Virus record (IMG/VR): IMGVR_UViG_3300036861_000141
Coordinates: 1-58,565 of that record
Reading direction: 5' to 3' (one strand)
DNA length: 58,565 nt
Source: a virus
Shown here one piece after another: positions 1 through 58,565 of this stretch. Every line of letters starts with the position of its first letter. Position 1 is the first letter of the stretch. Under the pieces are notes generated by a model, which saw only the letters and a program-made list of their open reading frames with translations, ran no database searches and was not told the DNA's origin. The position numbers and the translations under genes were made by a program.

Positions 1-127
1 GCGGCGCGCGCCGCGGTCCGCGGATGTGGAATCGCCCGGTTCGTCAGACGGCGGCGTCGGCCGCGGACCGCGGGGAGAAACGCCGATGAGCGCGTACTGC
101 ACCTGTGGCGCATGGCGCGGGCAACTC
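1..127. repeat. Terminal direct repeat, first copy (genome closes on itself)
   Basis: Bases 1-127 are identical to 58439-58565. The methyltransferase reading frame continues through the join without a break, so the repeat is an overlap of a circular or circularly permuted molecule. The length of exactly 127 equals a common maximum assembly k-mer, which suggests that the contig ends were set by the assembler and are not the physical ends of packaged DNA. The unique circle is 58,438 bp. Confidence 0.95.
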
Positions 128-1252
128 GGGCAGGAACCAACGCCGGATCTGTTCATCGCGCATCTGGTCGAGATCTTTCGCGAAGTGCGGCGCGTGCTCA
201 GAGCTGACGGTACGTGCTGGCTAAACATGGGCGACTGTTACAACGCCTACAACGGCGGCGCCGGCCCGTCGAGCGGTATCGAGAAACCGGATTATCCGCG
301 CACGACGCAGCGGCCTCAGATGCCGAGCGGTTACGGTCTGCGCGACAAGTCGCTGAAGCCGAAGGACCTCGTGGGCATTCCGTGGATGCTCGCGTTCGCG
401 CTACGGGCCGATGGCTGGTATCTGCGCGCCGAGAACATCTGGGCCAAGGGCTTGAGTTTCTGCGAGTCCTACGCGGGATCAGTGATGCCGGAGTCCGTGA
501 CGGATCGGCCGACGCGGAGCCATGAGCAGGTGTTCCTGCTGACCAAGAGCGAGCGGTACTTCTACGACCACGAAGGCGTGAAAGAAAAGGGCGTCTATCC
601 GGCTGGCACCATCGCGGCCAAGGGATCAGGTGAACGCGAGGGTAATCGGCGCGGGACGCGCAAGAAGGACCTTATAGGCGTGCGCGCCGCCAGCACGGAG
701 CGGCGACAGGGCGGTAGCTTTCAAGATCGCGTAGATGCCGGTTACGCCTGTTACGACGGCACGCGGAACCTTCGCACCGTCTGGGCAATTGGCGTGGAGC
801 CCTACCACGAAGCCCATTTCGCGACGTTTCCGCCTGCCCTGGTCGATCCATGCCTGCGTGCCGGAACGAGCCAGAAAGGCGCCTGTGTGACTTGTGGCGC
901 ACCGTGGGTGCGCGTCGTCGATTACGAGCCGATGCCAGACGAGATCAAGGCGCAGTTTGAAGCGGCTCGAGTGCGCACCGGAGAGGACCACGGCCGCGAT
1001 GATGGTTTCACTACGCGACGGCCGAACTACCAGCGCAAGCGTATCGGTGAACGATGGGAGCCATCTTGTGAATGCAAAAACCAGCGCGCAGAGCCGTGCC
1101 GTGTGCTCGATCCGTTCGCCGGGAGCGGCACCGTTGGGGAAGTCTGCGAGCTGATGCGCCTGAAGTTCATCGGGATCGATCTCGGGTATCACGACATCTC
1201 GGAGCGGCGGATCAATTCAGTAGCTCCGTTATTCAGCGAGCAGAGTGCATGA
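2..1252 (+). CDS. DNA methyltransferase, C-terminal part (gene crosses the contig join)
   Basis: Continuation of the frame that starts at 58263; an internal ATG at 26 is not the true start. Near residue 429 of the full protein is DPFAGSGT, the FxGxG SAM-binding motif I, followed by the acidic end of the next strand (GIDL). Between the two motifs there is a putative target-recognition region with a zinc-finger-like cysteine set (CVTCGAPW, then CECKN). The codons over the join encode a low-complexity Arg/Gly/Ser stretch. The gene ends in an ATGA overlap with the next small gene. It belongs to the early region with the recombination genes. Confidence 0.88.
   Translation, partial: RRAPRSADVESPGSSDGGVGRGPRGETPMSAYCTCGAWRGQLGQEPTPDLFIAHLVEIFREVRRVLRADGTCWLNMGDCYNAYNGGAGPSSGIEKPDYPRTTQRPQMPSGYGLRDKSLKPKDLVGIPWMLAFALRADGWYLRAENIWAKGLSFCESYAGSVMPESVTDRPTRSHEQVFLLTKSERYFYDHEGVKEKGVYPAGTIAAKGSGEREGNRRGTRKKDLIGVRAASTERRQGGSFQDRVDAGYACYDGTRNLRTVWAIGVEPYHEAHFATFPPALVDPCLRAGTSQKGACVTCGAPWVRVVDYEPMPDEIKAQFEAARVRTGEDHGRDDGFTTRRPNYQRKRIGERWEPSCECKNQRAEPCRVLDPFAGSGTVGEVCELMRLKFIGIDLGYHDISERRINSVAPLFSEQSA
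11..73. repeat. 13-bp GC-rich inverted repeat inside the methyltransferase gene
   Basis: Arms CCGCGGTCCGCGG (11-23) and CCGCGGACCGCGG (61-73) are exact reverse complements separated by 37 bases; a second copy lies in the terminal repeat. It falls in the low-complexity coding stretch. It may be a simple codon-bias effect, or a hairpin that slowed assembly and placed the contig ends here. Confidence 0.8.
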
Positions 1253-1404
1253 CCACGATCCGCTGTCTCTGCACCACCGAGTATCTGATCCCTGATGCCT
1301 GGGATCTGTTCCTCTGCTCAGTGTGTGGAAGACGTGTGAATCTGCAAGAGGTGAAGATTCTTTCGCTGGTGGACAGTTCCGAAGAGACGCATGAAAAAGG
1401 ATAA
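1249..1404 (+). CDS. Small CxC/CxxC protein, unknown function
   Basis: 51 residues, ATG overlapping the methyltransferase stop (ATGA). It has a CLC pair near residue 6 and a CSVC pair in mid-protein, compatible with a zinc knuckle. Its end overlaps the start of the following HNH gene by 14 bases. Function unknown. Confidence 0.6.
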   Translation: MTTIRCLCTTEYLIPDAWDLFLCSVCGRRVNLQEVKILSLVDSSEETHEKG

Positions 1405-1963
1405 GCAGACAGTTTCTAAGTCCCGCCTGTTGTCGATGGCCCGTCGGCGGTTGGGTATTGGTTCTACCCGTGGCGGTAAGCGCGTCGTCTTTGAGGCAGT
1501 TGCCAAGTCGATGGGCGTGTCCGCGCCAGCCGGCAAGGTCGAAGGATACAAACTCCTAGCCCGATATTGCGGGATGACGCCTGTCCCCACAACCGGCACG
1601 AATCAGAAGTTCGCGCCTAGCGCCAGCACAGTCACGGCAGATGTCAATTCGCTGGCGTTCCTTGAGAGTTATGAGTGGCGCCGTCTGCGGATGGAAGTCT
1701 TAGTAAAGCGTGGCGCTCGCTGCGAGTGCTGCGGAGCCACCCCGAAGGATGGCCTTCGGATGCACGTTGATCACATTAAGCCGCGTCGATTGTTTCCGGC
1801 GTTGGCTCTTGATGAAAGCAACCTTCAGGTGCTGTGCGAAGTCTGCAACCACGGGAAGGGGAATTGGGATCAGACCGACTGGCGACCAAAAGCAGAGCCG
1901 ATTCCAGCGGTCATGCCGATGCCAGTGGATCCGATGAGGCCGAGGCTTGTTAAACGGGCGTAA
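1391..1963 (+). CDS. HNH endonuclease
   Basis: 190 residues. The C-terminal half has a full HNH nuclease: a CxxC pair (CECCGA), the HVDHI motif carrying the catalytic histidine, then CEVCNHGKGN with the second zinc pair and the final His/Asn. The N-terminal about 80 residues are basic and may bind DNA. It sits between the methyltransferase and the replication-initiator-like gene, so it is either a recombination/restriction accessory of the early region or a free-standing homing-type nuclease. The HNH assignment is clear; the biological role is inferred. Confidence 0.85.
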   Translation: MKKDKQTVSKSRLLSMARRRLGIGSTRGGKRVVFEAVAKSMGVSAPAGKVEGYKLLARYCGMTPVPTTGTNQKFAPSASTVTADVNSLAFLESYEWRRLRMEVLVKRGARCECCGATPKDGLRMHVDHIKPRRLFPALALDESNLQVLCEVCNHGKGNWDQTDWRPKAEPIPAVMPMPVDPMRPRLVKRA

Positions 1964-1975
1964 GGGCGGCGGCGG

Positions 1976-2869
1976 ATGGCGAGACCAGGGCTTACGAACC
2001 ACAGGAAGTTTCGCCGGCTTGCCAAACAACTCGGGTCAGCCGTCATCGCTCGCGGCGTCCTTGAGTTGATTTGGGAGTCCTGTTACGAGAGCGGCGATGA
2101 GTACGTTGGAACGGCTGAGGATATTGACCACTTAATCGGGTGGACTGGAGAGATGGGGATTGTAGCGGCGGCGCTGGTATCGGCTGGACAACCGGAAGGG
2201 CACGGCTTTCTTGAGCCGGTGTCGGCTGACGGGGCAGGCGGACCACTGCGCTACCGGGTACATGACCTGTGGCATCACGCGCCCGATTACGTGACCAAGC
2301 GGCGGAAGCGAGAGATGGAGCGACGGGAACGATCCGAACCTGTGTCCGCCGAACGGCGCCAAACGGCGCCGACTTCGGACAGCCAGGACGGAGATGTTCT
2401 CCCTCCCTCTCCCTCTCCCGCACCCTCACCCGCTCCCGCAGCGAAGAACGTTAGCGCCGAGCCGCCTCGCGGCACGACGCTGGCAGCCTCGGTTGTCCTC
2501 GAGTTTCCAACGGTGGGCAAGGGGTTAGGAACTTGGGCATTGACGGACGCACAGGTGGCGGACTGGCAGACGTGCTATCCGGGCATCAACGTGGAGTCCG
2601 AGTGTCGCAAGGCGCTGGCGTGGGTGCGGGCGAAGTTGGACCGACGCAAAACGGCTCGTGGCATGGCGGCGTTTCTCGTGGGTTGGCTGAATCGGAGCAA
2701 TGACCGGGGTGGACGAGCGCCAGCAGGCGCGGGCCACGCGGCACCGCAGCCAGAGCGAGACATTTGGACGTGTCGGCACATCGAGGAGTGTTCGCACCGG
2801 GCGATGTGTGAGCACAAGAACAACATGCCGCAGAAGTATCCGAAACGTGACGAGACGGAAGCCTCGTAA
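1976..2869 (+). CDS. Replisome organiser / phage replication protein (O-like)
   Basis: 297 residues. The N-terminal about 110 residues look like the winged-helix region of phage replication initiators and end in a very basic helix with KRRKREMERRER. A Pro/Ser-rich linker follows, with a CT-rich coding tract near 2400. The next segment, centred on residues 180-235, carries RKTARGMAAFLVGWLNR, a signature I recognise from C-terminal domains of phage replication proteins. The protein ends in a Cys/His cluster (CRHIEECSHRAMCEH) that may bind zinc. No DNA polymerase or replicative helicase is encoded, so it would recruit the host machinery. Confidence 0.7.
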   Translation: MARPGLTNHRKFRRLAKQLGSAVIARGVLELIWESCYESGDEYVGTAEDIDHLIGWTGEMGIVAAALVSAGQPEGHGFLEPVSADGAGGPLRYRVHDLWHHAPDYVTKRRKREMERRERSEPVSAERRQTAPTSDSQDGDVLPPSPSPAPSPAPAAKNVSAEPPRGTTLAASVVLEFPTVGKGLGTWALTDAQVADWQTCYPGINVESECRKALAWVRAKLDRRKTARGMAAFLVGWLNRSNDRGGRAPAGAGHAAPQPERDIWTCRHIEECSHRAMCEHKNNMPQKYPKRDETEAS

Positions 2870-2957
2870 GCGCGGCCACTATTCCCCGTGCAAGACGCAA
2901 GCGGACTGCTTAGGGAAGTTATTTGCTGATGCGAAGAAAGCGCGTGAAGCGAGCTAA
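2847..2957 (+). CDS. Possible small basic protein
   Basis: 36 residues from a GTG that overlaps the end of the preceding gene; very rich in Arg/Lys, with two cysteines (SPCKTQADC). It overlaps the next small gene by 29 bases. Short and without a good ribosome site, so it could be chance. Confidence 0.3.
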   Translation: MTRRKPRKRGHYSPCKTQADCLGKLFADAKKAREAS

Positions 2958-3081
2958 GCCGGAGTACTACGTGGAGCCGTTCAGCAGTTGCGGCTCATGC
3001 GTCTCTGGGTGGATTGAGACACCGAAAGGCGCCGGTACGGTGCTGGTGCCTCAAGGCGTGGCTGAACGACGGCAGGGGTGA
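2929..3081 (+). CDS. Small CxxC protein
   Basis: 50 residues from the ATG at 2929 to the TGA at 3079. Basic N-terminus (MRRKRVKRAK), then SSCGSCVSGW with a CxxC pair. GAAG-rich bases upstream could serve as a ribosome site. Unknown function; typical of the packed small genes of phage early regions. Confidence 0.5.
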   Translation: MRRKRVKRAKPEYYVEPFSSCGSCVSGWIETPKGAGTVLVPQGVAERRQG

Positions 3082-3126
3082 CGTGAAGGATCTGGAGTAG
3101 CGGTATCCGCAGCAGAAGGGAAGCGT

Positions 3127-3372
3127 ATGAGCGAGTGGAAGCCGATTGAGGCAGAAGACGGCGAAAGATGGCCGTGGTGCTACGAGTTCGACGCGCACGC
3201 CTCAGCGCATCGGTTCTGTGTTGACCATCAGGCGAACTGGTGCTTCGCGTGCGACGGCGGCCAGTGTCCGGAATGCGTCGATGACCCTCACTGCCGGTAC
3301 TGTCATTGCGCGCTGAACGAGGAATATCACGATTGGGACTGTGCGTTTGCTGGCGATGAAGACTGCGAATGA
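3127..3372 (+). CDS. Cysteine-rich small protein
   Basis: 81 residues with three closely spaced Cys/His groups (CFACDGGQCPEC, CRYCHC and a final EDCE), suggesting a zinc-binding module. An AAGGGAAG ribosome site precedes the ATG. It ends in an overlap with an upstream ATG of the following TGT/DpdA-like frame. Function unknown. Confidence 0.7.
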   Translation: MSEWKPIEAEDGERWPWCYEFDAHASAHRFCVDHQANWCFACDGGQCPECVDDPHCRYCHCALNEEYHDWDCAFAGDEDCE

Positions 3373-3431
3373 ACCTTCGGAGGCGGGTGTCACCCCATGA
3401 CCCGCCCAACGGACAGAGCGGAAGCGCTGAA

Positions 3432-4166
3432 ATGATTCATTACCACGGCCTCCCGATCACCCCAGCGACCGCCGCTGAAGTGGCGATCCGGGCAGGCCAT
3501 GCCTTTGTGTCGTTCGCGCATCCGGGGCAACTCGGGTTAGCCGTGGCCGCGTGTCAGTCGCTCGCGATTGACTGTGCCGCGTATTCCGCGTGGCGTAGCG
3601 GGAAGCCCGTTGAGGACTGGACGCCGTATTACACCTTTGCTGCCTCCGCGAAGAAGTTACCCATGTGCGATTTTGCCGTCGTGCCGGATGTGATCGACGG
3701 CACGGAAGCCGAGAACGATTCGCTCGTGGCGGAATGGCCGTTGCCGCGTTGGTTCGGTGCTCCGGTGTGGCATCTTCACGAATCGCTCGGACGATTGGAA
3801 CGGCTGGCTTCAGAGTGGCCGCGCGTCTGCCTTGGCAGCTCCGGCGATTACGCGCAGATCGGGACGCCACGATGGTGGCAGCGGATGGGGCACGCGATGC
3901 GCGTTGTGTGCGATGACGCCGGACAGCCGATCTGTCGCCTGCATGGCCTGCGAATGCTTGACCCTGGCATCTTCTCGCGGTTCCCGTTTGCGTCCGCCGA
4001 CAGCGTGAACATCGGCCGGAACATCGGGATCGATCAGGCGTGGCGCGGACCATACGCCCCACCGACGAAGGAAAGCCGGACGCAACTCATGCGTTCGCGC
4101 GTCGAGAGCGTCAACGCGCCGAGCGCGTACGACTTCAGTCACCAGCAATCGGAGTTCGCACTGTAA
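3432..4166 (+). CDS. DpdA/TGT-like candidate nucleobase transglycosylase
   Basis: 244 residues from ATG 3432; an in-frame ATG at 3369 would add 21 residues but overlaps the upstream gene. Conserved-looking blocks are the D47-containing segment that ends SAWRSG, PDVID (85-89), WHLHES (113-118), GSSG (135-138), HGLRML (171-176) and SADS (188-191). An early Asp after a strand, then PDV, then a late Gly-rich block and Asp resemble the tRNA-guanine transglycosylase (TIM-barrel) family, which includes the phage enzyme DpdA that inserts 7-deazaguanines into DNA. This is inference from motif layout; no preQ0 synthesis genes (FolE, QueC/D/E) are visible in the circle, so substrate would have to come from the host. 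It could also be another TIM-barrel enzyme. Confidence 0.45.
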   Translation: MIHYHGLPITPATAAEVAIRAGHAFVSFAHPGQLGLAVAACQSLAIDCAAYSAWRSGKPVEDWTPYYTFAASAKKLPMCDFAVVPDVIDGTEAENDSLVAEWPLPRWFGAPVWHLHESLGRLERLASEWPRVCLGSSGDYAQIGTPRWWQRMGHAMRVVCDDAGQPICRLHGLRMLDPGIFSRFPFASADSVNIGRNIGIDQAWRGPYAPPTKESRTQLMRSRVESVNAPSAYDFSHQQSEFAL

Positions 4167-4417
4167 TGGCGATTGAGAATCGCGGCTTTGCGTCGGTGGA
4201 TACCGAGACGATGCGACGGATCGCCAGCGAGGGCGGTAAGGCCGCACACCATTACGGCACCGCGCGGAAGTGGACATTAGAAGAGGCGCGGGAAGCAGGC
4301 CGACTTGGCAAGCGCGCGTCGGATGAAGCGAAGCGTCGAAAGAAAGCGGCGAACGCGGAAGCGAGCATCAGAAACGAAGCGGTGACTACCAGCAACCAAG
4401 GGGAGCTAGATGAGTGA
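4166..4417 (+). CDS. KGG-motif (stress-induced / Con-10-like) protein
   Basis: 83 residues, ATG overlapping the previous TAA (TAATG). Residues about 8-50 follow the KGG repeat pattern: GFASVDTE, then EGGKAAHHYGTARKW, then EEAREAGRLG. This motif is known in bacterial stress-induced and fungal conidiation proteins and is common in environmental bacteria. The rest is Lys/Arg/Ala-rich and probably disordered. Its role in a phage is unknown. Confidence 0.75.
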   Translation: MAIENRGFASVDTETMRRIASEGGKAAHHYGTARKWTLEEAREAGRLGKRASDEAKRRKKAANAEASIRNEAVTTSNQGELDE

Positions 4418-4637
4418 ATCGTTCACGATGAAATCGAAAGATGGCAGGCGCGAGGTGTCGGCCTACTTGGATGCGGCTGGTGGATGGTCATCGCTGCGCG
4501 GATGGCGCATGTCATTTACGAAGCGCACCCAGACCCGATCAGAGACGCGAGATGGCTGGACGCGCACGAAGACCGAAGCCGTCAAGCGAGCCAAGGCGTT
4601 CATCACGTTGATTGCCAAGAAGAAACGTCTGGCATGA
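4410..4637 (+). CDS. Small basic protein, unknown
   Basis: 75 residues, with a good ribosome site (AGGGGAG) 6 bases before ATG and an 8-base overlap with the KGG gene. Many Arg/Lys/Thr; C-terminal AKKKRLA. No recognised domain. Confidence 0.65.
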   Translation: MSESFTMKSKDGRREVSAYLDAAGGWSSLRGWRMSFTKRTQTRSETRDGWTRTKTEAVKRAKAFITLIAKKKRLA

Positions 4638-4683
4638 CTGATCGGTCCTCGCCCGCGGGGCACGAGCAAACAAGGGTGAAGCG

Positions 4684-4935
4684 ATGAAAAGCGCGGACAC
4701 ATGCCGTCAAGGCTGGGAGTCGAAGCACCCCGAATGGGGCAGCACCTTCCCGAATCCGTGTAGACGGTGCGGCTGGTCGCAGGCGGATCATGCGTCTCAC
4801 GATGCCGCGCGCCATCGCCGCGAGATCGTCGAACCGATCGTGACGCGGATCGAGAAGTTCAAAGGATCTACCGGAATCGGTTGGTTGAACGAAGAGGTGC
4901 AGGCGTGGGCGATGATGCTGAGGACGCTACTGTGA
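4684..4935 (+). CDS. Small protein with C/H cluster, unknown
   Basis: 83 residues with an AAGGGTGAAG ribosome site. The N-terminal half has DTCRQGW, PNPCRRCGWSQADH and further His, which looks like a small zinc site. The C-terminal half is predicted helical. Unknown function. Confidence 0.65.
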   Translation: MKSADTCRQGWESKHPEWGSTFPNPCRRCGWSQADHASHDAARHRREIVEPIVTRIEKFKGSTGIGWLNEEVQAWAMMLRTLL

Positions 4936-4977
4936 CGCCCGCGGGGCACGCGCAGGCGGAACGGAAAGCAGGCTGAG

Positions 4978-5970
4978 ATGTACGAATGGGTGTGCCATGA
5001 CTGCCAGCACGTGTGTAACACGCCACGCGAGAAAGCTGAACACGTATGCCTCGCGGTGCTCCCACCCGTGGAGCCGCCGCAGGAGCCGGAGCGCTCGCAA
5101 TCAAAGGCTGCTCTTGGCGTGATCGGTATGACATTCTGCGAGAGTCGTAACGTGCGCGGCGTGAATTGCTGCGATGACGAAGAGGCCAGTTTTTGCCCGT
5201 CGTGTTACGCGCGGCGAACGCTAGAGAAGCTCAAGGCCGCACCCGTCGCGCCGCCGCAGGTCTACTTAGATCACAGCGATGGCACCTACCGTGTTCATTG
5301 CTGTGGCGCGGTGGTGTGCAACGGCCCACTGACACATAGAGACGACTGTGAGGCCGCACCCGTCGCGCCGGAGCCGCCACAGAAGATCGTCAGCCAAGCG
5401 GACTTAGATCGCGTGCGACTTGGCGAGCAAGTGCTGTTCTCAGGCATCGTGGCGGTGCTATTCCCTGACGGCGAGCACTGGTGCATCCAAAGCCGAGAGA
5501 TTGACTACTGTTCGGGAGCGCCGACAAAAGAGCAGGCGTTTACCGGTTTCAAGCTAGGTTTCATCGCGGACGTGCTGCTGCACATGAATCCGCGTATCCA
5601 GTGGCCGAAGCCGTCTCCAGAGGACGTGTGGAACGAGTTAACAACGCGCGACGGAGCGGAATTGTTGAAGTTCTACTTCACTAACGAATCCTCAACTCTC
5701 TCGCCGTCAGACGCCGGATACCGAGAGAAGGTCAGGCAAAGGAGCAATATGGAAACTGGTGAATTTCACAACGTAGACGGCTGGTATTACAAGCGCATGG
5801 AAGACGGAGCGGTTCGTATTCGCAAGAGAGCCACGGCGCACGATGACGCGCCGGTTGTAGCGGAAGTCACGATCCCTGAAAACGAGTGGGCCTCTATCGT
5901 CGCGCACGTCACAAAGAGCGGCGAGACGGGCGAATCGTGGCAGGCAGCGCGCAATTTTCACGCGACGTAA
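4978..5970 (+). CDS. Modular unknown protein with zinc-knuckle segments
   Basis: 330 residues. Residues 1-120 contain several Cys pairs (CHDC, CNTP, CCDDEEASFCPSC, HCCG). Two near-copies of a Pro/Ala linker (AAPVAPPQ and AAPVAPEPPQ) separate a Cys-rich segment from a C-terminal globular half (from about residue 130). The organisation suggests shuffled modules joined by linkers. No enzyme motif was recognised. It is followed by a 109-base structured gap. Confidence 0.7.
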   Translation: MYEWVCHDCQHVCNTPREKAEHVCLAVLPPVEPPQEPERSQSKAALGVIGMTFCESRNVRGVNCCDDEEASFCPSCYARRTLEKLKAAPVAPPQVYLDHSDGTYRVHCCGAVVCNGPLTHRDDCEAAPVAPEPPQKIVSQADLDRVRLGEQVLFSGIVAVLFPDGEHWCIQSREIDYCSGAPTKEQAFTGFKLGFIADVLLHMNPRIQWPKPSPEDVWNELTTRDGAELLKFYFTNESSTLSPSDAGYREKVRQRSNMETGEFHNVDGWYYKRMEDGAVRIRKRATAHDDAPVVAEVTIPENEWASIVAHVTKSGETGESWQAARNFHAT

Positions 5971-6079
5971 TGCCTACGAATTGACCTCCTTGATTACGGA
6001 GACCACGTGAGGTAGCGGGGCCGCCCGCACACCGCCACTCACGTTTACAAAGTGTGGGCATATTCGGAGCTAGAACCCG
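5971..6079 (+). promoter_or_regulatory. Structured intergenic leader
   Basis: The largest gap in the early block. CTCC/GGAG at 5986-6002 can pair and bury a GGAG ribosome-site-like tract. An outer stem ACGTGAG/CTCACGT (6005-6011 with 6038-6044) encloses GCGGG/CCCGC (6015-6019 with 6024-6028). A 19-base tract here (5985-6003) is repeated almost exactly at 6258-6277. It is probably an RNA leader for the small gene at 6080; no T-run marks it as a terminator. Confidence 0.5.
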
Positions 6080-6226
6080 ATGACTGACAAGAGCAAGGAA
6101 GTGGAAGCGTTGATCGACAAGGCGTCCAAGGCTGAGAAGTCAGAGGATGCGCTGCGGTTTTCGCAAGCGGCGTGCAATGCGGCCAATGCGATGTGCGCCG
6201 TGAAGATCGCAACAACGGACAAGTAG
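6080..6226 (+). CDS. Small helical protein of a recurrent phage type
   Basis: 48 residues, ATG 6080 to TAG 6226. The central part KASKAEKSEDALRFSQAACN is strongly amphipathic and resembles short unannotated proteins I have seen in many phage genomes. A GGAG tract lies 11 bases before the start. Function unknown. Confidence 0.65.
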   Translation: MTDKSKEVEALIDKASKAEKSEDALRFSQAACNAANAMCAVKIATTDK

Positions 6227-6283
6227 ATGGACGGCGGGGGTTTAACGCCTCCGCCTCCCTCCTTGATCACCGGAGACAGGTAA
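6227..6283 (+). CDS. Possible 18-residue leader peptide
   Basis: ATG directly after the previous TAG; encodes a Gly/Pro-rich peptide that stops (TAA, 6281-6283) directly before the ATA that seems to start the next gene. It contains the 6233-6255 hairpin. It may only be a translational coupler. Too short to be sure. Confidence 0.25.
   Translation: MDGGGLTPPPPSLITGDR
6233..6255 (+). promoter_or_regulatory. Stem-loop before ATA-start gene
   Basis: GGCGGGGG (6233-6240) pairs with CCTCCGCC (6248-6255) through eight pairs, one of them G-U, around a 7-base loop. No T-run follows, so it is unlikely to be a Rho-independent terminator and more likely an RNA structure in the leader. Confidence 0.5.
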
Positions 6284-6496
6284 ATAAAGAAACGCATTGT
6301 TCCGTCCGCGCAAGAGCGTCGATGGCTTCGGCTCAAGCTCGAAGTGGCGTGCGGCTTCCAGCGTGGCACTGACGTGCTGCTCGATGGCGATTGGCTCTCC
6401 CAAAACGACGTGACGTTGACGGAGAACGGACGGCTTGCCGATTGGATAGCAGGCTGTCTTATGGCGAGTTTGGCGGTGACGGAGACAGGAGCCTAA
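6284..6496 (+). CDS. Unknown protein with apparent ATA start
   Basis: 70 residues. The frame opens right after TAA 6281-6283 and the first codon is ATA, followed by codons for KKRIVPSAQERRW, which reads like a natural N-terminus. GGAG (6272-6275) lies 8 bases upstream of the ATA, ideal spacing. The first GTG in frame is deep in the protein and would remove this segment. The protein has W/L-rich helices and no recognised domain. It ends two bases before the next start (TAAATG). Confidence 0.6.
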   Translation: MKKRIVPSAQERRWLRLKLEVACGFQRGTDVLLDGDWLSQNDVTLTENGRLADWIAGCLMASLAVTETGA

Positions 6497-6700
6497 ATGA
6501 GCAACAAACTCGGGAAACCGCTAGACGCATCTTGCGACAACGTGTTGGCATGGCGTCTCGCCGAGGCGCTGAACGAGGCAATGGTCGCCAAGGCTGGCGA
6601 TCCTATTGATCGTGGCTTGGCGCTTCTGCGAACGTTGCGAGCGCGAGGCTTCACGGTGTACCACAACGAGGCGGCAGATCCAGGAGACCGCCACCCATGA
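6497..6700 (+). CDS. Small unknown protein
   Basis: 67 residues, ATG immediately after the preceding TAA. Mostly helical and Ala/Leu-rich, with no recognised motif. Overlaps the next ATG by 4 bases (ATGA). Confidence 0.6.
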   Translation: MSNKLGKPLDASCDNVLAWRLAEALNEAMVAKAGDPIDRGLALLRTLRARGFTVYHNEAADPGDRHP

Positions 6701-6888
6701 GCGAGCAGAAGAACGAATTGCCGTGTTGCCCTCAGTGCTTTCGGAACAGTAATGTGCGCCCGCTGTCAGTGGGACTTGTCGGCGGCTATCCGCAGACGGT
6801 GGATTACGAATGCTCCGCATGCGGCCGAGTATTCAAGCCGGTAATAGGCCGTGGCATCGGCCCAATCGTGACTCCGGATCACTCATGA
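6697..6888 (+). CDS. Zinc-ribbon small protein
   Basis: 63 residues with CCPQC near the N-terminus and CSAC about 25 residues later, a classic zinc-ribbon spacing. ATGA overlaps on both sides show that it belongs to the translationally coupled chain. Role unknown; possibly nucleic-acid binding. Confidence 0.7.
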   Translation: MSEQKNELPCCPQCFRNSNVRPLSVGLVGGYPQTVDYECSACGRVFKPVIGRGIGPIVTPDHS

Positions 6889-7097
6889 CTCCAGACTCGC
6901 GATATCTCGTGTTCGGCGCGACGTGTCCACCACTGTGGAAGCAGTTAGGTAGGAAGCCCAGCGACCCGATGTGCAGCATGTGGCAGGAACGTGCCGACGC
7001 AATTACGAGGTTAGCTGTGTGCGGGCTACTCACTGAGGCTGAACGGCATCGTGCCCGTAAGCGTCTGTTGGCGCGCATCGTGAGGAACCTACCGTGA
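6885..7097 (+). CDS. Small unknown protein
   Basis: 70 residues from ATG 6885 (ATGA overlap). Two cysteines (TCPP, MCSM) and a basic helical C-terminus (ERHRARKRLLARIVRN). No recognised domain. Confidence 0.6.
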   Translation: MTPDSRYLVFGATCPPLWKQLGRKPSDPMCSMWQERADAITRLAVCGLLTEAERHRARKRLLARIVRNLP

Positions 7098-7342
7098 TGA
7101 CTCCAGACCCGCTCACGTTTCCAACGTGCGGCTGTGTCGCCCCAAGCGCGTGCTGCCATGACCTCCAAGCCAGCGTCCGCGCCCTCCGCGACGCCCAGGA
7201 AGAGATTGCGGACCTGCTGCAGCAAGGCTCCGAGTGGGAAGGTCTAGCGTTGGAACGGTGGCAGGAGATCGAGCGGCTGCGCCAGGAGCTCGACGAAGCT
7301 CACGCGCTCATCGAACAGATGCGGAAGGACGTCCATGCCTGA
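7094..7342 (+). CDS. Small coiled-coil protein
   Basis: 82 residues. The N-terminus has TCGC and CC; from residue about 28 there is a long heptad-rich helix (LRDAQEEIADLLQQ to EQMRKDV). Probably oligomeric. Unknown function. Confidence 0.6.
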   Translation: MMTPDPLTFPTCGCVAPSACCHDLQASVRALRDAQEEIADLLQQGSEWEGLALERWQEIERLRQELDEAHALIEQMRKDVHA

Positions 7343-7592
7343 CGAGCGCGAGATCCTCGCCTCCCTCCGTCAGTCGCTCGCCCAAATGGCCGGCGAAATA
7401 GAGGAACAGGCCGAGGCGCGGAGATATGAGGCAACGGCGTCAGCCACTCGGCAGGAATTACGAGCGTGGGCACAGCGTCTGCGATCCCTGGCGGAGATCC
7501 CAGGACAGGAACAGAAAGAAAAGAACGGTGAGTCGCGTATGGACGAACCGAGTCATGCGAACATCGGCAACACGCGGCCACCGACTGACTAA
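7335..7592 (+). CDS. Small helical protein
   Basis: 85 residues, 8-base overlap with the preceding gene. Residues 1-58 form a charged, probably coiled-coil helix; the tail is polar. Unknown function. Confidence 0.55.
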   Translation: MPDEREILASLRQSLAQMAGEIEEQAEARRYEATASATRQELRAWAQRLRSLAEIPGQEQKEKNGESRMDEPSHANIGNTRPPTD

Positions 7593-7678
7593 TTCAATCG
7601 CTGGTGCATTCGATCAGCGTCGTGAATCGTTGCGGCTTACGTGGAGCATCGGCGGGTACAATTCGACGCGGAGGAGAC

Positions 7679-7951
7679 ATGACTGACGTTCAATTACGCG
7701 TGCTGCTCTCGCACCTGAAAGCGCGGCTCGATGATGCGATCGACATCGCGGAGGACAAACTGCCGGAGGAGTTGAAGGTCACGCCGCAGCATCCGGAATT
7801 GCTCAAGGCGTTTGAGCCGCTGCTTCAGAAGCCACAACCGTACATTCCGCAGTTAGCAGAACTGTATGCGTTGCAACAGGCGCTCGCGGAAGACATTGAA
7901 CGGCTCGACGCGGCCACACCAGACAATCGGCGCAAGTCGCTCACAAGTTGA
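7679..7951 (+). CDS. Unknown helical protein
   Basis: 90 residues. ATG 7679 is chosen because of a strong GGAGGAG ribosome site 4 bases upstream; the longer frame from 7604 lacks one. Helical, with a Pro-rich middle (QKPQPYIPQL). Unknown. Confidence 0.65.
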   Translation: MTDVQLRVLLSHLKARLDDAIDIAEDKLPEELKVTPQHPELLKAFEPLLQKPQPYIPQLAELYALQQALAEDIERLDAATPDNRRKSLTS

Positions 7952-7985
7952 AAGTGCCCGATCCTGCTCCCCAGACGGAGATCCC

Positions 7986-8255
7986 ATGAGTGACCAGGGC
8001 TTTAGCGCCAAACGCAGCAACGAGATTGCGGAGGCGACGTTCCGGCTGTCGCGCTGGTTCAAGGCGAGCGGCGTCGAGCGACCGAACGAGTTCATGGAGC
8101 TGTTGGCGCTGATTGTCGTCGCTGAGGATCAGACGTTGACGCCGGCCAAGATCGCGCACGGGCAAGAGATCGCCCGGCGGCATGATGCTGCACCACCGGA
8201 ACCCAGACGTCTAGGCAGTGATCAGCAGGACATCGGAAAGATACGGCAAGGATGA
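7986..8255 (+). CDS. Unknown small protein
   Basis: 89 residues from ATG 7986 with CGGAGA upstream. The central helix ERPNEFMELLALIVVAEDQT is the clearest structural feature. It overlaps the following HTH gene by 4 bases (ATGA). Confidence 0.6.
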   Translation: MSDQGFSAKRSNEIAEATFRLSRWFKASGVERPNEFMELLALIVVAEDQTLTPAKIAHGQEIARRHDAAPPEPRRLGSDQQDIGKIRQG

Positions 8256-8482
8256 GCAAGAAACGCGGCCGCGCGAAAGAACCATCCATTCTCGATCCCT
8301 TTACGCATCCGAAGTCCTCGGTGTGTCTCAGGGTCGCTGCAGAGTTTCTAGGGATCGACGTTCGTACCCTCCGCACCAGGATTCACCTCCGCAAGATTCC
8401 CGCATGGCACGACGAGAAGGTCTACCGGATCAACATCGAAGACCTGATCACCTACCAAGCCGAGAAACAGAAAGCATCCTAA
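8252..8482 (+). CDS. Excisionase/MerR-type HTH DNA-binding protein
   Basis: 76 residues. Residues 24-70 have the small winged-HTH pattern of excisionase-like proteins: CLRVAAEFLGIDVRTLRTRI, then a wing, then VYRINIEDLITYQ. As the last gene of the early block, placed just before the late genes, it could be a regulator of late expression; that role is inferred. Confidence 0.7.
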   Translation: MSKKRGRAKEPSILDPFTHPKSSVCLRVAAEFLGIDVRTLRTRIHLRKIPAWHDEKVYRINIEDLITYQAEKQKAS

Positions 8483-8605
8483 AAATAGTTGTACGTGGAA
8501 CCAACATCATCGACATGATGATGCATCCGACAGCCTAGTTTTCTGCGACCCTAGTCCAGCCTTGGCTGTGCCCGCAGCCGTCTTTGCCTTCTGAGTCACG
8601 TCCCT
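8483..8605 (+). promoter_or_regulatory. Early/late junction with stem-loop
   Basis: 123 bases without a gene. GGCTG/CAGCC (8564-8568 with 8575-8579) forms a hairpin followed by GTCTTTGCCTT, a weak terminator-like arrangement. CATCAT/ATGATG at about 8506-8524 is a second small inverted repeat. I see no convincing -35/-10 pair. Confidence 0.4.
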
Positions 8606-9076
8606 ATGGCACATCTCCGTTCACGTCCTGACAGTCAGCGGCTTGACGTCCATGTGTACGCAGAGTCTGCAGAATCCTCGTCTGGCGTGACCGACAAACT
8701 CAATCAAATCATTTCCGCCGTCAGCGCCTTACAGGCGCAAGGAGCACACCTCATGGCCGATCTCACACTTACTAGAGAAGCCCTCGCCACCCTCAACACG
8801 ACCACCAACGAACTCGCCGCGGCTGTCGATAGCGTCATTGTGGCGGATCAGGCGGAAGACGATGCGTTCCGTGCCGAGATTCAGGCGCTGAAAGATCAGA
8901 TTGCGGCCGGCGATCCAGTGACCCAGGCCGATCTGGACGAGCTGACGGCGGGCATGGGCGCGACGACCGCCACGCTTACCGCGGTCAAGTCGGCGTTGCA
9001 GGCGATGGGCTCGAGCCCGGCTGAGCCGATTCCTCCGGTGGATATTCCTCCGGTTGAGCCAATCCCAAACCCGTAA
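8606..9076 (+). CDS. Coiled-coil virion protein (fibre-associated)
   Basis: 156 residues, almost all heptad-rich helix from about 28 to 135, then a repeated Pro/Glu tail (IPPVDIPPVEPIPNP). An internal ATG at 8753 has a better ribosome site (AAGGAG) and may give a shorter form, but the upstream helix (KLNQIISAVSALQAQ) matches the usual architecture of such short fibre proteins. Probably trimeric and attached to the adjacent spike. Confidence 0.6.
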   Translation: MAHLRSRPDSQRLDVHVYAESAESSSGVTDKLNQIISAVSALQAQGAHLMADLTLTREALATLNTTTNELAAAVDSVIVADQAEDDAFRAEIQALKDQIAAGDPVTQADLDELTAGMGATTATLTAVKSALQAMGSSPAEPIPPVDIPPVEPIPNP

Positions 9077-9090
9077 CGGCTCGGTCGCTG

Positions 9091-11223
9091 ATGGCGAAGA
9101 AGCCCAGAGGGAAATGGACACGGCCGACCGAGCCAGCGCCAGAGCCGACGTCAGTCCCATCCTCTCCGATCTCAGCGTCGATTACAGGGCCGACGTACAG
9201 CGCGGATGGGATGACCGCTACGGTTGCCCTGTCCGCTTCTCAGGTAGCCTCGTGGCGGGTTGAATGGGGTGATGGGCAGGTTCTCCCGAGCAGTGAATCA
9301 AACGCGCCTCCAGCGTCAGCCTCGCACGTCTATAGCGCCGATGGCGAGTACCTCATTCGCTTCACCGTCATGGATGCGAGCGGACTCTCTGTGGAGGCAT
9401 CCGTGAGCGCCGGCATCATCTTCGCCAACGTCAACGCGCACCCTGATACGTCTGCGTTAACTGTCAATGCCGGACCGGATCAGGAATTACAGTTGCCGGC
9501 TCAGGACGTCACGCTCTTTGGCAGCGTTAGCGGTACGTCCGTCGTGGGCCAACACGATGGCCTGTATCTCTGGACCCAGGACAGCGGCCCGGCCTCAGGG
9601 ACGTTTTCGGCCCCGTGGGATCGGCATACCAGCGTCAACCTCACCACGGCTGGTACCTATGTCTTTCGCCTGACCTGTATTGCCTACGGAACGAGCGCCG
9701 CCGATACCGTGACCGTAACGGTCTTAGCGGAATCCGCCGCCACCAAATATTACGTCGATCCCACGTACACCGGAGGATCGAACGACGGCAGCGCGGCACA
9801 TCCGTGGACGACGATTTCCTATACCACCAGTGCAGCCGCAGCAGCCGGGGCTTGGGGCACCATCAACGCCGCCCTGGCGTCGAATCACGTCGTCGTGTTC
9901 TTCAGCGCGCGGCAAGCGGGATCGGACACCGTTGAATCGACCACCAATACCGTCAATCTCTGGCGGACAGACACCTCCACGCACCAGCTGATCTTCGACG
10001 GCAAGAGCAAATACAACACCAGCGACACCTCTGGCTCGTGGACGGATTACGCCGGGTCGAATCGGCACAAACTGAATTGCGCGAGTGGTGGCGGGTCCAT
10101 CGGCGTGCAGTCGGACCAAACCGCGTTTCCCATGCACTACACCCGCATCCGTGGGTTTGAATGCACTGGGATCAATGGCCGCGTCCTTATTGGCGGCAGT
10201 CACGTCACATTGGAGCACTCCTATATCCACGGCATCAACTCGGGTACCGATGCGACCGTGCAGCTCCAGGGCGCGATCAACACCAGCAATGCGAACGTCG
10301 AATTTGGTCGCTTAACGGATATCACCTTCCGCAGTCTCACGATTGGTGACAGCGACTCGGGTGAGTATCTCTATCTCGCCGGCAGTTACACGACTGCGGC
10401 GGACTTCGATCAGGCTGGCGGCACGGCGTACATGACGTACGGCAACACCCATGACAAGATCCTCGTGGAGTATTGCGACATTTCACACGGTGCGGGGACC
10501 GGCGAACAGTTTGACGCCATCGACATCAAGGCCGGCCTCACCAACGTCACCATTCGTGGGAACACGATCAGTAATCTCGTCGCGACCACGACTGGTATTT
10601 CAGCGCTTGGCGTGTTCTGGCCTACTGGCCAGGGCTACGCGCCCACGGTCGGGAATTACCTCATCGAAAACAACCGCTTCCAGAACGGGAATGGAGCTGG
10701 CGGGATTATCCTGTCCAAGATGAGCGGATGTGTGATCCGCAATAACATCCTAAACGCGCATGGCTCGATTCAGACGAGCGGCAACGATCCGGGCACCACG
10801 GCTGGCGATTCGGTCGATTACTGGAAGAGCCGGCGGGTTCAGATTTACAACAACGTCGTTCGTACCGGCATCGTCTATATCTCCTACGCCGATCTGGTAG
10901 TCATCAAGAACAACATCATTATCGAGTCTACGAACCCGTATGGATTGGTGTCGATTGATGGCAGCACCACTAATGCGTCGAACGTGACGGAGGGTTACAA
11001 CGCGACGCACCTGGGGGTGGCGAATGTCACGAGCCTCGGTGGGTCGTTCACGGTCGCATCTCCATATACCGGGCTGTTTGTCGATCTCGCGGGTGGAGAC
11101 TTTCACTTAGGTGCCAGCAGTGTTGCGAAAGATACCGGAACCTCACTCGCGACGATGTTCGCGGTGGACTTTGCCGGCGCGACTCGATCCGGGACGTGGG
11201 ACATCGGGGCCTACGCCGCGTGA
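9091..11223 (+). CDS. Tail spike / adhesin with PKD-like and beta-helix domains
   Basis: 710 residues. Residues about 28-110 form a PKD/Ig-like fold (WRVEWGDGQV, HVYSADGEYLIRFTV). Residues about 125-210 form a second (VNAGPDQELQLPAQDVTLFG to TYVFRLT). From about 218 onward the sequence has the short strand-turn pattern of a right-handed parallel beta-helix (NVTIRGNTISNL, YLIENNRFQNG, CVIRNNILN, VVIKNNIII). Such helices bind or cut polysaccharide in phage spikes, so this is probably the host-recognition protein. The active site cannot be identified by eye. Confidence 0.8.
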   Translation: MAKKPRGKWTRPTEPAPEPTSVPSSPISASITGPTYSADGMTATVALSASQVASWRVEWGDGQVLPSSESNAPPASASHVYSADGEYLIRFTVMDASGLSVEASVSAGIIFANVNAHPDTSALTVNAGPDQELQLPAQDVTLFGSVSGTSVVGQHDGLYLWTQDSGPASGTFSAPWDRHTSVNLTTAGTYVFRLTCIAYGTSAADTVTVTVLAESAATKYYVDPTYTGGSNDGSAAHPWTTISYTTSAAAAAGAWGTINAALASNHVVVFFSARQAGSDTVESTTNTVNLWRTDTSTHQLIFDGKSKYNTSDTSGSWTDYAGSNRHKLNCASGGGSIGVQSDQTAFPMHYTRIRGFECTGINGRVLIGGSHVTLEHSYIHGINSGTDATVQLQGAINTSNANVEFGRLTDITFRSLTIGDSDSGEYLYLAGSYTTAADFDQAGGTAYMTYGNTHDKILVEYCDISHGAGTGEQFDAIDIKAGLTNVTIRGNTISNLVATTTGISALGVFWPTGQGYAPTVGNYLIENNRFQNGNGAGGIILSKMSGCVIRNNILNAHGSIQTSGNDPGTTAGDSVDYWKSRRVQIYNNVVRTGIVYISYADLVVIKNNIIIESTNPYGLVSIDGSTTNASNVTEGYNATHLGVANVTSLGGSFTVASPYTGLFVDLAGGDFHLGASSVAKDTGTSLATMFAVDFAGATRSGTWDIGAYAA

Positions 11224-11225
11224 GA

Positions 11226-11423
11226 TTAGAGCAGGCCGGTGCCCATGAACATCTCGCCAGCGAGATAGGCGACGGTGGCGAACCCAGCCACCGCGAACCA
11301 CGTCGCCATCAGGATTTTCAGCGGGCGCGGTTCTTTGGATTGCACGGCCAGGACAAAGAGGGGTCCGATCACGGCGAGAACTGGTATCAGGCGCAGCGTC
11401 AGGAAAATGAGCCGTTCGGTCAT
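11226..11423 (-). CDS. Antisense small membrane protein
   Basis: 65 residues on the opposite strand inside the late block, tail-to-tail with the spike gene (3-base gap). Two hydrophobic segments (about 5-27 and 40-62) separated by a short charged loop (QSKEPRP) predict a membrane hairpin. It is the first of several antisense small membrane genes here and may be a moron with its own expression. Confidence 0.6.
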   Translation of the reverse strand: MTERLIFLTLRLIPVLAVIGPLFVLAVQSKEPRPLKILMATWFAVAGFATVAYLAGEMFMGTGLL

Positions 11424-11465
11424 GGGTCGATCACTCTATCACATGCCATGCGGGTAAATCTGTAA

Positions 11466-12167
11466 ATGGCCTACAGCCTCATTGCACACCGTGCGGACGG
11501 GTTAGGCGCGAACGGGGGTACGTCTGGAGCGATAGATACCAGCGGGGCCAACCTGATCACTTTAGCGATTGCCTCCGATGCTACGAATAACATCGTCGCG
11601 GGGGACATTTCCGACAGTAAAGGCAACACCGGCTGGACCCTGGCCGGGGCGGTGTACGAGGGGACGAACCTCGCGATCCAGATTTTTTATAAGGTGTCGC
11701 CGGTAATCGGGGCTAGTCACACTTTCACGGCAACTCGCACGGGGAGTGTCTGTTCGATGGCGGCGGCGGCATGGCTTGGGTCAGCCACGACGCCAATGGA
11801 TCTCTTTGATGGTGCCGCGGCTGATAGTGGGACGTCGCTCTCCACGCCGTCAGGGATTACGCCGAGTGAAAACAATGCACTCGTGATTTCGGCGCTTGGC
11901 ATTGGTGGATCAGGCACGATCACGGACCCGGCCGGGTTGACACGGACGGATCTCGCGGCGTTTTCAGGCGGCAACAATTACGGTGTGGTGATGGCATATG
12001 TGATCCAGACCACGGCGGCATTGGTTGATCCGAATTGGGTGAGCGACACCGACGAATCACACTCAGTCGTACTGGTGTCCTTCAAGAATGGATCGGCACC
12101 AGTGAATGGTGGAGGTGGTTCCCCCACTGACGGCAAGATCCTCATTGCTCCGGTCGGGTTCTCCTAA
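11466..12167 (+). CDS. Virion jelly-roll-like protein
   Basis: 233 residues, beta-rich, low in charge. It follows the same plan as the N-terminal halves of the proteins at 13869 and 39904: a strand with DSKGNTGW, an aromatic strand (IQIFYKVSP), and an alternating Ser/Thr/Gly region, ending in a Gly-rich tail (NGGGGSPTDGK). This suggests a family of surface decoration or tail-fibre domains. TAATG overlap with the next gene. Confidence 0.65.
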   Translation: MAYSLIAHRADGLGANGGTSGAIDTSGANLITLAIASDATNNIVAGDISDSKGNTGWTLAGAVYEGTNLAIQIFYKVSPVIGASHTFTATRTGSVCSMAAAAWLGSATTPMDLFDGAAADSGTSLSTPSGITPSENNALVISALGIGGSGTITDPAGLTRTDLAAFSGGNNYGVVMAYVIQTTAALVDPNWVSDTDESHSVVLVSFKNGSAPVNGGGGSPTDGKILIAPVGFS

Positions 12168-12739
12168 TGTCCTCTGTGATCGAACGTGAGCGCCAACTCT
12201 ATTCCGATGTCTTCACCGGGATCGATCAGTACGCCGATCACTCACCCGGTGAGCAACACGTCTCGCTGTTTCTGGAGATGGCGCGCATTACCGATCCCGA
12301 GCACTTCTCTGTGCTTGATGCGGGATGTGGATCGGGCAAGGGTGCGCTAGGCCTCCAGTCCGCAGGGTTTCAGGTACGGATGTGCGACATCACCCCTGAG
12401 GGCCTGATCGACGAGGCGCGCGATCTCCCATTCCAATCCACCTGCCTCTGGCATTCGCTGGGTCCACGAGTGGATTTTGTCTACTGCACCGACGTGCTCG
12501 AGCACATCCCGACTGAGTTCACAATGCTCGTTATCAGCCGACTACTTGAGGTGTCACGGCGCGGGGTGTTCCTAAGTATTTCGCTGATGCCGGATGTCTT
12601 TGGGTATCAGATTGGTCAGCCCTTACATCACACTGTCCGGCCCTTTTCGTGGTGGCGCGACAACATTTCAGCTATTGGGCAGATTCAAGAGTGCCGGGAT
12701 CTGTTGCATACGGGCGTGTTTTGGGTGACTGCGGCGTGA
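12167..12739 (+). CDS. Class I SAM-dependent methyltransferase
   Basis: 190 residues. DAGCGSGKG (motif I) lies at about 46-54, a D after the next strand (MCDITPEG), and DFVYCTDVLEHIP (motif IV region) at about 104. It is short and of the small-molecule/sugar methyltransferase type rather than a DNA enzyme (no PPY). It sits between two virion genes and next to the DUF115-like enzyme, so it could methylate a sugar on the virion or host surface; inferred. Confidence 0.75.
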   Translation: MSSVIERERQLYSDVFTGIDQYADHSPGEQHVSLFLEMARITDPEHFSVLDAGCGSGKGALGLQSAGFQVRMCDITPEGLIDEARDLPFQSTCLWHSLGPRVDFVYCTDVLEHIPTEFTMLVISRLLEVSRRGVFLSISLMPDVFGYQIGQPLHHTVRPFSWWRDNISAIGQIQECRDLLHTGVFWVTAA

Positions 12740-12957
12740 GTGCGCTCAACGGTCAGTCGGTGTTTCAAATCGACGGCCTGCATCTGAATGAGCCGCACTT
12801 CTTGTTGCAGGAGACGAAGCCACCATGTGGATGCGATGCGCCTGTGCGCGGTGTGTGGACATTTGCCGGCTTGTTGCGCATCAGCGATACCTTGTGTCAG
12901 ACCTATTGCCGGAAGTGCGGCCTGCTCGGTGAGTTTTGGGATCCCTCGACATGCTGA
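12736..12957 (+). CDS. Zinc-ribbon-like small protein
   Basis: 73 residues from a GTG in a GTGA overlap. Four cysteines are arranged as PPCGCD and CQTYCRKCG, a probable zinc site. Its stop overlaps the start of the DUF115-like gene. Unknown function. Confidence 0.55.
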   Translation: MSALNGQSVFQIDGLHLNEPHFLLQETKPPCGCDAPVRGVWTFAGLLRISDTLCQTYCRKCGLLGEFWDPSTC

Positions 12958-13868
12958 ACGATGCGACGCCAGTCGCTGACGAAGACCTGAAAGTCTTTGA
13001 GGGCATCTCCTTTCAAGGGCACGTGAATGTTTCTGAAGAGGGCCTGCTGGAGAATGTCCGTTCCGCGATACGTAGAGGGCATCAGCAGCTTAGGCCGTCT
13101 CAAGTCCCCAGCTATGAAGAGGTAGTGCTGATTGGTGGCGGGCCATCCCTAGAGGACACGCTCCAAGAACTCGTGGAGCTCGATCGTGCTGGCGCTAAGT
13201 TGGTCACGGTCAATGGTGCCTATCGGTGGGCGCTCGAGCACAACCTGAAACCCACCGCGCAAATCGTGATGGATGCGCGGTCGCACAATGCACGCTTTGT
13301 GACGCCGTTCAAGCCGAAGTGTCATTACATCTTAGCTTCGCAGTGCCATCCAGATACGTGGGATGCGGTGGCGGAGTATCCCGATAGCTACGATCCTAGA
13401 ACCGGCGTGCAGGATGGCGGTGTGTGGATCTTCCACGCGGTGACAGGTGGCGATCCGGCGATCAAAGCGTTGCTTGATGACTACTACCGCCAGCAATGGA
13501 TTGGCGTCGGTGGCGGTACGACGGTGATCATGCGGGCGATCGGCTTGATGTCGATGATGTGGAAGGTGCGCCGGATTCACTTGTTTGGCGTCGATAGCTG
13601 TTTCATGAACGGGAAGGGCCACGCCTACGAGCAGCCAGAGAACGAGCTGGATCGGGCGCGACCGTTTCGCATCGAGCCGACTGGTGGACATCCAGAACTG
13701 GCTCGGACGTTCATGGCTGCGCCGTGGCATGCAAAACAAGCCCACGACCTTGCGCAACTGATCCGGTTGCACGCGGATCACTTCAGGGTCCACGTGCATG
13801 GCGATGGAATGTTGGCCTACATGCTGAAGTCTGCGGCTGATGCTGCAGTCATTGAGGCGATGGGGTAA
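12951..13868 (+). CDS. DUF115/MAF_flag10-like sugar-related enzyme
   Basis: 305 residues from ATG 12951 (a TTG at 12936 is less likely). VVLIGGGPSL begins the core at about 60, followed by VTVNGAYRWAL and PTAQIVMDAR, the Rossmann-like pattern of the DUF115/6-hydroxymethylpterin-pyrophosphokinase-like proteins found in surface glycan and flagellin glycosylation loci. A second GVGGGTTV block and HLFGVDSCF follow. A related gene lies at 27402. Probable role in sugar transfer; the reaction is unknown. Confidence 0.65.
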   Translation: MLNDATPVADEDLKVFEGISFQGHVNVSEEGLLENVRSAIRRGHQQLRPSQVPSYEEVVLIGGGPSLEDTLQELVELDRAGAKLVTVNGAYRWALEHNLKPTAQIVMDARSHNARFVTPFKPKCHYILASQCHPDTWDAVAEYPDSYDPRTGVQDGGVWIFHAVTGGDPAIKALLDDYYRQQWIGVGGGTTVIMRAIGLMSMMWKVRRIHLFGVDSCFMNGKGHAYEQPENELDRARPFRIEPTGGHPELARTFMAAPWHAKQAHDLAQLIRLHADHFRVHVHGDGMLAYMLKSAADAAVIEAMG

Positions 13869-15971
13869 ATGGCTGTTGCACTTCGCGGTGCGGCGGCGGT
13901 TCCAGTCGGCAATCCAACGACGGGTTTTACGGTCGCTGTGGATGCGGCGGTTGTCGCTGGCGATCTCCTGTTCCTTGCTGTCACCTCGCGTGATTCGACT
14001 GGGGCCGGCACGCTCGCCGTCACCGATAACGACACAGGTGGAAACACCTGGGCAAAGATCGCCAACTCCACCGACCATAAAGCCACGCTGTGGTACAAGC
14101 GCGCGACTTCAGGCACGGCCAGCAAGACGGTCACGGTCGCCAACGCGGTCGGCTCATGTTCTGGCGTCCTGAAAGCCTTTTCCGGCGGATCCGCAGCGAC
14201 CGTGCCGTACGCGAACGTTACCGTCGAAACAAACGCGTTGGCTGACGAATCGCACGCGAGCTTTACGCCGAGCGGGACCGACTCAATGGTCTGCGCCTCG
14301 GTCCACAACTACAACAACGACGACGCGGTTACCAGCCTCTCGTTTGCCACGCTCGGTGCGCTGACCGTCACGGAAAAGCAGTCCACGGGCGGTTCAGACT
14401 GCGCCTGCATCTTCGGACATAAGGCCCAAACAGGGGCCTCAGCGGCGACTGGTACGTTGACGTGGGCGCAAACGGACGGGACGAGTTATTCGATTACCTG
14501 GATCATTTCACCGCTGATTGAGTTGGCGTCTGGGTTAGGTTCCGCGGCGCTTACGGGTGTGGCGGCGTCCTTGGCGTTTGTCGTGGGCCTCAGCGCTGGG
14601 AGTCTGGCTCTTACCGGAGCGTCGTTCGCGCACGGTTTCCAAGCGCCGATCACTGGTGATGTCGTGCTGGCTGGAGCTGCGCCAACCGTATCGGTGGGTG
14701 CTGGCTCAGCGACGGACATTCCGATCCCGGTTGGTAATCTCACAGCATTAGGGCTTGTTCCCACGCTGGCCTATGCGCTGCCTGGGAGTGCTGGTGCGGT
14801 TACAGCGGCTGGCCAGGCGCTGATCCTCTCGTATGGCTTGCCTCAGAGCATTGGTGCCATTGTCACCGCAGGAGCTGCGCCGAGTCTGGCGTTTAGTTCC
14901 CCGTTGCCAGTCGGCGCTGTGCTCGTCAACGGCCTGGCTCCAGTAGCCTCGGTCAACACCTTCATCAACCCTGGTGTTGGTGCAGTTGTTGGTAATGGCC
15001 TCGCGCCGACACTCAGCGTCAGTCTAGTTGTTCCTGTTCCCGTTGGGGCGCTCACGGCATCAGGGCAAGGTATCAGCATCGCTTTCGGCGTTCCAATTGG
15101 TCTTGGTGCGGCCGTATTTGACGGTCTGGCGCCGTCGATCTCAGGAGCAACGGTTCTCAGCGTCCCCGTTGGGGCACTGACCGTTACTGGGTCGATCACT
15201 TCGCTGGCATTCACGGTACCGCTGGATGTTGGCGCGGTCACGAGTCAAGGCCTCGCGCCAGCGATTGCGACGAGTGTTGGTGTACCTGTTGGCACCCTCA
15301 CGATCGATGGGCTGGCTGTCTCGCTCGTTGGGTCAGGCGCTATCGCCACTCCAGCTGGCGCTGGTGCCTTCTCAGGCCTCGCCCCAACGCTGACCTATGC
15401 GATTCGCGCCGATGTCCCTGTTGGCGTGCTCACGCTGGATGGTGCGGCACCGACACTCCTTACTGGCATTCGTCGCGATCTTGGGTTAGGCACGATCACC
15501 GCAGACGGTCTTGCGCCAACGCTTCTATCGGCTGGTGGTATATCGCCCGGCGTTGGCGTAGTGGTGCTCCAGGGGCAGGCACCCTCAGTAGCTGTTGCCT
15601 ATCGGGTGCCAGTTGGCCTTGGCGCCGCGACGGTGAATGGTCTCGCGCCGATGCTCACGGTGGGGCAATACGCAAGCCTTGGCGTTGGCGTGCTGGCGCT
15701 CAATGGTTCCGCTCCAACGCTGTCAGGCGCCATCAGCATCTCACCGAGCACTGGGCAGCTCGTTCTCAACGGACATGCGCTGGCCTTAGCGTCTGGCCTT
15801 GTGCAAGTTGGCTTGGGCGTGGTGACGCTCATCGGGTATGCACCAGCCACGTTGTTCACCTCAACGCCGGTCGATACGATTCAGATCAGATGGCGATCGA
15901 CGACGGCGCAGGTGATGCCTGGATCTGGGGTGATTACAGTGAAGGCTGGAAGGGACACGGTTTTGGCGTGA
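13869..15971 (+). CDS. Virion protein with about 21 glycine-rich repeats
   Basis: 700 residues. Residues 1-215 form the same jelly-roll-like domain as at 11466 and 39904. Residues about 217-670 are about 21 tandem units of 20-26 residues with consensus GxLxxxGxAPTL followed by a variable strand and PVG (for example GALTASGQ, GVLTLDGAAPTL, GVVVLQGQAPSV). The pattern suggests a long beta-solenoid or a rod. The same repeat type occurs 11 times in the baseplate protein at 39904. The unit sequence diverges at nucleotide level, so it is not a recent DNA expansion. Confidence 0.75.
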   Translation: MAVALRGAAAVPVGNPTTGFTVAVDAAVVAGDLLFLAVTSRDSTGAGTLAVTDNDTGGNTWAKIANSTDHKATLWYKRATSGTASKTVTVANAVGSCSGVLKAFSGGSAATVPYANVTVETNALADESHASFTPSGTDSMVCASVHNYNNDDAVTSLSFATLGALTVTEKQSTGGSDCACIFGHKAQTGASAATGTLTWAQTDGTSYSITWIISPLIELASGLGSAALTGVAASLAFVVGLSAGSLALTGASFAHGFQAPITGDVVLAGAAPTVSVGAGSATDIPIPVGNLTALGLVPTLAYALPGSAGAVTAAGQALILSYGLPQSIGAIVTAGAAPSLAFSSPLPVGAVLVNGLAPVASVNTFINPGVGAVVGNGLAPTLSVSLVVPVPVGALTASGQGISIAFGVPIGLGAAVFDGLAPSISGATVLSVPVGALTVTGSITSLAFTVPLDVGAVTSQGLAPAIATSVGVPVGTLTIDGLAVSLVGSGAIATPAGAGAFSGLAPTLTYAIRADVPVGVLTLDGAAPTLLTGIRRDLGLGTITADGLAPTLLSAGGISPGVGVVVLQGQAPSVAVAYRVPVGLGAATVNGLAPMLTVGQYASLGVGVLALNGSAPTLSGAISISPSTGQLVLNGHALALASGLVQVGLGVVTLIGYAPATLFTSTPVDTIQIRWRSTTAQVMPGSGVITVKAGRDTVLA

Positions 15972-16243
15972 AGGAATATCCGAGTTGGGGTTGGTACATC
16001 CCGCTTGTCATGTATGCGGTCGGGTTTCAGTTTATGCCGGACGGCGCGATGTGGCGGCAATTCGTAGCAGGCGTGATCTTTATGGTGGCCGGACATGTCA
16101 GCGCCTATTTCGCGTTCGCTGAAAAGCGTAAGAAGATCGTCCAAGATTTAGCCGATGCCAAGGATGAACTGCGGAGCATTCGGGATCGGCAAATGAGGGA
16201 CGCGGTATATGGGACACGACCAGGCATGGGAAGAGGTGCTTGA
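15968..16243 (+). CDS. Small two-helix membrane protein
   Basis: 91 residues from a GTG that overlaps the previous stop (GTGA). An ATG at 15890 would give 117 residues but overlap by 82 bases. Two hydrophobic segments (about 8-24 and 32-52) precede a charged coiled-coil tail (EKRKKIVQDLADAKDELRSI). A holin-like or membrane-anchor role is possible but unproven. Confidence 0.6.
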   Translation: MKEYPSWGWYIPLVMYAVGFQFMPDGAMWRQFVAGVIFMVAGHVSAYFAFAEKRKKIVQDLADAKDELRSIRDRQMRDAVYGTRPGMGRGA

Positions 16244-16246
16244 GAC

Positions 16247-16576
16247 ATGAGCACAATTACAGCCGGTGGATTAGTTGCCCAAGATGTCAACGAGCGTGTG
16301 ACGCGGCGGTTTGACTGGTCAGATGTCTTGGCGTCTGGCGTGGATTTAGCTGACGCTGGAATGTTTATCGTGACGCCGCTCGATCTGGCCACGAGCCCGC
16401 CAACCAGTTCACTTGTGGTGGATCAGGAAGTACTTGAAGTTGGCGATCAGAGTGTGGTGTTCCAAACCAGCGGAGGCATTGCAGGAACGGACTATCGGGT
16501 CGTGCATCGGGTGACGACGAATGAAACCCCGGCGCAAATCTTGGAAGCCGATCTCTTAGTCCTCATCACGAGTTAA
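16247..16576 (+). CDS. Small Ig-like virion protein
   Basis: 109 residues, beta-rich. RFDWSDVLASG, the long middle, and SGGIAGTDYRVVHRVTTNETPAQILEADLLVLI match the plan of short phage proteins with one Ig-like domain often encoded near fibres. No enzyme motif. Confidence 0.6.
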   Translation: MSTITAGGLVAQDVNERVTRRFDWSDVLASGVDLADAGMFIVTPLDLATSPPTSSLVVDQEVLEVGDQSVVFQTSGGIAGTDYRVVHRVTTNETPAQILEADLLVLITS

Positions 16577-16587
16577 AGGAGCCCATC

Positions 16588-16809
16588 ATGGCCAAAACCA
16601 ATCCCATGACGACTACGAACACCCCGTTCACGCCGACGAGGCCGCAGACACCGCCGACGCCACCGAGTGACGTGCCGACGCCGCAACCGGAGACACCGAC
16701 ACCCACTATCCCTGTCCCCACACCGTCAGCGCCGACGCCGCCGAGTCCGGCACCGACACGGCAGACGAGTGCGCGTGAAGCCGGGATTCAGATCGAAACG
16801 AGGATCTAG
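16588..16809 (+). CDS. Pro/Thr-rich disordered protein
   Basis: 73 residues, more than half Pro and Thr in TPTPP-like repeats, with a short ordered C-terminus (EAGIQIETRI). A strong AAAGGAG ribosome site lies 8 bases before ATG. Possibly a linker or surface protein. Confidence 0.6.
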   Translation: MAKTNPMTTTNTPFTPTRPQTPPTPPSDVPTPQPETPTPTIPVPTPSAPTPPSPAPTRQTSAREAGIQIETRI

Positions 16810-16814
16810 GATGG

Positions 16815-16979
16815 ATTTCGGCGACACCGGCACATTGGGATGCGTACCTCCAGTGGCGCGATCAACAAGTCTGTGAGGGTTGCGGTAAGCGATTCAGAGA
16901 CAGACCACGCGACTCAAGTGGGAAAGCCCTAGACCTCTGGGCTACGGAGACGCTGTGCTGGACCTGTTTTGCAAAATGA
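16815..16979 (+). CDS. Zinc-ribbon protein with apparent ATT start or 1-base indel
   Basis: 54 residues in the frame that begins with ATT 16815: codons for SATPAHWDAYLQWR, then CEGCGKRF and LCWTCFAK, a clear CxxC...CxxC ribbon. There is no ATG/GTG/TTG in this frame after the upstream stop. ATG 16811, four bases earlier, is out of frame; loss of one G from ATGGATT would place it in frame. It overlaps the next gene by 4 bases (ATGA). So either a rare start codon or a base insertion. Confidence 0.55.
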   Translation: MSATPAHWDAYLQWRDQQVCEGCGKRFRDRPRDSSGKALDLWATETLCWTCFAK

Positions 16980-17110
16980 GCCTCTGTATTCACATTTGCC
17001 CTACCTGCGGATTCAAGTGGGGCCATTCGAAGAAGCGGCCTTGTACGCAGCCGGAAGTAGCTGAATGTGGCGTGGATGAGTGTGCGGAGAAAGGCTTAGT
17101 TAGGCCTTAG
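16976..17110 (+). CDS. Small CxxC protein
   Basis: 44 residues, ATGA overlap with the previous ribbon protein. CIHICPTCGFKW and later cysteines (PCTQ, ECGVDEC) suggest zinc binding. Function unknown. Confidence 0.55.
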   Translation: MSLCIHICPTCGFKWGHSKKRPCTQPEVAECGVDECAEKGLVRP

Positions 17111-17113
17111 TTA

Positions 17114-17296
17114 ATGGCGTATCAGAGTGATTGGATACAGGACGCGGCTGAGGAGATCGTGATGATGGAATATCCATCGCCACGGCAAATCTACGAGGTG
17201 ATTGCCAAGCACTGTCCGTTCAAGCCTGACACGGCCTATCAGGAAGTTCCAGCGGCTGATGATTCTTCTGAGCCAGAAAACCCTCAGGATTATTGA
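17114..17296 (+). CDS. Small acidic protein
   Basis: 60 residues; helical N-terminal half (WIQDAAEEIVMMEYPSPRQI) and acidic tail. TGATG overlap with the next gene. Unknown. Confidence 0.55.
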   Translation: MAYQSDWIQDAAEEIVMMEYPSPRQIYEVIAKHCPFKPDTAYQEVPAADDSSEPENPQDY

Positions 17297-17532
17297 TGCC
17301 CATAGATCGTCCGCGCACTGTTGATGAAATAGCAGCCTTACCGATCGGTCCAGCGTTTGGACAGGTCACTATGGTTGTTAATGGAAAAACACTGAAAGCT
17401 CCAGTGATGGAGCCTGTGGATCTGTTCTGGTCAGACGATGACGACGTTCTTGGCTATACCGACAGTGATGGCGCAGCGTGGATGTTAGGGCGATATGCCA
17501 ATGGTGAATGGTTTAAGCGCCGATGCCTCTAG
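17296..17532 (+). CDS. Small unknown protein
   Basis: 78 residues from ATG 17296. Beta-rich with an acidic DDDD cluster in the middle (FWSDDDDVLGY). It overlaps the HNH gene by 10 bases. Unknown function. Confidence 0.55.
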   Translation: MPIDRPRTVDEIAALPIGPAFGQVTMVVNGKTLKAPVMEPVDLFWSDDDDVLGYTDSDGAAWMLGRYANGEWFKRRCL

Positions 17533-17834
17533 CACCCCCACGCGTGTGTAGCACTTGTGGCCAGGCAGGCTGTACCGCTCATCTCCGTGCAGCTTGGACA
17601 CACCGAGTAGAGCCTCAGCGTATTCGAGGACGAGCCTTACAAAAGCTCAGGGACAAGCTGTTTCGGAGTCAACCGATGTGCGCGATCTGCGGGAACTCAC
17701 CTTCCACCATACGGGATCACATTGTGAACCTTGAGGCTGGAGGTTTGGATATTCCCGAAAATACTCAGGGTGTTTGTGAGCCGTGTCACCGAGAAAAAAC
17801 GGCCCGTGAGAGCGTGAGAGGCCGATCACGATGA
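17523..17834 (+). CDS. HNH endonuclease near terminase
   Basis: 103 residues. CSTCGQAGC at the N-terminus, then CAICGNSPSTIRDHIVNLEAGG and GVCEPCHREKTARE complete the HNH fold with the DHI catalytic pair. HNH proteins are often encoded directly upstream of the terminase and are required for packaging in several phages with similar gene order. Four small genes and the antisense DUF2628-like gene separate it here. Confidence 0.85.
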   Translation: MPLAPPRVCSTCGQAGCTAHLRAAWTHRVEPQRIRGRALQKLRDKLFRSQPMCAICGNSPSTIRDHIVNLEAGGLDIPENTQGVCEPCHREKTARESVRGRSR

Positions 17835-18019
17835 CGCCTGATCGCATCACGCTCACGGTTCAACTTGGTGATGCCTCCTTCACTGCCGATGGTCCAGTAG
17901 ATGTGGTGCTCCTGATGTATGAGGACTGGCTGAACTTACTTGGTGGCTGTATCTGCGAACCAGAACCACAAGAGCCAGCCGTGCCCGCCTTTCGTGAGCA
18001 GCCGATAGGTCGAGCGTGA
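17831..18019 (+). CDS. Small unknown protein
   Basis: 62 residues in an ATGA overlap with the HNH gene. TLTVQLGDASFTADG reads as a small beta-sheet. Followed directly by the antisense gene at 18029. Confidence 0.5.
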   Translation: MTPDRITLTVQLGDASFTADGPVDVVLLMYEDWLNLLGGCICEPEPQEPAVPAFREQPIGRA

Positions 18020-18028
18020 ACAAGTAAG

Positions 18029-18295
18029 TTATGCGGTACTGAGATGTGCGTGTGACGGTAGATCCGAGACGTCTTTCCAACCCTTTCTCAAATAGGCATT
18101 TCTGAGGATGGATGGAGCGAGGAACGGGTACACCACCCACGATAAGCCAACGGTGAGCAGGGCTACTACCAAGGAGATCACGGCGTGCGACCAGACCCCA
18201 TGCACCGCAAAGTAGAGCGGTCCAAACAGGAACGTCCACAACCGAGGATGGTTTACGGTCACGGTGTGCTGATTCTGAAGGTTGGTAAATGTCAT
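18029..18295 (-). CDS. Antisense membrane protein, DUF2628-like
   Basis: 88 residues on the opposite strand; the start at 18295 (MTFTNLQNQH) is chosen over a longer frame. HPRLWTFLFGPLYFAVHGVW and a second hydrophobic segment ending VVYPFLAP, then LRKGWKDV, follow the plan of the bacterial DUF2628-type small membrane proteins. Host-like content on the antisense strand suggests a moron. Confidence 0.65.
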   Translation of the reverse strand: MTFTNLQNQHTVTVNHPRLWTFLFGPLYFAVHGVWSHAVISLVVALLTVGLSWVVYPFLAPSILRNAYLRKGWKDVSDLPSHAHLSTA

Positions 18296-18339
18296 TGCGG
18301 CGGTCATTCTACGCGAAGTTGAGGCCAACAGGGAGAGCG

Positions 18340-18558
18340 ATGAAGCGCGTCATTATGATTGAGATCGACGTCGACACTGTTTCTGCTACGTACCGTGCCG
18401 AGGACTGTCTACGTCGAGTGCTCGATACGCTGACCCCATATGGGTTGGCCTACCACATTCTCCCAGCCGCCAACGATCCAGGACTCAGCCCTCGTACGCA
18501 CATGCACACGGCTAACTACTACGAGGAACAGCACCGCCTGTATGTGGCTGGGCTATGA
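18340..18558 (+). CDS. Small unknown protein
   Basis: 72 residues. ATG 18340 is chosen for the GGGAGAG ribosome site; the longer frame to 18289 would run into the 5' end of the antisense gene. Alpha/beta pattern, no recognised motif. ATGA overlap with the next gene. Confidence 0.55.
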   Translation: MKRVIMIEIDVDTVSATYRAEDCLRRVLDTLTPYGLAYHILPAANDPGLSPRTHMHTANYYEEQHRLYVAGL

Positions 18559-18875
18559 CAATGAGCACACGAACTATCGTAGAAGATTGTCTCTGGGCCA
18601 GGATTGAAGACGAGGCCGATAAGTTCATCATCGCCCATCACTCCGATCTCTTTCATTTGCTAGCACTTATCTTGGCTTACTACCAAGTGCGTGGCACAAC
18701 ACCTGAACAGATGGTTGCGAGCGACGTTCTGCGCCAACGTATCGCCACTGTCATCGCTGATGCCGAACCGATAGAGAGAACCCCAGAACACACCAGGGGC
18801 GGGATTGTAATGTTTAGTGGACATACACCGGGAAACCGCTCGGCAACTCTGCACCGGTTTTCGGTCAAAACGTAA
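18555..18875 (+). CDS. Unknown protein upstream of terminase
   Basis: 106 residues, mainly helical (FIIAHHSDLFHLLALILAYYQ). No recognised domain. It ends 15 bases before the small terminase gene. Confidence 0.55.
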   Translation: MTMSTRTIVEDCLWARIEDEADKFIIAHHSDLFHLLALILAYYQVRGTTPEQMVASDVLRQRIATVIADAEPIERTPEHTRGGIVMFSGHTPGNRSATLHRFSVKT

Positions 18876-18890
18876 CTTTTGGTAACACCT

Positions 18891-19379
18891 ATGGGAAATC
18901 AGAACAGTGGCAGGCGTCCACAACCGACAGCATTGACGGTGCTGCGTGGCAACCCAAGTCGTAAAAAGCTTAATGAAAATGAGGTGGTGCCACCGGCCGG
19001 AGAGATTGTAAAGCCGGCCGGGTTGAGCGTGGCTGCTGGGGTGGTCTGGGATGAGTTAGCCCCAGTTTGTCTGGCGATGGGCACCTTGACGACGGCGGAT
19101 ATCAGGGCGTTTGCCAGCCTGTGCGAACTGCAATCGACGATGCAGCAGACCTCAGCGGCGAAGGATGGCCGGGAATTGTTCAGGCTGCAACCTGAGAAGG
19201 ATGACGAGTCGCGAGTTGAGGTGGTGATCGATTCCATCCTGCGGCTCGAGCGGGAGACGGCCACTGCGCTTCGTCCGTATTACGACTATTTCGGGATGAC
19301 GCCTTCGAGTCGGGCGCGGATTCAGGTGCCGAAGAAGGCGGAAGCACCGGAGAGTAAATGGGCCGGCGCGCTCAAGTAG
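18891..19379 (+). CDS. terS: Terminase small subunit, P27-like
   Basis: 162 residues from ATG 18891. The basic start GRRPQPTALTVLRGNPSRKKL and the PPAGEIVKP turn are typical of the P27-type small terminase. The middle is helical (TADIRAFASLCELQSTMQQ). It binds phage DNA and hands it to the large subunit, whose gene overlaps by 22 bases. Confidence 0.85.
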   Translation: MGNQNSGRRPQPTALTVLRGNPSRKKLNENEVVPPAGEIVKPAGLSVAAGVVWDELAPVCLAMGTLTTADIRAFASLCELQSTMQQTSAAKDGRELFRLQPEKDDESRVEVVIDSILRLERETATALRPYYDYFGMTPSSRARIQVPKKAEAPESKWAGALK

Positions 19380-20908
19380 AGTCGGCGGCTGACCGGGCGA
19401 TTCGGCTGGTGAACAACCTCACCCATACCAAAGGTGTGTTTGCTGAGCAGACGTTTGACTTGCGGCCGTGGCAGCGGCAGATCCTCAAGAAGCTGTTCAA
19501 GACCCGTAGGGATGGGCTACGGCAGTACCGGACCTGTCTCCTGATGTTGCCGCGGAAGAACGGCAAGACCGAACTTGCTGCGGCGCTGGCGATCTACTTC
19601 CTGCTGTTTGATGGCGAGATGGGGGCAGAGGTCTATTCCGCAGCGGCAGATAAAGATCAGGCAGGGCTGGTATTCAACGTCGCGGCTCAGATGGTGCGGA
19701 ACGATCCTGAACTCTACGCCCAGTGTGAGATTGTTGACTCCCAGAAGCGAATCGTTCACCGCAAGAGCGGGAGTTTCTACCGGGCGATCTCGGCGGAGGC
19801 GTATTCCAAGCATGGCTTCAATGCCTCCGTGGTCATTTACGACGAGCTGCACGCGGCGCCGACGCGGGAACTCTGGGACGTCCTGGCAACGTCTCAGGGC
19901 GCTCGATTACAACCCCTGATGTTGGCGATTAGCACCGCAGGATATGACCGGCACTCGATTCTCTGGGAGCTCTACAGCCATGCCAAACAGGTAGCCGAGA
20001 ATCCAGAGTTGGATCCGACGTTCCTGCCCATCCTCTACGAAGCACCAGAAGGCGCCGACTGGACGGATGAAAAGGTCTGGAAACAGGCCAATCCGGCCTT
20101 AGGCGATTTCCGGTCGCTCGAGGAGATGCGAAGCGCAGCCCAACGGGCGAAACAGATTCCGGCTCAGGAGAACACGTTCAGGCGGTTGTATCTCAACCAG
20201 TGGACGGAACAGTCTGAACGCTGGATCGACATGGACGCCTGGGACGCGTGCGGGAAAGTTCCTGTTGATGTGGAATCGCTCAGAGGGCGGCTGTGCTATG
20301 CCGGGCTCGACCTCTCGAGCCGGACGGACCTGACGGCCTGTGTACTGGTGTTTCCCGATGACGATGATGGGATCACGGTCCTACCGTTCTTCTGGGTGCC
20401 GAAAGAGAACGCAGCCCAACGGGAAAAGGTTGACCGAGTGCCCTATACCGAGTGGATCCGTCAGGGACTCATTACAGCCACGCCTGGAAATGTTGTAGAC
20501 CAAGGATTTATCCGCGAAGACTTAAATAAGCTCGGGCAGCTCTATTCCATTCAGGAGATCGCCTTCGACCCGTGGAACGCCACGAAGATCGCCACCGAAC
20601 TCATGGGCGACGGATTTCACGTGGCGGAATTACGTCAAGGGTTCCGTTCGCTCAGCGAGCCCACGAAACACATGGGCGGGTTGGTCACAGGCAAGACACT
20701 GCGACACGGCGGGCATCCGGTGTTGAAAAACCACGCGGCCAACATGGTGGTGCGGCAGGATCCCAACGGCAATCTGGCGCCGGACAAGTCAAAGGTCACG
20801 GCACGTATCGACGGGATTGTGGCGCTGATCATGGGGTTGAGCCGAGCGATCGTGCATGAGCAGCACAAGGCTCCGTCCTATCAACTGCTGGTCCTGGGGG
20901 GCCGATGA
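19358..20908 (+). CDS. terL: Terminase large subunit
   Basis: 516 residues. The ATPase half has LMLPRKNGKT (Walker A-like, about 62-71) and SVVIYDELHAAP (Walker B with the catalytic Glu, about 157-168), followed by the coupling strand LMLAISTAGY. The nuclease half begins at about 312 (CYAGLDLSSRTDLT), with Asp 318 as the probable first metal ligand. Length and motif spelling fit the large HK97/YmfN-like terminase family. It drives headful or site-specific packaging; which one cannot be told here. Confidence 0.92.
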   Translation: MGRRAQVESAADRAIRLVNNLTHTKGVFAEQTFDLRPWQRQILKKLFKTRRDGLRQYRTCLLMLPRKNGKTELAAALAIYFLLFDGEMGAEVYSAAADKDQAGLVFNVAAQMVRNDPELYAQCEIVDSQKRIVHRKSGSFYRAISAEAYSKHGFNASVVIYDELHAAPTRELWDVLATSQGARLQPLMLAISTAGYDRHSILWELYSHAKQVAENPELDPTFLPILYEAPEGADWTDEKVWKQANPALGDFRSLEEMRSAAQRAKQIPAQENTFRRLYLNQWTEQSERWIDMDAWDACGKVPVDVESLRGRLCYAGLDLSSRTDLTACVLVFPDDDDGITVLPFFWVPKENAAQREKVDRVPYTEWIRQGLITATPGNVVDQGFIREDLNKLGQLYSIQEIAFDPWNATKIATELMGDGFHVAELRQGFRSLSEPTKHMGGLVTGKTLRHGGHPVLKNHAANMVVRQDPNGNLAPDKSKVTARIDGIVALIMGLSRAIVHEQHKAPSYQLLVLGGR

Positions 20909-21177
20909 TGGAATTTCTTGCAACGCCAGCCCTCGTGACTGAACTCTTGACGCTAGCGACTCAGGTAAAACAAGCCAAGCAAGATTTAAGGACTGCCCTG
21001 ACGGCGCAGGAGACGGCCCGATTAAGTCTCATTGACGCCAAGAACCACACGTTAGAGGCATCAGAGCGCTTCAATAAGGTGCGTGCCGAGTGGCTGCGGG
21101 TGGCTGATGCTTCCGACGAGATTGGCGAGATGCACAACTGGGCTGGGATTATTAGTAGGGCCGATGATGGCAAATGA
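20905..21177 (+). CDS. Small coiled-coil protein
   Basis: 90 residues, ATGA overlap with TerL. Long heptad helix from about 10 to 70 (LLTLATQVKQAKQDLRTAL). Unknown role in the packaging/head block. Confidence 0.6.
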   Translation: MMEFLATPALVTELLTLATQVKQAKQDLRTALTAQETARLSLIDAKNHTLEASERFNKVRAEWLRVADASDEIGEMHNWAGIISRADDGK

Positions 21178-21355
21178 ACCAGACACGCCCAAACGTGGCC
21201 GGCCCAAAGTCGAGGAACCTCGATCCTCAGTCTCCACTTGGATGCCGGCGACGTATCACGATCGGCTGATTCGTCTGGCCAACCAGAATGAGGTGTCTGT
21301 GTCCAGTATGGTGAGACGGATCCTCGTTCTGCAGTTGCAAACCAGCGCGAAGTAA
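21164..21355 (+). CDS. Ribbon-helix-helix-like small DNA-binding protein
   Basis: 63 residues from ATG 21164 (or 21167). Basic N-terminus KRGRPKVEEPRSSVSTWMP, then two helices (YHDRLIRLANQ and SVSSMVRRILVLQL), the layout of Arc/MetJ-type regulators. It might regulate the capsid genes that follow, but no operator was identified. Confidence 0.6.
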   Translation: MMANEPDTPKRGRPKVEEPRSSVSTWMPATYHDRLIRLANQNEVSVSSMVRRILVLQLQTSAK

Positions 21356-21388
21356 TTCTCTACTAAACAATCCGCCCGATTAGTCTCT

Positions 21389-21408
21389 AGCCCCAACATC
21401 TAGGGGCT
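21389..21408 (+). promoter_or_regulatory. Hairpin covering the ribosome site of the capsid gene
   Basis: AGCCCC (21389-21394) pairs with GGGGCT (21403-21408) around an 8-base loop. The 3' arm contains the only AGGGG-like ribosome site and ends on the first base of the TTG start codon, so folding would hide translation initiation. Confidence 0.6.
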
Positions 21409-23330
21409 TGACTCCCGAACCCCAGAACCGCGCCTGGTCCACGTTTGAACTGAAAGCCATCAACGAGGACGAGCGGATCATTGAAGGCTACGCCAGCACG
21501 CCGACGCCTGACAGGCGAGGTGATGTTATGGAGCCGCTCGGGGCTGAGTTTGACCTCCCGATGCCGTTCCTATGGCAGCACGATCAGGACAGGCCGATCG
21601 GTGAAGTCTTCGAGGCCAAGCCAGACAAGAAGAAGGGCATTTACATCCGGGCTCGTATTGCGAAACTCGATGAGCCAGGGCCGTTAAAGGCACGTCTCGA
21701 CGAAGCGTGGCAAAGCATTAAGGCCAAGTTAGTCCGTGGCCTGAGTATTGGGTGGTCTCCGCTCGAAGCAGCACCCATTAAAGAAACAGGCGGTCTCCAC
21801 GTCCTCCGGTGGATTTGGGCTGAGTTGAGCGCCGTTACGGTACCCATGAACTCGGCCGCATCAATCCTCAAAATCAAAGAACTCGATCTGGCCGCGTCAG
21901 GCCTTCACTCGCCCAGCGTCATGGGCAGCTTCCCTGTTGTCCATGCCGTGAAGGCGGCACCTCCAATGACTAGCACCATTCCCGAACAGATCACCAGTTT
22001 TGAAAATACCCGCGCGCTGAAGAACTCCCGCGCGATCGAGATCATGACCAAGGCCGCAGAAGCCGGCGTGACCCTCGATGCGGCACAGAGCGAGGAGTAC
22101 GACACGCTTCAGCGCGAGATCCAGAGCGTTGACGCGCACCTCACGCGCCTGCGCGAGCTCGAGAAGCTGAACGTCGTCACGGCGACACCGATCGTTACCA
22201 AGACCACCGATCATCTCCAAGCCAGCGAACTCCGCGGCGGTAATTCCAACCCGGTGATCACGGTGAAGGCGAACGTGCCGAAGGGCACCGCGTTCACGCG
22301 CTTTGTGATGGCTAAGATCGCCGGCAAGAACAGCACGTCTGATGCAATCCGCTACGTCGAAGAAAACAAGACGTGGATGGACCAGACGCCGGAAGTTCTG
22401 CTCGCGCTGAAGGCCGCGGTGAATCCCGGCACGATCGCAGAGCCGGCGTGGGCCGCACCACTCGCCGTCGCGCGTCCGATGCAGGACGAGTTTCTCGATT
22501 TGCTTCGCCCAGAAACCATTCTCGGAAAAGTGAGCGGCTTCAAGCGCGTGCCGTTCAACGTGAGCGTGCCGGTGCAAACCGGAGGCGGTACCTACAATTG
22601 GGTTGGAGAGGGTGCGCCCAAACCAGTCGGCAACCTGCAGTTCACCAGCGTCACGCTTGGTATCGCCAAGGCCGCTGGCATCATCGTGATCTCGGAGGAA
22701 CTCGCGAAGATTTCGACACCATCCGCAGAAGGCGTTGTGCGAAACGACATGATCCGCGGTATGGCGCAGTACCTCGATCAGCAGTTTATCGATCCAACTG
22801 TCGCGGCGGTGACGAACGTATCGCCGGCATCGATCACGAACGGGGCAAACGGTTTTGCCACGGCCGGCACGTCTGCTGACAACGCACGCACGGACATCAA
22901 GAAAGCGATCACGCTGTTCACGCAGAGCAATCTATCGGTGTCAGAGGCCGTTCTGATCATGTCGGAGGCCAATGCCTTCGCACTCGCGACGGCACTCACT
23001 GCCAATGGCGTGCGAGTTAATGCGGATCTCACCGCGAAGGGCGGATCGATTCTCGGCATTCCGGTTGTCACCAGCCAGACTGCCGGTAACGTCGTCGCGC
23101 TCGTTCATGCGCCATCGATTCTCTTTGCCGATGACGGTGGCGTGAATATCGATATCTCGCGCGAAGCCAGCGTTGAGATGAGCACGACTCCAACAAGCCC
23201 GATCTCGGCATCGGTTGTGTCGGTAAACCTATGGCAGGCTAATCTCGTAGGTTTGCGCGCAGAAAGATGGATAAATTACAAGCGCGCTCGTACCGTGGCA
23301 GTTGTTTACACCACGGCCACTTACGTTTAG
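21408..23330 (+). CDS. Prohead protease-major capsid protein fusion, HK97 fold
   Basis: 640 residues. Start is TTG 21408, the only usable start between the upstream stop at 21381 and the conserved protease core. Residues about 8-180 are a HK97-type (U35) protease: YASTPTPDRRGD, PFLWQHDQDRPIG with the catalytic His, and LVRGLSIGWSP with the catalytic Ser. A coiled-coil scaffold-like delta region follows (about 195-260). The capsid core begins about 275 (KANVPKGTAFTRFV) with the HK97 signatures KVSGFKRVPFNV, GTYNWVGEGAPKPV and MSEANAFALATAL. Protease and capsid in one chain are known from several phages; the fusion removes a separate scaffold. Confidence 0.88.
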   Translation: MTPEPQNRAWSTFELKAINEDERIIEGYASTPTPDRRGDVMEPLGAEFDLPMPFLWQHDQDRPIGEVFEAKPDKKKGIYIRARIAKLDEPGPLKARLDEAWQSIKAKLVRGLSIGWSPLEAAPIKETGGLHVLRWIWAELSAVTVPMNSAASILKIKELDLAASGLHSPSVMGSFPVVHAVKAAPPMTSTIPEQITSFENTRALKNSRAIEIMTKAAEAGVTLDAAQSEEYDTLQREIQSVDAHLTRLRELEKLNVVTATPIVTKTTDHLQASELRGGNSNPVITVKANVPKGTAFTRFVMAKIAGKNSTSDAIRYVEENKTWMDQTPEVLLALKAAVNPGTIAEPAWAAPLAVARPMQDEFLDLLRPETILGKVSGFKRVPFNVSVPVQTGGGTYNWVGEGAPKPVGNLQFTSVTLGIAKAAGIIVISEELAKISTPSAEGVVRNDMIRGMAQYLDQQFIDPTVAAVTNVSPASITNGANGFATAGTSADNARTDIKKAITLFTQSNLSVSEAVLIMSEANAFALATALTANGVRVNADLTAKGGSILGIPVVTSQTAGNVVALVHAPSILFADDGGVNIDISREASVEMSTTPTSPISASVVSVNLWQANLVGLRAERWINYKRARTVAVVYTTATYV

Positions 23331-23341
23331 GGCGATAATGA

Positions 23342-23397
23342 AGTGCGCACCTAGGGTCATTCCCGAAAGCCGGTTTCCTAGCCGGTTGGTGCGCACT
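23342..23397 (+). repeat. 10-bp inverted repeat after the capsid gene
   Basis: AGTGCGCACC (23342-23351) and GGTGCGCACT (23388-23397) are exact reverse complements around a 36-base loop that can form small inner stems (GGG/CCC and CCGG/CCGG). It lies between the capsid stop and the strong AGGAGG ribosome site of the broken HNH gene. It may be an mRNA stabiliser or attenuator, or part of the HNH element. Confidence 0.6.
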
Positions 23398-23429
23398 CGT
23401 CAACTAGGCGCGACTGTAGGAGGTCGCCG

Positions 23430-24479
23430 ATGGAAGTCATTTCTCGATCAGCTGCGAAGGCTGCAGGCCTCAAATATTTCTTCACTGGTAAGACGTGTCG
23501 CGGTGGTCACGTGGACGTACGTTTCGTATCGTCCTACGAGTGCCGGACCTGCAGTTACGCGAAAGTTCTTAAGATCTATTACTCGAAGCGCCCATCGACT
23601 GATGGTAGGACGTGCGCTGTGTGTGGGTGCGCGTTGTCATCTAACAAGAATCGGAAGGCGCGTTACTGCTCCGACGCATGACGGCTTAAGTCGCGAGGTA
23701 GTAAGTATCGAGCGTCGGAAGCCCGCTATAAGAAAGCGAATCGTGGGCGGATTAATAAGCGTGCTCGCGAGAAGTACGCGAATGATCCAGTGGTGCGCGC
23801 TAGGATTCTTGAGAGCCAACGACAGGAACGAGCCAAAGACCGACCCCTCAATCGCCCATGCATTGAATGCGGCCAGTCATTTATCTATCAGCCGAAATTC
23901 GGCGGTAATAGCGGCAGGTTCTGTTCATCTGAATGCCGTGAGTCCAGAAAGTCTAAAACACACAACGCGTGGTGTCTGGCGCATCAAAACGAGCAGAAAC
24001 AAAAGTACGCAGCGTATCGGCGCAAGTTTAAGGAGCAGGATCCGGACTACTTCAAGCGTCACTACGCCGCTAATCGCGAGCGCAAGAAGCGCCAGTCGCA
24101 GGAGTGGTATCGCGAGAACGCTGAGTATGCGCTGGGGCGTCAGAAGGCCTACGCCTCGAAGCGCCTCGTTGAGAATCCCGATCATGTTCGCGCGATTGGC
24201 CGTAAGCACGCGCAATCTCGGCGAGCCATCAAAAAGCAAGTATTCGTTGAGAACGTCGATCCGCGCGTGGTCTTTAAGCGCGACAAGGGCATCTGCGGTA
24301 TATGTCTGAAGACCGTAGACCCAACGAGCAAGTGGGAAGTGGATCACAAGATCCCGATCTCGAAGGGCGGAGCCCACTCGTACGCGAACGTGCAGCTCTC
24401 CCACCGGAAGTGCAACCGGGCGAAGTGGGCCAACCTCCCGAAGGGCCAGCCGACGCTGTTCCAAGTGATCGCGTCCTAA
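23430..24479 (+). pseudogene. HNH endonuclease interrupted by an in-frame TGA
   Basis: One frame of 349 sense codons runs from ATG 23430 (AGGAGG site 6 bases upstream) to TAA 24479, broken only by TGA at 23679-23681. The sequence before the stop is CAVCGCALSSNKNRKARYCSDA and after it RLKSRGSKYR, so the TGA stands where the usual CSDAC has cysteine. The 3' part has further zinc pairs (PCIECGQSF, GRFCSSEC), a long basic helix region, and an HNH core (CGICLKTVDPTSKWEVDHKIPISKGG to LSHRKCNRAKW). A simple TGC-to-TGA nonsense mutation is most likely; the 3' half could still be expressed from an internal GTG near 23790. Selenocysteine is conceivable, but I see no clear SECIS hairpin. Confidence 0.8.
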
Positions 24480-24550
24480 CCTCCGCCGACTACGGCATCC
24501 CCTCGCCACTCATCCGGCCAGAGACGTCAGGCACCGCCCAAACGGTGTTC

Positions 24551-24700
24551 ATGGTGGTGCTGCGGCCACACACGTACCACGGCCGCACACAGGATGAAGG
24601 CGACGTGTATCTCGCCCACGAGCACGAAATCGAGAACATTGAAAATCTCAAGTTCGCCCAGCGCGTGACGCCGCCGCAGCGCGCCGTGAGGCCGCGTTGA
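24551..24700 (+). CDS. Small head-region protein
   Basis: 49 residues from ATG 24551 (GTG 24545 also possible; the frame is open further upstream into the HNH gene). VVLRPHTYHGRTQDEGDVYLAHEHEIENIENLKFAQRV resembles short proteins often seen beside capsid or portal genes. Unknown role. Confidence 0.55.
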   Translation: MVVLRPHTYHGRTQDEGDVYLAHEHEIENIENLKFAQRVTPPQRAVRPR

Positions 24701-24708
24701 GGAGAAAG

Positions 24709-24891
24709 GTGATTGCCGGTGCGACAGCCATTGCAGGATTTCTGCTCTCCAATCTTCATACGTGGATGTTTGTTATTGGGATGGCTCTGATCTATCGGGG
24801 TGTCTCTGGATTTTCTAAACCAGCCGCCAACATCGCGCTCGGTGTACTGCTGATTGCGGCAGCTATGTGGCCGTATATGAAGAAGGCCTGA
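24709..24891 (+). CDS. Small membrane protein before the portal
   Basis: 60 residues from GTG 24709, with GAGGAG 4 bases upstream; TTG 24697 is an alternative. Two hydrophobic helices (about 2-28 and 36-56). TGATG overlap with the portal gene. Unknown function. Confidence 0.6.
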   Translation: MIAGATAIAGFLLSNLHTWMFVIGMALIYRGVSGFSKPAANIALGVLLIAAAMWPYMKKA

Positions 24892-26273
24892 TGGACATTC
24901 TCGGCGGCCTCATTCTTCGCGAGAAGGCGTCCAGTGCGCTGGCGCCGCTCAGCCCGAGCAGTGCTGGCTGGTGGCCGTGGGGCGTCGTTAGAGAAAGCTT
25001 CAGCGGTGCCTGGCAGCAGAACGTCGAACTCCGGGCAGATACGGCGCTGTCCTATTACGCCGTGTATGCCTGCCTGCGGTTGATTTCCACTGACGTCGGG
25101 AAGATGTGTCTGCGGTTGGTGGAGCAGGATTCGTACGGCGTGTGGAGTGAGACGAACTCCCCAGCATTCTCACCTGTTCTGAGAATCCCAAATCGTTACC
25201 AGACGATCAACAAGTTTATCGAGAGCTGGATCCTGTCCAAGTTGATGCACGGCAATGCCTACGTGCTCCTGGATCGGGATCAGCGGAACGTCGTTGTGGC
25301 GATGCACGTCTTGGAACCAGCGCGCGTGAAGCCGTTAGTCACACGAGACGGGGCGGTCTATTACGAGGTCCAGCGGGATGACCTGTCAGGGCTGCAGAAC
25401 GAGAGCCCGTACCTCTTTCGAGCGAGCGAGGTCATCCATGACACGTACATTGCACCGTTTCATCCGCTCATTGGGCTATCGCCAATATATGCGTGTGGTC
25501 TGTCGGCTATGCAGGGCCTCACGATCCAGAACAACTCCAAAAACTTCTTCACCAATGGTGCGAATCCTGGCGGCATGTTGACCGCGCCAGGGGCCATTTC
25601 AGATGAGACCGCGGCGCGGTTGCTCGCCACCGTGAACAGCAAGAAAGCCGGCGACACGCTGGTCGGTGGCGATGGGCTGAAGTTTGAGAAGTTCACCATG
25701 ACGGCGGTGGACGCGCAGTTGATTGAGCAGTTGCGGATGACTGCGGAACAAGTCTGCAGCGCGTTCGGCGTGCCCCCGTATCTCGTGGACATTGGGCCGC
25801 CGCCGCCATACGCGAACTTTGAACCGTTGCTCCTGAAGTATCACAGCCAGTGCATTCAGAGCCTTACGGTCAACCTTGAAAAGAGTTTAGACAAGGGCCT
25901 CGGGATCGTTGAGAAGGTCGATGGGAAACAGTACGGGACCGAGTTTGACATTGACGATCTGATCTGGATGGACACAGAGACGCGCGGAAACGCATCGCAG
26001 AAGTCGTCCGGTGTTCTCTCACCGAATGAACAGAGGAAAAAGTATTACGGTGTCGGTCCTGTCAAGGGCGGTGAGGAGCCGGTCTTACAACAACAGAACT
26101 GGCCGATTAGCCAACTCGCAGAGCGCGAGCCTCCGACCATTCCGCAAGCACCTCCCGCGCAGCCGTCTGCTGACGGCGAAGACGACGAAGACATGCCGGC
26201 CGAAGACATGACGGCCAGCTTTGCGGCGATTGTGCATCGAAAATCGCTGGAGGCGGAACTCTATGCCGCGTGA
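24891..26273 (+). CDS. Portal protein, HK97 type
   Basis: 460 residues. LRADTALSYYAVYACLRLISTDVGKMCLRL at about 45-72 is the characteristic start of the HK97-type portal; later GNAYVLLDRD, the long central helix with AEQVCSAFGVPPYLVDIG, and MDTETRGNASQKSSGVLSPNEQRKKYYGVGPVKGGEEP near the C-terminus. It forms the dodecameric DNA gate at the capsid vertex. It follows the capsid block instead of preceding it, an unusual but not unique order. Confidence 0.9.
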   Translation: MDILGGLILREKASSALAPLSPSSAGWWPWGVVRESFSGAWQQNVELRADTALSYYAVYACLRLISTDVGKMCLRLVEQDSYGVWSETNSPAFSPVLRIPNRYQTINKFIESWILSKLMHGNAYVLLDRDQRNVVVAMHVLEPARVKPLVTRDGAVYYEVQRDDLSGLQNESPYLFRASEVIHDTYIAPFHPLIGLSPIYACGLSAMQGLTIQNNSKNFFTNGANPGGMLTAPGAISDETAARLLATVNSKKAGDTLVGGDGLKFEKFTMTAVDAQLIEQLRMTAEQVCSAFGVPPYLVDIGPPPPYANFEPLLLKYHSQCIQSLTVNLEKSLDKGLGIVEKVDGKQYGTEFDIDDLIWMDTETRGNASQKSSGVLSPNEQRKKYYGVGPVKGGEEPVLQQQNWPISQLAEREPPTIPQAPPAQPSADGEDDEDMPAEDMTASFAAIVHRKSLEAELYAA

Positions 26274-27405
26274 TCTTGAAGGCTTGGCCGATGTCGTGGT
26301 GCTGACGGTAAAAACCGCGATGGCACCAGTGCTCGAGCGGCTGGCGTTGGTTGAACAAGAGAACGCCAATCTCAAGGTGGCGATCGCTGGCTTCCATGAT
26401 GTGCGTGATCGGGTGGTGGCCGTTGAGACCAAGGCGGCGATGCCGATCTCCGTCACGGAAGTGCCACCTGTGGACCTCTCGCCACTCTTGGCGCGGCTGT
26501 CCGTGCTCGAGCAGGCACAAGCAGACACCAAGACGGCTTTAGGCATCGTGACGGAGTTACGGGATCGGGTGGTGGCGGTAGAGACCAAGGCGGCGATGCC
26601 GTTGCCTCTCGCTGTGGATCCGCCACCGCCCGCTGATTTGACGCCAGTGCTGGAGCGTATGGCGTCTGTTGAAGCGCACGTCTCTCGGCTAGGCACGGCG
26701 GAACAGATGCTGAGCGAGTTGCGGGATCGGGTCGTTGTGGTGGAGACAAAGAACGCGATGCCAGTCGCACCATCGGACACGCCGGAGCCGGTAGACCTTG
26801 CGCCAGTTTGGTCTGCTATTGAGGCGCAGAAAGAGTGCGTGACCGACCTCGGTGGTCGGCTGGCCACGGTCGAAACCAAGAACGCCCCGACAGGGATCAC
26901 ATCCTCAGAACTTGACCTGTCTATTCGTGAGCGGCTGGATCCGGTGCTCGCGTCCATCGCGGAAGCACGCGAACGCCTTGTAGCCGTCGAAACACGAGCG
27001 CCCACTCCTGGCCCTCCAGGCAAAGACGGAGAACGCGGCACTGATGGCAAGGACGGCACGCCTGGGCGCGATGGTGTGGACGGTCTCGGCTTCGATGACA
27101 TGGATGCCGAGTTTAATGAATCCCTGCGAATGCTGACGTTGAAGTTTCAACGTGGGCAACTGAAGAAGACCTTCCCAATCTTGCTGCCGTATCTGCAGTA
27201 CGAAGGCGTCTATATCGAGGGCAAGTCCTACGAGCGCGGTTCTGTCGTGACGTGGGCCGGTTCCACCTGGCACGCCAATGAGCAAACGACATTGAAACCA
27301 GGTGAAGGCTCAAAGGCCTGGACCCTGATCGTCAAGCGCGGTCGTGATGGCAAGGACGGTCGTGATGCAATGGATCCTATGCCTGTTGTGTCAGTGAAGC
27401 GATGA
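26263..27405 (+). CDS. Collagen-like, coiled-coil head fibre with chitin-binding-like end
   Basis: 380 residues from ATG 26263 (GGAGG site). Five repeats of the type RDRVVAVETKAAMP (near 49, 100, 154, 200 and 236) alternate with Pro-rich segments, giving a segmented coiled coil. Residues about 248-272 are collagen-like Gly-X-Y (PGPPGKDGERGTDGKDG and on). Then a globular part with YEGVYIEGKSYERGSVVTWAGSTW, the pattern of small carbohydrate-binding (CBM5/12-like) modules, and a second short GRDGKDGRD collagen end. It is probably a fibre on the capsid that binds surface sugars. Neighbouring sugar-transfer genes could modify it. Confidence 0.7.
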   Translation: MPRDLEGLADVVVLTVKTAMAPVLERLALVEQENANLKVAIAGFHDVRDRVVAVETKAAMPISVTEVPPVDLSPLLARLSVLEQAQADTKTALGIVTELRDRVVAVETKAAMPLPLAVDPPPPADLTPVLERMASVEAHVSRLGTAEQMLSELRDRVVVVETKNAMPVAPSDTPEPVDLAPVWSAIEAQKECVTDLGGRLATVETKNAPTGITSSELDLSIRERLDPVLASIAEARERLVAVETRAPTPGPPGKDGERGTDGKDGTPGRDGVDGLGFDDMDAEFNESLRMLTLKFQRGQLKKTFPILLPYLQYEGVYIEGKSYERGSVVTWAGSTWHANEQTTLKPGEGSKAWTLIVKRGRDGKDGRDAMDPMPVVSVKR

Positions 27406-28058
27406 GTATTGTCCTGACGACTGCAACGGCGGTGGTGCCTCGGCTGTGGCCGGGAGAAACAGTCTGCATTATTGGGGGCGGATCCAGTCTCACGGCGGCG
27501 GACTGTGCGTATGTGCGCGGCAAGGTGCGTGTCATTGCCATTAAAGAGGCGGCGGTCTGTAGCTTGCCGCACATTACACCGCCGGCGCCGTGGGCTGACG
27601 TCTTATTTGCGAGCGATGAAAAATGGTGGAAGTTTGAGCAGGGCGCACCAGGATTCACGCGCCTGAAATACGGCATTGAGAATGTTCCAGGTGTGCCGTT
27701 GCGCGAATGGCCTGGCGTGCAATACCTGAGAAACACCGGTGACGAGGGCTTAGAGCTCGATCCGTCAGGCCTCAAGACCGGATTTAACTCTGGAGCGCAA
27801 GCGATCAATCTGGTCGTGCATCTCGGCGCGGCCAAGATCGTTCTTCTTGGCTTCGATTGCTGGCGCGGTCCTTCAGGTCAACAGAACTGGTTCGGCCAGC
27901 ATCCAGCACACATCGATAGTCCGTATCCGATCTTTCTTCAAGGCTTCGCATCGATGGTGGAGCCGTTGAAAGCGGCCGGCGTAGAAGTGGTCAATGCCAG
28001 TAGATTCACTGTGCTGAATGCGTTTCCTCGCGTCCAACTTGAGGAGGCGTTGCCGTAA
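27402..28058 (+). CDS. DUF115-like sugar-related protein, second copy
   Basis: 218 residues, ATGA overlap with the fibre gene. VCIIGGGSSL at about 23-32 is the Rossmann start; KVRVIAIKEAAV, DVLFASDEKWW, GFNSGAQAINLVVHLGAAKIVLLGFDC follow. This is the short form of the same family as the gene at 12951. First gene of the sugar-transfer block between the fibre and connector genes. Confidence 0.65.
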   Translation: MSIVLTTATAVVPRLWPGETVCIIGGGSSLTAADCAYVRGKVRVIAIKEAAVCSLPHITPPAPWADVLFASDEKWWKFEQGAPGFTRLKYGIENVPGVPLREWPGVQYLRNTGDEGLELDPSGLKTGFNSGAQAINLVVHLGAAKIVLLGFDCWRGPSGQQNWFGQHPAHIDSPYPIFLQGFASMVEPLKAAGVEVVNASRFTVLNAFPRVQLEEALP

Positions 28059-28279
28059 TGGGTCGCGCCAGAATGCTCATCACGCCTGAACTGCTTCGCG
28101 AGTTGATTCCGCTGCCGATAAGCACGGACATCATTGGCAGCTTAGTAAACGCTGAATACGTCGATGTGGTCGTTGATGATCCGGCACTGCCAGAAACGTC
28201 TGGAGAAGAGTTGCCTATCGTTACTCCGACGTTCAGACGCAATGTGCCGGTGGAGTTCGTTGACTGGGGTGTCAAGTGA
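28058..28279 (+). CDS. Small unknown protein in sugar block
   Basis: 73 residues, TAATG overlap before and GTGA overlap after. Beta/helical mix with an acidic middle (VVVDDPALPETSGEEL). No recognised domain. Confidence 0.5.
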   Translation: MGRARMLITPELLRELIPLPISTDIIGSLVNAEYVDVVVDDPALPETSGEELPIVTPTFRRNVPVEFVDWGVK

Positions 28280-29043
28280 CGCCACCTGTTTCCTACTTCG
28301 TGCCGGACGAGTTCAGCTCGCCCAAATTAGCGTATGCCTTCGCGAAGGGTTGCGGCGGCACGATCACGGACGACCTTGAGTATCTGTATCCGGGGCCTGT
28401 CGCGATGTTTGGGTCACCTCCAGTGTGGCCTCTCCTTCGGAGAGCCAAGGCCGAACAAAGAGATTGGTTTTATATCGACCACGCCTATATGGGCCGGGGT
28501 CGGTTCTACCGGATCACTAAGAACGCGTACCAACATGACGGCACAGGCGTGGGTGAAGAGGCACGGTTTATTCGCGCCGCCGCTGGGCGCACTATCCAGC
28601 CCTGGAAGAAATCCGGCTCACACATTCTGATCTGCCCGCAGTCGGCCATCTATTTCAGCCTGCATGGAATCAATGCTGATGCGTGGCTGAGAGACGTGAT
28701 GGCGACGGTGCGAAAGTATACAGACCGCGAGATCAGGGTTCGGTATAAGGCCTCGCGGACGCCGATCGGGCCTGACCTTGAGGACGCGTGGGCGGTCGTG
28801 GTGTTCAGCAGTGCAGCGGCGCTGGACGGGCTAATCGCTGGTGTGCCGGTGTTTACGCTGGCGCCCTTCGCGGCGACGGTTCACATGGGTTTGTCGGACC
28901 TGTCTCGAATTGAAGCGCCCATTTATCCAGACGGGCGGGAGGAGTTTCTGTTCGCGCTCGCTTCCAACCAGTGGACCTTGCCGGAAATCATGCGCGGGTC
29001 GGCGTGGAGACACTTGCAGGAGAGCCATGTTCAAGCGGAGTAA
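28276..29043 (+). CDS. GT-B-like glycosyltransferase candidate
   Basis: 255 residues, GTG start. The C-terminal half has WAVVVFSSAAALDGLIAGVP then SDLSRIEAPIYPDGREEFLFALA, a Rossmann layout with a donor-binding loop as in GT-B enzymes. HILICPQSAIYF in the middle is the hinge strand. No clear catalytic residue; donor and acceptor unknown. Coupled to neighbouring transferase genes. Confidence 0.55.
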   Translation: MTPPVSYFVPDEFSSPKLAYAFAKGCGGTITDDLEYLYPGPVAMFGSPPVWPLLRRAKAEQRDWFYIDHAYMGRGRFYRITKNAYQHDGTGVGEEARFIRAAAGRTIQPWKKSGSHILICPQSAIYFSLHGINADAWLRDVMATVRKYTDREIRVRYKASRTPIGPDLEDAWAVVVFSSAAALDGLIAGVPVFTLAPFAATVHMGLSDLSRIEAPIYPDGREEFLFALASNQWTLPEIMRGSAWRHLQESHVQAE

Positions 29044-29791
29044 GGATGCCCACCGCGTCTTTATGGGCTTTGACGCTAATGAGATGACCTCGTGTCTCGT
29101 CGCTGAGTATTCGTTGTATCGGCACTCAAGTCCGTCAATGGTGGACGTCAAGCGCATCTCTCGGCTGACGCTGCTGAAGGACTACAACCGGCCGACGACG
29201 ATGCTGCCGAATGGGCAATTATTTGATGAGATCTCGGATGCGCCGATGAGCACGGCTCACGCTATCGCGAGGTTTCATGTGCCTCGCCTCTGTGAGTACT
29301 CAGGATGGGCGCTGTTCACTGATTCGGACGTGATCTTTAGAGAAGACATCGCCAACCTCTTTGCGTTGGCAGATCCGCAATACGCAGTGATGTGCGTGCA
29401 GCATCCGCCGTTACTTAAGCAGGGCAACAAGAAGGACGGGCATATCCAGCAGGCGTATCCGCGCAAGAACTGGTCAAGCGTGATGTTGTTTAACTGCGGC
29501 CATTCGTCGAATCAAGCCTTGACTCTGGACGTACTTAACGCTTGGCCAGGGCGCGATCTGCATGCGTTCAGGTGGCTACAGGATCACGAGATTGGTGCTC
29601 TGCCGGCGCGCTTTAACTGGCTTGTTGGAGTCTCAGCACCAGATCCCAATCCAGCTATTGCCCATTTCACTCTAGGCACGCCTGACGTCTCAGGACATGA
29701 GAACGACCCATTTGCGGCCGAGTGGTTCTCGTGCGCACGGGTGGCTGGCTTCCATGATCTCGCGGCGGCGTTTCACACGGAGATTGGGTGA
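29027..29791 (+). CDS. GT8-like (GT-A) glycosyltransferase
   Basis: 254 residues from ATG 29027 (AGGAGA site). YSGWALFTDSDVIFRED contains a DxD metal motif after a hydrophobic strand, and a later MLFNCGHSSNQAL and WLQDHEIGALPARFNWLVG match the late part of GT8-type fold A transferases. It uses a nucleotide sugar and metal in this family. Target inferred to be a virion protein or surface glycan. Confidence 0.65.
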   Translation: MFKRSKDAHRVFMGFDANEMTSCLVAEYSLYRHSSPSMVDVKRISRLTLLKDYNRPTTMLPNGQLFDEISDAPMSTAHAIARFHVPRLCEYSGWALFTDSDVIFREDIANLFALADPQYAVMCVQHPPLLKQGNKKDGHIQQAYPRKNWSSVMLFNCGHSSNQALTLDVLNAWPGRDLHAFRWLQDHEIGALPARFNWLVGVSAPDPNPAIAHFTLGTPDVSGHENDPFAAEWFSCARVAGFHDLAAAFHTEIG

Positions 29792-30085
29792 GTGGTTATC
29801 AACCTCCGTCGCTATCGCCGGAAGCGAGCAGACGCCACTGGCCGAGTGTGGTCTGTTGGCAGCTACCGACGAGACAGGGTTGGGGCGCGACGGTACCGCT
29901 GTTTTCTTAACGGTGTTGACGTGACCGATCACACGTTCTATGTGGATTCTCGACGCGGCGTCGTGCGGATGTTTAAGGTCAACGCAGAAGGCCACCATTA
30001 CGTTGATCCCAGAACCGACTATGAGGCTGCGTGGGAAGAACGTCGAGGCAAGGTCAAGTTGATTCGCAAACGTGAGGCGGCGTGA
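29792..30085 (+). CDS. Small basic protein in sugar block
   Basis: 97 residues from GTG 29792. CFLNGVDVTDHTFYVDSRRGVVRMFKV gives a beta-rich core with Arg/Lys-rich ends. GTGA overlap with the next transferase. Unknown. Confidence 0.5.
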   Translation: MVINLRRYRRKRADATGRVWSVGSYRRDRVGARRYRCFLNGVDVTDHTFYVDSRRGVVRMFKVNAEGHHYVDPRTDYEAAWEERRGKVKLIRKREAA

Positions 30086-30879
30086 TCGTGGGCTTTGGTG
30101 ATGAATTGGTAGCGGCTGGACAAGCACAAAGACTCTTTGAGGAGTTTGGCCAACGTGTGCTCATTCTCGACACGAATCATCGGCCGCGGTGGCATGCGAT
30201 ATGGGAAGGCAATCCGGTGATTGTCAATCCGATGGATCAGTTAGACGGCCAGGCCTATCAGCGGTTAGTGAGTGCGCCAAATGCACGGCCCTACATCGTG
30301 TATCCGTTTACGCAGGAGACAGGCTGGACGTTTAACAAAGCGTTCCACTGCAGAGACTACAAGGCGCGGCTGTATCTCACGGAAGAGGAATTGTCGAAGG
30401 GCCGCGAGGCACGCGAGCGATACGGACCGTACGTCCTGATCGAGCCGTTTACGAAGCACGAGAACTTCCGGTGGCCGATTGAGCGGTGGTCTACGCTGGT
30501 CAGCTCCTGTAAAGAGCTGACATTTGTGCAGCACACCCATCTGGAATCTGAGTTTGTCGATGGGGCGAGTTTGGAGTCAGCGACATTCCGTGAGGCCTGC
30601 GGACTCATCGCGAGTGCCAGTGCTTATGTGCGGTCAGAGAGCGGGCTGTGCCATGCCGCGGCGGCGATTGGAATCCCGCAAGTCACGTTGTTTGGCGGGT
30701 GCATGGACGCCGAGGTTATGGGCGGCTACGACAAGCAGATCTGCATCGTGGATGAGGATGCGCTGACGCCGTGTGGGCGCTGGCATCGGTGTGAACACTG
30801 CCTGAAGGCGATGGATCGGATCACTGTGAGCCAGGTGCGTGACGCGCTGTATCAGGCGCTGGGCGAGACGGTGCATTGA
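30082..30879 (+). CDS. GT9-like (heptosyltransferase-type) glycosyltransferase
   Basis: 265 residues, GTG start. YVLIEPFTKHENFRWPIERWSTLVSSC is the conserved first strand of the GT9 C-terminal domain, and SGLCHAAAAIGIPQVTLFGG its late donor-binding helix. A C-terminal CGRWHRCEHC gives an extra zinc-like pair. TGATG overlap with the connector gene, so transcription and translation are shared with the head genes. Confidence 0.7.
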   Translation: MIVGFGDELVAAGQAQRLFEEFGQRVLILDTNHRPRWHAIWEGNPVIVNPMDQLDGQAYQRLVSAPNARPYIVYPFTQETGWTFNKAFHCRDYKARLYLTEEELSKGREARERYGPYVLIEPFTKHENFRWPIERWSTLVSSCKELTFVQHTHLESEFVDGASLESATFREACGLIASASAYVRSESGLCHAAAAIGIPQVTLFGGCMDAEVMGGYDKQICIVDEDALTPCGRWHRCEHCLKAMDRITVSQVRDALYQALGETVH

Positions 30880-31394
30880 TGACGCTTATCAGCTTAGCCC
30901 AGGCGAAGCAGCACCTCAGAGTCACCTCCGACGATGAGAATGCGGACATCTGGAGCAAGGCCCAATTAGCCAGCGACATCATCGTGGCCTATCTCAAGGG
31001 GCGTCCAATTGCCGTCTCGACGCTGACGAATAGCGGAGGCCTGGCTACGGTGACTGCGGCCACGGTTCACGGCTTGACGACTGGTGACACGGTGTTCATC
31101 CGAGGGGCGGTGCAGCCGGAATACAACGGTGAAGTAGTGGTGACAGTGACGGGTACCAATACCTTCACGTATCCGATTGCTGGGACGCCTGTTACGGCCA
31201 CTGGCATCATGTGGATTCGAGCGGCAGCGACGTGGACCGAGACGACGGTGCCGTCCAATGTCAAAGCTGCGATTCTGGTTATGCTCACGCATTACTACGA
31301 GCACCGCGGCGATGACATGGATAAGTACGACGAGTCCGCGTGGCAGGCCGTTCGGAACCTGCTCGTTGGATTCAGGGATCCGGCGTTGGCGTGA
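30879..31394 (+). CDS. Head-tail connector, HK97 gp6-like, with inserted beta domain
   Basis: 171 residues. SLAQAKQHLRVTSDDENADIWSKAQLASDIIVAYLKG (about 4-40) and VPSNVKAAILVMLTHYYEHR (about 125-144) form the helical connector core. Between them, about residues 45-110, is an inserted beta domain with VTAATVHGLTTGDTVFIRGA and NTFTYPIAG. The normal core is about 100 residues, so the insert accounts for the extra length. It may be exposed on the neck. Confidence 0.75.
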   Translation: MTLISLAQAKQHLRVTSDDENADIWSKAQLASDIIVAYLKGRPIAVSTLTNSGGLATVTAATVHGLTTGDTVFIRGAVQPEYNGEVVVTVTGTNTFTYPIAGTPVTATGIMWIRAAATWTETTVPSNVKAAILVMLTHYYEHRGDDMDKYDESAWQAVRNLLVGFRDPALA

Positions 31395-31750
31395 TGGCAA
31401 CGCGAGGGCAGAAACGGCACCGGCTGACACTGGAGAATCCCGGCGCGAAGGTGCCGGATGGGGATGGGGGATTTACGCAGACGTGGGCAGCACTCTCACC
31501 GCCGATGGTCTATGCAGAGATTAAGCCAGCGACGGCGCGAGACCTCGAGCGGGTCGTGTCGAACGTCGTGCAGTCCACGGCGAGTCATATCGTGACGTGC
31601 GATTACCACAGTGGGATCACGTCCCAGACGCGGGTGAGTTGGACCGGGCCGAGAGATGGCCGGGCGCATGTGGGTGTGGTGACAGGCGTGCAAGATCCAG
31701 AGGAGCGCAACGTTGAATTAGTGCTGGCAGTGGAAGAGGTTGTTACATGA
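31394..31750 (+). CDS. Head-closure protein
   Basis: 118 residues, ATG overlapping the connector stop. HRLTLENPG, then YAEIKPATARDLERVVSNVVQSTASHIVTCDYHSGI and RVSWTGPRD are typical of the small head-closure/joining family (HK97/SPP1 gp16-type). Its last residues VLAVEEVVT are duplicated in altered form after the antisense HNH gene, evidence that the element supplied this terminus. Confidence 0.75.
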   Translation: MATRGQKRHRLTLENPGAKVPDGDGGFTQTWAALSPPMVYAEIKPATARDLERVVSNVVQSTASHIVTCDYHSGITSQTRVSWTGPRDGRAHVGVVTGVQDPEERNVELVLAVEEVVT

Positions 31751-31752
31751 AG

Positions 31753-32364
31753 TTAACCGACATGTTTCCAAATCTTTCCAGAGAGCACGTTGGCAACTGT
31801 CGTGCGGCTAACGTTGAAGTTGCGTCCGATCTTGGTCTTGGTGAGTCCGGCCATGGAAAGGGCGCGTATTTGCGTGACGTCGCGTTCACTGAGTTTGTGG
31901 TTGTGGTGCTCCACGCCTCTCTTAATGCTCTCCGGGTGCTTGTGTGTCCCGTGATTAGAGCCACGGATAGAGCGGCCTTTGTGAACCATGTCGCGGGAAT
32001 TGTCCGCATGGGTTCCGAGAAACAAATGATCAGGCCGAACACATCGGCGGTTGTCGCACTTGTGGGCGACTATCAACCCATCTGGGATTGGCCCGTATGT
32101 CAATTCATAGGCAATGCGATGAGCACCATGCGGTCGTCGCCCTATCGAGTACTGACCATACCCGTTGGAGAACGGACCAGCCGCCCATATCCAGCACGTA
32201 TCCGTTTGTCTGACTTTGCTCCAGAACCTATTTGGCGATTCGCTCCTGGCTTTGTTGTGGCATTTATGCGAGCAGTAGCGGCGCTTAGTGCCCTTGTTAG
32301 GTCGTATCTGTCCGCAATATGCACAAGTCCTGACAAGCGGTTTTATTGGCATAACTACGCACAT
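31753..32364 (-). mobile_element. Antisense HNH homing-type endonuclease inserted in the head module
   Basis: 203-residue gene on the opposite strand. It has two zinc pairs at the start (CAYCGQIRPN, YCSHKCHNKAR), an HNH core (YELTYGPIPDGLIVAHKCDNRRCVRPDHLFLG) and a C-terminal HTH (LTKTKIGRNFNVSRTTVANVL) that would bind the target. Its stop codon lies 3 bases beyond the stop of the head-closure gene, so the element is almost all coding. It breaks the otherwise overlapping series of connector genes. An internal ATG at 32352 is an alternative start. Confidence 0.85.
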
Positions 32365-32377
32365 TGTAGCACTACTG

Positions 32378-32406
32378 TGCTGGCTGTTGAGGATGTCGTC
32401 AGCTAA
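32378..32406 (+). pseudogene. Displaced original 3' end of the head-closure gene
   Basis: In frame these bases encode VLAVEDVVS and stop TAA, which overlaps the next ATG as TAATG, just as the neighbouring genes overlap. The active head-closure gene ends VLAVEEVVT at 31750. About 20 of 30 bases match, so the two ends are homologous but diverged. This is the residue of the gene end before the HNH element arrived. Confidence 0.8.
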
Positions 32407-32822
32407 TGGCTGGTGGCGTGCGCCTGGAGGGCATGGCTGAACTCATACGCGAGTTGACGAACGCGCCCAAAGACATTCGTGAGGGCGGGTTGGCCATCGT
32501 GCGTGAAGAAGTGGAAGGCGCAGCGGAGGAGATGAGGAATGCGTACCCGGGTGGCTTAAAGCGCACCGTCAAGGTGGACTTCCCGAGTAGCACGTTGCTT
32601 ATCGGCACTGTCAAGAACACGTCACCGCATAGCCATCTGTACGAGTTCGGCACGCAACAACGGCAGACGGCGAGTGGCGCGAGTCGCGGTGTCATGCACG
32701 GTCGGACTGGCGGCGGCGGAAGGCCAATCACCGTTCCGATAGCGAAACGACGGCGGCGACAGATGTTCGAGCGGCTGAAGCAGATGTTGAAGGACAAGGG
32801 CTTTGAGGTGACTGGTGGCTGA
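32406..32822 (+). CDS. Neck / tail-completion protein, HK97 gp10-like
   Basis: 138 residues. LEGMAELIRELTNAPKDI, AYPGGLKRTVKVDF and HSHLYEFGTQQRQTASG are the common features of gp10-like neck proteins, ending in a basic helix. Overlaps the next gene by 8 bases. Confidence 0.75.
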   Translation: MAGGVRLEGMAELIRELTNAPKDIREGGLAIVREEVEGAAEEMRNAYPGGLKRTVKVDFPSSTLLIGTVKNTSPHSHLYEFGTQQRQTASGASRGVMHGRTGGGGRPITVPIAKRRRRQMFERLKQMLKDKGFEVTGG

Positions 32823-33246
32823 CTCTTCCGCCATCTATGCGGCGCTGTCAGCCAAGTTGACAACTGACGTCACTCTGATGGCGTTGACGACTGATGGTGC
32901 GTATCGGGACATCGCTCCTGCTGGCACTACGAAAGTCATCATCATATCGAAACAGGCCGATAGCCGAGTCTACGTGCAGGATCGGCAAATGGCCTATGAG
33001 GCCTTCAGCTATTTGGTTAAGGCCGTTGTGAAGGCGACAAGTGGCACAGTGGCGAGTCAGGCAGCATCACGGATTCGTGCGCTCTTGCACAACGCTCAAT
33101 TAGTTGTCGCTGGCTACGGGTTGATGAGTTGCCATCTGTCTGAGGATGAAGGCGCGATTGAATACCAAGAATCGGATCCCGATGACACCGATGCACGGTG
33201 GCAGCATCGCGGATGGATCTTCGATGTGATAGTGAGTCCAGTGTAA
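32815..33246 (+). CDS. Tail terminator-like protein (DUF3168-like)
   Basis: 143 residues from GTG. SSAIYAALSAKLTTDVTLMAL, the alternating strand region, and IEYQESDPDDTDARWQHRGWIFDVIVSP at the end match the plan of tail terminators that cap the tail tube. Position directly before the tail-tube gene agrees. Confidence 0.7.
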   Translation: MADSSAIYAALSAKLTTDVTLMALTTDGAYRDIAPAGTTKVIIISKQADSRVYVQDRQMAYEAFSYLVKAVVKATSGTVASQAASRIRALLHNAQLVVAGYGLMSCHLSEDEGAIEYQESDPDDTDARWQHRGWIFDVIVSPV

Positions 33247-33433
33247 CGAGGTCGTAGCCGAACGTGGGATGCGCTGATCACGCATCCGACACCTGCCGTC
33301 TCGAGCAGCGTTCGGTTGACAACGGGAACAAGGCGCGACGAGGGCGACTTGCTCATCTACCGAGGAGGTAGGGAGTAGGCCGCCCTTTTTGTTTTGTTTC
33401 CGTTCTTTTGGCTCTGTTGAGGAGGGTAGGTCA
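33247..33433 (+). ncRNA. Structured leader with three-way junction before the tail-tube gene
   Basis: A 187-base non-coding gap in a block where genes otherwise overlap. P1: 33255-33264 with 33309-33318, 10 pairs including three G-U wobbles. P2: GGATGCG/CGCATCC (33267-33273 with 33281-33287), 7-base loop CTGATCA. P3: CTGCCG with CGAGCAG (33293-33298 with 33302-33308, one bulged A), stacked directly on P1. Together they form a closed three-way junction at 33255-33318. Downstream is a CTACC/GGTAG hairpin, a pyrimidine-rich tract, and a GGAGG ribosome site. I do not recognise a known riboswitch class. Confidence 0.65.
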
Positions 33434-33844
33434 ATGCCAGCAGGAAGAATCCACGGAAGAAACGGTCAGATGTGGCGAGGTGACGCCACTTCGCCAGTTG
33501 CTCACACGGTGCAAAACGACATCAAGTCCTGGACGCTCAATCTAGGCAAGGACAAGGTGGATGTCACTGCGTTCGGTGATACGAACAAGCAGAAGGTGTT
33601 GGGCTTGCCTGATTTCACCGGCACGTTCAGCGGCTTTTGGAATACCGCGTCCTCGCCGGATTTGTTCGACATCATCTTGGGCAGCACGCCAGTCACGTTG
33701 AAGCTCGTCCCAAATTTGAACGATCCCACGTACTACTTCCAGGGCCTGGCGTATCTGGATGGGAGCGTGAATTGCGATTCGCAGGGCGCAGTGACGATTG
33801 ACGGCACGTTCGACGCTGCAGGTAATTGGCTGATCAACCCGTGA
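33434..33844 (+). CDS. Major tail (tube) protein
   Basis: 136 residues from ATG 33434 with GGAGG upstream. SWTLNLGKDKVDVTAFGDTNKQKVLGLPDFTGTFSGFW is the classical beginning of siphophage tail-tube proteins, and SQGAVTIDGTFDAAGNW the closing strands. It is expressed in many copies, which fits the strong ribosome site and a special leader. Confidence 0.85.
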   Translation: MPAGRIHGRNGQMWRGDATSPVAHTVQNDIKSWTLNLGKDKVDVTAFGDTNKQKVLGLPDFTGTFSGFWNTASSPDLFDIILGSTPVTLKLVPNLNDPTYYFQGLAYLDGSVNCDSQGAVTIDGTFDAAGNWLINP

Positions 33845-33858
33845 TGGGTAACACGTAA

Positions 33859-34116
33859 ATGCTCAAGGGCGTCAACGGCCAGATCAAGTGGTCCTATCAC
33901 GTGGCTGCAGAACTCAATGGTTACACCGTCTCGCGCACGCCAGAGAAGACCTGGTCGATGCGCGGGACGGTGAAACAGGCCGATGCGTTTCGGCTTGGGC
34001 AGCGTCCGTTGATGTTCATAGCGCCACACAAGGGCGGAGAGTGGCGCTGGCCGATTGAGTCGATCACGTACGAGGGGAACACGGTGAGCGCCAGTCTTGG
34101 GCCACCGTTGGAATAG
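33859..34116 (+). CDS. Small tail-associated protein
   Basis: 85 residues, beta-rich with several Trp; IKWSYHVAAELNGYTVSRTPEKTWSMRG. Located between the tail tube and chaperones. Role unknown. Confidence 0.6.
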   Translation: MLKGVNGQIKWSYHVAAELNGYTVSRTPEKTWSMRGTVKQADAFRLGQRPLMFIAPHKGGEWRWPIESITYEGNTVSASLGPPLE

Positions 34117-34124
34117 GGAGACAT

Positions 34125-34535
34125 ATGGGGAAATGTCGTTTTGTGCAGCCTGAGACGGTTCGGTTGCCGTTATCAGAAGGCGATTGGGTCGAAATCAAGA
34201 AACGGCTGAACGTCGGCGAGCAGCGCCGGGCGATGGCGCAAGTGGTGAAAGAGATTCGCACCACTGCCGGCGATAGCCGTGTGACGCCAGACCTCGAAAT
34301 GATGGGCAAGGCGGAACTACTGCAATACATCGTTGACTGGTCGCTCAAGGACGCGAACGACAAGCCGGTGCCGTTTTCGCAGGCGGCGCTCGATGCGCTC
34401 GATCCAGACAGTTACAAGGAGATCGAGGATGCCGTAGACGCGCACAAAGCGGTGATGGAGGCCGCGCGGGCCGAGGGAAAAAAACCGATAGATGGCGCGA
34501 CCAAATTAGGAGTGATCTCGCCATCTGCCGCGTGA
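34125..34535 (+). CDS. Tail assembly chaperone, short form (gpG-like)
   Basis: 136 residues. Beta start with PETVRLPLSEGDWVEIKKRLNVGE, then helices. The last third carries the slip site at 34475-34484. It is the usual gpG-type chaperone before the tape measure gene. In lambda-like phages it binds the tape measure and keeps it soluble. Confidence 0.85.
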   Translation: MGKCRFVQPETVRLPLSEGDWVEIKKRLNVGEQRRAMAQVVKEIRTTAGDSRVTPDLEMMGKAELLQYIVDWSLKDANDKPVPFSQAALDALDPDSYKEIEDAVDAHKAVMEAARAEGKKPIDGATKLGVISPSAA

Positions 34536-34639
34536 TGCGCTGGACCATCCCAGAGTTGTTGGAGCTCGATCCTGAGTACTACGACGTGCTGGTGGAGATT
34601 CTGGAAGAAGAAGCCAAACGGGAACCGAGCAATGGCTAG
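34125..34639 (+). CDS. Tail assembly chaperone, frameshifted long form (gpGT-like)
   Basis: Joining 34125-34481 to 34481-34639 by a -1 shift gives 171 residues. The slip site G GGA AAA AAA (34475-34484) is in the correct phase and the -1 frame has no stop before 34637. The added part reads TDRWRDQIRSDLA then WTIPELLELDPEYYDVLVEIL, typical of T domains. The 3' part also has an ATG at 34535 (TGATG overlap), which may allow independent translation of 34 residues. Confidence 0.85.
34475..34484 (+). promoter_or_regulatory. -1 ribosomal frameshift slippery site
   Basis: In the chaperone frame the bases read G GGA AAA AAA, offering two overlapping slippery heptamers (GGGAAAA and AAAAAAA). Lambda gpG/gpGT uses GGGAAAG. 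No stop in the -1 frame until 34637-34639. Confidence 0.85.
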
Positions 34640-34866
34640 GACGGTTTCGTTGCCATCGCGTCGTTGTATTCACGGGCGGCGCGTTTATACGAAGGCTCTG
34701 GCGCTGGATGTTGTTCACGATAGTGCTGGTGTGCCTGAGTGATACGAGCGATGACACCGAGCAAGCAGGAGAAGCCAACGACGGCAACGCCGAACGTGGC
34801 TTCAGAACTCGCAACGATACCGAAGAGGCCAATGAAGCACGCGACGGCAGCTAAAGCAATGGTAAT
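34636..34866 (-). CDS. Antisense two-helix membrane protein, apparent ATT start
   Basis: 76 residues on the opposite strand, ending in a TAG that shares bases with the TAG of the chaperone long form. Two hydrophobic segments (about 3-20 and 27-44) then a charged tail (ITQAHQHYREQH to AREYNDAMATKPS). The frame is bounded by a TGA two codons before ATT 34866, and no ATG/GTG/TTG occurs before the second membrane helix, so the start would be ATT (34866 or 34860). No clear ribosome site. Coding character is good; the start is uncertain. Confidence 0.5.
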   Translation of the reverse strand: MTIALAAVACFIGLFGIVASSEATFGVAVVGFSCLLGVIARITQAHQHYREQHPAPEPSYKRAAREYNDAMATKPS

Positions 34867-34923
34867 ACATCACATGATACGGCCAGCGGTAACGGTTGGA
34901 TAGGCGCAGAAAAAGCGAACCAG

Positions 34924-37900
34924 ATGGTCTCCGCGACATTCGCCGCTGATTTCACTCGATTTAACGACGCCGTGCAAAAGGCAGAAGTACGTCTTAAAGA
35001 CTTCTCGTCTGGGATCGTGCGCGTAGATAAGGACTTGGCCAAGTTCGGGAACCAGTTCTCCGGCACCAAGCTGATTCAGGACGCCACGTTGATGGCGAAG
35101 GCCATAGAAGGCATCGGAGGCGTATCCAAACTCACGGCAGCAGAGCAACTGCGCGTCAACAGTGCTGTTGTTGATGCGATAGCCAAGTACAAGGCACTCG
35201 GTCAGCAGGCTCCTGCGTCATTGCTTGAACTTGAGGCCGCTACTCGCAAGGTCTTGACTGGGACAGACAAGATGGCGGCCGGAATGGCTGCGATGGGAGT
35301 CGCTGGCAAAAAGGCGTTTGAGGAACTTCAGGCATCGGACAAACTCGTCGCAGGCATGAGTGCGGCTGGTGGTGAGGCGAAGAAACTGGCCGACAACATC
35401 ACGCCGATCCCCGAAAAGTTATCGCTATCAGGGAAAGCCGCGAACCTGGCCAAGACATCATTTGCGCAGATGTTCGGTGCATTCACTGCTGCCAATCTGG
35501 TCACAAGCGCTGTGACTGGTCTTGTTAATTTAGGCAAGGAGGCATTTGCGAGCGCGAGCCGGACGGCAGATCTGAGCGCGAAGTTGGGGATTGGCACTGA
35601 AGCGATTCAGCGGATGGAGTTTGTCGCCAAGCAGACGGGCGGCACGGTGGAACAGTTTGCGTCGGCGGCGTTCAAGCTCGGCGTGAGGCTGTCTGGGAAC
35701 AGCGATAGCGTCGAGCACGCCGTGGGCGCACTCGGGCTGAAGTTTGAGGAGCTGAAGCGCGCAAAACCGGAACAGCAATTCGAGCAAGTCGTGGGCGCGC
35801 TCGGGAAAATGCAGGACGCCACGAAGCGGAATGAACTTGGCGTGTTGTTGTTCGGGAAATCCTTTGAGTCCATCGCGGCTGGTGTGGCAGCGAATTACGA
35901 CAAGGTGGCTGGTCGGGCCGCTATCACTAGCGATAGACAGATCCAGGCCCTAGACCGGGCTGGTGACGCGTGGGACCGATTCAAAGATCGGCAACACAAG
36001 AATGTGCGCGGCATCCTTGGAAATCTCACTGAACTAGTAGAGCGGCGCGGGGCGTTGATGGGGTTCATCGATCTCGTGAGCCCATTCGGGCCAGGCCTGT
36101 CTGAGTCGGCGCGGCTGAGGCAGGGCACTGAAGATGCGAAACCCAAGTCTCAGTCCACCAATACCACCGCTGGTGGCACGGTGGCGCAGGCCGACTTCGT
36201 GGCCCAGCTCCAGAAGGCCGAAGCCGCGATGAAGGCGCTGACAAAAGAGCAGCGCGACCAAATCGACGCGGCCCAAAAGCTCGGCGGGGATGCGCTGGAG
36301 CAGCTGATCGATAAGTACGGACTCTCAGAAGAAGCCGTACGGCTTTATACCGGAGAAGTCAAAACTGCGACGAAGGCTCAGAGCGATTTTGCCAAAACGG
36401 CCGATGTGTTATTCGGCCGTGACGTCATCGCACGGGCCAATGACTATGCCAAGGCGATTGGCAGCGTGTCGAACGTCTCGCGCCTGTCCAAAGACAAACA
36501 GGTCGAAGTCAATCGCACTGTTGTCGAAGCCATCGAAACGTATCAGCGGCTTGGCCAGACAGCGCCCAAGTCGCTCCGCGATCTCGCAGATGCCACGTTC
36601 AAGGTCAATGTCCGCACGGTGGATTTCGGCCTCGCCATGCGCGCATTGCCACCGAGCATTACCAGCGCGAACACCTCAGAGGCAGAGTGGATTGGCTGGT
36701 TACAGAAGTCGCGAGACATCACCCAACACGCCACGCTGGAACTAAATAAGTATGAAAACGCGCTGTATCGGTTGCCTGGCGCCATTAGTAATCAGCGCAT
36801 CTCAGAGTCAGTGACGAAGACGAAGGGCTATCTCCAGTCGTTGGCCGACTCGATGACATCGCTCTGGGACGGTATCTCTGGAGGCAAGGGCGCCTCTGGT
36901 GTGTTTGAGAACCTTGGGGCTGGGATTATTGAAGGCTTCGGCCATCTCGTATCTGGCGGTATCACATCACTCATAAATAAGGGCATTGAGCTGGCGTGGG
37001 CAGGGCTGAAGAAACTCGGCGGACTCATTAAGGGCTTATTCGGTGGTCCGTCTCAGAAAGAGCTTGAGGGCCGGGCCGTTGTCAAGCAGTTTGAGGATCA
37101 ACTCATTGCCAGCCTGACGGCCACGCAACTGCTCACCGCTGGTACAGAGCGATGGGAAAAGGTTGTTCTGGCCGTGCAGGATGCCTATCTCGCCACTGGC
37201 CGATCGGCGGAAGACGCTGGCCGTGATGTCAAGGCGCTCTGGGATTCCTCCAAGAAGGGCGCTGAGGCCGCAAAGGCCGCGGCCGAACAAATTAATGCGG
37301 TCCTCGAGGAACAGCACGCCGATCAGGAACGTTTGACCGCGGCGATTCAGAAGTACGGCTTCACCATCGAACAACTCGGGCCGGCCTTCCGCAGCCAGCA
37401 ACTGAATGAACAGGCGAAAGACCTGATCGAAGACTGGCGCGTACTGGTCAACTCCGGCATAAACCTGACGCTCGTCAACGAGAAGATGGCCGAGTCGATC
37501 AACACCTACCTCACGACGGCGATCAAGACCGGCACGGAGGTGCCGAACGCGTTCAAGCCGATCCTGCAAACGTTGATCGATCAGGGATTACTCCTTGATG
37601 AGAACGGAACCGCCATCACCGATTTAGGCAAGTCTGGTGTGACCTTCGCGGAGACGATGACGCAAGGGTTTGATCGCGTGGTGCTGAAACTAGAAGAACT
37701 GATTAAGAAACTCCAAGGCACTGGAACGGCGATCGACAACATCCCAGGGATCAACATCCCTGTCACGATTCCAGATTTTGAAACAGCGCTTCGCGAGCGT
37801 CTGTCAAAAGTCAGTTTATGGGATCGGATTACCGGTAATGCCGGTGCCATTCCAATGGCTGGTGGTGGGTCTGGCACGGTCACGAGTCCCACGCTGTTCA

Positions 37901-38073
37901 TGGCTGGTGAATCTGGGCCCGAGCAGTTCGCATTCTCTGGGGCGAACAAATCATTTAGTGGAGGAGCCGTGCCGATCACGGTGGTGTTAGAGCTCGATGG
38001 TCGGGTCTTAGGGCGCGCGACGGCGGAATACCTGCCGGGCGCATTGGCAACGATGGGTGTACGCGTCGCGTAG
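34924..38073 (+). CDS. Tape measure protein
   Basis: 1049 residues, the longest gene. VSATFAADFTRFNDAVQKAEVRLKDF at the start is typical. Helical heptads dominate, with a hydrophobic segment at about 180-205 (FGAFTAANLVTSAVTGLVNLG) and GIIEGFGHLVSGGITSLINKGIELAWAGLKKLGGLIKGLF at about 660-700, probably for membrane insertion during DNA entry. Near the end MAGESGPEQFAFSG is a frequent terminal motif. Length sets a tail of roughly 150 nm by the usual residue-to-length rule. Confidence 0.9.
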   Translation: MVSATFAADFTRFNDAVQKAEVRLKDFSSGIVRVDKDLAKFGNQFSGTKLIQDATLMAKAIEGIGGVSKLTAAEQLRVNSAVVDAIAKYKALGQQAPASLLELEAATRKVLTGTDKMAAGMAAMGVAGKKAFEELQASDKLVAGMSAAGGEAKKLADNITPIPEKLSLSGKAANLAKTSFAQMFGAFTAANLVTSAVTGLVNLGKEAFASASRTADLSAKLGIGTEAIQRMEFVAKQTGGTVEQFASAAFKLGVRLSGNSDSVEHAVGALGLKFEELKRAKPEQQFEQVVGALGKMQDATKRNELGVLLFGKSFESIAAGVAANYDKVAGRAAITSDRQIQALDRAGDAWDRFKDRQHKNVRGILGNLTELVERRGALMGFIDLVSPFGPGLSESARLRQGTEDAKPKSQSTNTTAGGTVAQADFVAQLQKAEAAMKALTKEQRDQIDAAQKLGGDALEQLIDKYGLSEEAVRLYTGEVKTATKAQSDFAKTADVLFGRDVIARANDYAKAIGSVSNVSRLSKDKQVEVNRTVVEAIETYQRLGQTAPKSLRDLADATFKVNVRTVDFGLAMRALPPSITSANTSEAEWIGWLQKSRDITQHATLELNKYENALYRLPGAISNQRISESVTKTKGYLQSLADSMTSLWDGISGGKGASGVFENLGAGIIEGFGHLVSGGITSLINKGIELAWAGLKKLGGLIKGLFGGPSQKELEGRAVVKQFEDQLIASLTATQLLTAGTERWEKVVLAVQDAYLATGRSAEDAGRDVKALWDSSKKGAEAAKAAAEQINAVLEEQHADQERLTAAIQKYGFTIEQLGPAFRSQQLNEQAKDLIEDWRVLVNSGINLTLVNEKMAESINTYLTTAIKTGTEVPNAFKPILQTLIDQGLLLDENGTAITDLGKSGVTFAETMTQGFDRVVLKLEELIKKLQGTGTAIDNIPGINIPVTIPDFETALRERLSKVSLWDRITGNAGAIPMAGGGSGTVTSPTLFMAGESGPEQFAFSGANKSFSGGAVPITVVLELDGRVLGRATAEYLPGALATMGVRVA

Positions 38074-38095
38074 CAACGCAGAAGGAGCAGGACAA

Positions 38096-38545
38096 ATGGC
38101 GGCACAGGCCTGGAAACTTTTTAATCTCGCAAAGAAAAAAATCGGAAACGGCACGATCAATCTGGCGTCCACAGCGTTCCGCATGACGCTGCACACCTCG
38201 GCGTCTAACTTCGCCACGCGGACGCTCGGTGTCTATGGCTCGTTGACTAACGAGGTCACAGAAGCCAACGGCTACTCATCGTCCGGCAAAGCTCTGACTG
38301 GTGAAGTGTGGACGGTTGGCGCATCCGCACAGCAGTACAAGTTCGATGTGGATGATGTGGTCTGGACAGGCACCGGTGGCGCCATCAACAACATCAAGGG
38401 CGCGGTGATCTGGCTGTCCGGCGCATCGGCCAACGGACGGCACTTGTTGTGTTTTGCCTCGCTAACAAGCTCACAGTTTAATTTGGCGTCCGGTAATACA
38501 CTAACCTTGCAGGTGAATAGTGCGGGGGTATTTACTTTAACCTGA
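38096..38545 (+). CDS. Tail-associated beta protein
   Basis: 149 residues from ATG 38096 (GAAGGAG site). LFNLAKKKIGNGTINLASTAFRMTLHTSASN is a common opening of minor tail proteins, followed by beta strands with many Ser/Gly. The position after the tape measure agrees. Confidence 0.65.
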   Translation: MAAQAWKLFNLAKKKIGNGTINLASTAFRMTLHTSASNFATRTLGVYGSLTNEVTEANGYSSSGKALTGEVWTVGASAQQYKFDVDDVVWTGTGGAINNIKGAVIWLSGASANGRHLLCFASLTSSQFNLASGNTLTLQVNSAGVFTLT

Positions 38546-38556
38546 AGGTAGTATAG

Positions 38557-38576
38557 AGTGTTGGCATGCCAACACT
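38557..38576. promoter_or_regulatory. 20-bp perfect palindrome over the HNH start codon
   Basis: AGTGTTGGCATGCCAACACT is an exact palindrome and contains the ATG (38566-38568) of the HNH gene at its centre. As RNA it can fold with itself and cover the start codon, and as DNA it is an operator-like site. Confidence 0.85.
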
Positions 38577-39432
38577 TATTACATCTACGAAGTGCTTTCA
38601 GGATGAAGACGGCCAATGGTGGTATCGGCTGAAGAACGGCGGGCGGACTCGCACGGAACCAAAGGTGTGTCCTCAATGCGGAAAAACATTCGTCGGCTAT
38701 CTGCAGAAACACTGTTCGCGAACATGCGCTGGCGCCTCTCTTCGTTCGCCGTCGAAGCCAAAGCCGCAGTGTGTTCAGTGCCGGTCAGAGTTTCAGCCGA
38801 CTGGTGGAGGCCAGCGGTTCTGTTCGCATACGTGTGCAGCTACATGGATGCACGCACACAGGCCACAAACTACGGCGCCGGACGATACCGTGCTCGTAAA
38901 CGCCGACAACCCTCGATATTCACAGGATCAGTCGGGGCAGTGGTGGTACACGCCGCAATCACCGACTGGTAAAGCGCATAGTCGAACACGAGCCAAAGTT
39001 GGGCAATGTCAACGATGCGGGCAGCAGTTTCTCAAGACGGTTTATAGCAAAGACGTCATGTTTTGCAGCCGTTCATGCGCCGTTAAGACGGCTGTAGCAG
39101 AGGGGCGAAAAGTAGAAAGTGGAGCGAAGTCTCATCGCTGGCAAGGAGGGAGACGGAAACTCCCGAGCGGTTACGTCGTCATCTATTGTCCAGGCCATCC
39201 GTCAATTAAGGTCGGGACTCGTAAGTACGTCGCTGAGCATCGACTAGTGATGGAAAAAGAGTTGGGACGGTATCTCGAGGCGCACGAGCAAGTGCATCAC
39301 AAGAACGGCGTGCGCGACGACAACCGTATTGAGAACCTTGAGTTGTGGCGGCATCAGCAGCCTGCAGGACAGCGCGCGCATGAACAGCAGCACTGCCCAA
39401 CTTGTACCTGCTTCACGAAAGGCGAGTCATGA
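38566..39432 (+). CDS. HNH endonuclease with multiple zinc ribbons
   Basis: 288 residues. Two WWY modules (DEDGQWWYRL, DQSGQWWYTP) and zinc pairs (CPQCGKTF, CSRTC, CVQCRSEF, CSHTC, CQRCGQQF, CSRSC) form a DNA-binding array. The HNH core is near the end: YVAEHRLVMEKELGRYL and EQVHHKNGVRDDNRIENLEL. It is a free-standing homing-type enzyme between tail genes, on the same strand as they are. Confidence 0.88.
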   Translation: MPTLITSTKCFQDEDGQWWYRLKNGGRTRTEPKVCPQCGKTFVGYLQKHCSRTCAGASLRSPSKPKPQCVQCRSEFQPTGGGQRFCSHTCAATWMHAHRPQTTAPDDTVLVNADNPRYSQDQSGQWWYTPQSPTGKAHSRTRAKVGQCQRCGQQFLKTVYSKDVMFCSRSCAVKTAVAEGRKVESGAKSHRWQGGRRKLPSGYVVIYCPGHPSIKVGTRKYVAEHRLVMEKELGRYLEAHEQVHHKNGVRDDNRIENLELWRHQQPAGQRAHEQQHCPTCTCFTKGES

Positions 39433-39545
39433 ACATTGTGAAGTGGTATCTCGATGGCTATGGGCCAGGACGCGTGCTTCGTAGCTTCGTGATCCTGATG
39501 GTGTTCCTCGGCATCGTAGCACTCGTGGCGTTGGTGAAGTCGTGA
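39429..39545 (+). CDS. 38-residue membrane protein
   Basis: ATG 39429 overlaps the HNH stop (ATGA), and the stop overlaps the next GTG. The second half is one hydrophobic helix (SFVILMVFLGIVALVALV). Function unknown. Confidence 0.6.
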   Translation: MNIVKWYLDGYGPGRVLRSFVILMVFLGIVALVALVKS

Positions 39546-39898
39546 CAACCAAACTCGTACTGCGCGTGCTCAGCGCCGCTGGCGAACTCCTCGGCTGGAC
39601 AGAGGTGCAGGCAGAGGCGCGTGGTGATGGAGCGTTGTGGGCGCGCACGCCTCCGCTGGTGCCGATTGACGATCCAGGTACTCCAGCCGTCCTGTCGATT
39701 CACTGGGCGGATGTAAACGTGGAGTTGCGCGTGCCCTACGAGTCAGGGCCAGTAACTCCTGGGATGGTACTGGAGATTCCCAATACAACGCCGTTGGTGA
39801 AAGTTGGTTCACCGCCAGTGTCTCTTCCGCCTGTGACCTTACGCGCGAGGATTGCGGTGAGTGTTCCGGTGGCGTCGGTCGGTGCCTTGTCTCAGTGA
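39542..39898 (+). CDS. Small beta-rich tail protein
   Basis: 118 residues, GTGA overlap. KLVLRVLSAAGELLGWTEVQAEARGDG and PVTLRARIAVSVPVASVG show an all-beta fold. Neighbour of the baseplate protein. Function unknown. Confidence 0.6.
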   Translation: MTTKLVLRVLSAAGELLGWTEVQAEARGDGALWARTPPLVPIDDPGTPAVLSIHWADVNVELRVPYESGPVTPGMVLEIPNTTPLVKVGSPPVSLPPVTLRARIAVSVPVASVGALSQ

Positions 39899-39903
39899 GG
39901 TAA

Positions 39904-42744
39904 ATGGCTCTCGGCTTTTCGTATCGAGCGTCGGTATACAGCACGACGGCCGCGGCGTCGTACGCCACCACAGGTACATACACACCTGCCGCTGGATCGT
40001 TGCTCGTGGCCTGTGTGGTTGGGGCTGGGAGCACAACCGATCCGAACCACGCCACACCATTTAGCGGCCACGGTGTCTCGTGGACAAAACTGACACTCTC
40101 GGCCAATGCGCTCTCGACGACACACGCGATCTCGATCTGGGTAGCGAACGCTGGCGCCTCACCGTCGAGTGCTGCTTGCACGGCTCAGTGGACCACTAAT
40201 CGCACTGGCGCATCAATCATTGAATATGAGGTGACTGGCGCCGATCTCACTGCTGGTGCCGTTGCGGCGATCGTTCAGAATCCCACGAATACCGGCACAG
40301 GCACATCAGGCACGTTGTCCTTGTCAGCCGCTGCTAATTCTGCCAATAGGCTGCTAGCGTTCTTTGCTCACCTAGCTAACGAAGCCACCACACCGCGAGC
40401 AAGTTGGACTGAACCGGCTGGATCAGACGGCAACTTTAATAACCCGTCAACAGGCGCGGAAGGCCAATTTCGATCAGATGCGTTTGAGACCACGGCATCC
40501 GCGTCGTGGGCAACGAGTTCCGTCTGGCGTGGCGTGGCGCTCGAGATTGCCGCCTCTATCGCGGTCACGTTGTCACTGGGCGTTGGATCCGTTACCGCTG
40601 GTGGACAGTCGGTCGGGGTTGGATTCCTCGGTACTGGCACTGGAACGGCGGCTGTGGCTGGTCTCGCACCCAGCCTGTCAATCAATGTTGCGAACACGCA
40701 GATCCAAATTCCAGCCGCTGCCGTACTTGTTCAAGGGCAACTACCAACTCCAGGGATTAGTGGTGGCCTCACGTCAGTCCCTGCCGGGACACTCTCGGTT
40801 GGAGGTCAATCGGTTGGCCTGACATTCAGAGGTCCAGCCACAGGGGCGCTGGTCAGCACTGGAGTGGCGCCTACTGTCTCGATCGGCTCGACTGGCACCG
40901 GGACTGCCATCCAGATTCCAGCCGGCACGCTGACGGGCGCAGGCACGTACGTTGATGTCCTCTTCCTCGGGCCTGATACCGGGACGCTTGCGTTTACTGG
41001 CTATGTCCCGGTGGCCTTTGCCGGAATAAAGCCGGTTCCAGCAGGCGCGGTTGTTGTTCTTGGGCAAGCGCCAACACTTCATACGCGCGTTGGACAGCCC
41101 TCTGGCACGCTCACGCTCGCCGGCTTGGCGCCTGCGGTCCTGCAGCCAGGCCCAGGCATTATCGGACTGCTTCAGGGATCGATCACAGTTACGGGACGAG
41201 CGCCGATCGTTGCGGTGATCGGGAATCTCGTTGTCGCGATTCCTGCTGGAGCGGCGGGTGTCACAGGATACGCGCCTGCTATTGGCACCACTGGCGCCAC
41301 GATCCGCATCGTGATCGGCGGAATCGATCAGACGCTGAAGTTGCGGATCAACACGCTCAATTACACGGATGAACTGAACAGCCGCAACACCCTGACCTGC
41401 GAACTGAACGATTTAGCTGGTACCTATCATCCGACCGTTGGGCAAGAAGTCATTCTGTACGACATCGACGGGGTCTCGCGGCTCTTCGCTGGCACGATTG
41501 ACGAGCCGGAAGAAATTACCGTGATGCGGAAGCCCACCGATACGCCGGTGAACATCATCCGGCTGACGGCGGTGGACTTCAACCAGCTGGCAGATCGGCA
41601 CTTAGCGGCAGAGTCCTACGATAACCAAACCTTCGGCGTCATCGTCACGGATCTGATTACGCAGTATCTTGGATCCGAAGGCGTCACGATTGCCACGATT
41701 GATGCGGGGCCAACCTTCGTCCGCAAAGTCTTCAACTATCGGGCGATTTCCGATTGCCTGAACGAACTCAGTGAAGACACGGGTTATAGCTGGTGGATTG
41801 ATTACGACAAGACGTTCCACTTCCGCCAACGAGAAGCGCTCGCCGCGCCGTTCAGCGTGAGCCTGAGTAACAGCACGATCCGTAAGGTCTCTGTCAAGAC
41901 CTCAAGAGGCACCTATCGCAACCGGCAATACATTAGGGCCGGACGCGACATCACGGATGTTCTCGTGGAGACGTTCAGAGGGGACAACGTACGGCAGACC
42001 TTTAACGTCGGATTCCCAATAGGCGAAGAACCCACGGTCCTGTTGAACGGTGTTCCAGAAACGATCGGGATCAGGGGCGTTGATGATGACAACGCCTTCC
42101 AGTGGTACTGGAATAAGGACGCCTCAGAGGTCTCCCAGCGGAGCTCGAGTGTGCCACCGACCACAAGCGACAGTCTTGCGATTGCCTATCGCGGGCTCTA
42201 TCCCGTTCTAGTCCAAGCGCAAGACGACGCACGGATCATGGAGCGGCAGTCAGTTGAGGGTGGGTCAGGACTCTACGAAGCCATTGATGATTACCGCGAC
42301 ATTGATGATGCCGATCTGGCCTTCAGCACGGCGATGGCCAAGATTCAACGGCATGGGTTGATCAGAAAAACGATCACCTTTGAGACCGACGAGGACGGGC
42401 TCTCCTCAAGCCAACTGATTACCGTCACGTTACCGCAGCACAACGTGGATGGGGATTTCCTCATCCAGTCGGTTAGAGCCATAGACGTCAACGGGAAGTT
42501 CCTGCGTTACACCGTCAGCGTGATTGATGGCGACGCCGTGGGTGGCTGGCTTGTTTTCTATCAACGAATCATGGCGGCTCGGCGTGAATCGGTCGAGCGG
42601 GATAACGAACTCCTCCTGCTCCTGCGATCCATGCCGGATGTCGTGATTGCCGGCGACAGTTTCCTCCAAGATACGCCCGTCGCCAAAGAAACTCGGATCG
42701 GTCTCGCCCAGATCGGGCAATCCGAAATCGGGGTGACGGTATGA
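39904..42744 (+). CDS. Tail-tip / baseplate hub protein with repeat arm
   Basis: 946 residues. Residues about 1-220: jelly-roll-like domain of the same plan as 11466 and 13869. Residues about 225-465: 11 units of the GxLxxxGxAP repeat. From about 468: RIVIGGIDQTLKLRINTLNYTDELNSRNTLTCELNDLAGTYHP and later DDYRDIDDADLAFSTAMAKIQRHGLIRKTITFETDEDGL, typical of gp27/Tal-like hub proteins with their GQEVILYD and SWWIDYDKTFHFRQRE parts. An adhesive domain plus a rod is fused to the hub core. Confidence 0.8.
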   Translation: MALGFSYRASVYSTTAAASYATTGTYTPAAGSLLVACVVGAGSTTDPNHATPFSGHGVSWTKLTLSANALSTTHAISIWVANAGASPSSAACTAQWTTNRTGASIIEYEVTGADLTAGAVAAIVQNPTNTGTGTSGTLSLSAAANSANRLLAFFAHLANEATTPRASWTEPAGSDGNFNNPSTGAEGQFRSDAFETTASASWATSSVWRGVALEIAASIAVTLSLGVGSVTAGGQSVGVGFLGTGTGTAAVAGLAPSLSINVANTQIQIPAAAVLVQGQLPTPGISGGLTSVPAGTLSVGGQSVGLTFRGPATGALVSTGVAPTVSIGSTGTGTAIQIPAGTLTGAGTYVDVLFLGPDTGTLAFTGYVPVAFAGIKPVPAGAVVVLGQAPTLHTRVGQPSGTLTLAGLAPAVLQPGPGIIGLLQGSITVTGRAPIVAVIGNLVVAIPAGAAGVTGYAPAIGTTGATIRIVIGGIDQTLKLRINTLNYTDELNSRNTLTCELNDLAGTYHPTVGQEVILYDIDGVSRLFAGTIDEPEEITVMRKPTDTPVNIIRLTAVDFNQLADRHLAAESYDNQTFGVIVTDLITQYLGSEGVTIATIDAGPTFVRKVFNYRAISDCLNELSEDTGYSWWIDYDKTFHFRQREALAAPFSVSLSNSTIRKVSVKTSRGTYRNRQYIRAGRDITDVLVETFRGDNVRQTFNVGFPIGEEPTVLLNGVPETIGIRGVDDDNAFQWYWNKDASEVSQRSSSVPPTTSDSLAIAYRGLYPVLVQAQDDARIMERQSVEGGSGLYEAIDDYRDIDDADLAFSTAMAKIQRHGLIRKTITFETDEDGLSSSQLITVTLPQHNVDGDFLIQSVRAIDVNGKFLRYTVSVIDGDAVGGWLVFYQRIMAARRESVERDNELLLLLRSMPDVVIAGDSFLQDTPVAKETRIGLAQIGQSEIGVTV

Positions 42745-43199
42745 GGATAGCTGAGTGCGTTCAGCCACAGGTCAATGTTCATGCGTACGTCATGGATGCG
42801 GTGACTGGGGCCGCGTTGCGAACGATGGCGGCTCATAACCTCGTAGTGCTGGCGGGTCGGAACATTCTCCGAGATGCCATTTTTGGCGAGAGCGTAATCC
42901 CCTATCCGACTCGGTTCGCGGTGGGCACAGGGGTGACCGCGGTGAATGCGGCTCAGGTGCAACTCGTGAACGAAGTGTGGCGGGACGTGTTCACGACGAA
43001 GACCAAGAGCGAAGCCCAGGTTGAGATCCGGTATTTCCTGACTGCCACCACGGCGAACGGGAACACGCTCAATGAGGCCGGGCTCTTTTCGGCTCCGACT
43101 GGCGGGACGATGTATGCCCGCGTCCTGTTCTCTGAGCCAATCGCGAAAACCAGCAGTATTGCCGTCCTGTACGTTTGGACATTAAGTTGGAGCACCTAA
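42741..43199 (+). CDS. Baseplate/fibre protein
   Basis: 152 residues, ATGA overlap. AHNLVVLAGRNILRDAIFG, AVGTGVTAVNAAQVQLVNEVWRDVF and TLNEAGLFSAPTGGTMYARVLFSEPIAKT match the conserved plan of small baseplate-associated proteins. Confidence 0.7.
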   Translation: MRIAECVQPQVNVHAYVMDAVTGAALRTMAAHNLVVLAGRNILRDAIFGESVIPYPTRFAVGTGVTAVNAAQVQLVNEVWRDVFTTKTKSEAQVEIRYFLTATTANGNTLNEAGLFSAPTGGTMYARVLFSEPIAKTSSIAVLYVWTLSWST

Positions 43200-43200
43200 C

Positions 43201-43998
43201 GTGTCTCTGTGGCTTGATGGCGACAACCAGACTGAGAAACGGCGCAATCGAGAGTCTGTGCCGATCAGGCTTTTGCATCCGGTGTTTGATATTGCCAATG
43301 GCGGATCAGTCACAGCCACAGTGAAGTCTGTTGATGGGGATGATGTGGTATCTGGCGAGACGACGCATTACACAGCCAGCACAGGCATATCTGCGGCGAT
43401 CGTCTACAGCATCACGCTGGCTAATAACCAGGCGGCCTCAAGACAGGCGAGCGTTCACCTGATTGAGTCTGGTGGGTCGCGCACCGTTGCCAATCGGATC
43501 TTTTCCGATAGCCTCGCTGCTGGTGAGACTGTTGTGCTACAGGGACCGTGGTTCCTTGATCCTTCCGATACGATTCGGTCGATCTCGTCCGATGCGGCGG
43601 CGAATGAAGTCGGCCTCCGCGCCGAAGTCCTCGAGCTCGCATCTGCTGTGTCTGGTGTGACGTTCAAAGTGATAGACGGTGTGGCGTTGACGACCAGTAT
43701 CGCATCTCAGTATGCGTGCCCATCATCTAATGTGCAGCATGCAGACGTGGTGGCCATCACCTTATGCAATACCGATTCATCGGCGCGCACGGCCACGGTG
43801 GAGATTCGACCGAGCGGGGGATCGCAAACAGATCGACAGAACGTAATGGCGCAATCGCTCTTTGCGGGCGAGTCCGTGATCGCGTTCGGTGTGGATCAGG
43901 CGATTGTCCTTGAACCTTCAGACGCAGTCTATGCAAAGGCATCCACGGGAGCCGTGGTGAGTTGTCGCGTGACGGTCGTTGAATACGCGACGAGTTAA
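43201..43998 (+). CDS. Virion protein with two repeated beta domains
   Basis: 265 residues from GTG. Two tandem halves align: ITLANNQAASRQASVHLIESGGSRTVANRIFSDSLAAGETV and ITLCNTDSSARTATVEIRPSGGSQTDRQNVMAQSLFAGESV. Probably an internal duplication of a fibre domain. Confidence 0.65.
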   Translation: MSLWLDGDNQTEKRRNRESVPIRLLHPVFDIANGGSVTATVKSVDGDDVVSGETTHYTASTGISAAIVYSITLANNQAASRQASVHLIESGGSRTVANRIFSDSLAAGETVVLQGPWFLDPSDTIRSISSDAAANEVGLRAEVLELASAVSGVTFKVIDGVALTTSIASQYACPSSNVQHADVVAITLCNTDSSARTATVEIRPSGGSQTDRQNVMAQSLFAGESVIAFGVDQAIVLEPSDAVYAKASTGAVVSCRVTVVEYATS

Positions 43999-44007
43999 AG
44001 GAGCCGT

Positions 44008-44649
44008 GTGGCTGGTATCGTCCGAACCTTCATCAACGCCTCACGACTCGCGGTGGGTACCGTTCCGACCGCTCGGCTCGGATCCCAATCCGCTAGTGTC
44101 CGGTCGTTTCTCCGAGGTGACCAACAGTGGGCCGGGGCCGATTCCGTCATCGCCGTGAAGACTGCTGACACTGAGGTCGTTAATACGGTTACGACGACGA
44201 CTGTCTTCACGACGAGCATCCCTGGTGGAACGCTTGGCACGCAGGGGGCACTCGAAATCGAACTAATGGGAAACGTCGAGAACAACTCCGGTGGGACGCG
44301 GTCGCCGTCGATGGCGATGAACTACGGCGGCCAGTCGGTGTTCAGTGGCGTGTTCGGTTCGTTGAACGATGCGACGAATCGCGCACCGTGGATCGTGCGT
44401 GCGGTGATCTACGCCCAGAACAGCGAGTCGGTCCAACGCGCGAGCCTGACATCGTTCCTCGGTATTGGCGACGACGCCGATGGAGGCGGCATCACAGCGC
44501 AATCAACGATGCGTGGCGGCTTCAATAGGGCGCTGACCGTCAGTAGCGGCGGCACTCAAACACTGGAGATCACTGTGACGCCCGATCTGGCGCATGCCAA
44601 CTTCAGTGTGCGTGTGGATTCGGTCAGAGTTAAGGCGTTGTACGCCTAG
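44008..44649 (+). CDS. Tail fibre protein
   Basis: 213 residues, GTG start with AAAGGAG upstream. Starts RTFINASRLAVGTVPTARLGSQSASVRSFLRGDQQW, a segment seen at the beginning of many short fibre proteins, then beta strands with GSLNDATN and TQTLEITVTP. Last gene of the tail group. Confidence 0.7.
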   Translation: MAGIVRTFINASRLAVGTVPTARLGSQSASVRSFLRGDQQWAGADSVIAVKTADTEVVNTVTTTTVFTTSIPGGTLGTQGALEIELMGNVENNSGGTRSPSMAMNYGGQSVFSGVFGSLNDATNRAPWIVRAVIYAQNSESVQRASLTSFLGIGDDADGGGITAQSTMRGGFNRALTVSSGGTQTLEITVTPDLAHANFSVRVDSVRVKALYA

Positions 44650-44809
44650 TGTGAAGACCTGAGAGAGCGGCCGACGTCCCGTGTCACCGGAACGCCGGCC
44701 AGGCGAGCTACGCAGGAAAGACGGTCCTGCGGTTCACCCGCCCGATCAGATTCTGGCAGGAACCGCGAGGAGCAGTTGCACGGTTTCTGAGGGGATGGGT
44801 GAACGGGTC
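44650..44809 (+). promoter_or_regulatory. Structured leader before the lysis genes
   Basis: 160 bases without a convincing gene. Hairpins: GGCCG/CGGCC (44669-44673 with 44696-44700); CGCAGGA/TCCTGCG (44711-44717 with 44725-44731); GCGGTTC/GAACCGC (44729-44735 with 44760-44766). The last two share 44729-44731 and exclude each other, as in an attenuator or switch. A GAGGGG tract near 44790 precedes two possible starts. Confidence 0.5.
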
Positions 44810-45190
44810 ATGGACTGGTATCAGGGCGTACAGGTTGGCCAGTCAATTCTCGTTGGGCTGGCCGGTATCTTTGTCTGGGTCTGGGGTCGCCAGCAGAAAG
44901 CCGAACGCGAACTACTTGAGGGGCGTTTCCAGCGGATTCTCGAGCGGCAAGAGGAGCATGAGGAGGAGTTTAACCGGCGGCTCGATTCGATTAACCACCA
45001 GTTGTCATCGCGGTTGTTGCCGGCGATTCAGGATTTGATTGCACGAGTTGATCGGATGCCGGATGAACTGCGGGTGAAGTTTCTGCCGCTGGATCGGGCG
45101 ATGGATTTGATCGAGGAGTCGCGGCGCGATCGGGCTGCGCTCTGGAATGAAATCACGAAACGCGGAGGCCGTAGAGGCCCACGGGAGTGA
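44810..45190 (+). CDS. Membrane-anchored coiled-coil protein (lysis region)
   Basis: 126 residues from ATG 44810 (ATG 44795 is an in-frame alternative). One hydrophobic helix at about 7-30 (VGQSILVGLAGIFVWVWG), then a long charged helical tail with heptads. The topology is of N-in/N-out with a cytoplasmic or periplasmic rod. May be a holin partner or anti-holin; inferred from location. Confidence 0.55.
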   Translation: MDWYQGVQVGQSILVGLAGIFVWVWGRQQKAERELLEGRFQRILERQEEHEEEFNRRLDSINHQLSSRLLPAIQDLIARVDRMPDELRVKFLPLDRAMDLIEESRRDRAALWNEITKRGGRRGPRE

Positions 45191-45201
45191 GAGGAGACGA
45201 C

Positions 45202-45372
45202 ATGGCAAAGAAAGCCGACGTGATCCAAAGAAGTTATCTCCAAGAGCACTGGGATCGGCTCCTGTCGCGCAACGATGTGTCTCCGGTCGTCAAGGCGTTT
45301 ATTCGGAAAGAGAAGCGGTGGCTGCACGCTGCGCTCAAGCGGGCCGCGTCACCGGGAGGGTTGGGGAAATGA
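45202..45372 (+). CDS. Small basic protein
   Basis: 56 residues with GAGAGGAG site. VIQRSYLQEHWDRLLSRNDVSPVVKAFIRKEKRW is helical and charged. ATGA overlap with the next gene. Unknown function. Confidence 0.55.
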   Translation: MAKKADVIQRSYLQEHWDRLLSRNDVSPVVKAFIRKEKRWLHAALKRAASPGGLGK

Positions 45373-45503
45373 GTCTGTCTATCGATCTCGTGTTGCTCGT
45401 GCTGGCGTTGATCTGCTTCGTCGCGTCTACGTTTGGCGTGACGTCCAAGGCGAATCTTCAGTCAGCAGGCTTGGCGCTCTGGGTGTTGTCCATCCTGATT
45501 TGA
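45369..45503 (+). CDS. Small membrane protein, lysis region
   Basis: 44 residues, ATGA overlap; two hydrophobic parts (SIDLVLLVLALICFVASTFG and LALWVLSILI). Could be a holin component. Unknown. Confidence 0.55.
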   Translation: MSLSIDLVLLVLALICFVASTFGVTSKANLQSAGLALWVLSILI

Positions 45504-45510
45504 GGTTCAC

Positions 45511-45825
45511 ATGGAACTGTTAACACCCGTCCACAAAGAGGCGACGGTCAAGCACGCGAAGCGATTTGGCGGCTGGTGGTTAGGATGCCTAGTGCTCATC
45601 GGCGTGATTGGCCTGTATGCGAATCAACAGTTGCCGGTGTTGATGTTCAAAGCGGCGCAGGTATGCCTCGGTCTGATGCTCGCCTACGTGGCCGATCGCA
45701 CGCTGTTCAGTAACGCGCCCAACATCTCCTGCGAGATGCCGACAGATATGGTGGGCGCAGCGCGCATTGTGGCGCGGGCCATTGTTGCGCTCGCTGTCAT
45801 CGTAGGACTCACGGTCGGGATCTGA
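45511..45825 (+). CDS. Holin candidate
   Basis: 104 residues with three hydrophobic segments (about 24-40, 43-62, 82-103). KEATVKHAKRFGGWWLGCLVLIGV begins a plan I recognise from holin-like proteins encoded directly before endolysins. It overlaps the lytic transglycosylase gene by one base. Confidence 0.65.
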   Translation: MELLTPVHKEATVKHAKRFGGWWLGCLVLIGVIGLYANQQLPVLMFKAAQVCLGLMLAYVADRTLFSNAPNISCEMPTDMVGAARIVARAIVALAVIVGLTVGI

Positions 45826-46430
45826 TGCGCGTTGTGCTGCTGACATTTACGCTGATCGCGGTGGATGTGCCGGTGTGGGCGCAAGTGATCCCGCGTGCCG
45901 CGCTGCAATATAAGCGGGCACTAATCGGGAATGCTCGGTTAGTGTGGGGGCTCGATGCGCCGGTCAGTTTGCTCGCGAGCCAAGTGCATCAAGAATCGGG
46001 TTGGAATCCGAACGCGAAGAGTGCGTACGCGAATGGACTCAGTCAGTTTACGCCGTCGAGTTCCAAATGGATCTCTGAGTTGTTTCCTGACCTTGCCGAC
46101 AATGCGCCGTTTGAGCCGAGTTGGGCACTTAGGGCTGTCAGCAGGTTTGATCGCTTTCTCTGGGAACGTGCATCGTACGCGGCTGACGAGTGCTCAAGAG
46201 CATCGCTCATGTTGTCGGGGTACAACGGCGGCGAAGGCTGGGTCGCGCGGGACCGAAAACTAGCAGCGTCTAAAGGTAAGGACGCCACTAAATGGTTCGG
46301 CAACGTCGAACTTTATAGCAGTCGAGCGTCGTGGGCCTTCACAGAAAACCGCAGGTATGTGAAGCGCATCCTGAAAGACATTCAGCCGCTCTATATCAAG
46401 GCAGGCTGGGGCGTTGGCATCTTATGTTGA
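45825..46430 (+). CDS. Lytic transglycosylase endolysin (SLT fold)
   Basis: 201 residues. The N-terminal 20 (VVLLTFTLIAVDVPVWAQ) resemble a signal peptide with AQ cleavage. ASQVHQESGW has the catalytic Glu (E57), followed by AYANGLSQFTPSSSKW and LMLSGYNGGEGWV, the conserved blocks of soluble lytic transglycosylases. It cuts the peptidoglycan glycan chain. Export via Sec would allow holin-independent accumulation, then activation. Confidence 0.85.
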   Translation: MRVVLLTFTLIAVDVPVWAQVIPRAALQYKRALIGNARLVWGLDAPVSLLASQVHQESGWNPNAKSAYANGLSQFTPSSSKWISELFPDLADNAPFEPSWALRAVSRFDRFLWERASYAADECSRASLMLSGYNGGEGWVARDRKLAASKGKDATKWFGNVELYSSRASWAFTENRRYVKRILKDIQPLYIKAGWGVGILC

Positions 46431-46444
46431 CTGGAGCGAAGTAA

Positions 46445-46873
46445 ATGCCGGTCTGGCTGTTATTCACTAGGTTGCCCATGTGGGTCAAGGTTGGCGCTGG
46501 CATGGGCCTACTGCTCGCGGTGATGCAGACCGTGAACTGGTGGAACAACCGCGATCTGAAACGCGATCTTGCAAAGCAAGAAGCCCTACTGAAAGAGACG
46601 CAGGAGGCTGCGGCACGTACAGCGGTTGACCTCCAGCGCGAATCCGACAACCGCGCCAACCTTGAAGCGGTCAATGCACGGCAGAACGCCCAGATCCGAG
46701 ACATCGCGACTCGAGCCAGGCAGGCGGAAGCGGCGGCAGCCCTCGCTACGATTCGGCAACTGCAAGACGGGGAGGCTGCGGCGAATGCGCTGCGGCAACC
46801 GACGACGACGGTGCCTGTGGGAGATGTGGCGATGAATCGCTGGCTGAGTGAACGGTTCGGAGGTGTGAAGTGA
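46445..46873 (+). CDS. Rz: i-spanin (Rz-like)
   Basis: 142 residues: short N-terminus, one membrane helix at about 13-31, then a long coiled coil to about 110. This is the inner-membrane spanin plan. Overlaps the o-spanin gene by 4 bases. Confidence 0.75.
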   Translation: MPVWLLFTRLPMWVKVGAGMGLLLAVMQTVNWWNNRDLKRDLAKQEALLKETQEAAARTAVDLQRESDNRANLEAVNARQNAQIRDIATRARQAEAAAALATIRQLQDGEAAANALRQPTTTVPVGDVAMNRWLSERFGGVK

Positions 46874-47268
46874 AGCTGTCAGGCCGGCAGGGCTTGAGAC
46901 CTGCTCAGTGTCCTCGGCAACCGTGGTTGTCCGTCACATGCCTGTTTTTAAGGCGCGTCCTTCCGCGCTGCAGCCTGACACTGGCGATTATACCGCTACT
47001 GTTCCTGATCGGGTGCCACAAGAAGCCACCCATCGTTGTGCCGCCAGAAATCAGGACGGTAGAAGTATCAGTCCCGGTCCCTGTTAAAGTTGCACCACCA
47101 GTTGAACTCCTCGCCGCCGTGAAGCCTCCGCTGCCGGTGTTTGTCTCACCCGCTGATCCGATGGCAACTTCAGGCTTGACGGCTGAGGGAGAGCGGATGC
47201 TCAGAGGACTCATCGAGGAGCTGTTGGGACGCCTCGAGGCATGGAAAGCCTGGGCGAAGGAGCCGTAA
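46870..47268 (+). CDS. Rz1: o-spanin (Rz1-like lipoprotein)
   Basis: 132 residues from GTG, with lipobox LIGC (C49) after a hydrophobic stretch and a Pro-rich region (KKPPIVVPPE). The first 30 residues before the signal sequence may be non-natural if the true start lies further in. Together with the i-spanin it links inner and outer membrane, which implies a Gram-negative host. Confidence 0.75.
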   Translation: MKLSGRQGLRPAQCPRQPWLSVTCLFLRRVLPRCSLTLAIIPLLFLIGCHKKPPIVVPPEIRTVEVSVPVPVKVAPPVELLAAVKPPLPVFVSPADPMATSGLTAEGERMLRGLIEELLGRLEAWKAWAKEP

Positions 47269-48516
47269 ATGCCTGGTGACACTCCACGTAGTCAGTGGAC
47301 CGTCGAGACGTTACATGAACACTTGATCACGCTCATTGATGAGCGCGACAACAAGTATGGCGCACGCTTCGACGCAACCGAACGGGCCACGAGTACGGCG
47401 ATGAAGTCGGCGGAGACGGCGGTCCTGAAGGCGGAAACGGCGGCCGAAAAGCGTTTCGAGTGTGTGTCTATTGACACCCCTATCCTCTGTGCTGACCTCG
47501 TCTGGCGACCGGCCGGAGACCTACAGGTAGGAGACGAGTTAATCGCGTGCGACGAAGATGCACCGACTAGGCATGGCCGTCGCTTCAGACGTGCCGTTGT
47601 CACGGCCAATGCATCTCACGAAGATGCGCTCCTGCATGTCACGACCACGCACGGAGACGTACGGTGTAACGCTCAGCATCCGTGGCTAGTGTTACCAATA
47701 TCGGCGCAACGGCGTGGTACCGGCTGGCGGTGGGTCCGCGCGTCTGATCTGAAACATGGCGACAAAGTAATGCGTGCTGCGGATCTGTGGACGCCAGATC
47801 ACTCGTGGGAGGCCGGTTGGCTGGCTGGCATGTATGACGGCGAAGGGTGCTTAAGTTACGCGAAGCAGTCAAACACTAGCGTCCGCAATCGAGAGGGATC
47901 CGAGACTAGTTACCTCGGCGTGCATCTCACGCTGTCGCAGCGCGAAGGCGACACGGCCACTCGGATTCACATGGCGCTCGAGCGCTTACTAGTCTCCCTG
48001 TGCATCCATCGGAGGCCGGCTGGTAAATACCGGCACACGCAGCCATTTTTTCATTTCATTGTGACGCGGCGCGCAGAGGTTCTCAGGATTCTTGGAACGA
48101 TCAGGCCGCCACGATTGCTCCTGCGCTCTGATGGTGTCTGGGATGGACGGCCGATTAACGGTAATCATCGCGAGACGACAGTGGTATCGGTAGAGTCGGC
48201 TGGGGCCGGCATGATTGCGGCGCTCTCGACATCAACTCGAACCTATATCGCAGGCGGGTTCGCGATGCATAACAGCGTGAACGAGTTCAGAAATACGTTG
48301 TCCGATCAGCAACGAAACCTCATGCCGCGTGCGGAGGTGGACGTGATCGTCAAAGGCTTGCAGGACAAGATCGCGGCGATTGAAAAGCAGCAAGACAACA
48401 TGATTGCCGAGCGCGCAGGATTGAAGGGTGGGTACGGCTGGGCGGTGGGAGTGATCGGGTTGGTGCTCGCGATGGCGTCCATCATCGCCTTAGCGTCACG
48501 CTTCGGCGGACAGTGA
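47269..48516 (+). CDS. Membrane coiled-coil protein carrying an intein
   Basis: 415 residues as encoded. Residues 1-64 (TVETLHEHLITLIDERDNKY to AAEKRFE) and 336-415 (SVNEFRNTLSDQQRNLMPRAE to a C-terminal membrane helix) together give a 144-residue protein of a known phage type (KRFESVNEFR at the join). Residues 65-335 are an intein. After splicing the product is a coiled-coil protein with a C-terminal membrane anchor at about 122-142. Function unknown. Confidence 0.85.
   Translation: MPGDTPRSQWTVETLHEHLITLIDERDNKYGARFDATERATSTAMKSAETAVLKAETAAEKRFECVSIDTPILCADLVWRPAGDLQVGDELIACDEDAPTRHGRRFRRAVVTANASHEDALLHVTTTHGDVRCNAQHPWLVLPISAQRRGTGWRWVRASDLKHGDKVMRAADLWTPDHSWEAGWLAGMYDGEGCLSYAKQSNTSVRNREGSETSYLGVHLTLSQREGDTATRIHMALERLLVSLCIHRRPAGKYRHTQPFFHFIVTRRAEVLRILGTIRPPRLLLRSDGVWDGRPINGNHRETTVVSVESAGAGMIAALSTSTRTYIAGGFAMHNSVNEFRNTLSDQQRNLMPRAEVDVIVKGLQDKIAAIEKQQDNMIAERAGLKGGYGWAVGVIGLVLAMASIIALASRFGGQ
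47461..48273 (+). mobile_element. Intein (Hint fold plus LAGLIDADG-like endonuclease)
   Basis: 271 residues, Cys65 to Asn335. Block A is CVSIDTPILCADL, block B DVRCNAQHPWLV with the conserved His, the endonuclease motif WLAGMYDGEGCL (LAGLIDADG-like), and at the end TYIAGGFAMHN followed by Ser+1 of the extein. All residues for splicing (Cys1, block B His, final His-Asn, Ser+1) are present, so splicing should occur. It is inserted in the middle of the conserved KRFE/SVNEFR junction of the host protein. Confidence 0.88.
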
Positions 48517-48559
48517 CATCGTGAGCCTTATCCGTTTGGGGTGTTGATTGTGCAGGCGA

Positions 48560-48781
48560 TCAAGCCGTGAAGTTCTCGGGCCGCTTAGTCATGGCGGCGT
48601 TCAACTGGCCTATTGCGCGTATTGCTTCAGTTACGGTAAGGCCAGTACGACTTAGGCATTGAGAGAGGGTGTTGATCGCGGTGTTCAGTTCGTGGTCGCT
48701 CAAGTGGTCGGTAGAAATACCCCAGGCCGATAGCTCAGAGCGAACCTGCTTGATTGCATCGTGCCACCGCTGGTGATTCAC
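48560..48781 (-). CDS. Antisense small protein
   Basis: 73 residues from GTG on the opposite strand; helical (WHDAIKQVRSELSAWGI, LNTAINTLSQCLSRTGLTVTEAIRAIGQLN). Not membrane-like. Its start lies 21 bases from the start of the + strand beta-propeller gene. Unknown function. Confidence 0.5.
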   Translation of the reverse strand: MNHQRWHDAIKQVRSELSAWGISTDHLSDHELNTAINTLSQCLSRTGLTVTEAIRAIGQLNAAMTKRPENFTA

Positions 48782-48801
48782 ATGCCGATTCTACACCTGA
48801 T

Positions 48802-49824
48802 ATGAGCCTCCTCGATCTGCGCTGGCGCAAGAAGAAACCTGCCACAGTGCCAGCGCCTCCGCTTGAGCCTCCGCCAAGTGGATCTGTCACGTCAATAAGA
48901 GTCACCGATGAGCGGGACGGTGAGATTCCAAACAGAGGCCACAGCTACCACAGTCAGGTTTATAACCGTGGCGAAGATGTCTGGTTTGCCTTTTGCGGCA
49001 ACGCAGATGGACACCCGCGGTTCTTCAAGATTGAAGGCACTGCGATTACTCGGCTCGGCCCGCTGTTACCGTTTGTCACAACCGGCGAAGGCATGTACTG
49101 GGACGCATCTGGATGGATTTACGTATGCGATGGCCCGCGCCTGCTGCGCGTCAATCCGTTTACCGGCCAGCAGACGATCGCGCTGGACATCTCGCAGACG
49201 CATCCAGGCTGTGACCTGTGGCAGAGTCATTCATCCGAGGATGGCCGTACGCATAGCGCCACGGTGCGCCAGATTGTTACCGACGGTAAGTATCCGAACA
49301 TTGGGACAATCGTGCAGAAGGATGGCGCACAACAGTTCTACGGAGCCGAGGGCGTGCTGGACGAGTCCCACCTGACATCCGATGGGTCGCATTTGCTGAT
49401 CGAAGAATCAGACGGCAATCTGATTGTTGATTTGTCGAGTTGGGGCGAGCGCTGGATTACCAATGCCGAAGGGGCACTCAGCCACGTTGACTGCGGACCT
49501 GATTATGTCGTGGGTGAAGACGATCAGGCTGGAGCCTGTACGTATCTGGATCTGAGGACGTTGGAGCGACGACTGCTATTCCCGACGTGGGGCATGGGCC
49601 ACGTCTCGGTGCGCGCTGGCAAGTGTCTACTGAGCGATGCCGAAAAATTGTCCATGGTTGCGCTGGATGGCTCAGGCGTCACGTCGCTGGCTCCTCACGG
49701 CATGGTGAGTGATGGCACCTACGAGACGCAGGTGTTCGGAAATCTCTCGCCAGATGGCAGCGTCGCGGCCTACGTCTCGAATGTTGCTGGTAGGTTCGAT
49801 CTGTATGTGCTGAGAGTGCCCTAA
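48802..49824 (+). CDS. Beta-propeller-like protein
   Basis: 340 residues. After a Pro-rich start there are repeated four-strand blades with DGHPRFFKIEG, WDASGWIYVCDGPRLLRV, SHLTSDGSHLLIEESDGNLIV and DGSVAAYVSNVAGRFDLYVLRV. CDLWQSHSSEDGRTHSATV resembles the start of oligogalacturonate-lyase-like or WD40-like propellers. No catalytic residue was identified. Last + strand gene before the integrase; may be a virion-borne sugar-binding protein. Confidence 0.65.
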   Translation: MSLLDLRWRKKKPATVPAPPLEPPPSGSVTSIRVTDERDGEIPNRGHSYHSQVYNRGEDVWFAFCGNADGHPRFFKIEGTAITRLGPLLPFVTTGEGMYWDASGWIYVCDGPRLLRVNPFTGQQTIALDISQTHPGCDLWQSHSSEDGRTHSATVRQIVTDGKYPNIGTIVQKDGAQQFYGAEGVLDESHLTSDGSHLLIEESDGNLIVDLSSWGERWITNAEGALSHVDCGPDYVVGEDDQAGACTYLDLRTLERRLLFPTWGMGHVSVRAGKCLLSDAEKLSMVALDGSGVTSLAPHGMVSDGTYETQVFGNLSPDGSVAAYVSNVAGRFDLYVLRVP

Positions 49825-49828
49825 GAGA

Positions 49829-49913
49829 CTGGCCGGAAGTCGGCTCACCGCTGGGACCGATGTCCATCAGGATCCCCCTGAGCGTCGGAGGTGGGAGACC
49901 GGCTTCCGGCTAG
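49829..49913. promoter_or_regulatory. Long inverted repeat at the end of the late block
   Basis: CTGGCCGGAAG (49829-49839) pairs with CTTCCGGCTAG (49903-49913), 11 pairs with one G-U, enclosing a second hairpin TCAGG/CCTGA. No T-run, so not a standard terminator, but it would end in the gap between the convergent late genes and integrase. Confidence 0.5.
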
Positions 49914-49915
49914 CG

Positions 49916-49935
49916 TCCCACAAATTCCCACAAAT
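49916..49935. repeat. Tandem 10-bp direct repeat, candidate integrase arm site
   Basis: TCCCACAAAT occurs twice in direct tandem (49916-49925, 49926-49935) in the gap beside the integrase. Short direct repeats here are the usual form of integrase arm-binding sites near attP. Confidence 0.55.
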
Positions 49936-50101
49936 ATTCTCCACACGTGTCGTCCAGATCGTAAGGTTTATGGCGTATTATGTCCTCTCGTGTCCACTGT
50001 TCCAGGTAGGCTAGAAGCGGCGAAAGTCCCATATCTATTGGCGTGATCGCACACGAAAGCCCCTAGAACGTCTGCACGGCCACACCCCCCGCCTTTCTTT
50101 T

Positions 50102-51187
50102 CTAGCCTCGTTTTCGTTCCTGTTTTCTCACTTTTGCAGCTGTCCCACGTTTTGGCACCACAGGAAATCCCCCGAAGCGCCCTTCCAGCAACTGCCCGAG
50201 CTTCTGCATCCGCGAGTTCAGGACGGGTACATAGTGCCGGCGAGTCATCCGGGTATCGGAGTGTCCTGCTCCGGCGGCAATGTCCGCTAAATCAGCCCCT
50301 CGCTCGGCCGCTTCAATCCATGTTGAGTGTCGCGCGTTGTAGGGTCTGACACCTTCGGGCCAGCCACATCGTCTGATCGTCTTCGCAAACGCAGAGGTGC
50401 CATACTCGCCCCATGCATCAACCTCTGCAAAGAGCTTCCACGCAGCCAGCATGTCGTCATTGAGGTAGAGGCCCGGCGACCATCCGCCTTTGCCGTCTCG
50501 CACCAACCAGACACGGCGCTCAAGATCGACGTCGCCCTTTTTTGCTCGCATGATTTCTGACGGCCGGCGTCCAGTTGAGACGAGGACGCGGAACCGTGCG
50601 CGAGTCTTGGCGGTGAAGTGGCCTGTTTTCTCTCTCGCCTGCAACTCCTGATCGACCTTCAGGATCGTCTCGGCGTCGATGTGCTGGATCGGCGTCCTAG
50701 GCACGTGGAGCGGCGGCACATCGTCAACGGGCGTTGGTGCTCTCCTGCCGTCCAGCGTGTGGTACAGATGCCGGAGCGTTTCGCAGCGGTGGTTGATGGT
50801 GCGCGGAGCTGCCTTGGCCTGTTGCCATTTCACGCGAGCGGCGAGCACGTCCGTTCGGTTGATGCGGTGCCGCGGCACGTCGCCTAAGAGGGCATTCCAG
50901 TGCGCCAGGTGGGCTTTGCGATTGCGGCAGGAAACGAGCGTGGCAACGAGCTTTAGGTACTTCGGCGTGTCAGCCTTGAGCGTGCCGCGCTCAGCCTTTG
51001 GGGTTTCGGTTCTGCCTTGGCTTTCGAGTTGAGCGCGTTTCGTTAATAGCTCGTCTGGCGTGGAGTCCTTCGGCATCCGTGCGTAGTAGGCGGTACCGCC
51101 CACAACCACGCGGATTTCGTACGCACCGTCCTTGCCTTCACGATACACATTCTTGGTGAACCGAATCCGTTTGCCCTGACGTGGCAC
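50102..51187 (-). CDS. int: Tyrosine recombinase (integrase)
   Basis: 361 residues. The catalytic set: R208 in STGRRPSEI, K233 in DGKGG, R286 in YNARHS, H309 in AGHSDTRM, Y319 in RHYVP. In box II the usual first His is Tyr283 (YNAR instead of HxxR), a tolerated variant. N-terminal residues 1-60 are basic and may bind arm sites; about 70-150 is the core-binding domain. Integrates the phage into the host chromosome. Confidence 0.9.
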   Translation of the reverse strand: MPRQGKRIRFTKNVYREGKDGAYEIRVVVGGTAYYARMPKDSTPDELLTKRAQLESQGRTETPKAERGTLKADTPKYLKLVATLVSCRNRKAHLAHWNALLGDVPRHRINRTDVLAARVKWQQAKAAPRTINHRCETLRHLYHTLDGRRAPTPVDDVPPLHVPRTPIQHIDAETILKVDQELQAREKTGHFTAKTRARFRVLVSTGRRPSEIMRAKKGDVDLERRVWLVRDGKGGWSPGLYLNDDMLAAWKLFAEVDAWGEYGTSAFAKTIRRCGWPEGVRPYNARHSTWIEAAERGADLADIAAGAGHSDTRMTRRHYVPVLNSRMQKLGQLLEGRFGGFPVVPKRGTAAKVRKQERKRG

Positions 51188-51190
51188 GAT

Positions 51191-51685
51191 TTACTTCGCG
51201 AGCGCCTTCCGATTCTTGTTCAGCCACCCTTCGACCTTGCGTGCGAGGTTCTCGCCAATTGATCGACCGAACGGCCCTAGGCCAGCATCAAACTCCGTCG
51301 TAAATGTACCGCTGGTGAGTTTCACCCGCCCGGTAAAGATCGCCATCGGAGGTGACCGTGAGATCACGACGGCACCGCCAATGGGCACGGCAGTAGCGAA
51401 GGTCTGGCCGGTTGGTTCGCCACCGACGCTGATTACCTCAAGTCGGATAGTTGCGTCGTCTGCAGACTCAGTGATCGTGACATCTTTCATCTGTGTCAGC
51501 CGTTTCTTCATGTCCGCCACGGCGGCGAGTCGTTCTCTGGTGGCCTCGTCAGTTAAGCCACTTGGATCAGTTGGCGTGAACACGTACAGGTGAATCGGCA
51601 ACTGCGCGGAAGCCAATCCAACACTCAAGTAGACGATCAATAGGACTCTAGCGACACATAGCTGTAAGCCTGTGCGGCTGCTCAT
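51191..51685 (-). CDS. Secreted protein, possible lysogenic conversion gene (moron)
   Basis: 164 residues from ATG 51685 with a strong AGGGGAG site; an upstream ATG at 51769 is less likely. A signal peptide is clear (VARVLLIVYLSVGLASAQ). The mature part is beta-rich with EVISVGGEPTGQTFATAVPIGGAVV. Same strand as the integrase and repressor, preceded by its own promoter, so it is probably expressed in lysogens. Confidence 0.65.
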   Translation of the reverse strand: MSSRTGLQLCVARVLLIVYLSVGLASAQLPIHLYVFTPTDPSGLTDEATRERLAAVADMKKRLTQMKDVTITESADDATIRLEVISVGGEPTGQTFATAVPIGGAVVISRSPPMAIFTGRVKLTSGTFTTEFDAGLGPFGRSIGENLARKVEGWLNKNRKALAK

Positions 51686-51714
51686 TGTGAACTCCCCTGT
51701 CATACCGGCGATCT

Positions 51715-51744
51715 CTAATATTTTTGGGTTTGGGTATTGACCAA
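51715..51744 (-). promoter_or_regulatory. Candidate promoter of the secreted moron gene
   Basis: On the minus strand, TTGGTC (51739-51744) and TATTAG (51715-51720) are separated by 18 bases, followed about 30 bases later by the AGGGGAG site and start. Confidence 0.45.
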
Positions 51745-51848
51745 CCACTACTTGACATTTAGGCTTCACACTTTGTCACACCGATCCGAGGAGGCCATCA
51801 TGCGGCGATCGGCGGCGGCGCGGCGGTCGGTATCCTGCAACGACTCCA

Positions 51849-52349
51849 CTACGTACCAGTCTTGCGAGGTCCAGACGGTCGACGCCGATCTGGTCGATGT
51901 GTGGTACGGGCTGCCCGTATGGGTGCGGGTGTGGGTCCGGCAGCTTGTGGTTGCGTTGGCGCTAACTTCGGCGGAGGAACCAGAGTCATTGCCCGACGCG
52001 CTGACTCCGGGAGTTTCAAGAACCACAGGACTTGTCGTACCGTTTGTTCGTCCGCCAGTTTGTCCAGTAAATCCGGTTCATTCTCCAGAGTCTGACTCAG
52101 CGCGTCCAGCTTCGTAAAAAACTGCGCGAGAGTACTGCCGCACGCTTCGATAATCCGTGCGACTGAGGAGAGTTCAGGCGAGTACGTTTTGCCCTTCACA
52201 CCGCGTACGTTCTCGATTCGATGAACAGTCGAACGATTCAGCCCCTCGATCTCATCGAGGCTCTTATCCGATTGCACGCGCAATAGCCGTAGCGCCTCTC
52301 GCACGGCGATGAGATCCATCGCCGCCAAGTATCTATCGCATTCCTGCAT
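51849..52349 (-). CDS. CI-like repressor
   Basis: The frame reaches back to 52442, but ATG 52349 (or 52319) is preferred since it has GGAGG upstream and avoids the Cro promoter. The HTH lies in AVREALRLLRVQSDKSLDEIEGLNRSTVHRIENVRG. The C-terminal part is Pro/Arg-rich without an S24 peptidase, so it is not a LexA-type cleavable repressor. It is divergent from the Cro-like gene. Confidence 0.65.
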   Translation of the reverse strand: MQECDRYLAAMDLIAVREALRLLRVQSDKSLDEIEGLNRSTVHRIENVRGVKGKTYSPELSSVARIIEACGSTLAQFFTKLDALSQTLENEPDLLDKLADEQTVRQVLWFLKLPESARRAMTLVPPPKLAPTQPQAAGPTPAPIRAARTTHRPDRRRPSGPRKTGT

Positions 52350-52370
52350 ACGTCGCCGCGCCTCCATACA

Positions 52371-52420
52371 ATGTGCGCATAGAGGCAACAACACGCTTGA
52401 CACGTCGCATATGTGCATAT
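52371..52420. promoter_or_regulatory. Candidate operators in the repressor-Cro intergenic region
   Basis: ATGTGCGCAT (52371-52380) and ATGTGCATAT (52411-52420) share a core at exactly 40-bp spacing, four turns of DNA. The second overlaps the Cro-side promoter spacer. A related GCACGTATGC lies at the Cro start. Confidence 0.4.
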
Positions 52421-52425
52421 ATCCT
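52397..52425 (+). promoter_or_regulatory. Promoter for the Cro-like gene
   Basis: TTGACA (52397-52402), 17-base spacer, TATCCT (52420-52425). The start codon at 52437 is close behind, so the message would be almost leaderless. This is the right-hand early promoter by analogy with lambda PR. Confidence 0.6.
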
Positions 52426-52436
52426 CGGTCGCACGT

Positions 52437-52655
52437 ATGCAACAGATCGACTTACGTAGCGCACGCAAGCGACGACGGATGGACCAAGAAACGCTGGCTG
52501 AGCGGTCTGGGGTTGATCAGTCAACGGTAAGCCGATTGGAGCGCGGCGGTATTAAAAAACCCACGCCCGAGACGGTCGATGCGCTGGAGAGAGCGCTTCG
52601 ACTGAAGCCCGGAACGCTGGTATTTGGCGATCAGGACATGGCGAGGACCGCGTGA
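52437..52655 (+). CDS. Cro-like HTH repressor
   Basis: 72 residues from ATG 52437. LRSARKRRRMDQETLAERSGVDQSTVSRLERG is a standard XRE-family HTH with the helix-turn at about 20-35; LKPGTLVFGDQDM ends it. First gene of the early + transcript. GTGA overlap with the next gene. Confidence 0.8.
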   Translation: MQQIDLRSARKRRRMDQETLAERSGVDQSTVSRLERGGIKKPTPETVDALERALRLKPGTLVFGDQDMARTA

Positions 52656-52879
52656 CGCCTTTCAATGTCATCGACACGGCGACATGGCCCACTGTTTTGG
52701 GGCCTGACCAAATTGCCGCGATCTATCAGCGGTCGGTCATGGCGGTGAAGAAGGCCTGTCAACGCGGCGACTTCAGGCCGGCACCGTTCAAGGTCAGGCC
52801 ATACCGCTGGCGCCGAGTTGACGTTCTCAGAGACGTGGAAGGCTCGCGCGGCTTCCATCAGTTGCAGAGGGTGTCGTAA
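52652..52879 (+). CDS. Excisionase-like HTH protein
   Basis: 75 residues. LGPDQIAAIYQRSVMAVKKACQRGDFRPAPFKVRPYRWRRVDVLRDV has the short winged-HTH pattern of excisionase/MerR-type proteins. It could be Xis or a CII-like regulator. Confidence 0.6.
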   Translation: MTPFNVIDTATWPTVLGPDQIAAIYQRSVMAVKKACQRGDFRPAPFKVRPYRWRRVDVLRDVEGSRGFHQLQRVS

Positions 52880-53128
52880 ATGGGCATCACTCCGCGTACG
52901 TCGCTAAAGCCGTGGCCGATGTGGGTTAGATGGTCATTGTTCATTGGCGTCATCGCGGCAGGCTTGATCTTTCTGGTAACTGCGCCGCCATATGTGCCAC
53001 CACCGCCGGAGCCTATCAAAGAGACGCCATTGTCGCGTTGCATTGACGCTGGCGGTATCCCCACGACATCCGTGTGGGATGGACGACTGACCGGGTGCAT
53101 CTTTCCACCAGCAAAGGCAGGGCAATGA
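52880..53128 (+). CDS. Small membrane protein
   Basis: 82 residues with one membrane helix at about 17-36, followed by Pro-rich (YVPPPPEPI) and a domain with two Cys. Starts directly after the previous stop. Unknown function. Confidence 0.55.
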   Translation: MGITPRTSLKPWPMWVRWSLFIGVIAAGLIFLVTAPPYVPPPPEPIKETPLSRCIDAGGIPTTSVWDGRLTGCIFPPAKAGQ

Positions 53129-53433
53129 GCGTGCAGCCCTCTCTTCTTGATTCTCCAGTCATGCCATCGCTGGAATCGCTCCTTGTTCGCAACTCGGCCT
53201 GTGCGCGGCTTGCTCGATTGCTGCTCGCGCGTCGGGGTGAATGGATCGACGGCAAGGTGATCGCGACGGTCGCTGGTGGCTATGCGTGGCGCACAAGAAT
53301 CTCGAATCTCCGCAAGGAGCCGTGGTTCTTGGACGTAAAGAATCGCTATCGGCATGTTAATGAGGACGGCCGGAAGTTCGTCATCAGCGAATACATGCTC
53401 AGCGCGGAGGCCGGGGTTAAGTCTCATGGCTGA
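53125..53433 (+). CDS. Winged-helix-like protein
   Basis: 102 residues from ATG 53125 (ATGA overlap). CARLARLLLARRGEWIDGKVIATVAGGYAWRTRISNLRKE and a strand pair NRYRHVNEDGRKFVISEYML read as an HTH with a wing. Possible early regulator or replication protein. Confidence 0.55.
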   Translation: MSVQPSLLDSPVMPSLESLLVRNSACARLARLLLARRGEWIDGKVIATVAGGYAWRTRISNLRKEPWFLDVKNRYRHVNEDGRKFVISEYMLSAEAGVKSHG

Positions 53434-53683
53434 TGTGAAGAACGGCGGGCCAGCGTTTCCGCGCCTCGCGGCCTACATCGACTGCGGCGGCGACGACAAG
53501 GAATACGTCGCAGCGCAGGAGGGCATGTCGCTGCGGGATTACTTCGCTGGGCAGGCACTGGTTGGGTTTATGGCGCATCCGAAGGCACCACCTATTGAGC
53601 CTGCTGACGCCAAGAAACTTGCGGCCGACTCGTACGACGTGGCTGACGCGATGATTGCAGCCCGCGAGAAGTCCCATGTCTAG
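53426..53683 (+). CDS. Unknown early protein
   Basis: 85 residues from ATG 53426. NGGPAFPRLAAYIDC and GMSLRDYFAGQALVGFM are recurrent in small unannotated phage early proteins. Function unknown. Confidence 0.6.
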   Translation: MADVKNGGPAFPRLAAYIDCGGDDKEYVAAQEGMSLRDYFAGQALVGFMAHPKAPPIEPADAKKLAADSYDVADAMIAAREKSHV

Positions 53684-53777
53684 CCCGTTGGCTATTGGCG
53701 CGCTTGTGATCCTGGTGTTGTTCTTCATCGCTGGGTGTCTCGGGCTGTGGATTAAAGACAAGGATCGCCGTGGCTGA
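53676..53777 (+). CDS. 33-residue membrane peptide
   Basis: ATG 53676 to TGA 53777; nearly all one hydrophobic helix (AIGALVILVLFFIAGCLGLW) with a charged tail (KDKDRRG). Overlaps the previous and the next gene. Confidence 0.5.
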   Translation: MSSPLAIGALVILVLFFIAGCLGLWIKDKDRRG

Positions 53778-54129
53778 GAGAGAAGAAGAGGCAACGCGCG
53801 TGGAAGAGGCGATTGGAGTGCCGTCAACGCTGGCTCCTCTGTCTCCGCTGCCGTGGCACGTCGGGCCGCACTATAAGACCGACATCGAAAGCTCGCAGGG
53901 GCGAGTGGCCGAGATCGGATTTATCAACTCGCCACACGGCATTTGTGATGCGGCCTACATCGTTCACGCCTGCAACCTGTACCCAGAACTGCTGGCCGCG
54001 CTGAAGCAATTGCACGACGTGACGATGCAGGGTCTCTTGCCTTGCGACAGCGACTGCGAGCCTGGGTGCGTGTTCTGTGTCGCCACGCGGGCCATTGCCA
54101 AAGCTGAAGGTGTCACTCATGGCCGCTGA
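53770..54129 (+). CDS. Unknown early protein
   Basis: 119 residues from GTG 53770. WHVGPHYKTDIESSQGRVAEIGF and AAYIVHACNLYPELLAALKQL are typical of a short phage family of unknown role. Two or more Cys near the C-terminus (CDSDCEPGCVFC). Confidence 0.6.
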   Translation: MAEREEEATRVEEAIGVPSTLAPLSPLPWHVGPHYKTDIESSQGRVAEIGFINSPHGICDAAYIVHACNLYPELLAALKQLHDVTMQGLLPCDSDCEPGCVFCVATRAIAKAEGVTHGR

Positions 54130-54409
54130 TCGCCTGACGCTGGCGCATCTTTCTGTAGTGCCACAGCGCCTCAATCAGCCGGTCTTCGGCTTGCTTGAGA
54201 TCGAGCACGAGTGGATCTCGGTGATCGAGTTCGGCGGGCATTGGTTCGCCTGTTGCGCCTGCGGCTTCGTGAGCTCTGGCTATCTCAGCGAGGCCGAAGC
54301 TCGTCGCTCGCGGTGTGAGGTGCAAGACAGCCTCCTGCGATCCGCCGAGTTGCTGGGGCACATCCTGGCGAGCAGTGATGAGAGACGGTCGGTGCTGCGG
54401 CATGAGTGA
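54119..54409 (+). CDS. Unknown protein with Cys cluster
   Basis: 96 residues from ATG 54119. HWFACCACGFVSSGYLSEAEARRSR contains a C..C set with helical C-terminus. Overlaps neighbours on both sides. Unknown function. Confidence 0.55.
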   Translation: MAADRLTLAHLSVVPQRLNQPVFGLLEIEHEWISVIEFGGHWFACCACGFVSSGYLSEAEARRSRCEVQDSLLRSAELLGHILASSDERRSVLRHE

Positions 54410-54752
54410 CATCGTCGCAAAAGGCGCACGGCTGGGGGAAGACAAAAGACTGGACCGTCTACCAGCCAGCGCACAGAGCGCGGTCCTAAAAGTGGACCGT
54501 CACCCGATGGAGGCCGGCAAAGCCAGCATCGGCGCCGCGGTGAAGAGTGCAGTTGGGGACGACCCATTGCGGGTCTATGGCGACGAAGCGTTCATGTCCA
54601 AGGTGATCAGCGGTGAGAAGGTGCCTGACTACTTGGGGCGGATTGCCTCACGGCCAGCGGCCCTCCGGCGCTACGCACTGTCACTGCTGAAAGGTGATCC
54701 GAACGTGCGGATTAGAACGACCGTGGATTGGGATGAGGAGAAGGTGGGCTAG
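54402..54752 (+). CDS. Unknown protein
   Basis: 116 residues from ATG 54402, which overlaps the previous gene. Helical and basic in the middle (LGRIASRPAALRRYALSLLK). Unknown; may bind DNA. Confidence 0.5.
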   Translation: MSDIVAKGARLGEDKRLDRLPASAQSAVLKVDRHPMEAGKASIGAAVKSAVGDDPLRVYGDEAFMSKVISGEKVPDYLGRIASRPAALRRYALSLLKGDPNVRIRTTVDWDEEKVG

Positions 54753-54917
54753 ATGGCGAAGGCAGCAAATACCGAACGGATGGTCATGATCCCGCGTGCG
54801 GTCTATGGGCAGTACGCGGGTCTGCCGTGGGATGACTTGGTTGCGGCTGCAGAGCGCGGCGAGAACGGCGTCACGTTTCGGACTGGCTTAGAAGGCTACG
54901 CCTTGATGCGCGGCTGA
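54753..54917 (+). CDS. Small unknown protein
   Basis: 54 residues, ATG 54753 directly after the previous stop, to TGA 54917. IPRAVYGQYAGLPWDDLVAAAERGENG is helical. Unknown function. Confidence 0.5.
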   Translation: MAKAANTERMVMIPRAVYGQYAGLPWDDLVAAAERGENGVTFRTGLEGYALMRG

Positions 54918-54988
54918 ACATTCGGAGAAGTCTCTCGTCGGCAAATCGCTGTTGTATTACCAAGCGTGGGTCTGAAGGGCAGGCTGAC

Positions 54989-55234
54989 ATGAGCAAGGTG
55001 GCAGCGTTCACCCGCGATCGGCATGTGGTCTCTCACACCCAGGATCTGCTGGACATCCAAGCGGCGAAGGTAGCAATGCACCGTGAGCGGAACCTGACAG
55101 GCCTCAAGTTCGCCACGATTGTGTGTCCGACATGCGGCATGGAGATCGAGGGAATAGGGGTAACTGTTGGCGCGGCCGAGGTGCAGATGAGCAAGGCCAT
55201 CGAGGCGCATTTCGTGAGCGCGCATCAAGGATAG
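54989..55234 (+). CDS. Small C2H2-type zinc protein
   Basis: 81 residues, GAAGGGCAGG site. CPTCGMEIEG at about 46 and HFVSAHQG at the end give a C-x2-C ... H-x4-H set. Unknown role in recombination or replication block. Confidence 0.6.
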   Translation: MSKVAAFTRDRHVVSHTQDLLDIQAAKVAMHRERNLTGLKFATIVCPTCGMEIEGIGVTVGAAEVQMSKAIEAHFVSAHQG

Positions 55235-55241
55235 GAGCGAT

Positions 55242-55631
55242 ATGAACATTAACGACGCATTTCCAAGCAACTACCTGAAGGCGTCCGACCTTGGCGAGTC
55301 ACAGCCGGTCGTGACGATTGACCGTGTCGAAGTGGAGCCGGTCGGCCGCGGGAAGGAAATGAAGCCGGTGGTCTACTTCGCGGGCAAGACCAAGGGGATG
55401 GTGCTGAACAAAACCAACTCCAAAAAGATCGCCGAGATTGCCAGCTCACACGATACCGACGACTGGCACGGTGTCCAGATTCGCCTGTTCGCTACGGAAG
55501 TGGATTTCCAGGGTGAAACGGTTGAAGCGATCCGCGTGAAGAATCCGGCCGTCAAGGGCCAGCGCCGAGTTGAGCCTGAACCTGAGTATGCACCAGCGGG
55601 TGCTATCGACGACTCCGACATCCCTTTCTGA
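55242..55631 (+). CDS. SSB-like protein
   Basis: 129 residues. FPSNYLKASDLGE and KPVVYFAGKTKGMVLNKTNSKKIAEIA form a beta-rich core, and the tail DDSDIPF matches the C-terminal tip of single-stranded DNA-binding proteins (DDDIPF), which recruits partner proteins. Encoded just before a nuclease, as often in phage recombination modules. Confidence 0.6.
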   Translation: MNINDAFPSNYLKASDLGESQPVVTIDRVEVEPVGRGKEMKPVVYFAGKTKGMVLNKTNSKKIAEIASSHDTDDWHGVQIRLFATEVDFQGETVEAIRVKNPAVKGQRRVEPEPEYAPAGAIDDSDIPF

Positions 55632-55638
55632 TTGAGCC

Positions 55639-56313
55639 ATGAACGTCACGCCGATCATCGTTGACATCGAAACCTGTGGCCTTCCGAATGCCGCTGATTT
55701 TCTCGAGCCGGTGCAGCCAGATAAGCGGCTGAAGGACGTTGAGAAGATCAAGGCGGACATCGCAGACAAGGAACAGGCACGCATTGAGCGGCTGTCGCTG
55801 GATTGGAACGTGGGCCGCATCGTCGCGATGGGTTGGTGGACGGAGCAGACCGGCACCGTGGTGCGCGTCTGTGCCGACGAGATGGAGGAGCAGGACGCGC
55901 TCACCGAGTTCTGGGAAGAGTCGAGGCATCGCACGCTCGTCGGATTCAATCTCAAAGGTTTTGACCTTCGGTTCATGGTGCAGCGATCCCGGTACCTCCG
56001 CGTGCCTCATCCGATCTTGGACTTCAGCAAGTACAGCCGGAAAGGCGTCACGGATCTGTTTATTGACCTGACATTTGGCGATGGGACGTACGACCAAGGC
56101 GCGATGAAGCGCACGCTGAAAGCCTTTTGCAAGCGGTTTGAGATTCCATGCGAAGACGGTGTCAGCGGCTCAGAGATTCCAGCCTTAGTGGCAGAGGGCA
56201 AGTGGGATCAGGTGGCGGCTCATTGTCGATCAGACGTGGAATTGACGGTGCAGCTCGCGCATCGGTTGGGGATCATTCGTGAGATTCCGCAACCCGCAGA
56301 GGCGGTGCTGTAA
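55639..56313 (+). CDS. DEDD-family 3'-5' exonuclease
   Basis: 224 residues. VDIETCGLP (Exo I), GFNLKGFDLRFMVQR (Exo II) and HCRSDVELTVQLAHRLG (Exo III) supply the four acidic residues. It is a DnaQ/PolB-type fold. Probably processes recombination or replication ends together with the SSB-like protein. Confidence 0.8.
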   Translation: MNVTPIIVDIETCGLPNAADFLEPVQPDKRLKDVEKIKADIADKEQARIERLSLDWNVGRIVAMGWWTEQTGTVVRVCADEMEEQDALTEFWEESRHRTLVGFNLKGFDLRFMVQRSRYLRVPHPILDFSKYSRKGVTDLFIDLTFGDGTYDQGAMKRTLKAFCKRFEIPCEDGVSGSEIPALVAEGKWDQVAAHCRSDVELTVQLAHRLGIIREIPQPAEAVL

Positions 56314-56604
56314 GTGGACGCGCATTACTACAACGGCAGCGACGACCGCGACATCCATGGCGGAGGCATGGGCCATCACGTCAGTTACCGCTACGCCTGC
56401 CAAGGGTTACTGGAGGCCGTGAAGAAAGCCTGTATCCCTGCCGAGTGGCACGGCGATGACCAGTTTAACCAGGCCTCAGCAGTGTGGTTCGCGCGACATG
56501 TGGCGAGAGAAGCGCGACGGCTGGGTTTGCTGCCTTCTGAGCCTCTGGATGTGCAGGTTGTGGCGAGGATTGATGTCGAAGCTGGGGAGCCTATCGGGCC
56601 GTGA
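56314..56604 (+). CDS. Unknown early protein
   Basis: 96 residues from GTG. Tyr/His-rich start (AHYYNGSDDRDIHGGGMGHH) then helices. No recognised domain. Confidence 0.5.
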   Translation: MDAHYYNGSDDRDIHGGGMGHHVSYRYACQGLLEAVKKACIPAEWHGDDQFNQASAVWFARHVAREARRLGLLPSEPLDVQVVARIDVEAGEPIGP

Positions 56605-56936
56605 CCGTCCGCGAGATGGTGTCAGAAGTTCAGCGTGAGCTCTTGGCCGGCAACGTGACCCCGGAGCGTGGCGCGGCCTTGGATAACCGGCTTTCTGCCC
56701 TGCTAGGCAACTGCCTGGAAGAAATCAGGGACGCAGATGCCGAGTTCAATCTTGTGTTGTTGGGATGCTTGAAAGCGGAGAAGGCGGCGAACCGGGCCAA
56801 GGTGCTGGCGGAAACAATGCCGCAGTATGCCAGGCGTCGGGAAGCTCGAGACACGGAGACGCTGATTCTGGAAATGATCCGATCGCTGCGGCATCACGGA
56901 CGGATCGCGCAAGAGGAAATGCGATTGCAACGGTGA
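56601..56936 (+). CDS. Unknown helical protein
   Basis: 111 residues from GTG (overlap by 4). Helical throughout with VREMVSEVQRELLAGN. Unknown function. Confidence 0.55.
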   Translation: MTVREMVSEVQRELLAGNVTPERGAALDNRLSALLGNCLEEIRDADAEFNLVLLGCLKAEKAANRAKVLAETMPQYARRREARDTETLILEMIRSLRHHGRIAQEEMRLQR

Positions 56937-57247
56937 CAGCGCGCAACACATGGAAAGGCTGGGAGCGCAGAGTCGGCAAGCACCTCGGAGGCCGGCGCAT
57001 TCCAGTGACAGGTATCGATCGACACGGCGCGGATGTGGTGACCACAATGTTTCATTGCCAACTGAAGTTGCGGAAGGCGCTGCCAGAGTGGCTGTTCGAC
57101 TGGCTAGGCGGCATCGTGGCGGATGCTGGGCGAGTTGGGAAGGTGGGCGTGTTGATCCTGCGCAAGCCACGCCAGGAGGACGCTGACGCCTTGGTGGTCA
57201 TGCGCTACAGCGACTTTCGCGACTTACACGGAGACTCCCATGCGTAG
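56933..57247 (+). CDS. PD-(D/E)XK nuclease, Holliday-junction-resolvase-like
   Basis: 104 residues from GTG 56933. WERRVGKHLGGRRIPVTGIDRHGADVVTTMFHCQLKLRK gives the GxD and QxK residues of the PD-(D/E)XK core, then GVLILRKPRQ and VVMRYSDF. Likely a small resolvase of the recombination module. Confidence 0.65.
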   Translation: MTARNTWKGWERRVGKHLGGRRIPVTGIDRHGADVVTTMFHCQLKLRKALPEWLFDWLGGIVADAGRVGKVGVLILRKPRQEDADALVVMRYSDFRDLHGDSHA

Positions 57248-57515
57248 TGCGCTCATCCTCGTCGCCTTTCTCGCCTTCTGTCTCCTCATGGCTGGATTAG
57301 TAGGGTTGGTATTTGGCGACGTGTTTTGGCAACTGAAGATCTGGTGGCGGAAACGACAGGCCAGGCGATCCCTGCGGCGGGCGGACAAGTTTGCGCGTGA
57401 GTGGAATCCAAGGCCCACGGCGGTGCGGCAGTTCTCGCAAGCGAGTGTGATCGGGCGCGATCAGATCCCGGCACGGCAGCGCATGGCGATTGTGAAGGGA
57501 CAGCGGATTCACTGA
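57240..57515 (+). CDS. Small membrane protein with basic tail
   Basis: 91 residues. One hydrophobic helix at about 4-27 followed by a very basic stretch (KIWWRKRQARRSLRRADKF). Function unknown. Confidence 0.55.
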   Translation: MRSALILVAFLAFCLLMAGLVGLVFGDVFWQLKIWWRKRQARRSLRRADKFAREWNPRPTAVRQFSQASVIGRDQIPARQRMAIVKGQRIH

Positions 57516-57934
57516 TGTCACTCGTTCGCTGGACCGAGCCTCACTTCAAGAGCGATCTCACTCCCGTGAAGGTGGAGCGGCACGATCGCCGGAAGGCACG
57601 GCAGGAGGCGCTGGACGCCGCGTACAGGGCCGTCGAGATCCGCGACAAGGGTATCTGCTGGGTGACAGGACGGCACCTCACAGCGGGCGCTATCGACCCG
57701 GCGAATCGGCGCGAGCATCACCATCTGGTGAAGCGCAGCCAGAGCAAAGCACTGCGGGAGCGGCCGATGAACATCATCCTCGTCTCAGCCTTGGCGCATG
57801 ACTTGATCGAGCGCGGCTGGATCCTGATCGAAGGAAAGCGAGCGGATCGTCCGATCTTTTTCCACTGGCACCCTGACGCGAAGTCTCGGCCGCTTGTGAT
57901 TCGTCGGCGGAACCTGCACGCGGAGACCAAGTGA
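57515..57934 (+). CDS. HNH-like nuclease, early region
   Basis: 139 residues from ATG 57515. VTGRHLTAG then REHHHLVKRSQSKALRERPMNIILVSALAHDLIERGW is an HNH variant with the central HHL and a late His/Asp. No zinc pairs. May be a recombination or restriction-type nuclease. Confidence 0.65.
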   Translation: MSLVRWTEPHFKSDLTPVKVERHDRRKARQEALDAAYRAVEIRDKGICWVTGRHLTAGAIDPANRREHHHLVKRSQSKALRERPMNIILVSALAHDLIERGWILIEGKRADRPIFFHWHPDAKSRPLVIRRRNLHAETK

Positions 57935-58266
57935 AAGTCGTTTACATCGCTGGTCCGTTTCGTGGCCCTAACGCGTGGGAGATCGAGCAGAACATCCGCC
58001 GAGCAGAGGCGCTGTCGCTGGAAGTGTGGCGCATGGGAGCGGCGGCACTCTGCCCGCACACCAACACGCGATTCTTCCAAGGCGCGGCCGACGATTCGGT
58101 GTGGCTGGACGGCGATCTGGAGTTGCTGGCTCGGTGTGACGCCATGTTGATGACGCCTGACTGGGAGCGCAGTACTGGCGCGAAGGCTGAGCGGGAGTGG
58201 GCATCCGTTCACGACATGCCGATCTTTATGGACATCAACGACCTGCGGGAGTGGTTGGCGAAGTGA
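57931..58266 (+). CDS. DUF4406 / nucleoside 2-deoxyribosyltransferase-like protein
   Basis: 111 residues from GTG. VYIAGPFRGPNAWEIEQNIRRAEAL, PHTNTRF, LDGDLELLARCDAML and GAKAEREWA match the DUF4406 plan, related to nucleoside deoxyribosyltransferases. It directly precedes the DNA methyltransferase (GTGA overlap), so a role in nucleotide or base metabolism is plausible. Confidence 0.75.
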   Translation: MKVVYIAGPFRGPNAWEIEQNIRRAEALSLEVWRMGAAALCPHTNTRFFQGAADDSVWLDGDLELLARCDAMLMTPDWERSTGAKAEREWASVHDMPIFMDINDLREWLAK

Positions 58267-58565
58267 CTATTCTACGCGGCGACAGCCTTTCGATGCTGAA
58301 GACGTTGCTGGATGAATCCGTGCAGTGCGTCGTCACGTCGCCGCCGTATTGGGCGCTCAGGCGCTACGACATTCCCGATCTGGTGTTCGACGGAGACGTG
58401 GACTGCGATCACCAATGGGGTGTGTTCATCGGGACCGAGCGGCGCGCGCCGCGGTCCGCGGATGTGGAATCGCCCGGTTCGTCAGACGGCGGCGTCGGCC
58501 GCGGACCGCGGGGAGAAACGCCGATGAGCGCGTACTGCACCTGTGGCGCATGGCGCGGGCAACTC
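58263..58565 (+). CDS. DNA methyltransferase, N-terminal part (continues at base 2)
   Basis: GTG start in a GTGA overlap with the preceding DUF4406 gene. Residues 25-30 are TSPPYW, the catalytic motif IV of N4-cytosine/N6-adenine DNA methyltransferases. This stretch encodes 101 codons and then continues in the same frame at the left end of the window, giving a 475-residue protein for the closed circle. The order catalytic motif first, SAM motif last is that of beta-class enzymes. It probably modifies phage DNA against host restriction. The target sequence cannot be read from the protein. Confidence 0.9.
   Translation, partial: MTILRGDSLSMLKTLLDESVQCVVTSPPYWALRRYDIPDLVFDGDVDCDHQWGVFIGTERRAPRSADVESPGSSDGGVGRGPRGETPMSAYCTCGAWRGQL
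58439..58565. repeat. Terminal direct repeat, second copy
   Basis: Exact copy of bases 1-127. It lies inside the 5' part of the DNA methyltransferase gene that starts at 58263. When the two copies are merged, the frame from 58263 passes directly into the frame that ends at 1252. Confidence 0.95.

Follow-up and report, generated by a model that had tools for sequence, protein, structure and literature searches.

Gene content of the locus

The window, meaning the whole stretch of 58,565 nt analysed here, is a metagenome-derived record represented by a single assembly. It contains the genes of a temperate tailed phage (major head protein, portal, tape measure and integrase), and the phage's own integrase gene, at 50105-51187, lies outside the two head-closure gene ends described below. 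The genes for a head-tail adaptor, a head-closure protein and Neck1 are found in the order usual for a late operon, with an HNH gene inserted between the last two on the opposite strand (Table 1). Several ORFs upstream, at 27402-30879 from the portal region to the head-tail adaptor gene, have, by eye, the look of sugar-transfer or carbohydrate enzymes.

Table 1. Features at and around the HNH gene in the window
Feature	Position	Strand	Basis
Head-tail adaptor gene, upstream neighbour	30876-31394	+	PF05135, phrog_40
Head-closure gene (Phage_HCP / Hc1), now apparently finishing in element-borne codons	31394-31750	+	PF05521 (E=6e-10); phrog_25
Putative replacement (carried) 3' end, VLAVEEVVT plus TGA	31721-31750	+	Third-position re-spelling; fall in GC3
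Antisense HNH_3 homing-type endonuclease gene with C-terminal helix-turn-helix	31753-32364	-	PF13392 (E=1.6e-18); phrog_59 (E=1.7e-31)
Stop-free frame opposite the HNH gene, 219 codons	31747-32406	+	ATGA start, TAATG end
Putative stranded native 3' end, VLAVEDVVS plus TAA, with GAGG upstream of the Neck1 start	32377-32406	+	Position; TAATG; spelling as in empty-site relatives
Neck1 / tail completion gene	32406-32822	+	phrog_5 (E=4e-13); downstream neighbour in the empty allele

The HNH gene is intact. Its product matches PF13392 above the cut-off and phrog_59, with matches to HTH_38 and HTH_7 that fall below the cut-off, and it is an HNH_3 enzyme of a tailed-phage late operon rather than a LAGLIDADG or GIY-YIG enzyme of a mitochondrion. 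As the earlier note on this DNA had stated, it is the only gene between the two ends, and neither an integrase nor the att repeats of a site-specific integrating element were found there. Its stop codon is separated from that of the head-closure gene by 2 nt. A sequence search of PDB with the HNH protein returned no match, and a promoter-like site for the gene (32390-32363, minus strand) scored near chance level. We infer that this is a free-standing homing-type endonuclease gene, which would be copied into an empty allele after cleaving it.

In L040, L092, L098, L099, L105 and L113, and also in L116, L145, L152, L153 and L154, the HNH gene meets the upstream operon gene tail to tail, and their stop codons share exactly 4 nt. 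This overlap, which is TTAG, CTAG or TTAA where read, is frequent among antisense HNH loci.

Two ends of the head-closure gene

The two head-closure ends reported earlier are both present in the window. The first is GTGCTGGCAGTGGAAGAGGTTGTTACATGA and the second, which overlaps the Neck1 start as TAATG, is GTGCTGGCTGTTGAGGATGTCGTCAGCTAA. The overlap was described correctly, though the second end begins at 32377 and not at 32378. The two 30 nt ends are 70 % identical, and their nine differences are distributed 0/2/7 over codon positions 1, 2 and 3. When every nine-residue peptide ahead of a stop in the six frames of the window (2446 in all) was ranked with a profile built solely from the ends of homologues, the second end ranked 2, behind the head-closure gene itself (scores for ranks 1, 2 and 3 of 19.7, 11.9 and 7.4). 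The first end completes the head-closure gene in frame and retains E115 and V117, the invariant residues of the family.

Relatives without the HNH gene

Viral homologues of the head-closure gene were found on 18 contigs. In L001-L003, L005, L006, L011, L017 and L018 there is one end, which directly overlaps the next gene as TAATG, and in L001-L003, L005, L006 and L011 this single end is of the VLACEEVVT type. L004, L007, L009 and L015 have a GTGA-type overlap instead. The HNH gene is an optional insert, as it is absent from the same site in L001-L006 and L011. In relatives, the gene immediately after the head-closure gene is 29-40 % identical to Neck1 of the window (BLAST; nine loci). Direct reading of the sequences revealed a GAGG-like sequence within the gene-end codons ahead of the Neck1 start in most relatives and in the second end of the window. 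The earlier note had predicted a direct TAATG overlap in homologues lacking the HNH gene and had named an HNH-less homologue with both ends as the finding that would count against it. Its own test was passed, because the HNH-less relatives have one end directly overlapping Neck1, and none of the relatives compared carries both.

All close comparisons are based on metagenome contigs. In the head-closure gene, the nearest HNH-less relative of the window reaches 65 % protein identity. As no closer empty relative was found, the insertion point in the window could be narrowed only to a stretch of a few codons. The same element was not found in a second phage background, and scans of the genome collection with the head-closure gene found no prophage relative. 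Among phage isolates there was no DNA relative of the region and only weak head-closure homologues, and a degenerate pattern for VLAVEDVVS-TAATG had 0 matches in viral contigs.

The same event in other phages

The peptide content of the two flanks was compared at 63 + 80 HNH loci, a sample skewed towards relatives of two queries. A scan of 114 phage HNH loci identified two further replacement C-termini, in L040 and L145, each with a close empty-site relative. In a stop-anchored comparison of the flanks, scores of at least 32 were obtained at 3 of the 114 HNH loci, the window included, and at none of 299 control ORFs (maximum 28). In all three C-terminal cases the carried end abuts the nuclease stop.

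L040 (2836-3794) contains another head-closure gene (phrog_25) and an antisense HNH gene in the same tail-to-tail layout as in the window, with the carried end ARIGARSYETVREVICREII and the native end ARVGARSYETVRECICREVV, each followed by a stop. The insert is absent from L167-L172, which are 85-89 % relatives of L040, and the insertion was mapped to one point within 2 nt. The DNA downstream of the insert is 94-96 % identical in L167-L170 and 70 % identical in L171. In L145, the interrupted gene is a MuF-like minor head gene (named by eye) and the empty relative is L177. In both L040 and L145, the end on the element's side has diverged and been re-spelled, and the native end still resembles the empty allele. 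With single-ended empty relatives and these two analogues of the same event, the sequence comparisons support the earlier reading, that an insertion occurred inside the gene and brought terminal codons along, as largely right.

Replacement N-termini are probably present in L147 (about 2069-3020) and L149 (about 2406-3012), where the layout is a mirror image: the old N-terminus is stranded before the nuclease gene, and the downstream gene has a new start and a re-spelled N-terminus. In L149 this is a DNA polymerase gene. These two cases are less certain, and a search for an empty relative of L149 found none.

A form with no remnant was seen in L113 and L154, in which HNH proteins that are 35 % identical are encoded at the same end of a tail gene that is 87 % identical. 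The DNA identity of the tail genes is mostly 0.87-1.0 and falls to 0.53-0.77 over roughly the final 200 nt near the nuclease gene, where the protein is conserved. L110 also belongs with L113 and L154: at the 3' end of this 831 aa tail gene the three have dissimilar HNH genes, and the last ~200 nt are spelled differently in each.

Among 12 annotated loci of phage isolates that contain related HNH genes, none showed end duplication. Several candidates were rejected or not counted. In L022 (1878-2460), a repeat of about 18 bp, TCGCCAGSGTTGGTTAACA, flanks the HNH gene and adjoins a tRNA-like sequence; it is intergenic and was rejected as a gene end. Flank matches in L094, L148 and L032 were rejected as compositional. 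A QALPAGGG/QSIPTGGA match in L113, 123 nt beyond the nuclease start, was left uncounted, as it is not clearly a native end.

Origin of the two ends

On the best reading of the sequences, the copy at 32377-32406 represents the native end, which has been stranded and continues to contain the Neck1 start region, and the copy at 31721-31750, with its re-spelled third positions, arrived with the element. The foreign tract in the window may begin some codons before 31721. The spellings GTCGTC and TAATGG are common to the native copy and the empty allele, and the carried copy differs. The third-position GC content in the window is 0.58-0.83 earlier in the head-closure gene, 0.33 in its last 36 nt and 0.67 in the native end. 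In L040 it is 0.83 in the gene body, 0.48 in the carried end and 0.90 in the native end, and in L145 it is 0.78 in both ends. Carried ends therefore tend to look foreign, although L145 shows no difference. The native end is nearer to the empty relatives than the carried end is, in L040 by identity (87-93 % against 57-62 % to the empty allele of L167-L171) and in the window by spelling only.

We propose, with a probability of about 0.82, that an antisense HNH gene has entered the 3' part of an essential gene as part of a mobile segment that carries a re-spelled end of the target gene directly behind the nuclease stop. The alignments show that the carried end now finishes the host gene, with the original end lying on the far side of the nuclease gene. 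The insertion brought re-spelled last codons, and the head-closure gene therefore still works. The native end is probably retained because it contains the start of the overlapping downstream gene together with its ribosome-binding region. Nuclease and end would move as one unit, along the lines of established homing biology (PMC2988022): the HNH enzyme would cut the uninterrupted 3' end of the head-closure gene in a co-infecting phage, and repair would copy the nuclease gene plus the carried end into the cut allele. Re-spelling would guard the element's own copy against self-cutting, and it would also remove a direct repeat that would permit loss of the element by recombination. The open complementary strand, considered below, would maintain translation of the operon across the insert.

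The strongest alternative, though an unlikely one, is a one-off mosaic recombination in which the 3' part of a donor head-closure gene was gained together with the HNH gene downstream of it, the left junction coming from homologous exchange and the right one from an illegitimate join. The two ends would then be those of donor and recipient, with no standing habit of carrying ends. A single case would give the same layout, phage homing endonucleases are well known to co-convert flanks (PMC2988022), and the ATGA overlap of the carried end resembles the GTGA of relatives, so it could be the natural end of a donor. However, the pattern recurs at independent loci, with the carried end against the nuclease stop each time in the C-terminal cases; where different HNH genes occupy one site, the spelling of the adjoining end also differs from one to the next.

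Duplication of the gene end as a target site at insertion, followed by neutral drift, would also place two copies of ~30 nt around the insert, and is very improbable. The differences between copies are mostly in third positions, in L040 (7/2/16 by codon position) as in the window, though the protein needs only one copy. In L040 the identities to the empty allele given above mean that the carried copy is no recent copy of the local end, and they refute duplication and drift for that locus. Equally improbable is a chimera of two strains made in metagenome assembly. Most of the loci are metagenome contigs, and only one L040 junction recurs in a second assembly (L166), but every native remnant is in the correct gene context, the joins lack shared sequence of k-mer length, and the pattern recurs across samples of different projects. 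Least probable of all is a group I intron or intein with VLAVEDVVS as the second exon: introns often encode HNH enzymes of this type, but no Rfam intron match was found in the region at E<=5, nor a catalytic RNA core, the upstream gene already has a complete homologous end and stop, and with the nuclease stop so close to the head-closure stop there is no room for a 5' intron part.

The frame opposite the HNH gene

In the window, the codon-aligned frame opposite the HNH gene runs unbroken from the ATGA at the head-closure stop to the TAATG at Neck1, in frame with the native end; estimated from local codon use, the chance of this is 0.01-0.03. TTA, CTA and TCA codons in an HNH gene are stops in this complementary frame, and their depletion is confined to HNH genes flanked on both sides by genes of the opposite orientation. 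With the expectation taken from each gene's own third-base use, 55 were seen against 122.5 expected in antisense genes, and 294 against 328 in sense-oriented genes. The frame is fully open in 12 of 27 antisense HNH genes (2.8 expected) and in 4 of 59 sense-oriented genes (7.3 expected; permutation p about 1e-4). Gene orientation was assigned from ORFs and codon statistics, and family hits served as a check at some of the open loci. Three of the 27 antisense loci (L040, L145 and L147) were placed in the group by hand because the gene caller had missed or misread a neighbour. With automatic assignment, 10 of 24 antisense genes (2.3 expected) and 5 of 60 sense genes (7.4 expected) are open (p=1.5e-4). 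The signal persists when the four antisense loci with replaced ends are left out, when a GC-limited subset is used and when gaps are required to be tight, and the remaining two antisense frames have no comparable depletion of stop codons. The end of the frame overlaps the next start codon in the window, L113, L154 and L147, and in L145 there is one stop within it.

The avoidance of stop codons in antisense HNH genes is statistical evidence for selection. One tentative explanation, to which we give slightly less than even odds, is that antisense HNH elements act as translational relays, in which the stop-free complementary strand would carry ribosomes from the upstream gene to the downstream start and so limit polarity in the late operon. 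The frame in the window, from ATGA to TAATG, may be such a relay.

Relationship to known systems

Prophages and satellites that integrate into the 3' ends of genes, such as e14 in icd, supply a re-spelled 3' end and strand the old one, and they use an integrase and att sites. The insert in the window differs in having no integrase and only an HNH gene.

The mobile ORFs (mORFs) of fungal mitochondria, described for atp6, atp9, cox2 and nad3 of Glomus and atp6 of Allomyces, resemble the window in layout: an endonuclease gene has inserted towards the 3' end of an essential gene and carries a replacement C-terminus that has mainly synonymous changes, and the native C-terminus, which is similar to that of the uninterrupted relative, is stranded past the nuclease gene (PMC3630166). 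However, mORFs are mitochondrial and encode LAGLIDADG or GIY-YIG enzymes, and the nuclease is described as lying either downstream of the hybrid gene or in phase with it (PMC3630166). The phage cases involve antisense HNH genes, the native end keeps the start of the downstream gene, and there are probable N-terminal versions.

The free-standing Seg and Mob endonucleases of T4 and its relatives are intergenic by description and are associated with co-conversion of flanks (PMC2988022). They share with the window an HNH or GIY-YIG gene without an intron, and they cut a neighbouring conserved gene, as is proposed for the window, but the text of the review includes no carried gene end, stranded native end or duplicated gene ends (PMC2988022). 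No phage report of carried gene ends was found in the open-access literature, which was the scope of the search. The carried-end trick appears to be known from fungal mitochondria and to be found here in several unrelated phages.

The arrangement indicates a way for a nuclease gene to target coding sequence of an essential phage gene, the most conserved kind of target, without killing its host phage, and it would account for the re-spelled gene ends found beside such nucleases. Gene ends that adjoin HNH genes may be foreign, and care is needed when they are used in phylogenies. The avoidance of antisense stop codons amounts to a testable claim about genes that run backward in tightly coupled operons.
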